Virus record (IMG/VR): IMGVR_UViG_3300029319_000196
Coordinates: 1 to 35,331 of that record
DNA: 35,331 bases
Source: a virus
Direction: 5' to 3' (one strand)
A program made the translations under genes and the position numbers. Within the stretch, counting starts at the first letter, position 1. Each line of letters opens with the position of its first letter. This document shows, piece by piece, positions 1 through 35,331 of this stretch. Under the pieces are notes generated by a model. That model had not been told where the DNA came from and searched no databases. It was given only the letters and a program-made list of their open reading frames with translations.

Positions 1-806
1 AAATGGACAAGACTGGCAATGGTTATGCAGTCATCCGTTTCCTGCCCGCCCCCGAAGGAGAAGAACTCCCCTGGGCAAAGATGTACTCCCATGCCTTCCA
101 AGGTCCTGGTGGTTGGTACATCGAGAACTCTCTGACTACGATTGGTCAGAAAGATCCTCTGGGCGAATACAATCGTGAACTGTGGAATAGTGGTCTTGAT
201 TCTGACAAAGACACTGTTCGTAAGCAAAAGCGTAAACTGTCTTACTATGCCAACATCTATGTTGTGCAGGATAAAGCAAACCCACAGAACGAAGGTAAAG
301 TCTTCCTCTATAAGTTCGGTAAGAAGATCTTTGACAAGATCATGGAAGCAATGCAACCTGAGTTTGAGGATGAGACTCCTATCAATCCTTTTGACTTCTG
401 GCAAGGTGCAAACTTCAAACTGAAACTGAAGAAAGTTGCTGGTTATTGGAACTATGATTCTTCTGAGTTTGATCGTCCTGGTCCTCTTCTGGACGATGAT
501 GATGCACTGGAAGCACTGTGGAAAAAGCAGTACTCTCTTGCTGCTCTGACTGCTGCAGATCAGTTCAAGACCTACGAACAACTTGAAGCACGTCTGAAGA
601 TGGTTCTTGGTAAGAAGTCTGCTCCTGCACGTTTTGATGAAGAACTGGAAGATGAGAGTGAAGGTCGTGGATCTTTCACTCCTAACTTTGAGTCCAGCAA
701 AGCACCTGCAGCAGATTTCAACGCACCTGACATCACTCCTACCAATTCCTCTGACTCAGATGAGGATGATGCTCTGTCTTACTTCCAGAAACTTGCTGAA
801 AGTTGA
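1..806 (+). CDS. gp32: gp32 single-stranded DNA-binding protein, 5'-truncated
   Basis: Coats single-stranded DNA during phage replication, recombination and repair. The 267 visible residues match the gp32 core: an OB-fold region rich in aromatic and basic residues (RKQKRKLSYYANIYVV, then NEGKVFLYKFGKKIFDK) and an acidic tail (SDSDEDDALSYFQKLAES) that in T4 binds partner proteins. The reading frame is open to the window edge, so the first visible Met (base 3) is internal and the N-terminal cooperativity domain lies outside. The visible part has no cysteine, so the T4-type Cys/His zinc site is absent. All eight arginine codons are CGT, unlike the AGA-rich structural genes, which fits high expression. 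The stop (804-806) abuts the stop of the convergent gp53 gene, and a hairpin terminator follows inside gp53. Confidence 0.95.
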   Translation, partial: MDKTGNGYAVIRFLPAPEGEELPWAKMYSHAFQGPGGWYIENSLTTIGQKDPLGEYNRELWNSGLDSDKDTVRKQKRKLSYYANIYVVQDKANPQNEGKVFLYKFGKKIFDKIMEAMQPEFEDETPINPFDFWQGANFKLKLKKVAGYWNYDSSEFDRPGPLLDDDDALEALWKKQYSLAALTAADQFKTYEQLEARLKMVLGKKSAPARFDEELEDESEGRGSFTPNFESSKAPAADFNAPDITPTNSSDSDEDDALSYFQKLAES

Positions 807-1472
807 TTACTGATATAATCTAATATTATCTCCTTTCTTTAAGGTTCCGCTCATGTATTGGGTGGAACCTTTTCTGTATGTCATAATTTCTTCCATGTCG
901 TCTTTAACAACATTAATATATTCTGGTTTTAGTAAGAATATATTTCTTTTATTATCTTCAATTAAATTTTCATACTCGTAATTTGTAACACTTTTTACTG
1001 GAGTTTTTGTAACCTGAGTCTCTAAGTCATTATCGTAGAATGTAATTTGATAATCAGATTCGACTTGTAACCCCTCTGGAACAATTACAATATTTTGATT
1101 ATCTCTAACTTCAGTTGTTTCATAATGATGAATTCCACTATAAAGAGATTCATAGTTTCCATACTTATCTAATAAGTATGCATCAAGATCGTTCTGATCC
1201 ATAGGCCATTCAGTTTGAATGTTGATAATATTATTGCAGACTAAGACTAACCAATCTAAATTTGAATCTTCATAAAAATCAAAAGCAACATTATCTGGTC
1301 GATCATTATTGCGAATTTTATATTTTGTAAAAAATGCAAGGTTTTGGAAGATGTCCTCTCTTAGCAAACCTCTTTTGAATAAATTCTTTACTTCAATAAA
1401 ATCAGAAATTTTAGAGTCAGGTAATCTACTAACATATTCAAAATTTGGAAGTTGTTTAAAATAGTTTGCCAT
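807..1472 (-). CDS. gp53: gp53 baseplate wedge protein
   Basis: Predicted baseplate wedge component, which in T4 helps join wedges around the hub. The 221-residue product begins MANYFKQLPNFEYVSR and has the gp53-type pattern in which a segment about a fast, incomplete node (DIFQNLAFFTKYKI) is followed by RPDNVAFDFYEDSNLDWLVL and INIQTEWPMDQNDLDAYL. T4 gp53 is of similar size. It is the last gene of the minus-strand operon gp4 - unknown - gp48 - gp53; its ATG lies one base after the gp48 stop, so translation is probably coupled. The stop is directly next to the convergent gp32 stop, and the last codons also encode the gp32 terminator hairpin. No minus-strand terminator is visible, so late transcripts may continue antisense into gp32. 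Confidence 0.85.
   Translation of the reverse strand: MANYFKQLPNFEYVSRLPDSKISDFIEVKNLFKRGLLREDIFQNLAFFTKYKIRNNDRPDNVAFDFYEDSNLDWLVLVCNNIINIQTEWPMDQNDLDAYLLDKYGNYESLYSGIHHYETTEVRDNQNIVIVPEGLQVESDYQITFYDNDLETQVTKTPVKSVTNYEYENLIEDNKRNIFLLKPEYINVVKDDMEEIMTYRKGSTQYMSGTLKKGDNIRLYQ
841..875 (+). terminator. Rho-independent terminator of gp32, lying inside the gp53 coding region
   Basis: AAGGTTCC (841-848) pairs with GGAACCTT (864-871). The stem can be extended inward by GCTC (849-852) with GGGT (860-863), using two G-U pairs, leaving a loop of about 7 nt. TTTTC follows on the + strand. On the minus strand the stem is followed by AAAGAAAGG instead of a U-run, so it should stop only gp32 transcripts. 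It sits 35 bases past the gp32 stop, within codons for the last residues of gp53. Confidence 0.7.
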
Positions 1473-1473
1473 T

Positions 1474-2790
1474 TTAGAAACCTATTGAATTCTGTTCGTT
1501 TTGATAGTCATCATTAAATACTGGTTCTAATTCTTGGAATCTCATTGTCAATCGATATGCAACCATAGTTCCATCGGTAAAAGTCGCATAATTTGCATTT
1601 GGTGTGTAGTCAACGTTTAATCCCAATAAAGCACATTCTTTAAATTTATTTAATCCAAAATGCTCTTTTCCACTTTCTCCTCTATGTAAGTATGTGACTT
1701 TAAATGTATTGGGAGATCTTAAGAATAAATTTGATTTACTTCTAATCGGTGCCATTCCTTGTTTAAAGAATCTAATAATATTAATTACTTCTTCAGCTTC
1801 ACCTGGGTCTCTAGGAGCAAGTAAGAATGAAAAATCAAATGGTCGTAGAGATGGACCTTTGAATAATAACTCCATGTTTGGATTTAAAATAGCACCAGTT
1901 GTTCTTGTTAAAAGTTGTTGTCCAATTCCTGCAGCACTACCTGCAAAAGATGCTGCTATTGCATTCTTAACATCATCACTTGCACCAACAACATTTCCTA
2001 TGGTCTGGGAAATAGAATTTGTAAGTCCTTCACCGCCATCTTGTATACCACCTAGTGCAATTCCTGCCAGTGCTGTTTCAAGGGCATTCATTAATCCATC
2101 ACCCCAACCAGTAGCATTGCTGTCTTTTATGCCACCTGGAATCGCTAGTATTGTTGACCCTAATGTTCTTGTGGAAGCGTCACTTCTTTCTCCTTGACCA
2201 AATCCCCCAGATTGTGTTAGTGGTTTTGGCGAAAACTCAAGCATGTCAAATTTAACTACATCTTGAGTTGTTTGTGCAATGTCGGTTGGATATCTTAAGG
2301 GAGCAGATTGACCAGGGATATTTTGATTTGCGTTTTCTGACCCAAGTCCAAATGCTGGTTGAGAAGTTCCATCATCTGCTCCACTAGCACTATTACCTGA
2401 ACCGCCAGCTACAATTTCTTGATTTTTCTTACCTGCATCTGTAAGTCCTCCGGCAGCAGCATCCGCTTCATTTTTTTGAACTACATCTCCAGCATCTTTA
2501 GTTGTAGTTCTTATTCCATTACGTAATTGAGAATTTGGATTTTTAAGAGCTCTTTTCTCTTCTGTTGTTGCTCCTGTTCCTGTAGTTGTATTTGTTACTT
2601 TTCCTGTTTTATCTGAAATCGTTGTTTGCACTAATACTCTATTATTTCCCTGAGCATCACTTCTAAAAGTTTCTCTCTTTAAAGAACCATCTCCAAGTGT
2701 TGTCACTTCAGAGACGTAATAATTAGTTTTTTTATTACGGACACTGGTTCCTGTAGTTATCGGTACTGGTTTACTTACAGCTGATGCCAT
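1474..2790 (-). CDS. gp48: gp48-like baseplate tail-tube cap protein
   Basis: Predicted to sit on the hub where the tail tube begins. The 438-residue protein has a low-complexity N-terminal half rich in Thr, Gly, Asn and Ala (about residues 1-190), then Gly/Ala-rich helices, then a C-terminal domain of the tail-tube type: NPNMELLFKGPSLRPFDFSF, an AEEVINIIRFFKQGMAP helix, LRSPNTFKVTYLHRG, and TDGTMVAYRLTMRFQELEPV as a final strand. T4 gp48 is 364 aa, so this one is longer, mainly at the N terminus. It is located between the 116-aa unknown gene and gp53. T4 gp48 and gp54 share this fold; the size and the gp53 neighbour favour gp48, but a gp54 assignment cannot be excluded by eye. Confidence 0.7.
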   Translation of the reverse strand: MASAVSKPVPITTGTSVRNKKTNYYVSEVTTLGDGSLKRETFRSDAQGNNRVLVQTTISDKTGKVTNTTTGTGATTEEKRALKNPNSQLRNGIRTTTKDAGDVVQKNEADAAAGGLTDAGKKNQEIVAGGSGNSASGADDGTSQPAFGLGSENANQNIPGQSAPLRYPTDIAQTTQDVVKFDMLEFSPKPLTQSGGFGQGERSDASTRTLGSTILAIPGGIKDSNATGWGDGLMNALETALAGIALGGIQDGGEGLTNSISQTIGNVVGASDDVKNAIAASFAGSAAGIGQQLLTRTTGAILNPNMELLFKGPSLRPFDFSFLLAPRDPGEAEEVINIIRFFKQGMAPIRSKSNLFLRSPNTFKVTYLHRGESGKEHFGLNKFKECALLGLNVDYTPNANYATFTDGTMVAYRLTMRFQELEPVFNDDYQNEQNSIGF

Positions 2791-2805
2791 CAGACATGAT
2801 TCTTT

Positions 2806-3156
2806 TTATTTATTTAGGACTATCTTTTCATAATCCAATGACAGTAAGTCATCAAGCTCGGTTCTATTGACAATATAAACTTGTGTCCCTAATTCTTCCC
2901 AAGTATATTGTCTATATTTTCTAAGATGAAAATTGAGACCGCGAAATCCCCAAGAAAATAAATCAGTTACAGCAACAAGAGGGTGTTGATCATATGTAAG
3001 ATTTGGAGTCTTTGCATAATATTTGAAGGTGCAGATATTTCCTTCATCGGGTATTGGTGTCACAGTATCATTTAATGCGTACATTATTAATTCCATTCTA
3101 TCGTCGAGATTTTTCTCAGACTGAATCTCTTGCCTTATGGGTTCGATACGGTTCAT
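2806..3156 (-). CDS. Conserved-looking protein of unknown function between gp4 and gp48
   Basis: I do not recognise the family. The 116-residue product has no signal peptide or membrane segment. Its most distinctive part is the centre and C terminus, with TPNLTYDQHPLVAVTDLF, a SWGFRGLNFHL aromatic stretch, RKYRQYTWEELG and a hydrophobic end. Its ATG overlaps the gp4 stop as ATGA (3153-3156), so it is translationally coupled to gp4 in the minus-strand late operon. The context suggests a small structural or assembly protein, but nothing in the sequence gives a specific role. Confidence 0.75.
   Translation of the reverse strand: MNRIEPIRQEIQSEKNLDDRMELIMYALNDTVTPIPDEGNICTFKYYAKTPNLTYDQHPLVAVTDLFSWGFRGLNFHLRKYRQYTWEELGTQVYIVNRTELDDLLSLDYEKIVLNK
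2807..2814 (-). promoter_or_regulatory. Candidate T4-type late promoter for gp48-gp53
   Basis: Read on the minus strand the sequence is AATAAATA, one base from the T4 late box TATAAATA. It ends 16 bases before the gp48 ATG and overlaps the stop codon of the 116-aa gene upstream. The surrounding AT-rich run makes a chance match possible. Confidence 0.4.
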
Positions 3157-3596
3157 TTGATTCCTAGTTCGTCTTCTGTGATGATTTTAAATTTAATTCT
3201 TCGATCCTCACAAAATTCAACTGCTGCTTTCCATTTGGCTTGATTAACAGCATATGTTTTACACTCATAAAGATATGATTTCGTTTTTCTCTTTGGTGTT
3301 TTTGGTGGTCTAGTTTGTTTTTTAGGTTTAACTTCAATCACATAAGTTTTGATTTGACCTGTACTTTCTTTCACTTTAATAATAAAGTCTGGAAAATATC
3401 TGTGGACTCTATTATCAAGTGGAGAGATATATGGAATATAGAATTCTTCACTTCCCCACTCTAAAATACTTTCGTTCAAGTCACACCATCTACAAAATTT
3501 TCTTTCCCATGTACTTCTACAAATAATATTTGTCGAATCTCCTTTATATTTGTTGGGATATGATGGATAATATTTACTCTTATTGCTTTCTGCCAT
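3153..3596 (-). CDS. gp4: gp4 head completion protein, endonuclease-like fold
   Basis: T4 gp4 (also called gp50/65) acts late in head maturation, making the packaged head competent for tail joining. The 147-residue product is close to the T4 length of 150. It keeps the family landmarks: KYKGDSTNIICRSTWERKF (about 17-34), WGSEEFYIPYISPLDNR (47-63), RYFPDFIIK (67-74), YVIEVKPKKQTRPP (85-98) and WKAAVEFCEDRRIKFKIITEDEL near the end. D70, E88 and K90 form a PD-(D/E)xK-like nuclease motif. It is the first gene of the minus-strand operon, 23 bases downstream of a perfect TATAAATA box. No Shine-Dalgarno is evident in the short leader. Confidence 0.92.
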   Translation of the reverse strand: MAESNKSKYYPSYPNKYKGDSTNIICRSTWERKFCRWCDLNESILEWGSEEFYIPYISPLDNRVHRYFPDFIIKVKESTGQIKTYVIEVKPKKQTRPPKTPKRKTKSYLYECKTYAVNQAKWKAAVEFCEDRRIKFKIITEDELGIK

Positions 3597-3619
3597 ACAT
3601 AATATATAAGGTTAAAAAC

Positions 3620-3627
3620 TATTTATA
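3620..3627 (-). promoter_or_regulatory. T4-type late promoter for the gp4 operon (perfect TATAAATA)
   Basis: TATTTATA on the + strand reads TATAAATA on the minus strand, the T4 late -10 consensus. It lies in the 32-base gap between divergent gp4 and the gp54-like gene, 23 bases before the gp4 ATG, leaving a leader of roughly 15-18 nt. On the + strand the same gap holds ATATATAAGG, which could serve the opposite direction but is a poorer match. Confidence 0.75.
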
Positions 3628-3628
3628 G

Positions 3629-4540
3629 ATGCCTACCCCAAAGTCAGTTTCTGATATAAAATCAAATCTATTAAGACCTGCTTTAACGTCTCACTTTGAA
3701 GTAAGTATTGGAGTACCTGCGTTTCTATCTGGATCTATGGATAGTTACACTCAAGAGAGATTGCATTTGCAGTGTTCTGATGCATCATTACCAGGATCTA
3801 GATTAGCAACGTTTGAAATCAATAATGATCACCATGGCGTCACTGAACGACATGCATATAGAAGACAGTTTGATGATAGAATTGATTTGACTTTTATGGT
3901 TGATGCTGATAATTATTGGCCAATCAGATTTTTCGAGACTTGGATGAGAGGTATTGTTGACGAAGATGATCTAGATGAATCTAGTGAAACAGATTCATCT
4001 GCTAGAAATTATTTTTATAGAGTAAAGTATCCAGGAGGCGAAAAAGGATATTGCACTGATGGATTAGAAATCACAAAATTTGAACGTGATTATGAAACTA
4101 ATTTTTTGACATATAAATTTATCAAGGCATATCCGTTTAGTATTAATTCTATACCAGTGACATACGATGGATCTAATCTTTTAAAATGTACGGTTGGATT
4201 TAGTTACGTTAGATATATTACCGACAAATCAGTTTATGAAAAACCACAAGTAGAACCTTCACCAATACCTGCTCCAGGAGTTCCAGTTCCACCAATAGTA
4301 TCTAATAGAAGAGAAGATCTTGATATATGGGCATTGACAAATCGTGGTATGATTGGAAGCGTAGGAACCGAGGCACAGAAAAATCTTCTTGCAGATGTTG
4401 ACAGATATTATAATACAGGAACGAGACAAAATCGGTTACAAAGTCTTTCTCGAAGTGGAGGTTATAGATCAGGAACTGGTGGAGGATACAAAGGAGTTGC
4501 TATGCCAGGTCTCACTTTAAACTTCAAAGAAATACAATAA
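3629..4540 (+). CDS. gp54: Tail-tube-fold protein, probably gp54 baseplate tail-tube initiator
   Basis: Predicted to start tail-tube polymerisation on the hub. The 303-residue product resembles tail-tube proteins: a Ser/Leu N terminus (IKSNLLRPALTSHFEVSIG), a segment with CSDASLPGS, RQFDDRIDLTFMVD and YWPIRFFETWMRGIV, a central TKFERDYETNFLTYKFIKAY, and NLLKCTVGFSYVRYI, which is typical of the tube-fold final strand. A Pro-rich linker (about residues 209-222) and a Gly/Ser/Arg-rich tail follow. T4 gp54 is 320 aa. It is first in the + strand hub operon, divergent from gp4. No clear Shine-Dalgarno precedes the ATG, as for gp4. It could instead be another tube-fold paralogue. Confidence 0.6.
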   Translation: MPTPKSVSDIKSNLLRPALTSHFEVSIGVPAFLSGSMDSYTQERLHLQCSDASLPGSRLATFEINNDHHGVTERHAYRRQFDDRIDLTFMVDADNYWPIRFFETWMRGIVDEDDLDESSETDSSARNYFYRVKYPGGEKGYCTDGLEITKFERDYETNFLTYKFIKAYPFSINSIPVTYDGSNLLKCTVGFSYVRYITDKSVYEKPQVEPSPIPAPGVPVPPIVSNRREDLDIWALTNRGMIGSVGTEAQKNLLADVDRYYNTGTRQNRLQSLSRSGGYRSGTGGGYKGVAMPGLTLNFKEIQ

Positions 4541-4543
4541 ATA
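4536..4543 (+). promoter_or_regulatory. Candidate T4-type late promoter upstream of gp26
   Basis: AATAAATA differs from TATAAATA at one base. It overlaps the TAA stop of the gp54-like gene (4538-4540) and lies 26 bases before the gp26 ATG, in the only gap of this part of the operon. Confidence 0.55.
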
Positions 4544-4569
4544 CACTTACTGAAACTCTATAGGACATT

Positions 4570-5289
4570 ATGCCTTTACCAAAGATTGCTACGCCAAAGT
4601 ACGAACTCGAATTGCCTTCGACTGGAAAAACGATTCAATACAGACCTTTTCTTGTAAAGGAAGAAAAACTCCTTGTCATTGCATTAGAAAGTGAAGATAC
4701 GAAACAAATTACTACTGCAATTAAATCAGTAATCAAAAATTGTATTTTGACTAGGGGAATTAAAGTAGAAGATCTCCCGACATTCGATATTGAATATCTT
4801 TTCTTGAATATTCGTGGTAAATCGGTTGGAGAAGAAATTGATGTTAATATCATTTGTCCTGATGATGAGAAGACTGAAGTATCTGTAAAAATTAATCTCG
4901 ATGACATTAAAGTAAACAAAGAAAAGAATCATACAAATAAAATTAAATTAGATGACTCCATCATGATGGAAATGAAGTACCCATCATTAGAACAATTCAT
5001 TAAGAATAATTTTGATTTTGATAGTAAGAGTGCAATGGATCAATCATTTGAATTGATCGCATCTTGTATCGGTACAATCTATACTGAAGAGGAAGCTTGG
5101 TCTACTGCAGATTGTACTAAGAAAGAAATAACAGAATTTTTAGAGTCCATGAATTCTTCTCAGTTTAAACAAATTGAAAAATTCTTTGAAACTATGCCAA
5201 AACTTTCTCATACTATTAAAGTTAAGAATCCAGAAACAAAGGTTGAGAGTGAAGTTGTTCTTGAGGGATTAGCAAGTTTTTTCGCTTAG
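4570..5289 (+). CDS. gp26: gp26 baseplate hub assembly protein (tail-assembly-chaperone-like)
   Basis: T4 gp26 is needed for hub assembly. The 239-residue product starts MPLPKIATPKYELELPSTGK and carries RPFLVKEEKLLVIALESED, IKVEDLPTFDIEYLFLNIR and GEEIDVNIICPDDEK. These are hallmarks of the T4 gp26-type family, whose T4 member is 208 aa. AGGA at 4562-4565 gives a short-spaced ribosome site. The last codons are AGT TTT TTC GCT TAG: the T TTT TTC heptamer with a downstream hairpin predicts a -1 frameshift giving a 301-residue extended product (see 5277-5317). That arrangement directly before tape-measure-like genes mirrors the G/GT tail-assembly chaperones of lambda-type phages, so this protein may chaperone the two proteins that follow. 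Confidence 0.85.
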   Translation: MPLPKIATPKYELELPSTGKTIQYRPFLVKEEKLLVIALESEDTKQITTAIKSVIKNCILTRGIKVEDLPTFDIEYLFLNIRGKSVGEEIDVNIICPDDEKTEVSVKINLDDIKVNKEKNHTNKIKLDDSIMMEMKYPSLEQFIKNNFDFDSKSAMDQSFELIASCIGTIYTEEEAWSTADCTKKEITEFLESMNSSQFKQIEKFFETMPKLSHTIKVKNPETKVESEVVLEGLASFFA

Positions 5290-5317
5290 CCCTCGTTCAC
5301 ATGAGTTTAGAGGGTTA
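5277..5317 (+). other. Predicted -1 programmed ribosomal frameshift site at the end of gp26
   Basis: The heptamer T TTT TTC (5277-5283) is in the X XXY YYZ register of gp26. Slippage by -1 continues CGC TTA GCC CTC GTT CAC ATG with no stop and enters the small ORF in frame, giving a 301-residue fusion. A stem forms between TAGCCCTC (5287-5294) and GAGGGTTA (5310-5317), 8 pairs with one G-U and a 15-nt loop. The GC core CCCTC/GAGGG begins 6 nt after the heptamer, a usual spacing for a stimulatory structure. The small ORF has no Shine-Dalgarno. Confidence 0.72.
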
Positions 5318-5474
5318 CTATAAATTAAATTTTGCCTTAATGCAGTACCATAAATACTCATTAACGGAGATTGAAAATCTAATTCCGTGGGAAAGAGACA
5401 TTTATGTAGCGTTGCTAGAGCAACATCTTGAAGAAGAAAAGTTAAAGCAGCAGGCATCTAATGGATCTAGATGA
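5301..5474 (+). CDS. Small ORF, likely C-terminal extension of gp26 made by -1 frameshift
   Basis: The ORF encodes 57 residues starting MSLEGYYKLNFALMQYHKY, followed by SLTEIENLIPWERDIYVALL and a charged helix ending KLKQQASNGSR. The pattern of a short helix, a turn and a PWERDIYV segment resembles the T part of GT-type tail-assembly chaperones and the small baseplate-hub ORFs that follow gp26 in related phages. The bases before the ATG (CGCTTAGCCCTCGTTCAC) contain no ribosome binding site, whereas the frame joins gp26 without a stop. It is therefore probably translated mainly as part of a gp26 fusion, or by coupling across the 11-base gap. It overlaps the next gene by 14 bases. Some annotations may call such ORFs gp51; the similarity to T4 gp51 is not evident to me. 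Confidence 0.7.
   Translation: MSLEGYYKLNFALMQYHKYSLTEIENLIPWERDIYVALLEQHLEEEKLKQQASNGSR
5349..5356 (+). promoter_or_regulatory. Possible internal late promoter box ahead of the tape-measure-like genes
   Basis: CATAAATA matches seven of eight bases of the T4 late box. It lies within the small ORF, 104 bases before the next ATG. Being intragenic in AT-rich coding sequence, it may be fortuitous. Confidence 0.25.
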
Positions 5475-7578
5475 ACTTCTTAAATCGATAAGGGAAGAAG
5501 GTGAACCCAAGGGCGGACAGATAATTGCAGCCAAAAAGTTTTTTGGTGAGGATAAGTATGACAAATATTATCAAGAACTATTATCAGAGGGTAGAATTGA
5601 AGGGGATAATTTATCACCCCAAGAAAGAAAAGAAGGCGTAAAGGCATATAAAAAAAGTAAGGTAGATTTTGAGACCTTTGTTAATAAAGTTACAGATAGA
5701 AAAAAGCAAGTTAATGTTAGTAAAGTAAACTCAACAAAATCTCTTAATAGAGGTGGAGCACTTGTAGTATCTAAAAGTTCTCAAATACAAACAAGTTCTT
5801 TTTTCAATAAAGAAGAAGAATCTGCAGAAAATATAGATGACATTCTTAAAGGTATTGATTCAATTATTGAAACTTTACGGAAAGAAGAATCTTTAAAGAA
5901 AAAGGCATCAGATGAAGAAAGAAAACGATCAGAAAGACAAGGTAGATCGGCAAAAGAAAAAAGATTAGAAAATAATACATTCAAAAAATTCGCTGAATCT
6001 ACTAAAAAAGTATTGGAACCAGTGAAAAGTATATTTGATAAACTATTTAATTTTATATCACAGATTTTAATTGGAAATGTTTTAACGAAAATAGTTGATT
6101 GGTTTAGCGATGAGGGCAATAAACAAAAACTTAGTGCAATAGGAGCATTTTTAGAGAAGACTTGGCCAGCACTTTTGGGAACGTATCTATTATTTGGAAC
6201 TAGTTTGGGTAGGTTTATCGCTAGAATAACTGGAATGACTTTGAGATTTATCCCAAAGTTGGCGTTGGCGTTTGCTAGGTTAGTTGCGGCACATCCATTA
6301 GCAGCTGCTGCAATTGGTGTAGGTGCTCTTGGTGTTGCTGCTGTGATGCAAAATCAATCAGGAACTGCAGTGATAAAAGATCCTGAGGATCCAGAAAAAT
6401 CTCAAATGGACGAGACAAGAGAATTTGGAGGAATGACTGGCGCTCCAATTAGTGCAGATATGTTAGGTTTTAGTGGAGGTGGAGAAGCACAAGGAACTGA
6501 TGTTATTCCTGCAATGCTTACTCCTGGAGAATTTATTATGAGTCGCGGAGCTGTTGATGCTTATGGACTCGATTTTATGGAAGGAATTAATGCATCTGCC
6601 GGTGGCACAAATAGACCGAAAAGGATGGGAGGCACTACCTATGCGGCAGGTGGTGGTTCTATAGATGAAATGTCTAGACAACAGCAAGCTGCTATGGAAA
6701 GTAGAAGACAAAATAATAATAGAGAATGGTGGGATTTCTTAGGATTGGCAGGAACTGGTAATAAAGCAAAAAGTTCAGAGGGAAATGGTCTTAGGGGTTT
6801 AACCGCTCAAGATTATAGAGATCTTGCTTTTATTGTAAGTGCTGAAGCGCAAAGAGGAACAGATGATGAATATGGAGTTGCAGCAGCTATTTTGAATAGA
6901 GTTGCCGATCCTTCATGGCCAAATACTATTAAAGCAGTTGGATCTCAAGCGGGACAATTTGAAGCAGTATTTACTGGTAAGGCATATGATGATCCCGCTT
7001 TGGCTGAAAAACTAGCTTCTGAAGAGGGTCAAAGAAAAATTGCAGGTGCATTGAATAAACTTCAAGGAAGAACAGATTTTAAAGGTACTAGTCAGTATGC
7101 AAATATGGGTCAGGGTGATATTAAATTTTCAAGTAGAGGTAATTTCTATCACTATAAAGAACAGGTTGGAAAGAATGATCCTCCACCTTCACCACCACCT
7201 TCTTACTATAAAAAGTTCGTTGGTCCAGGTGGATCAGGTATAACATTAGCAGGAACTAGTTCTTCTGGTGCCTCATCCTCAGCAAGTGGCAATACTAAAA
7301 AAACAGATTGGTCCAAAGTAAAAGGAATTGGTGGTGCATTTGAATCTGTATCTGGGACGAATAGAGGAATTGCATCAGGAAAAATTGGTAATACATCACC
7401 GAAATTGAATATACCAGCACCTCCGCCTGTGAGGTCTGGTCCTGCAGTTTCTACAGTAAGTCAATCAGAATCATCTTCTGGCGATTCGCCATTAGGACCA
7501 AATTCTAATTACATACCGCCTATTCCAATTCCACCTCCTTCGCTTTCTAAAGCAAAGATTCTAGGTGTATCTATTTGA
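5461..7578 (+). CDS. Tape-measure-like hub protein with SleB-type cell-wall hydrolase domain
   Basis: Probable internal tail/hub protein that helps open the cell wall. Residues 1-190 are charged and probably coiled-coil. Residues about 190-300 are hydrophobic (IFDKLFNFISQILIGNVLTK, PALLGTYLLFG, a long Ala-rich segment), typical of tape-measure proteins. A GGGEAQGTDVIPAMLTPGEF motif lies near 339-358. Residues about 445-575 look like a SleB/Hydrolase_2 domain: DLAFIVSAEAQRG with candidate catalytic E462, then GVAAAILNRVADPSWP and GQFEAVF. The C terminus is Pro/Ser-rich. It is a paralogue of the next gene (shared LVVSK and FD-x-L/I...GN-x-LT segments). The position after gp26 is that expected for gp29, which is 590 aa in T4, but the correspondence is uncertain. 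Confidence 0.75.
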   Translation: MDLDELLKSIREEGEPKGGQIIAAKKFFGEDKYDKYYQELLSEGRIEGDNLSPQERKEGVKAYKKSKVDFETFVNKVTDRKKQVNVSKVNSTKSLNRGGALVVSKSSQIQTSSFFNKEEESAENIDDILKGIDSIIETLRKEESLKKKASDEERKRSERQGRSAKEKRLENNTFKKFAESTKKVLEPVKSIFDKLFNFISQILIGNVLTKIVDWFSDEGNKQKLSAIGAFLEKTWPALLGTYLLFGTSLGRFIARITGMTLRFIPKLALAFARLVAAHPLAAAAIGVGALGVAAVMQNQSGTAVIKDPEDPEKSQMDETREFGGMTGAPISADMLGFSGGGEAQGTDVIPAMLTPGEFIMSRGAVDAYGLDFMEGINASAGGTNRPKRMGGTTYAAGGGSIDEMSRQQQAAMESRRQNNNREWWDFLGLAGTGNKAKSSEGNGLRGLTAQDYRDLAFIVSAEAQRGTDDEYGVAAAILNRVADPSWPNTIKAVGSQAGQFEAVFTGKAYDDPALAEKLASEEGQRKIAGALNKLQGRTDFKGTSQYANMGQGDIKFSSRGNFYHYKEQVGKNDPPPSPPPSYYKKFVGPGGSGITLAGTSSSGASSSASGNTKKTDWSKVKGIGGAFESVSGTNRGIASGKIGNTSPKLNIPAPPPVRSGPAVSTVSQSESSSGDSPLGPNSNYIPPIPIPPPSLSKAKILGVSI

Positions 7579-7588
7579 GGATTGAAAA

Positions 7589-9358
7589 ATGGCAATTAGT
7601 ACTCAAAAGTTTTTACCTCAAGCAAAAAATAGTTCTCTAGTAGTTTCAAAACCAACTGCGGTGAGATCTATTGGATCTTCAGTATCTAATAAAAAAACGT
7701 TTGTTATAAAGGAAAAAGTTATAGAGATTGATAAGATATTAAAAGGTACTCTTGCATCCGAAAAGAAAGAAATAGATAGTAAAAAGAAACAAGATGAAAA
7801 AGAAAAACGTCAGAATGCAGAAAAAACTTTAGAAACTTCTGAAGAAAAGAAATCTAAAAAAACTAAATTACAAATTCCTAAAGTAAAATTTTTTGATAGA
7901 ATTAAAGATTTTTTTGGAAATATTTTGATGGGATTTATTCTGACTAGACTAATAGAATATGCTCCCATCATTGAAAGATTTTTACCAATAATCAAAAATA
8001 CTTTTAACTTTATAACAGATTTTGTTATTGGAATTATAGATGCTTTAGGTACTTTTTTACTATGGGGGCAGAAGGCCATTGACGGCACAAGAAACTTTAT
8101 TGGCGATAAGTTCGGAGACGATGCAGTAAAAAATTTTGATGCTCTTGGAGATAATTTATTTAAACTTTTGAATGCAATTGTTTTGATAGGTGCCGCATCA
8201 GTAGCAATGCGTGACCCAAGACCTAGAAGTCGAACTCGTATAAGAGAACCAGTAGAGGAGGCTTTTCGGCAGAGAGGTAAAAAAGGTCCACCAGGAACTA
8301 CCTCTCGTGGTGCAGCAATAAGATATGCTCGACGATATGGTCAGAGAGCAGCAACAAGAAGATTTGGTAGACAAGCAGCACAATCACTGGCAGCAAGAAC
8401 ATTAGCAAAAAGATTTGTTAGTCCCTTTGTTAAGAGAATACCAATCCTTGGTGGATTAATTGATTTTGCACTGAATTACTTTGTATTTAAAGAACCAGTA
8501 GGAAGAGCAGCATTCGCAGCAATTGGTGCTACAATTTTTGGTGCTCTCGGTGCTACTGCTGGATCTATTATTCCTGTTGCAGGAAATTTTGTTGGTGGTG
8601 CGTTGGGTGGTCTTGCTGGTGATATTGCAGGTAAATGGTTATATGATACATTCTTTGACAAGAAAAAACCTGTAGAGGATCTTGATGAAGAACCTAAAGA
8701 TTATACTCGCGCAGGAACTAATAAGGGAATTCCATCTGGATCAGCAACAAATCTTGCTGGTGAAGCAGGAAAATATATACAATCAAAACTTTCGACTCCA
8801 AAAGACTATCAAGCAATTACAGAACATCCTGATTTTGGCGGAATAAGAGGGAAACACTCTGCAAATTCTTGGCACTATAAAGGTAGAGCACTTGATATTG
8901 GTGCTTGGACATACGAACAAGGTCCTATCTTAAAAGTAATTGAAGACTTCAATAAAATGAAGGGAGTTTCTCCAGTAGAACTTATTCATGGTGGAACTGA
9001 TCCTGCTGGTCATGGAGACCATATTCATGTGGCATATGCAAAAGGTGGCGAAACCCTAGGATATCCTCACCTTGCTATGCTTGGCGAAGAAGGAAAAGAA
9101 ATTGTTATTGATGCTGACAGTCAAGGACCTGCTAGAGATATGTTACTTGCGATCAACCAAGCAAAGGGATATGATGCCGTCATGCAGGCGATACGAGATT
9201 ATGCTCCATATGAGGCATTATCCTCACAGGTTGTTATTGTAGAAAAAATAAAAGAAGTAGTAAAACAAACTCCATACAGTGAAAAATCTTCCATGTATCC
9301 TAATTTTAGTGCATCCAGATCTGAGGATCCTTTTGAGTTCCTCGCTTCTCAAGGTTAA
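7589..9358 (+). CDS. Tape-measure-like hub protein with M15-type peptidase domain (possible gp29 equivalent)
   Basis: Second of two tandem tape-measure-like proteins, 589 aa, almost the length of T4 gp29. Residues 1-95 are lysine- and glutamate-rich and likely coiled-coil. FFDRIKDFFGNILMGFILTR (about 105-125) aligns with the preceding protein. An Arg-rich stretch and then Gly/Ala membrane-like helices (about 285-350) follow. Residues about 400-490 look like an M15 D,D/L,D-peptidase: H423, SWHYKGRALDIG with H429 and D436, and HGDHIHV with H475, D477, H478 and H480 as possible zinc ligands. A KGGE...HLAMLGEEGKEIVIDAD motif then recalls tape-measure C termini. GAGGA-like GAGGA/GAGGATTG at 7577-7584 is the ribosome site; the gap to the upstream stop is 10 bases. 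Confidence 0.72.
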   Translation: MAISTQKFLPQAKNSSLVVSKPTAVRSIGSSVSNKKTFVIKEKVIEIDKILKGTLASEKKEIDSKKKQDEKEKRQNAEKTLETSEEKKSKKTKLQIPKVKFFDRIKDFFGNILMGFILTRLIEYAPIIERFLPIIKNTFNFITDFVIGIIDALGTFLLWGQKAIDGTRNFIGDKFGDDAVKNFDALGDNLFKLLNAIVLIGAASVAMRDPRPRSRTRIREPVEEAFRQRGKKGPPGTTSRGAAIRYARRYGQRAATRRFGRQAAQSLAARTLAKRFVSPFVKRIPILGGLIDFALNYFVFKEPVGRAAFAAIGATIFGALGATAGSIIPVAGNFVGGALGGLAGDIAGKWLYDTFFDKKKPVEDLDEEPKDYTRAGTNKGIPSGSATNLAGEAGKYIQSKLSTPKDYQAITEHPDFGGIRGKHSANSWHYKGRALDIGAWTYEQGPILKVIEDFNKMKGVSPVELIHGGTDPAGHGDHIHVAYAKGGETLGYPHLAMLGEEGKEIVIDADSQGPARDMLLAINQAKGYDAVMQAIRDYAPYEALSSQVVIVEKIKEVVKQTPYSEKSSMYPNFSASRSEDPFEFLASQG

Positions 9359-9381
9359 ATATAATTAAGAGGTATAAACAA

Positions 9382-10725
9382 ATGTCAGAAAGTATTGTAT
9401 CAAGACAAGCAACACCTGCTTCTATCGAAAACATTGCAGTTACATCTAATGATGGTGTAAAAAGTGCAAATCTTCTGGCTGGTATTGTAAATCTTTCTTA
9501 CTATGAAAGTATTTTGCATGATAATGTAACTGCAACTGTTACTTATGCAGATACTGGAAATTCTGTTAATGATAAAAACGTATTAGAAACTCTGCCAATT
9601 GTGGGGACAGAAAAAGTTTCACTTAAGTTCAAAGATAATAATGATAATATTATAGAATTTTCTGATACAAATAATAACTCTCTCTATGTAAATAAAGTTA
9701 CTCCTATTTCTGAAGATACTAGAAAATCAATGGTGAAATTAGATTTAACATCTAAGGAATTTATTATGAATGATAAGATAAGAGTTTTTGAACGATTTGA
9801 TGGGAAAGTTTCAAATTCTGTCAGAAAATTATTGACAGACAGTAACTACCTTGGAACTCAAAAAAATGTAGACATTGAAGAAACATCCAATAACTTTAAT
9901 TTTGTAGGAGATAATAAGAAACCATTTTATCTAATTAACTGGTTGTCTAAAAAAGGTATATCGTCGGAGAATCAAACGAAGGGTGCTAGTGCCGGATACT
10001 TTTTGTTTGAAACTGCGGAGGGATTTAAGTTTAAATCAATTGATGGGTTACTTGGTCAGGAAAAAAAGAAGTCAATTATTTTTAACCAAACTAAAGATTT
10101 ACCTGCAGGATATGATATAAAAGCACTTGAATACAGTCATGATAATAAAATTAATGTTCAGGAAAAATTGAAGATGGGATCATATTCTACAAGAACTATT
10201 CTATTTGATCCTTTCACTTTATATTATGAAGTTTTGACGCCAAACTCTACAGAGAAAGAACAATCTCTTACCCTCGCTGGAAAATCTTTACCAAAATTAA
10301 ATCCAGAATTTAATCGAGATGGAAACAATAAAGAATTTTCTAGAACTTCATATTTTGTTTTAGACAAAGGTACTCTTCCTACCGGCAATACTCAGCAACA
10401 AATACAAAAGTCAAGAGATGAAAACTTTGAATATAAGAATATTGCAAACCAAGCAAACATGAGATACAATCAGTTCTTCTCATCTCAAGCAACTGTAACC
10501 CTTCCTGGAGATTTTTCTTTACACGCTGGAGATGCAGTATTTCTGGACGTACCAGAACTTAATACCGAAGGATCTGATGAGGTTAGTAAGGAAACTGGCG
10601 GTCTATATATTATAATAGATCTATGTCACTATATTACCCCAAAGGAAACTTATACTAAGTTAAACCTAATGCGAGATTCTTTTGGTAGAATCGGAAACCA
10701 TACATCTAACAACAGAAAACTATGA
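9382..10725 (+). CDS. gp27: gp27-like baseplate hub protein
   Basis: Predicted trimeric ring that carries the gp5 spike. The 447-residue product is slightly longer than T4 gp27 (391 aa). It begins with a tube-like segment (LLAGIVNLSYYESILHDNVT, then VTYADTG), followed by GTEKVSLKFKD, VNKVTPISEDTRKSMVKLDL, a helix NKKPFYLINWLSKKGI and GYFLFETAEGFKFKSIDGLL, ending with a beta-rich part (VTLPGDFSLHAGDAVFLDVP and GGLYIIIDLCHYI) typical of the hub domain shared by gp27 and VgrG N termini. AAGAGG at 9367-9372 lies 9 bases before the ATG. The stop overlaps the next start as ATGA. Its place between tape-measure-like genes and gp5 supports the assignment. Confidence 0.82.
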   Translation: MSESIVSRQATPASIENIAVTSNDGVKSANLLAGIVNLSYYESILHDNVTATVTYADTGNSVNDKNVLETLPIVGTEKVSLKFKDNNDNIIEFSDTNNNSLYVNKVTPISEDTRKSMVKLDLTSKEFIMNDKIRVFERFDGKVSNSVRKLLTDSNYLGTQKNVDIEETSNNFNFVGDNKKPFYLINWLSKKGISSENQTKGASAGYFLFETAEGFKFKSIDGLLGQEKKKSIIFNQTKDLPAGYDIKALEYSHDNKINVQEKLKMGSYSTRTILFDPFTLYYEVLTPNSTEKEQSLTLAGKSLPKLNPEFNRDGNNKEFSRTSYFVLDKGTLPTGNTQQQIQKSRDENFEYKNIANQANMRYNQFFSSQATVTLPGDFSLHAGDAVFLDVPELNTEGSDEVSKETGGLYIIIDLCHYITPKETYTKLNLMRDSFGRIGNHTSNNRKL

Positions 10726-10940
10726 CTGATCGAAGCATTCAACAACACATTAATGACGATAGAGATATGTTGGAGAACGGAACTCTGTCTCCACAAATGC
10801 GTCGTCATGTAGCAGACGAATTAGATCATCTTGAGTTGTATCAAGCGAATCATCCCGATGATGATCATGACCCAACAGCATTCGAAATGTACTGTGATGA
10901 AAATCCAGAAGCTGATGAGTGTAGAATTTACGAGGATTAA
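10722..10940 (+). CDS. cp12: CP12-like small acidic protein (C-terminal half of CP12)
   Basis: Host CP12 ties up GAPDH and phosphoribulokinase and so shuts down the Calvin cycle; cyanophages are known to carry cp12 genes. This 72-residue acidic protein ends FEMYCDENPEADECRIYED, which matches the CP12 GAPDH-binding tail: two Cys (C58, C67) separated by eight residues, with the conserved YC, NP, EC and Y. The N-terminal Cys pair of full CP12 is absent, and I see no clear AWDxVEEL motif, though VADELDHLELYQ is helical. The start overlaps the gp27 stop (ATGA), so it is coupled to hub synthesis, and gp5 follows 6 bases after its stop. An alternative is a hub assembly protein that resembles CP12 by chance. 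Confidence 0.65.
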   Translation: MTDRSIQQHINDDRDMLENGTLSPQMRRHVADELDHLELYQANHPDDDHDPTAFEMYCDENPEADECRIYED

Positions 10941-10946
10941 TAGTTA

Positions 10947-12704
10947 ATGGAAGGAGGATCTTTATTTAATCCTGGATTTTTAGGAGGTAGTTTTTTATGG
11001 TGGATCGGTCAGATTGCTGACGATTCTACTTGGAGAGACAACCAGCTTCCAGGAAAACATGAAGATGCTAATAGTATTCCTGGTTGGGGAAGAAGATATA
11101 AAGTAAGAATCATGGGTCTCCATGATCAGGGTGAAAGTGAAATTTCATCTGACCAACTTCCATGGGCAAATATAATGTATCCCATCACAGCGGGTGGTGG
11201 GCAAACAAATTCTGGACAAACATCAAATCTCCGTCAAGGGATGATGGTGTTTGGTTTTTTTCTTGATGGACAGGACCAACAAGTTCCTGTAATTATGGGT
11301 GTGCTTGGGAATAATGCACAAACTTCACTTGCAACTAAAATTGGTGACAATCGAGTTAGTAATACACAACCAGGATCTTTAGCAACAAGTGGTTTTGCAA
11401 CAGGCAGTAAACAGAAAACAGGATCTGCAAAAGAGAAGGTTCCTGATGAAGGTCTTGTAACAACCAAACCAAAATCTCCACAACAATCCCAAGAATGTGC
11501 CACAGTTCCTTCTGGGGTACAGGTAAATGCTTTTGGATTAAGATCTGATCTTGCCCTCACATCACAACAATTTGCAGATGCTCAAAGTGCTAGATCAGAG
11601 GCAGAAGAAAAAGGATTATCTGGTGCTCAAAGAGAAGAACTTGTTCAGAGAAGAGTCGCTGAGGGCATAAGAAATAGATGTCAGCAAGCAAATAGTTCAT
11701 TATCGCCAACACAACCTGGGGCTACAAAAGAAAATGTTGACGATGTTCACGAACTTTCGGCAGCTGATGTAAATAGATCGGAGAAGTATAAGGAAAAAAT
11801 TGTTTTATTAAAACCTGATCCAGATGCTTTCTTGGAATCAAGTATGAAAGGAATGCAAACGGAAATTGATAATTTTACTCAAAAATTAGATAAGTATCTA
11901 AGTTCTTTTTCAAGTTATGTTGATGCAGTCTCTAGTAAAGTAGGTGATATTAAAAAGTTAATGCATGATTTTGCATGTCAAGTTGCAAAATATATGAAAC
12001 CCTTATTTGATAGAGTTATGGAGTATGTACTGAAGATAATGAATGAAACATTATCAAAAGCAGTTGCTGCGATGCCATCAAGTCTTAGATATATGTTTGC
12101 CGACATAAAAGAAATTATTACTGAATTATTTTTATCTCTGTATGGAAAAATCATAAATGGTCTTTGTGGTACTATTGAGAATATATTAAAAGATACATTC
12201 AACATCGATCAATTAGAATCTCTTGCACGGGAAAATGCTGATGGATCTTTTTCAAATAGAAAAAAACCAAAAATACCAGCTTGCTATGCAGAAGATATTG
12301 CCGGTCAAGTAATGTCTGCAAATAGAACACAAATAAATGATTATAATCAAACAATCTTTGACAACATGAATGGATTTTTAACTGACATTGAACAACAGAT
12401 TGCAGGTGTGGAAGGAAGTATTGGTGATATTACGAATCAGTTAAGTTCTATTAGTGGTAATATTTCTGCTGCACTCAGTTTTACAAATACTGTTATAAAT
12501 TTATTTGGTTTTGAACTAAAACCAGAACAAGCAGTTTCTGATTTTTATCAATTTGGTGCAGGAAGTCTTGGTCAAAAAGAAACATTAAAACCAAGCATTA
12601 AGTCTATTGCTGATTCTTCTGCATTACCTACAAATGCTTCTAGTGAATCTGGTGTACCATTTGTTGAACCAACTAACGCACAATCTGATGTTGTGTATTC
12701 GTGA
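10947..12704 (+). CDS. gp5: gp5-like baseplate hub OB-fold protein without lysozyme domain
   Basis: In T4, gp5 is the membrane-piercing spike: an OB domain that binds gp27, a lysozyme and a beta-helix. Here the 585-residue protein keeps the OB domain at residues about 10-125: SFLWWIGQIADD, GRRYKVRIMGLHDQGE, LPWANIMYPITAGGG and GMMVFGFFLDGQDQQVPVIMG. A low-complexity linker with Gln, Ser and Pro follows. From about residue 280 the protein is mostly helical (SYVDAVSSKVGDIKKLMHDF, FDRVMEYVLKIMNETLS, LFLSLYGKIINGLCGTIENI). No lysozyme-like segment and no VgrG-like beta-helix is visible. GAGGA at 10932-10936 serves the ATG. The missing wall-cutting function may reside in the tape-measure-like proteins, and the beta-helix in the gene at 17332. 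Confidence 0.85.
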   Translation: MEGGSLFNPGFLGGSFLWWIGQIADDSTWRDNQLPGKHEDANSIPGWGRRYKVRIMGLHDQGESEISSDQLPWANIMYPITAGGGQTNSGQTSNLRQGMMVFGFFLDGQDQQVPVIMGVLGNNAQTSLATKIGDNRVSNTQPGSLATSGFATGSKQKTGSAKEKVPDEGLVTTKPKSPQQSQECATVPSGVQVNAFGLRSDLALTSQQFADAQSARSEAEEKGLSGAQREELVQRRVAEGIRNRCQQANSSLSPTQPGATKENVDDVHELSAADVNRSEKYKEKIVLLKPDPDAFLESSMKGMQTEIDNFTQKLDKYLSSFSSYVDAVSSKVGDIKKLMHDFACQVAKYMKPLFDRVMEYVLKIMNETLSKAVAAMPSSLRYMFADIKEIITELFLSLYGKIINGLCGTIENILKDTFNIDQLESLARENADGSFSNRKKPKIPACYAEDIAGQVMSANRTQINDYNQTIFDNMNGFLTDIEQQIAGVEGSIGDITNQLSSISGNISAALSFTNTVINLFGFELKPEQAVSDFYQFGAGSLGQKETLKPSIKSIADSSALPTNASSESGVPFVEPTNAQSDVVYS

Positions 12705-12710
12705 TAAATA
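12703..12710 (+). promoter_or_regulatory. Candidate T4-type late promoter ahead of the 1517-aa structural gene
   Basis: GATAAATA, one mismatch to TATAAATA. It overlaps the TGA stop of gp5 (TGATAAATA) and lies 30 bases before the next ATG, the spacing seen at the perfect box at 29637. Confidence 0.6.
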
Positions 12711-12740
12711 CCTCCATGAAGATTGCTAGTAAAAGCATAA

Positions 12741-15700
12741 ATGGCAACTCCTGGAGAAATTAATTTTAATATATTCCAAGAAACTTCTGGCGATAGTATT
12801 CGCGTTGGATATATTTCTACGGAAAGAGGATTTATTCAGAACGTAACTGTTCCTGATGCAAATAGGTATGCAAAGTTAAATCCAGGAACAACTTTCATTC
12901 TTGATAGTAGAGATGGAGTAAGATACTTAAATATCAATGAGGTCAATGCTTTAACCCCCAAAGATATTGAACCTAAAAAAACTGCCAGTAATGGAAACTG
13001 TAATCCTGTCATTGGATTAAATGAGATTGATAGATTATCTGGAATTGGTGCTGGTGATGATTATAAGACTAGAGTACACTTTTTTGGTGGTGGTGGGATT
13101 GGAGCAAAAGCAAATCCTGTAATTGGTTCAGATGGATCTGTATTAGCAATTGATTTAGAATCTGGTGGTTTTGGATATAAGTACGCCCCATATGTTAAAG
13201 TAGATGATGATCTTGATATTGGTGCTGGAGCAGTAATTCGTGCCATTCTTTGTGAAGTAGAATCTGTAACTCAATTCTTTCCTACAGAAAAAGATTTTGA
13301 AGAATATATTATTCCGGATGAAGATGAAGTAGGATTTGGTAAAAGGTTTACCCCTGAAGGAAAAGTTCTTGGAGAATGGAATCCTAGAATATATGCCAAC
13401 ACAGATAAAAATCCTTTCCGAAGAGAACTTGATAAGTATCAAAGATTTTTAAGTCAACTTACAAAACCTTGGTGGTCTACTAGAAAAGAATCTCCACTAA
13501 GTGTCACTTCTCCAAATTCAAAAAATAGAGCAAAGTATGACTCCAAACATCCTGCTTGGAGTGACTTTATGAATAGGTATAGTATTTCTCCAGTTCCAGT
13601 GACAAATAGGAGAGGTAGTGACTTTGCAGGAATTCCTTATACTTTTGAATGGGAAGAAAATTTTCCATATGATGGAGAGTATGTATTCAAAGGTGCTTGC
13701 GATAATAAAGGTCAACTATATCTTGATAATAATAAGGTAATGGATCTTGGTGGATTCAAGGGAAATGGATCCAAAAGAAAAAAATTCATGAAATCTGGTG
13801 TTCATAAAATCAGATTAGATTTATATAATATTCCAATTAAAGAAAGAATTATCAGGGAAGTAAAAGAAGTTGGTGGTGGATGTCCAACAACAATTAAATT
13901 TAATATTACGACCTCTGCAAAATATGCAAATAGAATTGAAATTCCTGGATTGGATATTAATATTGGAAAATCACTTGGGGGTAAACAATTAAACGAAACT
14001 TTTGATCGTCAGGTTGAGAGGGGAAAAGAATATGATGTAATAATCAGAAGTCCTCAAAGTGACAATATTAGATTGAGAACTAGAGGAGAATCTGTATTAC
14101 AAGTTGAAGAATCAACGGACAATGATTACACGGATTTAATATGTACAGTTAGTTGCGGTAGATTTATCAATATAAGTGATAATACATGTAAACTTGTCTT
14201 TGATGCTCCAAAAACTGTAGTAACAGAAAGAAAAGAATTAGTAAAGGGAAATAGCACTGGTTCTCAAAAAGAACAAAATATCTTTAACACTTTAGATTAC
14301 ATTGGAAGAGCAGATAGAAGACTCTGGAAGATGAATCCAGGTTCAAGAAGAGGGTCTGACTTTTTAAATCGATTTGGTGTTCTTCCTTTCGATCCAGGTA
14401 AAGAAGTAGTAAGAGATGTTCCTGCATCTAATTCAAAATTAGAAAAACCGCAAGTAAAACTTGTAAGTAATGGAAGAAATTTAGGGTTAAAGGTTACAGG
14501 TACTGGACAAGTCAAAGTCAATTTTAAATTAAAAGTTGATGACAACCTCATAACTTCAGGAGTATTTGCAAAAGAAGTCATTATCAACACAGACACTGAA
14601 CAAGTAACACTTAGAAGAGATATTAAAACTCGACAGGCTGGTAGAGGTACTTATTTGAGTGGTAAAAAAAGAGAAACCATTTATGGTAGTGGCGTCTTTA
14701 CTGCGGGTAAGACTTATGACATAAAAGTCATCGGTGGAAGTCCAACTAGCGGATTTAAAAGCATTGATTCTAGAAGTATTGGATTTGATGATGATATTAA
14801 CAATGGATTTGATCAGAATGGTTTACTGGAAATTGTAAGTACCAAAGCAGTAAGAGAACCCATCAATAAAGTTCAAACAGCACGTTCATCATCGAAAAAA
14901 ACTAACTATCCAAATAAAACATCAGATTCTTTTGCAGGTACACATGTGATTAGATGGGGAAAAGTTGATTTTCCTATTGATGGAAATTATATTATTGAAG
15001 TAATGGTTGATGATAATGCAAAGATTTTTATTTCAAATGGACTTGAGAACAAAGTAATTACTAAGAGAGGATTCAGTGGTCCAGGTAAAAGCACCGGTAA
15101 AAGTTCTTATACAAGATATTTTAAAAAGGGTAGTTATAGTATTAGAGTTGAATTAGAACAAAAAGCAGGGAAAGGATTGTCAGATGGAAACCCTATGGGT
15201 GTTGCAATCAATATTTCTACTGCTGGTGCTGGCGAAGAAGTAGTTTCTCCCAAGTCTTGGATGGAAAATCCAATGGGAGTTGCTCTTACAATTGATGCGC
15301 CTCTTCCACCAATTCCACAAGAACCAATTCCTCAACAGGAGGGAAGGTGTCCAAATAATCCAATTTGGACAACTAGATTCCCTGGAGGATCATCTAGATG
15401 GTGGCCAGTTGTAGATACTCTTGGTAGATGGGGTAAGTTCCAAGATCGATATGCAATATCTCCTGTTCCCCCTCTTGGAATGAAAGGAACAGATAATGGT
15501 GGTGTTATTTACAATAATAGATGGGATATTGATATTCCATATGAAGGTTTCTATGGACTTCAAGGAACTGTTGACAATGCTGGAAGAATACTTATAGACG
15601 GAAAAGAACAATTAGTTGGAGGTTATTTCTCTGGAGCAAAATTTGGAGGAAGATCTTTACAGGGATTTAAAACTGAAGTTCCTAATACCAAAAAAATATT

Positions 15701-17294
15701 TCTTTCTGAAGGAAGACATACTATTGAAGTTCAACTTGAAAACTATTCTCAAGAATTAACAAAAAATGTTAGACAAGTTATTTTTGATACAGCAAAATGG
15801 GCAACAACAACTAAGACTGCAGTCAGCAAAACCAACGTCGATTTTACTATTAATAGTTCTGCAAAATATTCTAATAGAATTAGAATACCGGATATTGGAT
15901 TGGATGTCGGCAAATCATATGGGGGAGCTCAGATAAAATCTAGTGTTACAAAAGAAGTTGAAGCTGGAAGAGTATATACAGTTGAAGTTTTTAGTCCAGA
16001 GAGTAAGTCTGGGGTTAGATTGAGAACTCGTGGAGGAGTTCTTCAAACAGAAGAAGCTGGAGATAATGATTGGACAGATTTAACTTGTGCTGCAAGCAAG
16101 GGAAGATTTTATGATTTCAAACAAGGAGCAAATAAAGCAACTTGTAAGTTTGAGTGGGATGGAGAGATAAAAGTACAAGGAGGAACTACTGCCGGCACTA
16201 CTAAAGATGGTGTTACATATAGTGGTCCAAGATTATCAACTTATCTGAAAGGTAGATTAGGACCTTTTATCACTCCAGCATATATAAACGATGAAGATTA
16301 TTTGGCAAATTTCCAAGGAAAAACTTGGCGCATGAAGTGGACTAATGTTGACTTTCCTACCAGAGGTCAATATCAAATCCAAATAGAAGGAGATGATGTA
16401 GCAAGAGTTTTTGTCGATGGTATAGAGGTTGGATCGGCAAAAACATTTGAAGGTGTTATTACTAGAGAATTTACTTCTGATAGAGGAAAGAGAACAGTTG
16501 AAATTGAATTATTCAATCAGGGCGAACAGCGTGGTCCTTTTTCGACAAATCCAACAAATGTAGCATGTAAGATTTCAACAATGGTCAAAGTTTCTGATGG
16601 CACTCAGTCATGGAAATTAAATCCAATGGGCATTTCCGCTGCACTCATACCACCTCCATGTCCAAAAGAAATTAGAGGGCAAGGTGTTATTTGTAGAGTG
16701 GATATTGATGATCCTGGTAATGGATATGTTGCACCTCCAGGAGCAGGATATCCAGTTGCATTAAGATTGAGAAGTGTCGATGTAGAAGATTCAGGAATCA
16801 ACTACACTTGTGGTGTAGATCAACTTGAAATTACTCCTAGCAATGGTGCGGTTCTTGACTATGATTGTGATCCCTTCGGTAAAATAAGAAGTGTTAAGAT
16901 TTTGGATCCTGGTTTCGGATTCACACAATATCCAGAAATCACAATGATTTCTGATACAGGAGTAAATGCTAGATTCAGACCACAATTCGAAGTCATTCGC
17001 GATCCAATTGCTGATCCAGATAAGTTGATTCAGGTCACTGACTTGGTTGGTCTTGAGCAGACTGGTTATGTTGAAGGAAGACCATACTATGGCGCGGTAT
17101 TCTACAAAGATGGAGTACGTTTTGCTGGTTATTATGAAACCCCAGGAGATCTTGTTCAGGTTTATGATACTCTGCAGGAGAGCATCGATGGAGTTGTTAC
17201 TACAAAACCATCGGCAATTCAGAGACAGGGTACGAATATTCGGAGCAACGATCCTCGCCTCAATATTCCGGACACTCCAGAGAATCTCACATAA
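12741..17294 (+). CDS. Large virion structural protein with repeated PA14-like cassettes
   Basis: Probable baseplate-associated or fibre protein of 1517 aa; I do not know an exact T4 counterpart. Four related beta-rich cassettes are visible at about residues 300-340, 735-767, 923-955 and 1197-1228. Each has a W/F-x-x-x-DFP-x-x-G-x-Y start and a DD/DN-x-A-x-(I/L)-x-(I/V)-DG-like segment, as in PA14 carbohydrate-binding domains. Two copies of an AKY(A/S)NRI-x-IP...(I/V)GKS...LRTRG unit lie near residues 393 and 1040. DPG-x-GY/F turns (DPGNGYVAPP, DPGFGFTQYP) recur near the C terminus and, as SGGFGYKYAP, near the N terminus. It lies between gp5 and the beta-helix gene, so it may decorate the hub or tail tip. 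A Cys-containing C-terminal third is unusual among the window's structural proteins. Confidence 0.7.
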   Translation: MATPGEINFNIFQETSGDSIRVGYISTERGFIQNVTVPDANRYAKLNPGTTFILDSRDGVRYLNINEVNALTPKDIEPKKTASNGNCNPVIGLNEIDRLSGIGAGDDYKTRVHFFGGGGIGAKANPVIGSDGSVLAIDLESGGFGYKYAPYVKVDDDLDIGAGAVIRAILCEVESVTQFFPTEKDFEEYIIPDEDEVGFGKRFTPEGKVLGEWNPRIYANTDKNPFRRELDKYQRFLSQLTKPWWSTRKESPLSVTSPNSKNRAKYDSKHPAWSDFMNRYSISPVPVTNRRGSDFAGIPYTFEWEENFPYDGEYVFKGACDNKGQLYLDNNKVMDLGGFKGNGSKRKKFMKSGVHKIRLDLYNIPIKERIIREVKEVGGGCPTTIKFNITTSAKYANRIEIPGLDINIGKSLGGKQLNETFDRQVERGKEYDVIIRSPQSDNIRLRTRGESVLQVEESTDNDYTDLICTVSCGRFINISDNTCKLVFDAPKTVVTERKELVKGNSTGSQKEQNIFNTLDYIGRADRRLWKMNPGSRRGSDFLNRFGVLPFDPGKEVVRDVPASNSKLEKPQVKLVSNGRNLGLKVTGTGQVKVNFKLKVDDNLITSGVFAKEVIINTDTEQVTLRRDIKTRQAGRGTYLSGKKRETIYGSGVFTAGKTYDIKVIGGSPTSGFKSIDSRSIGFDDDINNGFDQNGLLEIVSTKAVREPINKVQTARSSSKKTNYPNKTSDSFAGTHVIRWGKVDFPIDGNYIIEVMVDDNAKIFISNGLENKVITKRGFSGPGKSTGKSSYTRYFKKGSYSIRVELEQKAGKGLSDGNPMGVAINISTAGAGEEVVSPKSWMENPMGVALTIDAPLPPIPQEPIPQQEGRCPNNPIWTTRFPGGSSRWWPVVDTLGRWGKFQDRYAISPVPPLGMKGTDNGGVIYNNRWDIDIPYEGFYGLQGTVDNAGRILIDGKEQLVGGYFSGAKFGGRSLQGFKTEVPNTKKIFLSEGRHTIEVQLENYSQELTKNVRQVIFDTAKWATTTKTAVSKTNVDFTINSSAKYSNRIRIPDIGLDVGKSYGGAQIKSSVTKEVEAGRVYTVEVFSPESKSGVRLRTRGGVLQTEEAGDNDWTDLTCAASKGRFYDFKQGANKATCKFEWDGEIKVQGGTTAGTTKDGVTYSGPRLSTYLKGRLGPFITPAYINDEDYLANFQGKTWRMKWTNVDFPTRGQYQIQIEGDDVARVFVDGIEVGSAKTFEGVITREFTSDRGKRTVEIELFNQGEQRGPFSTNPTNVACKISTMVKVSDGTQSWKLNPMGISAALIPPPCPKEIRGQGVICRVDIDDPGNGYVAPPGAGYPVALRLRSVDVEDSGINYTCGVDQLEITPSNGAVLDYDCDPFGKIRSVKILDPGFGFTQYPEITMISDTGVNARFRPQFEVIRDPIADPDKLIQVTDLVGLEQTGYVEGRPYYGAVFYKDGVRFAGYYETPGDLVQVYDTLQESIDGVVTTKPSAIQRQGTNIRSNDPRLNIPDTPENLT

Positions 17295-17331
17295 AGTGGT
17301 TAAATAGTTACTACACAAATAATATAACTAG

Positions 17332-17982
17332 ATGCCAATATCCGCAAATAGTTCGAAGTCACTTGATAGAATACCTAGAGCTAATCCAACATCGAACCCT
17401 ACAGATACGGCAAAGAAAAACTTTGATGCTGTAAGATATGGAAATCATCATGGATCCATTTCTTTTGGTCATATTCATAAAGAAGGTGATGTGACATCAT
17501 CTATCCTCTTACAAGGATCTGATGGAGAACATTCTATTTGTATGGATGAAGACGGACAAAGAAAAGGATGGACATCATCTATTGCTCCTGGAAATTTTCA
17601 AGTAGAATGTGGAAGTGCTAATGAGCAAAGCCAAGACAGCTTGATATTAAATGCAAAGAATGGTAATATCATTATTGTAGCGACTAATGGCAAAATCAGA
17701 ATGGAAGCGGACGACATTGAGTTCGTTGCTAGAGGTTCTGATGGAAGTCAAGGCAATATAAAAATGATGGCAACAGAGAATTTTTACTTAGATTCTAAAA
17801 AAGTCATCATCAATGCCAAAAGTTTTATCAAAATTGCGACTCCAGGAACTATGGAAATTTGTGCAAATAGTGTATTAAAAATCTATGGTTCTATGATTCG
17901 TGGAATTACTGATGCTTGTGGCACTAAAGATTCAAAGGTCGGAGGACAAAGATTCCAACAAGAGTGCGTTAAATCATCCTAA
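17332..17982 (+). CDS. Beta-helix protein resembling the gp5/VgrG C-terminal spike
   Basis: The 216-residue product has a polar N terminus (about 1-35), a middle with GSISFGHIHKEGDVTSSILL, and from about residue 100 a ladder of short alternating strands: DSLILNAKNGNIIIVATNGK, IRMEADDIEFVARG, GNIKMMATENFYLDSKKVII, NAKSFIKIATPGTMEICANS and VLKIYGSMIRGITDA. This alternation of x-hydrophobic-x steps with N/G/D turns is like the triple-stranded beta-helix at the end of T4 gp5 and VgrG. Because the gp5 gene here lacks that part, this could be the central needle as a separate polypeptide. A weak TTAAATAG box (17300-17307) precedes it in a 37-base gap. It might alternatively be a fibre tip protein. 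Confidence 0.6.
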   Translation: MPISANSSKSLDRIPRANPTSNPTDTAKKNFDAVRYGNHHGSISFGHIHKEGDVTSSILLQGSDGEHSICMDEDGQRKGWTSSIAPGNFQVECGSANEQSQDSLILNAKNGNIIIVATNGKIRMEADDIEFVARGSDGSQGNIKMMATENFYLDSKKVIINAKSFIKIATPGTMEICANSVLKIYGSMIRGITDACGTKDSKVGGQRFQQECVKSS

Positions 17983-17994
17983 GGAGTATAAAAA

Positions 17995-18783
17995 ATGTCT
18001 TTTAATTTAGACGATGCAAATGTAGGAGGACAATTAAAAGTGGGAACTGGTATTGTTCCTGCTATAGGTGAAGGTGCAAGAAAAATTAATGGATCTGCTT
18101 TCGCTGAAGGACCTGCAGTGTTTGGTTCTCCGACAACATTTCCTTTTGCATATGCAACTGTAAATATTGGACCATTAACAAATGCTGACCCAGATTCAAA
18201 ACCCCCTTTAATTCCTGGTTCTTTATGCAGTGGAGTAAATAATCCCTATTCTCTTGCTGTTTCAGGTTCTGCTGGATTCATGGGACCAGTAGACACCGCC
18301 GCGAACCTTGGTGTTGGTGGAAACGTTTTTGCACAAGGACATGTTATTTCTAATTGTGGTGGACATATTCTTGCTGCAAAGAAAAATTTTGATATTCCTC
18401 ATCCAACATTAGAAGGTTACAGACTTCGCCACACTTGTCCTGAAGGACCAAGCAATGATGTCTACTTTCGAGGGAAAGTTATGAATAAAACTGAAATTGT
18501 TCTTCCTGGATATTGGGAAAAACTAGTTGATCCATCAACAATTACAGTAAATCTAACACCAATCGGTGCTCATCAAAATGTTATTGTCAAAAGAATTGCT
18601 GACAATAAAATATATCTTCAAGCACATGGAGGTATGCCAATCAATTGCTATTATCATGTATATGGTACAAGAGCTGATGGAGAAAGACTCATTCCAGAGT
18701 ATAAAGGAAAAACTCCAGATGATTACCCTGGAAACAACAAGGAGTATTCCATTGTTGGTTACAATTATGACGTTCGCGGTTAA
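17995..18783 (+). CDS. Virion-associated protein, first of two tandem paralogues
   Basis: Function unknown; position suggests a baseplate or fibre accessory protein. The 262-residue product has a Gly/Ala/Ser-rich first half and short beta-stripes (SAGFMGPVDTAANLGVGGNV), like fibre shafts. From about residue 120 there is a compact domain: FDIPHPTLEGYRLRHTCPEG, VYFRGKV, IVLPGYWEKLVDPSTITVNL, TPIGAHQNVIV and a PDDYPG loop. The same domain occurs in the next gene. Similar segments with YRLRHxCxEGP, an LPxYW motif and LTPIG occur in phage and bacterial fibre-like proteins. AAGGAG at 17981-17986 is a strong ribosome site, the stop of the upstream gene overlapping its start. Confidence 0.7.
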   Translation: MSFNLDDANVGGQLKVGTGIVPAIGEGARKINGSAFAEGPAVFGSPTTFPFAYATVNIGPLTNADPDSKPPLIPGSLCSGVNNPYSLAVSGSAGFMGPVDTAANLGVGGNVFAQGHVISNCGGHILAAKKNFDIPHPTLEGYRLRHTCPEGPSNDVYFRGKVMNKTEIVLPGYWEKLVDPSTITVNLTPIGAHQNVIVKRIADNKIYLQAHGGMPINCYYHVYGTRADGERLIPEYKGKTPDDYPGNNKEYSIVGYNYDVRG

Positions 18784-18794
18784 GGAGATTAAAA

Positions 18795-19511
18795 ATGGCA
18801 GGAGCAGGAGAATTTAAACCAGCTAGAGGCGGTAAAGATTGCGATGAAAAAGATGGTGGATGGGGAATTAAATCCACCAGATATGATTACATTTGGAAAG
18901 GCGACATTGATGAAGATGACTATCCTGATGATGCATGTGATCCAAGGTATCATGGTAATGCACAAATTGATAATTTGCAGGTAAATACTGAGATTAATGG
19001 AAATGGAAGTATTGAAATTCTTGGTGATGTCGTTGGTGCTGGTCATAGATTATCATCTAAAAAGAATCAACCATTTGATATGCCTCACCCCAATAAAGAG
19101 GGATGGAGACTTAGGCACGTCTGTATTGAAGGACCAGAGATTGCTGTCTATTGTAGAGGAAAAGTACCTTCAGATGGCGTAATTCATTTACCTACATTCT
19201 GGGATGGTCTTGTGAATCCAGAAGATATGTCTATTAGTTTAACTCCAATAGGTACTTGGCAAGAACTATTTGTTAAAGAAATTAGATGGGGCAAGCAAGT
19301 CATTGTGAGAAACAACGCTAGTGGTCCTATCAATGCTGACTACTATATTGTTGCACGTAGACTTGATGATGATCTCATAGTTGAGTATGAAGGTCAATCT
19401 CATGAGGATTATCCTGGTGGAAACGAAGGATACTCATTTAACTTTGAACATAATTATGTAAAAAATCTCATAGAAAAATTTGTAAAAGAAAACCTTGACG
19501 GTGAAGTATAA
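18795..19511 (+). CDS. Virion-associated protein, second of two tandem paralogues
   Basis: Paralogue of the preceding gene, 238 aa. The shared domain begins near residue 80: FDMPHPNKEGWRLRHVCIEG, VYCRGKVPSDG, HLPTFWDGLVNPEDMSISL, TPIGTWQELFV, and EDYPGGNEGYSFNF at its end. The N terminus differs: a short Gly-rich and acidic lead with KDCDEKDGG, then beta-stripes ahead of the domain. A strong AAGGAG ribosome site lies before the ATG, after an 11-base gap from the first copy. The pair may form a heteromer in the virion, but no function can be read from the sequence. Confidence 0.7.
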   Translation: MAGAGEFKPARGGKDCDEKDGGWGIKSTRYDYIWKGDIDEDDYPDDACDPRYHGNAQIDNLQVNTEINGNGSIEILGDVVGAGHRLSSKKNQPFDMPHPNKEGWRLRHVCIEGPEIAVYCRGKVPSDGVIHLPTFWDGLVNPEDMSISLTPIGTWQELFVKEIRWGKQVIVRNNASGPINADYYIVARRLDDDLIVEYEGQSHEDYPGGNEGYSFNFEHNYVKNLIEKFVKENLDGEV

Positions 19512-20174
19512 ATGGCAACTATTGAAGAAGAATATAAATTATTTCCAACCTTAGTTTGGAACGTTGACTGTTCTGAATTATTACCTGAGGTTACTGAAGT
19601 TTTTAAGAAAACTCCTTGGATGAAAAACAATCCAGGAGTTTCTGAAGGATTTCAAGTTTTGAAAAAATATAAAAAACTGACAGAAAAATTTGATAAAATT
19701 ATTAATTTTGCATTAGACGACATTAAGTATTGTGTGTCTATGAAAATGACTACAAGTTGGTTCACCAACACAGAACCAGGGAGAAGAGTGGAAGAGCACA
19801 ATCATAATAATAGTTTTTGGAGTGCAGTTTTTTATTTACATGACGCTTCTCCACTTATTCTTTTAAAAGGTAATGCAGGTATTGAAGTTCCATTCACTAC
19901 GACAAAACTAGATCTAAGGATGCATGGAGGGGTTCCAATCAACGCTAAGAAAGGACACATGATTATTTTTCCATCAAGTGTGAGACATGCCAGTGAATTT
20001 AATAACACATCATATTCTAGGTATTCTTTAGCGATGAATTTTATGCCAAGTTCTCAGGTCTTTCAGTTTGATTCTTCATATCATTATGGATCAGACTCTT
20101 TCGATTCCAGTGATATGGATACATCGAAGAAAAAGAGGATGTCCAAGTACCCTCTTGACAAGGGATTCGGATAG
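19512..20174 (+). CDS. 2OG-Fe(II) oxygenase superfamily protein
   Basis: Predicted non-heme iron dioxygenase that uses 2-oxoglutarate and O2 to hydroxylate a substrate. The 220-residue protein shows the metal site: EEHNHNNSFWSAVFYLHD holds H96 and H98, KKGHMIIFPSSVRHASEF holds H159, and R170 (SYSRYSLAMNF) is placed to bind 2-oxoglutarate. This matches the small oxygenase family common in T4-like cyanophages. It starts directly after the upstream stop (TAA ATG) and has no strong ribosome site, so it is probably coupled to the structural genes. The substrate is unknown; virion proteins, host proteins or modified bases are possible. Its last codons include the -35 box of the promoter at 20155. 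Confidence 0.85.
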   Translation: MATIEEEYKLFPTLVWNVDCSELLPEVTEVFKKTPWMKNNPGVSEGFQVLKKYKKLTEKFDKIINFALDDIKYCVSMKMTTSWFTNTEPGRRVEEHNHNNSFWSAVFYLHDASPLILLKGNAGIEVPFTTTKLDLRMHGGVPINAKKGHMIIFPSSVRHASEFNNTSYSRYSLAMNFMPSSQVFQFDSSYHYGSDSFDSSDMDTSKKKRMSKYPLDKGFG

Positions 20175-20183
20175 TCCTATAAT
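20155..20183 (+). promoter_or_regulatory. Consensus sigma-70 promoter (TTGACA-N17-TATAAT)
   Basis: TTGACA at 20155-20160, a 17-base spacer, and TATAAT at 20178-20183 match the bacterial housekeeping promoter exactly in both boxes and spacing. It is the only such site I noticed. Transcription should start near 20190, about 8 bases before the ATG at 20198, so the first transcript would be almost leaderless. It would drive the tRNA/Mom-like cassette by host RNA polymerase early in infection. Confidence 0.85.
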
Positions 20184-20197
20184 AAGCAGGTAAACAA

Positions 20198-20404
20198 ATG
20201 AATCCTATGCAAGACGAGTTTCTAACTAGGTGTGTTGTTGATCCCGTGTCCCGCAAATTCTTTCTCTATTCCAGTGAGGGAGAAGAGCGTGTGGTAGAAT
20301 GTGAAACCGTAGATCAATTCATGTCCGTACTTGAGTTGTGCCGTGATCTTTTAGGTGATGATGTCCTTAAGTATGCTGACCCCCTAACCAAAATCGACCT
20401 TTGA
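20198..20404 (+). CDS. Small protein of unknown function
   Basis: A 68-residue acidic product (MNPMQDEFLTRCVVDPVS...) with a hydrophobic middle (FFLYSSEGEERVV) and a helical end (FMSVLELCRDLLG). I do not recognise a family. It is the first gene after the consensus promoter at 20155-20183. GCAGG at 20186-20190 would be the ribosome site on read-through transcripts, but would lie at or before the 5' end of transcripts from that promoter. Confidence 0.65.
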   Translation: MNPMQDEFLTRCVVDPVSRKFFLYSSEGEERVVECETVDQFMSVLELCRDLLGDDVLKYADPLTKIDL

Positions 20405-20508
20405 TTCCATTTTTGGTCGGAAAAAATCCCGGCAAAAATTTTCACCTGTAGGGTTTTCAACAATGATTCATCACAAACCTTCTCTATACAAAGAAATTCT
20501 TAAGTGCT

Positions 20509-20688
20509 ATGAGTATGAGACCAGAAACACGTCAGTCCATGGAAATGTTATTTGCGGCAAAATGGAACTTGCCAAAAGCAGCAAAAAACGCTAATCTTAC
20601 TAATAAGGAAATGAAGATTACATTTAATGAATACTGTACTTTTCATCCTCCTATTTACGATAAACTAGGTAATTATATCGGAGAGTAA
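20509..20688 (+). CDS. Small protein of unknown function (59 aa)
   Basis: Encodes 59 residues, MSMRPETRQSMEMLFAAKWN then LPKAAKNANLTNKEMKITFN and a C-terminal CTFHPPIYDKLGNYIGE. The helix - AAKNANLT - helix pattern could be a small helix-turn-helix-like unit, but this is inference. It is below the length of usual ORF cutoffs. A competing 43-aa frame (20463-20594) covers its first half; the 59-aa frame is preferred because its composition looks protein-like and it ends shortly before the tRNA. The ribosome site is weak (TTAAGTG). The 104 bases before it hold a weak GTCGG/CCGGC hairpin only. Confidence 0.55.
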   Translation: MSMRPETRQSMEMLFAAKWNLPKAAKNANLTNKEMKITFNEYCTFHPPIYDKLGNYIGE

Positions 20689-20700
20689 TCTCCTTTTTGC

Positions 20701-20785
20701 GCGAGTGTGGTGGAATCGGTAGACACACCAGACTTAAAATCTGTTGACCATTACGGTCGTGCGAGTTCAAGTCTCGCCACTCGCA
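20701..20785 (+). tRNA. tRNA-Leu (anticodon UAA)
   Basis: Full cloverleaf: acceptor GCGAGTG (20701-20707) with CACTCGC (20778-20784), discriminator A, anticodon loop CTTAAAA giving TAA, a long variable arm (GACC...GGTC) as in class II leucine tRNAs, and a T-arm GCGAG-TTCAAGT-CTCGC. CCA is not encoded. It would read UUA, a codon favoured in this AT-rich genome. It starts 12 bases after the 59-aa gene. Confidence 0.95.
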
Positions 20786-20811
20786 TTTACCCTAAATATT
20801 TTCAGGGTAAA
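20786..20811 (+). promoter_or_regulatory. Perfect 8-bp hairpin between tRNA-Leu and the next gene
   Basis: TTTACCCT (20786-20793) pairs fully with AGGGTAAA (20804-20811) around a 10-nt loop. It begins on the base after the tRNA-Leu discriminator. No U-run follows, so it is not a standard terminator. It may guide tRNA 3' end processing or hide the AGGG that could act as a distant ribosome site for the ATG at 20821. Confidence 0.5.
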
Positions 20812-20820
20812 CTTAGTCCC

Positions 20821-21096
20821 ATGAAATACCACATAGATACAAAATATGCTTGGTATGATCATCACGAAGGAAGTACATTAATACTGTTATATTTCATTCA
20901 AAATGTACCTTTTACATTTGATGAACTTCCAGAGATTGCCAAGTCACATCCAGAAGTAGTAACACTTGCTGACCAAGAAAAAAGGTGGGAACCAGAAGAA
21001 TTATATAAATCTTCTATGTACCTTATGGCAGAAGAGTGTCATCCATTAATGTTTGATTTGGAGTTAGAAAACCCAGAACTACTACCTGTAGATTGA
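20821..21096 (+). CDS. Small acidic protein of unknown function between the two tRNAs
   Basis: The reading frame is open from 20707, but that upstream part lies in tRNA-Leu; the start at 20821 gives 91 aa (MKYHIDTKYAWYDHHEG...). The product is acidic, with an aromatic N terminus, a TLILLYFIQNVPFTFDELP segment and an acidic C terminus (LMFDLELENPELLPVD). No family recognised. Its stop is 2 bases before tRNA-Thr, so tRNA processing would trim the message close to its end. Confidence 0.65.
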   Translation: MKYHIDTKYAWYDHHEGSTLILLYFIQNVPFTFDELPEIAKSHPEVVTLADQEKRWEPEELYKSSMYLMAEECHPLMFDLELENPELLPVD

Positions 21097-21098
21097 TC

Positions 21099-21172
21099 GC
21101 CAACTTAGCTCAGCTGGATAGAGCAGGGTTTTTGTAAAGCTCAGGTCAACGGTTCAAGTCCGTTAGTTGGCT
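21099..21172 (+). tRNA. tRNA-Thr (anticodon UGU)
   Basis: Acceptor GCCAACT (21099-21105) pairs with AGTTGGC (21165-21171), discriminator T. D-arm TAGCTCAGCTGGATAGAGCA, anticodon stem GGGTT/AGCTC with G-U pairs around loop TTTGTAA (anticodon TGT), T-arm AACGG-TTCAAGT-CCGTT. CCA is not encoded. It would read ACA. AAGGAG for the following gene begins only a few bases after its 3' end. Confidence 0.93.
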
Positions 21173-21188
21173 TATTAAGGAGAAAAAA

Positions 21189-21386
21189 ATGGTTATAAAT
21201 CTTTGGCACAATAGCGCGATGAAGCAATGGAGATGGACTCTCTCCAACCCCAAAAATTTAGATCAGCACTCTGGAACACAAGAAAATATCAGAGATGCAA
21301 TGAATGATATCGCAACTACTGTAGAATATCTAATGAATGAAAAAGATGTCAGCATGGACATCAAACTTCCTAAATGTGATCAGTGA
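21189..21386 (+). CDS. Small protein of unknown function upstream of the Mom-like gene
   Basis: A 65-residue product (MVINLWHNSAMKQWRWTLSN...), with Trp-rich N terminus and a helical middle (ENIRDAMNDIATTVEYLM). No family recognised. AAGGAG (21177-21182) lies 6 bases before the ATG, a strong ribosome site. Its TGA overlaps the next start as GTGA (21383-21386), so the two genes are translationally coupled and may act together. Confidence 0.7.
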   Translation: MVINLWHNSAMKQWRWTLSNPKNLDQHSGTQENIRDAMNDIATTVEYLMNEKDVSMDIKLPKCDQ

Positions 21387-21997
21387 AATCAGATTTTTAC
21401 ATTGATAGAGTAGATAAAGAGAGTTGCAAAAACTTACTATATAACTACCACTACTTAAAAGACGAATCAAAGGACTTCAAGTCGGGATATAATTATGGAC
21501 TTTTTAGACATACCGACTGGGACTGCCCTCTTAATATTGGTGGGTGTCTTGCCGTTTGTATTTTTACTGGGCTCCCTGTTCCTGAAATCGCCAAAGGAGC
21601 ATTCGGACTAGAAAGAGAAGAACAAGATGGATTGTTTGAATTATCTAGATTGTGTGTTGATCCAGAACTCCAAAAAGAAGAATATAATATCACCTCTTGG
21701 TTCGTCAGTCGCTGTATAAAGAAGTTACGTAAAGATGCAAATGTTAGATCGCTTCTTAGTTACGCTGATTCTTCTCATCATGATGGAATAATTTATCGAG
21801 CTTGTAATTTTAAATATTATGGTTTGACTGATCCCAAAAAAGACTTTTATTATAGTGATGGAACCAAACATTCAAGAGGAAGTATAAAAGGAATCGAAGG
21901 GGAATGGAAGGATAGAACTAGAAAACATAGATATATGATGGTATTTGATAAGTCATTAAATATCTTGTGGAACGAAGAAAAGTATGGTACAATTTAA
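21383..21997 (+). CDS. Mom-like GNAT-fold protein, possible DNA base modification enzyme
   Basis: Phage Mu Mom modifies adenines to block restriction enzymes. This 204-residue protein shows the Mom-like pattern: YNYHYLKD near the N terminus, LNIGGCLAVCIFTGLPVPEI (50-69), LFELSRLCVDPEL (84-96), TSWFVSRCIKKLRKD (104-118) and LLSYADSSHHDGIIYRACNF (124-143) followed by YYGLTD. These are the core strand-helix blocks of the Mom/GNAT fold. The start is GTG, since TGA at 21377-21379 closes the frame upstream, and overlaps the previous stop. It is the last gene of the early-looking cassette, before the terminator at 22034. Other substrates (RNA, protein or small-molecule acylation) cannot be ruled out. 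Confidence 0.78.
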   Translation: MKSDFYIDRVDKESCKNLLYNYHYLKDESKDFKSGYNYGLFRHTDWDCPLNIGGCLAVCIFTGLPVPEIAKGAFGLEREEQDGLFELSRLCVDPELQKEEYNITSWFVSRCIKKLRKDANVRSLLSYADSSHHDGIIYRACNFKYYGLTDPKKDFYYSDGTKHSRGSIKGIEGEWKDRTRKHRYMMVFDKSLNILWNEEKYGTI

Positions 21998-22014
21998 GTT
22001 CCGTGTGAAGGAAG

Positions 22015-22061
22015 ATGCACTTAATGTGCATATAAGCATCCAGGAAACTGGATGCTTTTTT
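22015..22061 (+). terminator. Strong rho-independent terminator after the Mom-like gene
   Basis: AAGCATCCAG (22034-22043) and CTGGATGCTT (22048-22057) form a perfect 10-bp stem capped by a GAAA tetraloop, followed by T's to 22061. A smaller hairpin, ATGCAC/GTGCAT with loop TTAAT (22015-22031), lies just upstream. Together they close the transcription unit that begins at the promoter at 20155. Confidence 0.93.
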
Positions 22062-22065
22062 ATTA

Positions 22066-22073
22066 CTAAATAA
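22066..22073 (+). promoter_or_regulatory. Weak late-promoter-like box upstream of the 1961-aa gene
   Basis: CTAAATAA resembles the 3' part of the T4 late box but differs at three positions. It is the best candidate in the 40 bases between the terminator and the ATG at 22102, where a new start is expected because the terminator closes the upstream unit. Confidence 0.3.
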
Positions 22074-22101
22074 TCCATAACAAGAACTATAGTGTAATAA
22101 G

Positions 22102-25100
22102 ATGGGTCTTTCCAGATTAGATAATTTTCTGAAGTCTTCGCGTGGTACTATTCTTTATGTCGATCCTAACAGTCTAGATGCGACTGATAGTATTGAAAAT
22201 CAAGGTAATTCTCTGACACGTCCATTTAAAACAATCCAACGTGCTTTAATTGAAGCAGCAAGATTCTCATACCAGAGAGGTCTTGATAATGATAGATTTG
22301 GAAATACAACTATTTTACTATATCCAGGTGATCATGTCGTTGATAATAGACCTGGATTTATCATTGATGGTACTAATCAATATAAGTTGAGAAATGGTGG
22401 TACGACTAATGATCTTCCTCCATATGATCTTGCATCAAATTTTGATCTGAGTTCTCCAGATAATGAATTATATAAAGTAAACAGTATCTACGGTGGTGTA
22501 ATCATCCCTAGAGGTACATCAATTGTTGGATTAGATCTTCGTAAGACCAAGGTTCGTCCTAAGTATGTACCAAATCCAGAGAATGATGCTATTGAAAGAT
22601 CTTGTTTGTTCAGAGTAACTGGAGCTTGTTATCTCTGGCAATTCAGTATGTTTGATGGTGATCCAAATGGAGTTGTTTATAGAGATTACACTGCGAATAC
22701 TGCAGTTCCAAACTTCTCTCACCACAAACTTGCGTGTTTTGAATATGCAGATGGAAAGAATCGTACCTTTATTAGAGACGAATTTCTTAATTTTGAATCA
22801 GATCTAACAGATCTCGAAATGTATTATGCTAAGGTCGGACTTGTTTACGGTCAGTCCTCTGGAAGACCTATTGAACCAGACTTCCCAACTAACACCTTAG
22901 ATATTCAACCAAAAATTGATGAAACAAGAATTGTTGGATCATCAGGTCTTTCTGTAGGTATTACTAGTATTAGATCTGGTGATGGAACTACTCCAAGCAA
23001 TACGATTACATTAACTACAAATATTGATGTAAATGGACTAGATGTTGATACTCCCTTTAGAGTTGAGGGTGTTGTTGCTGGTGGATATAATGGTCAATTT
23101 GTCGTAAATCAGAAATTATCTTCCAATCAAATTCAATACAAAGTCCAAAATCCTCCAGCAATTGCACTTCCTGCTACTGCTGGTGCATCTTTATCATTAC
23201 AGTCTGATACAGTAACATCAGCATCACCATATATCTTCAACATCTCTCTGAGATCCGTTTTTGGTATGTGCGGAATGCTTGCTGATGGAGATAAGGTTAC
23301 TGGATTCAAGTCAATGGTCGTGGCACAGTTCACGGGTATTGGTCTTCAAAAGGATGATAAGGCATTTGTTGTCTTTAACCAAGATTCTCCACCAACAGGT
23401 AATTATGATGACAATACCATTGCTGGTAATGAAACAATAAGTAATAATTCCAGAGCAAGATATAAACCAAAGTATAAGAACTTCCATATTAAGGTTACAA
23501 ATAATTCAATTATTCAGGCAGTTTCTGTTTTCGCTATTGGATTTGCAGAACACTTTGTAACTGAATCTGGTGGTGACATTTCTATCACCAACTCCAACTC
23601 CAACTTTGGTGCTAAAGCACTGGTTGCGGAAGGATTTAAGGCAGATGCATTTGCTCAAGATGACATTGGATATATTACTCACATCATTCCGCCAAAAGAA
23701 ATTCCTCTGACCGAAAGTTCTCTTGAGTTTGAGGCAATTGATGTATCTAAGACAGTTGGTGTTGGTTCTACTGGACAATTATTCTTATATGATCAAACTA
23801 ACCAAGACGTTCCACCAGAGAATGTTCTTGAGGGATACAGAGTTGGTGCTAGAGAAAATGATCAAGTAAAACTTCTCATTGGTTCCGATGAATACCAAGC
23901 AAGAGTTGTAATGTCTGGATCTCAGACAAGTTCTGAGAAGACTTTTAGTGTTGAAAGAAATGTATCTGGAATTAATAGTATTGGAAGATACAGTAAAGAT
24001 GGATTTGATAATGTAATTACATTAAAAAATGCCCATACTTTTGCAAATGGAGAATCTATTCGTGTTATTAGTGATGATGGTCAACTTCCAGATGGATTAA
24101 GTCCAAATACTGTTTACTATGCTATTACTGATACTAATGTTCTGAGTGGACTGACCACCAATAGAAATATTAAAATTGCTAAAACGTTCAACGATGCGAT
24201 TAATGCGGATAATGTCGTAATTAATGAAAAGGGTGGTAATTTACGTGTTGTAAGTAGAGTTTCTGATAAAAACTCCGGTGATATTGGACACCCAATCCAG
24301 TTTGATACTACAAACAATCAGTGGTATGTAAAGGTTTCAACTGCTTCAACTGAAAATACGATTTATTCTACAGTAGTCGGACTTGGAGTGGCAAATCTTG
24401 GATCAGCAACCCCAAGAACATTCATATCTAGAAAAACTGATAATAGAAACGCAGAAGATATTCTATACAAACTAAGATATGTAATTCCATCAACAGCAGA
24501 TGTTTCAAGACCACCTACAGATGGATTTATTTTACAAGAATCTAATACATCAATTGGATCAACTGATGCGGAAATTCAAACATACTTTGGAACTGGATCT
24601 ATTACGAATGTAAACCAGCAAAGAAACTTTAAGTTTATTGCAGGTGCTAATTGGTCAAACCTTGAAGCAAGAATTGATACAGAACTTCCACACAAACTCT
24701 CAATTGGTTCTGAAGTCGAAATTATCAATGTCAAAAGTACTCTAAATCCAACTGGTCTTGGAAATTCTGGATTTAATAGAAATTATTCTGTAACAGGAAT
24801 TAATAGTGCAAAGCAATTTACCGTTGGTCTTGCAACAAATCCTGGCGCATTTGACACTGATACTACATTAAGAACTGTAGATCTTCCTCACTTTAAGAGA
24901 AAGAAATTTGATAATACATTCTATACTTATAGAATTAGTGAGTCTCAACAGTACATTGCTGGAGAGCAAGATGGTGTATATTATCTGACTGTTCTTAATG
25001 CATCCAATTCTCCAACAGTAACACCATTTACTGAAGAAAAATTCTCTCAACCAGTTAAGAATCTTTTCCCACAAACTGACAGAGATACTCCAAACTCAGA

Positions 25101-27987
25101 TCCAGATGAATCCAAATGTTTCGCATCTTCTGGATTGATTGGTGAAGTTGTTGTAAATGATCCTAAGAAGAGTGTAACCAAAGAAACTACAAATAAATTT
25201 GTTCGTGATGTTAATATTGGTTTTGGTATAACTGATCTTGCTTCTCAGTCAGGAACTGCTCATACAATTTACACTCAAGTAGATCATGGTTTTAATAGAG
25301 CTACTAGCTTGAGTATTGTTAATCCTGGTTCTGGATACGGTTCTGGAGCACCAGCAAATATTTACAATGCAAGATTAGTTGGTGGTGCTAGTGATGGCAA
25401 ACATGCTACTGCTAAAATTACTGTAAACGGTAGTGGTACAATTACTGCTGTTAAATTGATGGATGGTGGTAGTGCATATGGTGTTGGTAATACTTTAACT
25501 GTCGCTGGAGTTGCTCAAACAACAGGTTTCTCTGAAGCGGTAGTTCGTGTTGATTCAGTTTACAGTAATGTCGGAGATACTGTTAAAGTAATTGGTATTT
25601 CATCTGAGGGATATTCAAAATTTAATGATCTTTACAGAATTACTAGTGTCACATCAGATAGAACTTTTAATGCAGTATCTGTTAATACTAATGTAAACAG
25701 ATCTGTTTTGGGTCTCGGTGTTACAGCATGTGCTGAGGCATATGGATACTTAACGGGAGAATCAATAAGAGTTTCTGGTTTAACTTATGATCATACTTCT
25801 GGTATTGCAACTGTAACTTCTTCAAATGCACATGGACTTGCTGTTGACCAAAAAGTTAAATTAACTGGAGCAAATCAATCTCAATATAATGGTGATTTTA
25901 TTGTTACAGAAATTCTTGACGATTTATCACTTCCTACATATTCATTCTCAGTTAGAATTGGTGTAGGAACTGCATCTCCATCCGCAACTGGCACAATCTT
26001 TGCTTACAGAGAAGGTGTTTCATCCAATGATGGTATTATCACAGTTGATAATGAAAATCTCAATGGAAGAATGGTTGCAAATTATGCAGGTATAACAACT
26101 ACGCTTTCTGCAACAATTTCAAGTCCATCAGATGAAAACATTTCTCTATCTGGAATAGCACAACTCGATGTTAATATTGGAGATTATCTTGCAATTGAAG
26201 ATGAAATTGTAAGGATTAAAACAACTGTTACGGGATTGAATCCTTTAACTGTTTTCCGTGGCGTTCTGGGAACAAGAAGAAAGGCACATGCTGCAAATTC
26301 AGTTGTCAGAAAGATTTTTATAAATCCTGTTGAATTTAGAAGACACTCGATTATTCGTGCTTCTGGTCATACTTTTGAATATGTTGGATTCGGTCCTGGT
26401 AATTACTCAACTGCATTACCAGATAAGCAAGATAGACAAATCAGTGCAGATGAAGAACTCTTAGCACAATCAACTAAGAGAGAAGGTGGAATTAACTTCT
26501 ACACAGGAATGAATGATAAGGGTATTTCTTACTCTGGTAATAAAAAATTAAGTACAATTACTGGAAGTGAAGAAATCTTTGATACTCCTATTAAAACGAT
26601 CACTGGTGAGGATATTTCAAACGTACCTGCACTTAATGTAATTAGTCCTGTTGAAGGATCTTTCAGTAGATCAATTCGTGTTGAGGGTGGTGCAGACAAC
26701 AAGGTTGCATCTGAATTTAATGGTCCTCTGATTGTTAATAATAAGATCACTTCGAACTCTCCCAAAGGTATTGAAGCAAATTCATTATTCCTTCAGGGTG
26801 ATGCTACTGTTTCTAGAAAACAAACTGTAGGAATTTCTACTCCTGTTCTTTCTGGAAACCCAGGTGATGTTGTTTACTATGCAAATCCAGATGAGGGAGG
26901 ATATGTTGGATGGATTTATACACAAGCAAATGATTGGAGAAGATTTGGTAATGTAAGTCTTTCTAAGGATCTTGATATTAACACTCTTGACAAATTGGGA
27001 ATCGGAGCAACTAGTGTTTTAAATTCTCTCTTAAGAGTTGGTTCTGATATATTCACTGTTAATGAAGATGGTGTTGGAATTGGAACTACTGCTTCTGGTT
27101 ATTCTCTGAACATAATTGGCGATGCCAATATCTCTGGAATGATTACTGCAACTGAATTTGTTGGTTCTGGTCAATATTTGACAAACTTAAATGCTGCAGC
27201 AACTGGATGGGACAATGCTACTGATGCTCTCTATAATAGTGATTTAAGTAAAAATGTTGGAATTGGCACTACAGTACCAAGATTTGTCTTAGAAGTTGGT
27301 CATATTGGACAAACTACGAAGACCTTCCAAGTAAATGGCAAATCTGAATTTACCGATACTCTTACTGCTAATGCAGTGGCAGTTGGTGGAGCATTGACTG
27401 CTGTAGGAACTTATACAATTGACAATGTTACTTCAGGATTGATTCGTGCTTCACAAATTTCTGTTGGAACTCAAAGTCCTACAGAGTTGGCATCTTTCCA
27501 AGTTGGTAGTGGAAGTGATCTTTTAGTTGTTAAGTCAGATGGACATTTAGGAATCGGCACAACGGCACCAAGAGCAGATGTTGACATTCTTGGTCATGCA
27601 AGAATTAGAACTCAGTCTGAAGATGCTAGAACAGTTAATTCTGTTTCTGGTGAAGTCACTCTTGATCTCAGCTTAGCACAAACTTTCTATGTTGGTGGTG
27701 GTGCAGGAAATATTACTGACTTTATTGTTGCGAATCCGCCGCATGGTAGTAGTACGTTCACTTTAGTTGTGACAAATACAAATCCTCCGAAGAGTATTGC
27801 TATTGATTCATTCAAGATGCAAAGTAATGGTGCTGTTGTTGATGTCAAATGGCCAGGAGGAGTTGTTCCAATTGTAACGAATGCTGCTAATGCCGTTGAC
27901 ATCTATTCATTCAAGATTCTTAACGGTCAAACATTAGAAACTCAAAGAGTTCTCTATGGAGTCATCGGAGGTCAAAACTTCTCATGA
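22102..27987 (+). CDS. Giant fibre/baseplate-associated structural protein with pectate-lyase-like N terminus
   Basis: A 1961-residue virion protein. Residues about 15-130 look like the start of a right-handed beta-helix (ILYVDPNSLDATDSIENQGN, RPFKTIQRALIEAARFSYQ, TILLYPGDH), with a VIIPRGTSIVGLDLR continuation. The middle is a long chain of beta-rich modules (for example IRVSGLTYDHTSGIATVTS, NPGSGYGSGAPANIYNARLV). The C-terminal third has fibre-shaft stripes (GIGTTASGYSLNIIGDANIS, NVGIGTTVPRFVLEV). The last ~115 residues (VTLDLSLAQTFYVGGGAGN..., DVKWPGGVVPIVT) form a terminal domain also found in the 577-aa protein at 32728. T4-like cyanophages carry such giant ORFs; T4 gp10 or a long-fibre role are possible. 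Its TGA overlaps the next ATG (ATGA). Confidence 0.8.
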   Translation: MGLSRLDNFLKSSRGTILYVDPNSLDATDSIENQGNSLTRPFKTIQRALIEAARFSYQRGLDNDRFGNTTILLYPGDHVVDNRPGFIIDGTNQYKLRNGGTTNDLPPYDLASNFDLSSPDNELYKVNSIYGGVIIPRGTSIVGLDLRKTKVRPKYVPNPENDAIERSCLFRVTGACYLWQFSMFDGDPNGVVYRDYTANTAVPNFSHHKLACFEYADGKNRTFIRDEFLNFESDLTDLEMYYAKVGLVYGQSSGRPIEPDFPTNTLDIQPKIDETRIVGSSGLSVGITSIRSGDGTTPSNTITLTTNIDVNGLDVDTPFRVEGVVAGGYNGQFVVNQKLSSNQIQYKVQNPPAIALPATAGASLSLQSDTVTSASPYIFNISLRSVFGMCGMLADGDKVTGFKSMVVAQFTGIGLQKDDKAFVVFNQDSPPTGNYDDNTIAGNETISNNSRARYKPKYKNFHIKVTNNSIIQAVSVFAIGFAEHFVTESGGDISITNSNSNFGAKALVAEGFKADAFAQDDIGYITHIIPPKEIPLTESSLEFEAIDVSKTVGVGSTGQLFLYDQTNQDVPPENVLEGYRVGARENDQVKLLIGSDEYQARVVMSGSQTSSEKTFSVERNVSGINSIGRYSKDGFDNVITLKNAHTFANGESIRVISDDGQLPDGLSPNTVYYAITDTNVLSGLTTNRNIKIAKTFNDAINADNVVINEKGGNLRVVSRVSDKNSGDIGHPIQFDTTNNQWYVKVSTASTENTIYSTVVGLGVANLGSATPRTFISRKTDNRNAEDILYKLRYVIPSTADVSRPPTDGFILQESNTSIGSTDAEIQTYFGTGSITNVNQQRNFKFIAGANWSNLEARIDTELPHKLSIGSEVEIINVKSTLNPTGLGNSGFNRNYSVTGINSAKQFTVGLATNPGAFDTDTTLRTVDLPHFKRKKFDNTFYTYRISESQQYIAGEQDGVYYLTVLNASNSPTVTPFTEEKFSQPVKNLFPQTDRDTPNSDPDESKCFASSGLIGEVVVNDPKKSVTKETTNKFVRDVNIGFGITDLASQSGTAHTIYTQVDHGFNRATSLSIVNPGSGYGSGAPANIYNARLVGGASDGKHATAKITVNGSGTITAVKLMDGGSAYGVGNTLTVAGVAQTTGFSEAVVRVDSVYSNVGDTVKVIGISSEGYSKFNDLYRITSVTSDRTFNAVSVNTNVNRSVLGLGVTACAEAYGYLTGESIRVSGLTYDHTSGIATVTSSNAHGLAVDQKVKLTGANQSQYNGDFIVTEILDDLSLPTYSFSVRIGVGTASPSATGTIFAYREGVSSNDGIITVDNENLNGRMVANYAGITTTLSATISSPSDENISLSGIAQLDVNIGDYLAIEDEIVRIKTTVTGLNPLTVFRGVLGTRRKAHAANSVVRKIFINPVEFRRHSIIRASGHTFEYVGFGPGNYSTALPDKQDRQISADEELLAQSTKREGGINFYTGMNDKGISYSGNKKLSTITGSEEIFDTPIKTITGEDISNVPALNVISPVEGSFSRSIRVEGGADNKVASEFNGPLIVNNKITSNSPKGIEANSLFLQGDATVSRKQTVGISTPVLSGNPGDVVYYANPDEGGYVGWIYTQANDWRRFGNVSLSKDLDINTLDKLGIGATSVLNSLLRVGSDIFTVNEDGVGIGTTASGYSLNIIGDANISGMITATEFVGSGQYLTNLNAAATGWDNATDALYNSDLSKNVGIGTTVPRFVLEVGHIGQTTKTFQVNGKSEFTDTLTANAVAVGGALTAVGTYTIDNVTSGLIRASQISVGTQSPTELASFQVGSGSDLLVVKSDGHLGIGTTAPRADVDILGHARIRTQSEDARTVNSVSGEVTLDLSLAQTFYVGGGAGNITDFIVANPPHGSSTFTLVVTNTNPPKSIAIDSFKMQSNGAVVDVKWPGGVVPIVTNAANAVDIYSFKILNGQTLETQRVLYGVIGGQNFS

Positions 27988-29636
27988 GTGAATTATTTCC
28001 AAACGTAAATACAACGTTGGATCTTAATGGTCCAACGTTGGTCTTCACCGAAAATCCTGTCGGACTTACGACAAATCATCGAGGTTCTGTAACACTGTCT
28101 GGATTTGCTACTGCAATATTTCCAGAGGGACAGACAGAAAGATCATCAAATACTGGATCAATTGTTTATCAGTGGTATAACAATAACGGACCTTTAATCG
28201 ATAGTATTAACGTAATTGGATCAGCAACTACAAGTCTTACAGTCACAAATCTTTTAAATCCCATAAACGCCCAAGATCAATTTTTTCTTCGCGCAGACTA
28301 TATTCCTTCGGCATATGCAAATGGAACAACTGGAAATGCAGTAGTAGATCCGAAAGATTCTGACACAGCTATTGTAATTACTGCACCTGAAATATCAGTG
28401 TCTGTTGCTACAACTCCAGTAACTACTGCAGAAAACCAAAATGCAACCTTTAACGTATCTGCATCTATTACAGATAATAGTGCATTATCATATCAATGGA
28501 GAATTGATGGACAAATCATAAATGAACGTGCATATGCTAGTGGCGATCAATCAACAACGTATACAGTTACGACAGGGGACATTGATGGACAAAATCTTGG
28601 TATTGGAACTTATCTTGTAAATTGCACAGTATCAAATCCAAACGCAATACCTTCTCAAGTAGTAAGTGATGACATATTATTAAATGTTGTTTCTGCAAGG
28701 TCTATACTTGCGTATGAACTAGTAGATTCTTCTTGGAATGGTGGAGGAGTTAAAGATTTAGTCAATCAAGGATTCTTAGAATTTGACGCAAATGACTCTG
28801 ACGAAAGATCTATTGTAATATATCCAACAGAGAAAGATGTTGATGTTCTTATTACTTTAGGTGGTTCTAAGGGTGATACTAAAAATGGAAATCGTGGTGG
28901 TGAGGGTGGATTATCTTCTTTCCGATTAACTTTAAATCAAAATGAAGAATACTTCATTAGACTTGGTGTTCCATATTCAGTTGGCGGTAGTAATGATTTT
29001 GGTGGAGTTGTTGGTGGGGGAGGAGCATCCATTTTTCATAGAAGAGCAAACCGAGTTGCAGTCTGCGGCGGAGGCGGCGGTGGTGGACAAAATAATAGAG
29101 GTGGTGATGGTGGTGGAGTAAATCTTGCTGGAGAAGACGGTGTAGGAAGAAATGGTGGAAACGGAGGAGTAAGATTTGATATCGGTGAATTAGATGACGT
29201 TGGATCGTATGCAAAAACAGTGAACTTTAATAACACTACATCGTATAGTAATAATGCAAATAACGTAGTTGGAGGAAAACTTTCAACGTGTACTGTAGGC
29301 GATTACTGGGCGAATCAAGGTTATTCTCAATGTCAAAACTTAGGTAATATAAAGTATAGAAACTCTAGTGGAACTGAAATTACACAAACCGCACAGATAG
29401 ATAGAGGTTACAAAGCAGGAGGAAACTTTAGAAGAAATGGCGGAAATGGTAGTGGAAATCAAGGAGGTGGAGGCGCTGGAGTTGAAGGTGGATCAGCAGC
29501 ATTATCGGATGGATCCGGTGGTGGAGGTGGATCTGGATATTCTAATGGAGAAATTACTATAATTTCTTCAACTGTTGGTGGCAATAATGATTATGGTTAT
29601 ATAAAAATTGAAGATTATGGTAGTACTTTAACATAG
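27984..29636 (+). CDS. Glycine-rich tail-fibre adhesin with Ig-like domains
   Basis: Predicted host-recognition protein of 550 aa. The first half has Ig-like beta-sandwiches (FTENPVGLTTNHRGSVTLSG, SIVYQWYNN; then VTTAENQNATFNVSASITDN, SALSYQWRIDGQ). From about residue 290 it is glycine-rich: GGSKGDTKNGNRGGEGGLSS, then a GGGGGGG tract with GGDGGG and GRNGGNGG (about residues 350-395), and a second glycine block near 480-525. Such Gly blocks recall gp38-like adhesins of T4-related phages, where polyglycine sandwiches display receptor-binding loops. The start overlaps the stop of the 1961-aa gene. The stop lies directly before a perfect late promoter. The receptor cannot be read from the sequence. 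Confidence 0.75.
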   Translation: MSELFPNVNTTLDLNGPTLVFTENPVGLTTNHRGSVTLSGFATAIFPEGQTERSSNTGSIVYQWYNNNGPLIDSINVIGSATTSLTVTNLLNPINAQDQFFLRADYIPSAYANGTTGNAVVDPKDSDTAIVITAPEISVSVATTPVTTAENQNATFNVSASITDNSALSYQWRIDGQIINERAYASGDQSTTYTVTTGDIDGQNLGIGTYLVNCTVSNPNAIPSQVVSDDILLNVVSARSILAYELVDSSWNGGGVKDLVNQGFLEFDANDSDERSIVIYPTEKDVDVLITLGGSKGDTKNGNRGGEGGLSSFRLTLNQNEEYFIRLGVPYSVGGSNDFGGVVGGGGASIFHRRANRVAVCGGGGGGGQNNRGGDGGGVNLAGEDGVGRNGGNGGVRFDIGELDDVGSYAKTVNFNNTTSYSNNANNVVGGKLSTCTVGDYWANQGYSQCQNLGNIKYRNSSGTEITQTAQIDRGYKAGGNFRRNGGNGSGNQGGGGAGVEGGSAALSDGSGGGGGSGYSNGEITIISSTVGGNNDYGYIKIEDYGSTLT

Positions 29637-29644
29637 TATAAATA
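29637..29644 (+). promoter_or_regulatory. T4-type late promoter (perfect TATAAATA)
   Basis: TATAAATA directly follows the TAG stop of the glycine-rich adhesin gene and lies 32 bases before the next ATG. It would start a late transcript for the 1011-aa and 577-aa fibre genes and the truncated gene at the window end. GGGGGAGAG follows as a ribosome site. Confidence 0.8.
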
Positions 29645-29676
29645 ATAAAAACTAAGCGGGGGAGAGTGAACCCGAA

Positions 29677-32600
29677 ATGGCAGTAAGTAAGAATTTTGTC
29701 GTAAAAAATGGTATTGAGGTTAATGAAAACCTCATTGTGGCAGATTCTATCACAAACAGAGTTGGCGTTGGGTCTACAACACCAAATGCAACTCTTGACG
29801 TTAAAGGAAAAGTAGCATCAAATACAGCTACTATCACAGATCAGTTCATTGTTGGATCATCTGGAACAGTATTTAATGTTTACTCCAATGAAGCAAACAT
29901 TGTTGGAGGTGGAGATACTGTTATAATTGGCGGAAAAACCAGTATCGATAATTCATTAACAGTTGAACAACTAGCTACTTTCAAGTCTTCAGTTGTTATT
30001 GATAGTGCTGCAACTCTTAGACTTCCAGTTGGTGCAACAACTGAAAGACCTTCCCCTGCAGAAATAGGTCAAATAAGATACAATAATACTCTCAATACAT
30101 TTGAAGGATATGGTGGGGGTAATGTTTGGAATAGTCTTGCTGGATTAAGAGACGTTGATTCTGACACATTCATCATTGCAGAAAGTATACCGAGTGCAGA
30201 TGAAGATATTCTATACATTTATAATAAGGGTGTATTATCTGGAACAATTTCATCTACTGAGAAAAATTTTGTAGGCGTTGTTTCGGCAAATAGTTACTTA
30301 GGAGAAGGTGGCAATTTAACTCTTGGAACTGGAAATACAGATGGCAATTTAGTAACACCTGGCGCACTCAATACATTTACATCTAATACTAAATTAATTG
30401 ATAGTATTGATGATCTTAATGAATTGGCACTTAATATAATTAAGAATACTACAGTCACAGAAGTTGATTTTTCAGCAGATACACTTGCTGGAGGTTCTCC
30501 ACTTACAGTTACTGCAACAGTAACTCATACTGGCAATGCTGACTTTTATGATTATGATTGGGGAGATGGAAATATTGACTACAATCAATCTACTGCTAAT
30601 AAATCTCATACCTATACTAATCCTCTTGGAGGAGTTTTCAGTGTTGCAGTAACTGCAAAAGATAGTAGTGGTGCTGGAGCAGGAAGTAGTCAAACTCAGA
30701 CTAGAAGCAATTATATTACTGTATACACTCCAGATCCTGATGTCACATTTGAACTTTACAGAACAACCACTGGAGGAACTGCACTTACAGGAAACGATCT
30801 ATATGTTCTTGAGGGAGAATACCTGTACTTAGATAATAATACTACAAGAACATCAAATGGAGTAAGTCCTACATATTCCATAAATTGGGGAGATGAATCT
30901 GCTATTTCTCTTGTTAATAGTAATACTGTTGGTGGTGGAGCCAGTGAAAGTGCTCCTAGACTTGGGCATCAGTGGGTTGAAGGTACAAAGAGCACTGGAT
31001 TAGATACGATTACTTTAACTCTCGCAACACATACAACTGCTGATCCAGCAATTCTTCCACTAAGTGGCACAAAACAAATCAAAGTATATGAAGATACTCC
31101 AACTTTACCAAATGATTTAAGCACTAAAACTTTACCACCACCAGCAACTGTTGGAGTACCTGCAAGACTTGCTGTTGGATTTGCCGATAATATTCCAGGT
31201 GGAACGAGTTTAACTGCAGGAAATGCTGTAAATAGAGTGACTGGAGTCGCAACTGCTGGACCTCTTCAATCTTTTGCATATAATGCTGACAGTGGATTTT
31301 TACAGGCATTAGTGAATGGAGTAGGTCGTGGTGGAAGAACTCTCACTACTGGTGATCAATCTGGAACTTATACCGATTTGATAATTTTCTCCGAACAAGA
31401 TTATCAACTTTTAGACGCGGATGGTGATGATGTTACACTTGCAAATAGCATTTATTATCCTGGATTTGCTAGGGGATTTAAAGCAGGTATTACCAGTTCG
31501 TCTTTACCATTTGGTATGAATGGTATGCAACTAACTCATACTGAAAGTGGTAATACAAATGTTGCCGAGTTTATGCGTGACTATCTAACAGTAACTCCTA
31601 CCGTTAGTATTGCATCTGCACAAGTTACTGAGTTAAGTGGATCAAATAAAAGGTTTGTCTCTGGAATTCCTCACTATAGGACAGGAGATCAAATCAGAGT
31701 AAGTGGTTTATCAGTAGACAATTTGACAGGAAATACTTATGCAGATGCTACAAATATTATTGAAATTGATGATTCCACGAATTTGGAGGGAACAACTGGA
31801 AGTTCAATAACCAATAGTGATTTCAATTATCTCGCAATTAATAATCTCATTTCTCCAATGTTGACAGGATCAATTCCAAATGCGGGAGTTGGTACAATAA
31901 CTGGATATGATGTGGGAATTTTGCCTGTTGACATAACTAGTGCCAATGTTAAGTGTATCAACAAATTAAAAGTTCGCGCACAAAATAATAATGGATTTGG
32001 TTCATATACAAGTGATCTTGTTACTAAAGTTATGGTTCATAATGCGGAACAAAGTGGAATTAGTGAGATTGCAATTCCTGTCGCTGATGCACTAGGATCA
32101 ATTTATGATGACGATGGTGTTAGAATCTTTGACTTTAACGCAGCAACCGCAGATAATCCATCATTTAATGGATCTACTAATTTCTATACTAACAATCCAT
32201 ATACTGAGTCTTCTGATCCTGGAGTATCAGGAACAAAAGAGGCAACTATTAGATTTGGCGTCCTGAAGCATGATGTTACTGATTATTCTAATGGATACTT
32301 ACCAGTAGGACCAGATAGAACTCTTGATACAGGAACTCAATATTTTACTTTTGCATTTAGAAGACAATTAGTTGCAAACTTTACTGTAAATATTAATAGT
32401 TCTACTGGCATTCATGGTCTTTGGATTGCTGCACCAGGAACTCAAATAGATAGTACTAGTGGTTTAAATGGATGGTTAAATGCCAGTGCCACATATGCTG
32501 GTTCTGGCGTTCCAGGATCTGGTGCTGGTGGTAATGGAAGTGATGGTTGTGCCTTTACTTCTGGTGATAGAGTTACAACAGGATCAGCAATAAATGATGC

Positions 32601-32712
32601 ATTTACATTGACTTTGGGAAGTGAAAATATGAGTAATGCTACTGGTAATGTTGTTTTAGTTAGAATTGCCCTAAACACAGGTCAAACCGTATCAAGCCTC
32701 AGCATAAGTTAG
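29677..32712 (+). CDS. Modular tail-fibre protein with PKD domain
   Basis: A 1011-residue fibre protein. The N terminus has a shaft-like beta-stripe pattern (FVVKNGIEVNENLIVADSIT, RVGVGSTTPNATLDVKG) shared with other fibre proteins here. About residues 263-350 form a PKD-type domain: a YDYDWGDGNIDYN core, HTYTNPLGGVFSVAVTAKDS and a following strand. A second PKD-like unit follows (YSINWGDESAI, GTKSTGLDTITLTL, about 355-465). The rest is beta-rich with Gly/Ser/Thr and ends with repeats of NGWLNASATYAGSG and GSGAGGNGSDG. PKD domains bind polysaccharide or protein in surface proteins, which fits host attachment. It is coupled by a short gap to the 577-aa gene. Confidence 0.75.
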   Translation: MAVSKNFVVKNGIEVNENLIVADSITNRVGVGSTTPNATLDVKGKVASNTATITDQFIVGSSGTVFNVYSNEANIVGGGDTVIIGGKTSIDNSLTVEQLATFKSSVVIDSAATLRLPVGATTERPSPAEIGQIRYNNTLNTFEGYGGGNVWNSLAGLRDVDSDTFIIAESIPSADEDILYIYNKGVLSGTISSTEKNFVGVVSANSYLGEGGNLTLGTGNTDGNLVTPGALNTFTSNTKLIDSIDDLNELALNIIKNTTVTEVDFSADTLAGGSPLTVTATVTHTGNADFYDYDWGDGNIDYNQSTANKSHTYTNPLGGVFSVAVTAKDSSGAGAGSSQTQTRSNYITVYTPDPDVTFELYRTTTGGTALTGNDLYVLEGEYLYLDNNTTRTSNGVSPTYSINWGDESAISLVNSNTVGGGASESAPRLGHQWVEGTKSTGLDTITLTLATHTTADPAILPLSGTKQIKVYEDTPTLPNDLSTKTLPPPATVGVPARLAVGFADNIPGGTSLTAGNAVNRVTGVATAGPLQSFAYNADSGFLQALVNGVGRGGRTLTTGDQSGTYTDLIIFSEQDYQLLDADGDDVTLANSIYYPGFARGFKAGITSSSLPFGMNGMQLTHTESGNTNVAEFMRDYLTVTPTVSIASAQVTELSGSNKRFVSGIPHYRTGDQIRVSGLSVDNLTGNTYADATNIIEIDDSTNLEGTTGSSITNSDFNYLAINNLISPMLTGSIPNAGVGTITGYDVGILPVDITSANVKCINKLKVRAQNNNGFGSYTSDLVTKVMVHNAEQSGISEIAIPVADALGSIYDDDGVRIFDFNAATADNPSFNGSTNFYTNNPYTESSDPGVSGTKEATIRFGVLKHDVTDYSNGYLPVGPDRTLDTGTQYFTFAFRRQLVANFTVNINSSTGIHGLWIAAPGTQIDSTSGLNGWLNASATYAGSGVPGSGAGGNGSDGCAFTSGDRVTTGSAINDAFTLTLGSENMSNATGNVVLVRIALNTGQTVSSLSIS

Positions 32713-32727
32713 GAGATTATTTAAAAA

Positions 32728-34461
32728 ATGGCAATTTCAGATTCCCAAAAAGTTGATTATCTTTGGAAAAAACTTGGTTATGGTAAAGCAAAGACCGATA
32801 TAAGTGCTAATAAGCACGCAAATAATGAGTCTATTGCTAGTCCCATACTTATGAGAGGTGGCAATGTCTGGGCACAATCAGACGAAGTACCTACCGCATT
32901 GCCCGCAAGTAGTACAAATCTTGTAACAGTTTATCCAACAACAAACCCAGTAGAAACTACTGCGGATGGTACTGCAACATTAAATAGAACTTGGACAACT
33001 GGACATACTGATTGGATTCCACCAGAATTTGGTGCAACATATGCAGTAAAAATATATCTCCATACTTCTGGAGATGCTGCTAATGCTGCATCAAGTGGAA
33101 CTCAATTATTTGCTGCTGGTTCTGAAAATAATGACGAATGGTTTTTTGATTATCAAGCAGGTGTCTTACACTTTATGGGAGATAATCTTCCCCATGGAGT
33201 AAGTTTTAGTGGAAAAAGTATTTACGTTAGTGGTGGTAGATACGCTGGTATTCAAGGCGTAACCGAACTAAATGGTATTGGAATTGCAACTGGTCCACAT
33301 GATCTTAATGTTCCAGGAACTTTAGTTGGTTCGGCAGTCACTCTATTTGATTTTAGAGGAGTTGGTGTTGCAACTGTTTATTACGACTCTGGAATTGGAA
33401 CAGTATTTTTTGAAGGTGCTGGAGAGTCCACTGTTGGTATTGGAACTGAAGCACCAGCTGATCCAGATGGGGGAGACCTTTGGTATAATGTCATGGATGG
33501 CAGAACTTATGTCTACTACGATGAGGCAATCGCTGGAGTAGGCACTGCTCGATTCTGGATTGATGCGGCACCATTTAACGTTGGTGAAATTGATATTATT
33601 AATATTAATGCAACTACTTTAACCGTATCTGGTGCTTCTTCGGTAGGAAATTTTGTTTCTAGTGGAGCAGCAGAACTCAATAATTTAAGTGTCACTGGAG
33701 TTTCTACATTTTCAAATACAGTAGGTTTTACTACAGCTACATTTGCTGATAATAAGAAAATTCTTTTGGGTGATAACACTGATTTACAAATATATCACGA
33801 CGGAACAAGAAGCATCATTGATAATCCAAGATTAAATGATTTAAGAATACAGACATCAGAGAATATACTTTCTATAACTCATAATGGTGGCATTGAAATT
33901 TACAACAATAATAACTCAAGATTTATATCTTCTGATTCTGGAAACACATTACGTGGACAATCCGAATTAGATAAGGTTAATATTTCTGGAATTACCACTA
34001 TTTCCGGTCCAACAAACCTTAATAGTTTAAATGCAACTGGCATATGTACAATATCAAACCTATCTGCATCTATTCTTACTGTTGATGGATTCCTCAATAT
34101 TAATGAGGTTACTGAAGTTGTTGGAAACTTAACCGGTGCTGGTGGAGGTGGTGATGTTACACATGATTTAGAAACCAGTGCATTATGGTATCATACTTCA
34201 ATTGCAGGTAATTTTACTATTGATGCTACTAATGTACCAACTGAGAATAACAGAGCAATAGCAATGACTTTGATTTTGGATCAAGGAGTAAATGGATATG
34301 TTCCTAGTGGATTTAAAATAGATGGTGTTGCCCAAGTGATCAAGTGGCAAGGTGGAGTTCAACCAACACCAAGCACACTTAACATAGATACTGTAACATT
34401 TACAATGCTTAGAGTAAATAATGCGTGGAAAGTACTCGGACAACTAACTATTTTTGACTAA
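32728..34461 (+). CDS. Tail-fibre protein with C-terminal domain shared with the 1961-aa protein
   Basis: A 577-residue fibre-type protein. Residues 1-45 contain a KVDYLWKKLGYGKAKTDISA attachment-like segment, then beta-rich modules including HTDWIPPEFGATYAVKIYLH and an IPDPDGGDLWYN-type region (ADPDGGDLWYNVMDGRTYVY). Shaft stripes (SVGNFVSSGAAELNNLSVTG, LGDNTDLQIYHDGTRSIIDN) follow. The last ~105 residues (VTHDLETSALWYHTSIAGN..., IKWQGGVQPTP...VTFTMLRV) align with the C terminus of the 1961-aa protein, pointing to an exchangeable tip or trimerisation domain. AGGAG (32711-32715) overlaps the upstream stop. Its stop TAA shares its last base with the next ATG (TAATG). Confidence 0.75.
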   Translation: MAISDSQKVDYLWKKLGYGKAKTDISANKHANNESIASPILMRGGNVWAQSDEVPTALPASSTNLVTVYPTTNPVETTADGTATLNRTWTTGHTDWIPPEFGATYAVKIYLHTSGDAANAASSGTQLFAAGSENNDEWFFDYQAGVLHFMGDNLPHGVSFSGKSIYVSGGRYAGIQGVTELNGIGIATGPHDLNVPGTLVGSAVTLFDFRGVGVATVYYDSGIGTVFFEGAGESTVGIGTEAPADPDGGDLWYNVMDGRTYVYYDEAIAGVGTARFWIDAAPFNVGEIDIININATTLTVSGASSVGNFVSSGAAELNNLSVTGVSTFSNTVGFTTATFADNKKILLGDNTDLQIYHDGTRSIIDNPRLNDLRIQTSENILSITHNGGIEIYNNNNSRFISSDSGNTLRGQSELDKVNISGITTISGPTNLNSLNATGICTISNLSASILTVDGFLNINEVTEVVGNLTGAGGGGDVTHDLETSALWYHTSIAGNFTIDATNVPTENNRAIAMTLILDQGVNGYVPSGFKIDGVAQVIKWQGGVQPTPSTLNIDTVTFTMLRVNNAWKVLGQLTIFD

Positions 34462-35331
34462 TGCCTATTATCGCGTCTGCTACTTCTGGAAATGCTGCTG
34501 GTAGAACACCACCAAGTCCTACTTTTGATGTAGTTGCATCTAGAACCTCTTTAGATGAAACAACAGATCAAACAGTAACTTTTAATGTTACAACTACTAA
34601 CCTTTTAGATGGAACTGTACTATATTACACATTGACTGGAGTGAATGTAAATCAATTTGATTTCACCTCAAACTCCACATTTGGTAATTTTACCATTAAT
34701 AATGATGCAGGATCTTTTTCATTTACAACTACAGAAGATTATTTTACCGAAGGATTTGAAACCGTTACAATTTCTCTTCGCAGGGGAAGTATTACCGGTC
34801 AAATTGTAGATCAAAAAACTGTTGTAATATCTGATTCATCTCAAGATCCAACTTATACTGTCACGCCTTCTTCTACATCAGTAGATGAGGGAAGTTCTTT
34901 TACATTTGATGTCACTACCGATAAACCAATACCTGGTTTAGTATACTACACACTTGATGGCAGTGGTGCTCTTGGTGCTAATCTTGATGATGATGATTTT
35001 GTAACAGTGTCATATGGAATAGTTTCTCTTGATGGAGCAAGTGGGGGAGGTGTTGCGTCATCAACAACAACTATTAATATAGAGCCTGATTATATCACAG
35101 AAGGCACAGAATTATTTGTAATTAATATCAGATCTGGAGGATACACTGGAGGAATATATACAACTTCGGAAAGTATTCAAATTAATGATACAGCAGATTA
35201 TCCAGAAGTTGAAATCTTACCAAGTGCTCCATCTGTAGATGAAGGAAGTAATATAGATTTCACATTTACCACAACTGGTGCTCCAATTGGATATACCGTA
35301 TATTATGCCGTATCTGGAGTTTCAACTGCTG
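34461..35331 (+). CDS. Calx-beta-repeat fibre protein, 3'-truncated by the window end
   Basis: ATG at 34461 overlaps the previous stop by one base, and the frame is open for at least 290 codons to the window edge. At least three repeats of about 100 residues are visible, starting ASRTSLDETTDQTVTFNVTT, PSSTSVDEGSSFTFDVTT and PSAPSVDEGSNIDFTFTTTG, each followed by a V/LYYT/A-x-x-G strand and a TEG-x-E-x-x-x-I segment. This matches Calx-beta-like domains, common in large phage fibres and bacterial surface proteins. It continues the fibre operon. Its full length and C-terminal domain lie outside the window. Confidence 0.8.
   Translation, partial: MPIIASATSGNAAGRTPPSPTFDVVASRTSLDETTDQTVTFNVTTTNLLDGTVLYYTLTGVNVNQFDFTSNSTFGNFTINNDAGSFSFTTTEDYFTEGFETVTISLRRGSITGQIVDQKTVVISDSSQDPTYTVTPSSTSVDEGSSFTFDVTTDKPIPGLVYYTLDGSGALGANLDDDDFVTVSYGIVSLDGASGGGVASSTTTINIEPDYITEGTELFVINIRSGGYTGGIYTTSESIQINDTADYPEVEILPSAPSVDEGSNIDFTFTTTGAPIGYTVYYAVSGVSTA

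Follow-up and report, generated by a model that had tools for sequence, protein, structure and literature searches.

Frameshifting as a means of making a tail assembly chaperone in a short and a long form is treated here as known in principle. The P2 chaperones E and E+E' are produced in this way from a U-rich slip site, like that of the locus described below. T4-like chaperones were reportedly the subject of work by Vladimirov, Gautam and Davidson in 2022 (Virology 566:9-15), which probably covers the principle; given that paper, the statement of the initial annotation that it knew of no description for a T4-type gp26 is weaker than was thought. Our literature search found no slip site described for a cyanophage gp26, which does not show that the site is unpublished; what is added here is this locus, its breadth and its statistics. 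According to a review of frameshifting (PMC5009743), long-tailed phages "except T4" widely conserve the G-T frameshift, the lambda model has the short part bind the tape measure and the extension bring in tube subunits, and the lambda chaperones are absent from virions. A similar case is phage Adele of the Vandenendeviridae, for which PMC12846349 infers a -1 frameshift because a polyT slip site is conserved and no stop interrupts the -1 frame; it differs in belonging to another family and in its invariant GTTTTT, compared with T TTT TTC here. In T4 itself, gp26 and gp51 are both listed as hub assembly chaperones in PMC3004832.

The DNA analyzed here, referred to as the window, is an entire IMG/VR virus record of 35,331 bases. 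We computed the anatomy of the gp26 junction, its conservation, the coding of the -1 frame from the slip site on, the selection on RNA folding and the homology of the predicted fusion with gp51. Judged from these sequence comparisons, gp26 and the small ORF downstream of it very probably form one recoded gene, expressed by a programmed -1 frameshift as a chaperone pair of the G/GT type; the initial annotation had proposed this interpretation, which we retain as the best explanation. The features concerned are the following.

3629..4540, + strand: upstream protein with a tail-tube fold (PF23849 Phage_TTP_2, E 3e-16; phrog_45 tail tube, E 1e-32)
4570..5289, + strand: gp26, 239 aa, predicted to be the tail assembly chaperone in its short form (PF12322, E 1.3e-77; phrog_150, E 2.7e-83)
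5277..5283, + strand: slippery heptamer T TTT TTC in the gp26 register, from the sequence; the same heptamer occurs in 224 of 230 non-identical loci
5283..5474, + strand: predicted -1 frame extension, gp51-like C-terminal part, 63 codons and stop, from the -1 reading and a PHROG match
5287..5317, + strand: stem-loop, putative frameshift stimulator; 5287-5294 pairs with 5310-5317, -11.4 kcal/mol
5301..5474, + strand: small ORF, 57 aa if begun at the first ATG, which is not conserved and is preceded by no Shine-Dalgarno-like motif
5461..7578, + strand: downstream tape-measure-like ORF, 705 aa (Pfam Hydrolase_2, a cell-wall-hydrolase domain, E 3.3e-8)

The gp26 gene is flanked by the gene of the tube-fold protein on its 5' side and by the tape-measure-like ORF on its 3' side, the identities of these as major tube protein and tape measure being putative. 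The closest gp26 among the phage records listed is that of the cyanophage Synechococcus phage SynMITS9220M01 (85.8% identity). By analogy with other records, in which gp54 precedes gp26, the product of 3629..4540 is possibly gp54-like. A tape-measure role for 5461..7578, whose start overlaps the end of the -1 extension, is suggested by its position and composition; its matches to PHROG tape measure families are weak (E 2.5e-4 and 1.2e-3). This ORF and the next one (7589-9358, 589 aa) stand in tandem and are paralogous, with 31% identity over approximately 160 residues near their N-termini (E 1e-8). Each of them looks tape-measure-like; the hydrolase domain lies in the first.

The last codons of gp26 read AGT TTT TTC GCT TAG, with the stop at 5287-5289, and the in-register heptamer is thus found two codons ahead of the stop, where the initial annotation had seen it. 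Read from 5283, the -1 path begins with RLALVHMSLEGYYKLNF... (RLALVHMSLEG...) and is free of stops for 63 codons until 5472-5474, which bears out the claimed continuity into the small ORF. The predicted fusion joins 4570..5283 to 5283..5474 and has the 301 residues given for it earlier. Against the PHROG families, its extension gives a match to the "baseplate hub assembly catalyst" phrog_634 (gp51-like; E 6e-29) and another, within the gp26 family phrog_150, to positions 240-281 of 282 (E 1e-5). As had been noted, no Shine-Dalgarno sequence is seen before the ATG at 5301 in the window. Trypsin is predicted to release VESEVVLEGLASFFR and LALVHMSLEGYYK from the window fusion, the latter being diagnostic for the 301-aa product, whereas the zero frame would give VESEVVLEGLASFFA and an independent start MSLEGYYK; the junction peptide proposed originally, FFRLALVHMSLEG, contains an Arg, so that trypsin would cut inside it.

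The conservation of the junction was analyzed in a set composed of the window together with named phages and with IMG/VR contigs retrieved by gp26-based queries. From 256 records, T4 (L084) was left unscored, because the strand retrieved for it is the one opposite to gp26, and 25 duplicates, defined by identity over the last 300 nt of gp26 and the next 120 nt, were removed to leave 230 non-identical gp26 loci. The sample is not random, each scan having contributed its 80 best loci, and the loci are related, so that locus counts are not independent. When one distant protein served as the query (Vibrio XZ1 or Stenotrophomonas Moby), two loci were obtained in either case, and one scan (A1) used peptide patterns that included both Phe-Phe pairs, as amino acids and not as codons. 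A T6N heptamer is present in register in 226 of the 230 loci, as TTTTTTC in 224 and as TTTTTTT (L228) and TTTTTTG (phiM9, L088) in one each. Loss of the heptamer or of -1 continuity in relatives had been named beforehand as refuting the frameshift; the heptamer is exactly kept in these 224 loci, and the -1 path is open in all 223 that could be tested. When the loci are clustered at 50% identity, at least one member carries the heptamer in 13 of 16 clusters and every member in 12. Carriers belong to the Kyanoviridae, the Straboviridae (Angelvirus, Schizotequatrovirus), the Pootjesviridae, Menderavirus and Otagovirus, together with Xanthomonas phage X1; within the Pootjesviridae the slip site is TTTTTTC in OLIVR5 and TTTTTTG in phiM9. 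We regard this conservation across relatives as the decisive evidence for the frameshift.

The codon, reading-frame, shuffle-folding and helix analyses were carried out on the 226 T6N loci. The codon before the Phe-Phe pair ends in T in all of them, as the choice of T6N loci requires, compared with 142 of 226 expected from codon usage; this T and the first Phe codon are fixed by that choice, although it excludes no more than four loci. For the second Phe codon, 224 of the 226 use TTC, and codon usage within the same genes predicts TTT TTC for 21% of Phe-Phe pairs. Among the 225 other Phe-Phe pairs of these genes, seven are TTT TTC, none is T TTT TTC and 152 are TTC TTT. Silent sites of the flanking codons vary freely on both sides of the heptamer, and the gp26 stop may be TAG, TAA or TGA.

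The four loci without T6N are PS49 (L098), Vibrio phages D509 (L087) and VAP7 (L100), and L106. In PS49, a member of the Tevenvirinae, gp26 has no T6N and a second PF12322 gene is present. In D509 and VAP7, gp26 has no T6 heptamer and the -1 ORF begins at a TAATG overlap; some relatives must therefore do otherwise, possibly by another route to the second product. L106, an IMG/VR contig near Stenotrophomonas phage Moby, has T5 at the slip site, which shifts gp26 to another frame, and the near-identical Moby has T6; the T5 is either genuinely mutated or the result of misreading the homopolymer in sequencing.

Past the slip, all 223 testable loci have a stop-free -1 path of 56-69 codons, and three more run off the contig. 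Past the gp26 stop the median open length is 12 codons in frame 0 and 8 codons in frame +1. Conservation at the protein level begins directly after the slip and before the usual ATGs, with the pattern R-[ILV]-[AGS]-[ML]-x-H. The extension is matched by 556 records of the phage collection; in a spread sample analyzed by tblastn, the match starts at residue 1-3 in 58 of 60, upstream of the ATG at residue 7.

The stem-loop is the weakest of the four signs on which the initial annotation had relied, the others being the heptamer, the open -1 path and the missing Shine-Dalgarno sequence. In the window its arms are TAGCCCTC (5287-5294) and GAGGGTTA (5310-5317), and the CCCTC/GAGGG core does begin 6 nt past the heptamer, as had been described. 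Compared with dinucleotide shuffles, however, the stretch after the heptamer (z -2.34) folds no further below expectation than those at +45 (-2.35) and +60 (-2.02), and synonymous recoding in the -1 frame gives z -3.5, against -2.8 for the window's own +45 control. Over the 226 loci, 45-nt stretches beginning 0, 4 and 8 nt past the heptamer have mean z values of -1.6 to -1.9 against dinucleotide shuffles, compared with -0.8 to +0.4 for the ten other starts tested. Synonymous recoding in the -1 frame, applied to representatives of clusters at 80% identity, gives a mean z of -2.2 (n=107) and control values of -0.44 and -0.39 (n=105 each), which are also slightly off zero. Folding downstream of the slip site is selected across the locus set, and the individual pairs are not conserved. 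Indeed, no shared structure and no consensus pairs were found by RNAalifold in 49 loci chosen by hand from the 107 representatives, because the loci pair in different registers; sorting the 226 loci by their best helix gives several registers that differ by clade, and 49 of the 226 have no run of at least six pairs in the tested stretch. We therefore claim selected folding and not a single consensus stem for all relatives. Apparent covariation within the group of loci pairing in register 42 (pair 14-28: T-A 20, G-C 6 and A-T 2 of 30) was discounted, the sequences having been picked for pairing there. Thus what stands of the proposed stem-loop is its GC core in the window and the selection on folding, whereas its exact pairs are not shared by relatives.

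In-register heptamers as such are common: the 22 genes that we picked from the ORF list of the window (10,964 codons) contain 73 of the form X XXY YYZ, seven of them T6N, and one might suppose that a chance heptamer happens to precede a chance open frame, or that the window was wrongly assembled. However, just three of the 73 fall within the last 10 codons of a gene, and only that of gp26 has a -1 path of at least 90 nt beyond the stop of its gene. A comparable site in the neighbouring gene served as a negative control: an in-register TTTAAAC, which lies six codons ahead of where 3629-4540 ends, was considered as a second frameshift and rejected, since just 3 of 138 loci have it, one of them the window, and it is probably there by chance. 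Against this value, the 224 of 230 loci with the gp26 heptamer, named isolates among them, refute chance and assembly error, to which we give a negligible probability. The homopolymer at the junction could also act during transcription, slippage of RNA polymerase on the T6 run giving a mixed mRNA pool from which the fusion would be translated. Six T are short for transcriptional slippage in bacteria. Such a process leaves little room for a run that measures exactly six T in 225 of the 226 loci (T8 in one) and does not drift to longer lengths, for a fixed codon register, or for folding that is selected just downstream; we consider it highly improbable.

Only marginally less improbable, in our estimation, is that the small ORF is a separate gene, translated without any frameshift by reinitiation or translational coupling at the nearby ATG (5301). 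Depositors have annotated a separate CDS in most of the 22 records that we inspected, and a joined CDS at this junction in none; moreover, some distant relatives have start codons that overlap or touch the gp26 stop. Candidate starts are frequent within the extension too, codon 4 being ATG in 119 and codon 7 in 116 of the 226 loci. Yet codon 4 is Leu in 99 loci and codon 7, where not Met, is mostly E, N, T or D, and since both positions vary away from Met, neither Met is kept as a start. An ATG is missing from the first 15 codons of the extension in 52 of the 226 loci, and 28 lack GTG and TTG there as well; a conserved independent start, which the initial annotation had named as refuting its proposal, is not seen. 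A Shine-Dalgarno-like motif precedes the first early ATG in only 3 of 174 cases, compared with 94 of 223 gp26 starts. The residues ahead of the ATG are conserved as protein, and a separate gene would leave the frozen heptamer unexplained. The ORF at 5301..5474 is thus probably not an independent gene. Among the deposited records, those of ACG-2014g (L101), syn9 (L090) and phi-pp2 (L097) have CDSs of 31, 47 and 39 aa, respectively, that start inside the extension, which suggests a misannotated frameshift product.

We also compared gp26 with known chaperones. No solved homologue of gp26 was found by sequence with an E-value better than 0.48. An AlphaFold2 model of gp26 (pLDDT 86) was aligned by VIA-align, with the HK97 tail assembly chaperone 2OB9 at rank 1 (Z 7.9, rmsd 4.2, over 84 residues, all in the N-terminal domain); 3FGX (Z 7.8) and YqbN 3KLU (Z 7.2) take ranks 2 and 3. 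Foldseek returned no significant match, the HK97 chaperone coming second with E 0.92 and probability 0.72. The N-terminal domain as modeled would resemble the HK97 chaperone, which is supportive only, as Z values below 8 are middling and one domain is concerned; any class likeness to lambda G/GT would be that of this N-terminal domain to the HK97 chaperone (Z 7.9). The window gp26 also differs from lambda G/GT in having, after the N-terminal domain (about residues 1-88), approximately 150 further residues before the slip site.

Both parts of the predicted fusion are homologous to the T4 gp26/gp51 family (PF12322, phrog_150, phrog_634). T4 gp51 (249 aa) itself belongs to phrog_150 along almost all of its sequence, and it also matches phrog_634. 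In a single comparison of the fusion profile with a gp51 profile built from T4 and PS49, positions 12 to 284 of 301 were aligned, across the slip junction, with E 1.5e-12. The extension profile by itself matches gp51 residues 200-245 (E 1.8e-5), whereas with T4 gp26 it gives a four-column alignment only, which is no real match. The likeness to T4 is therefore that of a common gp26 family (PF12322/phrog_150) in which the predicted fusion resembles gp51 nearly from end to end and the short form resembles gp26. The difference is that in T4 the two forms are separate, divergently placed genes, the extension belonging to the second gp26-like gene, and that T4 gp26 ends with GAG TTC TTT GAG TTA CTA TAA, which holds no slip heptamer. 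Counting PF12322 genes in 18 complete phage records gave one in 16 and two in T4 and PS49 (Karamvirus). In T4 and PS49 the extension match sits in the same ORF as the second PF12322 copy; 14 of the 16 phages with a single copy have exactly one extension match, directly after gp26, and the same profile found no extension match in D509 and VAP7. From these comparisons, T4 appears to encode as two genes what other phages would make by frameshifting.

We infer the slippage of the ribosome, the ratio of short to long form, the role in tail assembly and the binding partners from the above and from the described systems. Most ribosomes would stop at 5287-5289 and release the short chaperone of 239 aa. 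In a minority, both Phe tRNAs on U UUU UUC would slip back by one base and re-pair on UUU UUU, and these ribosomes would continue from 5283 to 5474 to give the 301-aa long form; the stem-loop just downstream may assist the slippage. In line with the homology to T4 gp26/gp51 and the analogy with lambda G/GT, the short part may bind the tape measure protein, and tube subunits may be recruited through the C-terminal extension.

As regards the history of the locus, we somewhat favour a scheme in which the recoded single gene is ancestral in the T4 superfamily. The Tevenvirinae would have lost the signal and, by duplication and in-frame fusion, acquired gp26 and gp51 in its place, so that separate expression and no longer the ribosome would control the short-to-long ratio, whereas in the recoded lineages the slip site would have stayed frozen while the hairpin was rebuilt in different registers by clade. 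The direction of change is read from the distribution of the two arrangements, in which the Tevenvirinae are represented by two phages only.

Taken together, these results indicate that the marine relatives of T4 and several other T4-like lineages keep the frameshift signal, and that their predicted product has its in-frame equivalent in T4 gp51. If this is true, the entries named "gp51, baseplate hub assembly catalyst" in many cyanophage records are the tail of a gp26 fusion and not a gene, which would explain the inconsistent starts or omissions of the depositors. The superfamily would then offer a natural comparison between branches that set the chaperone ratio differently, one through recoding and another through two genes.
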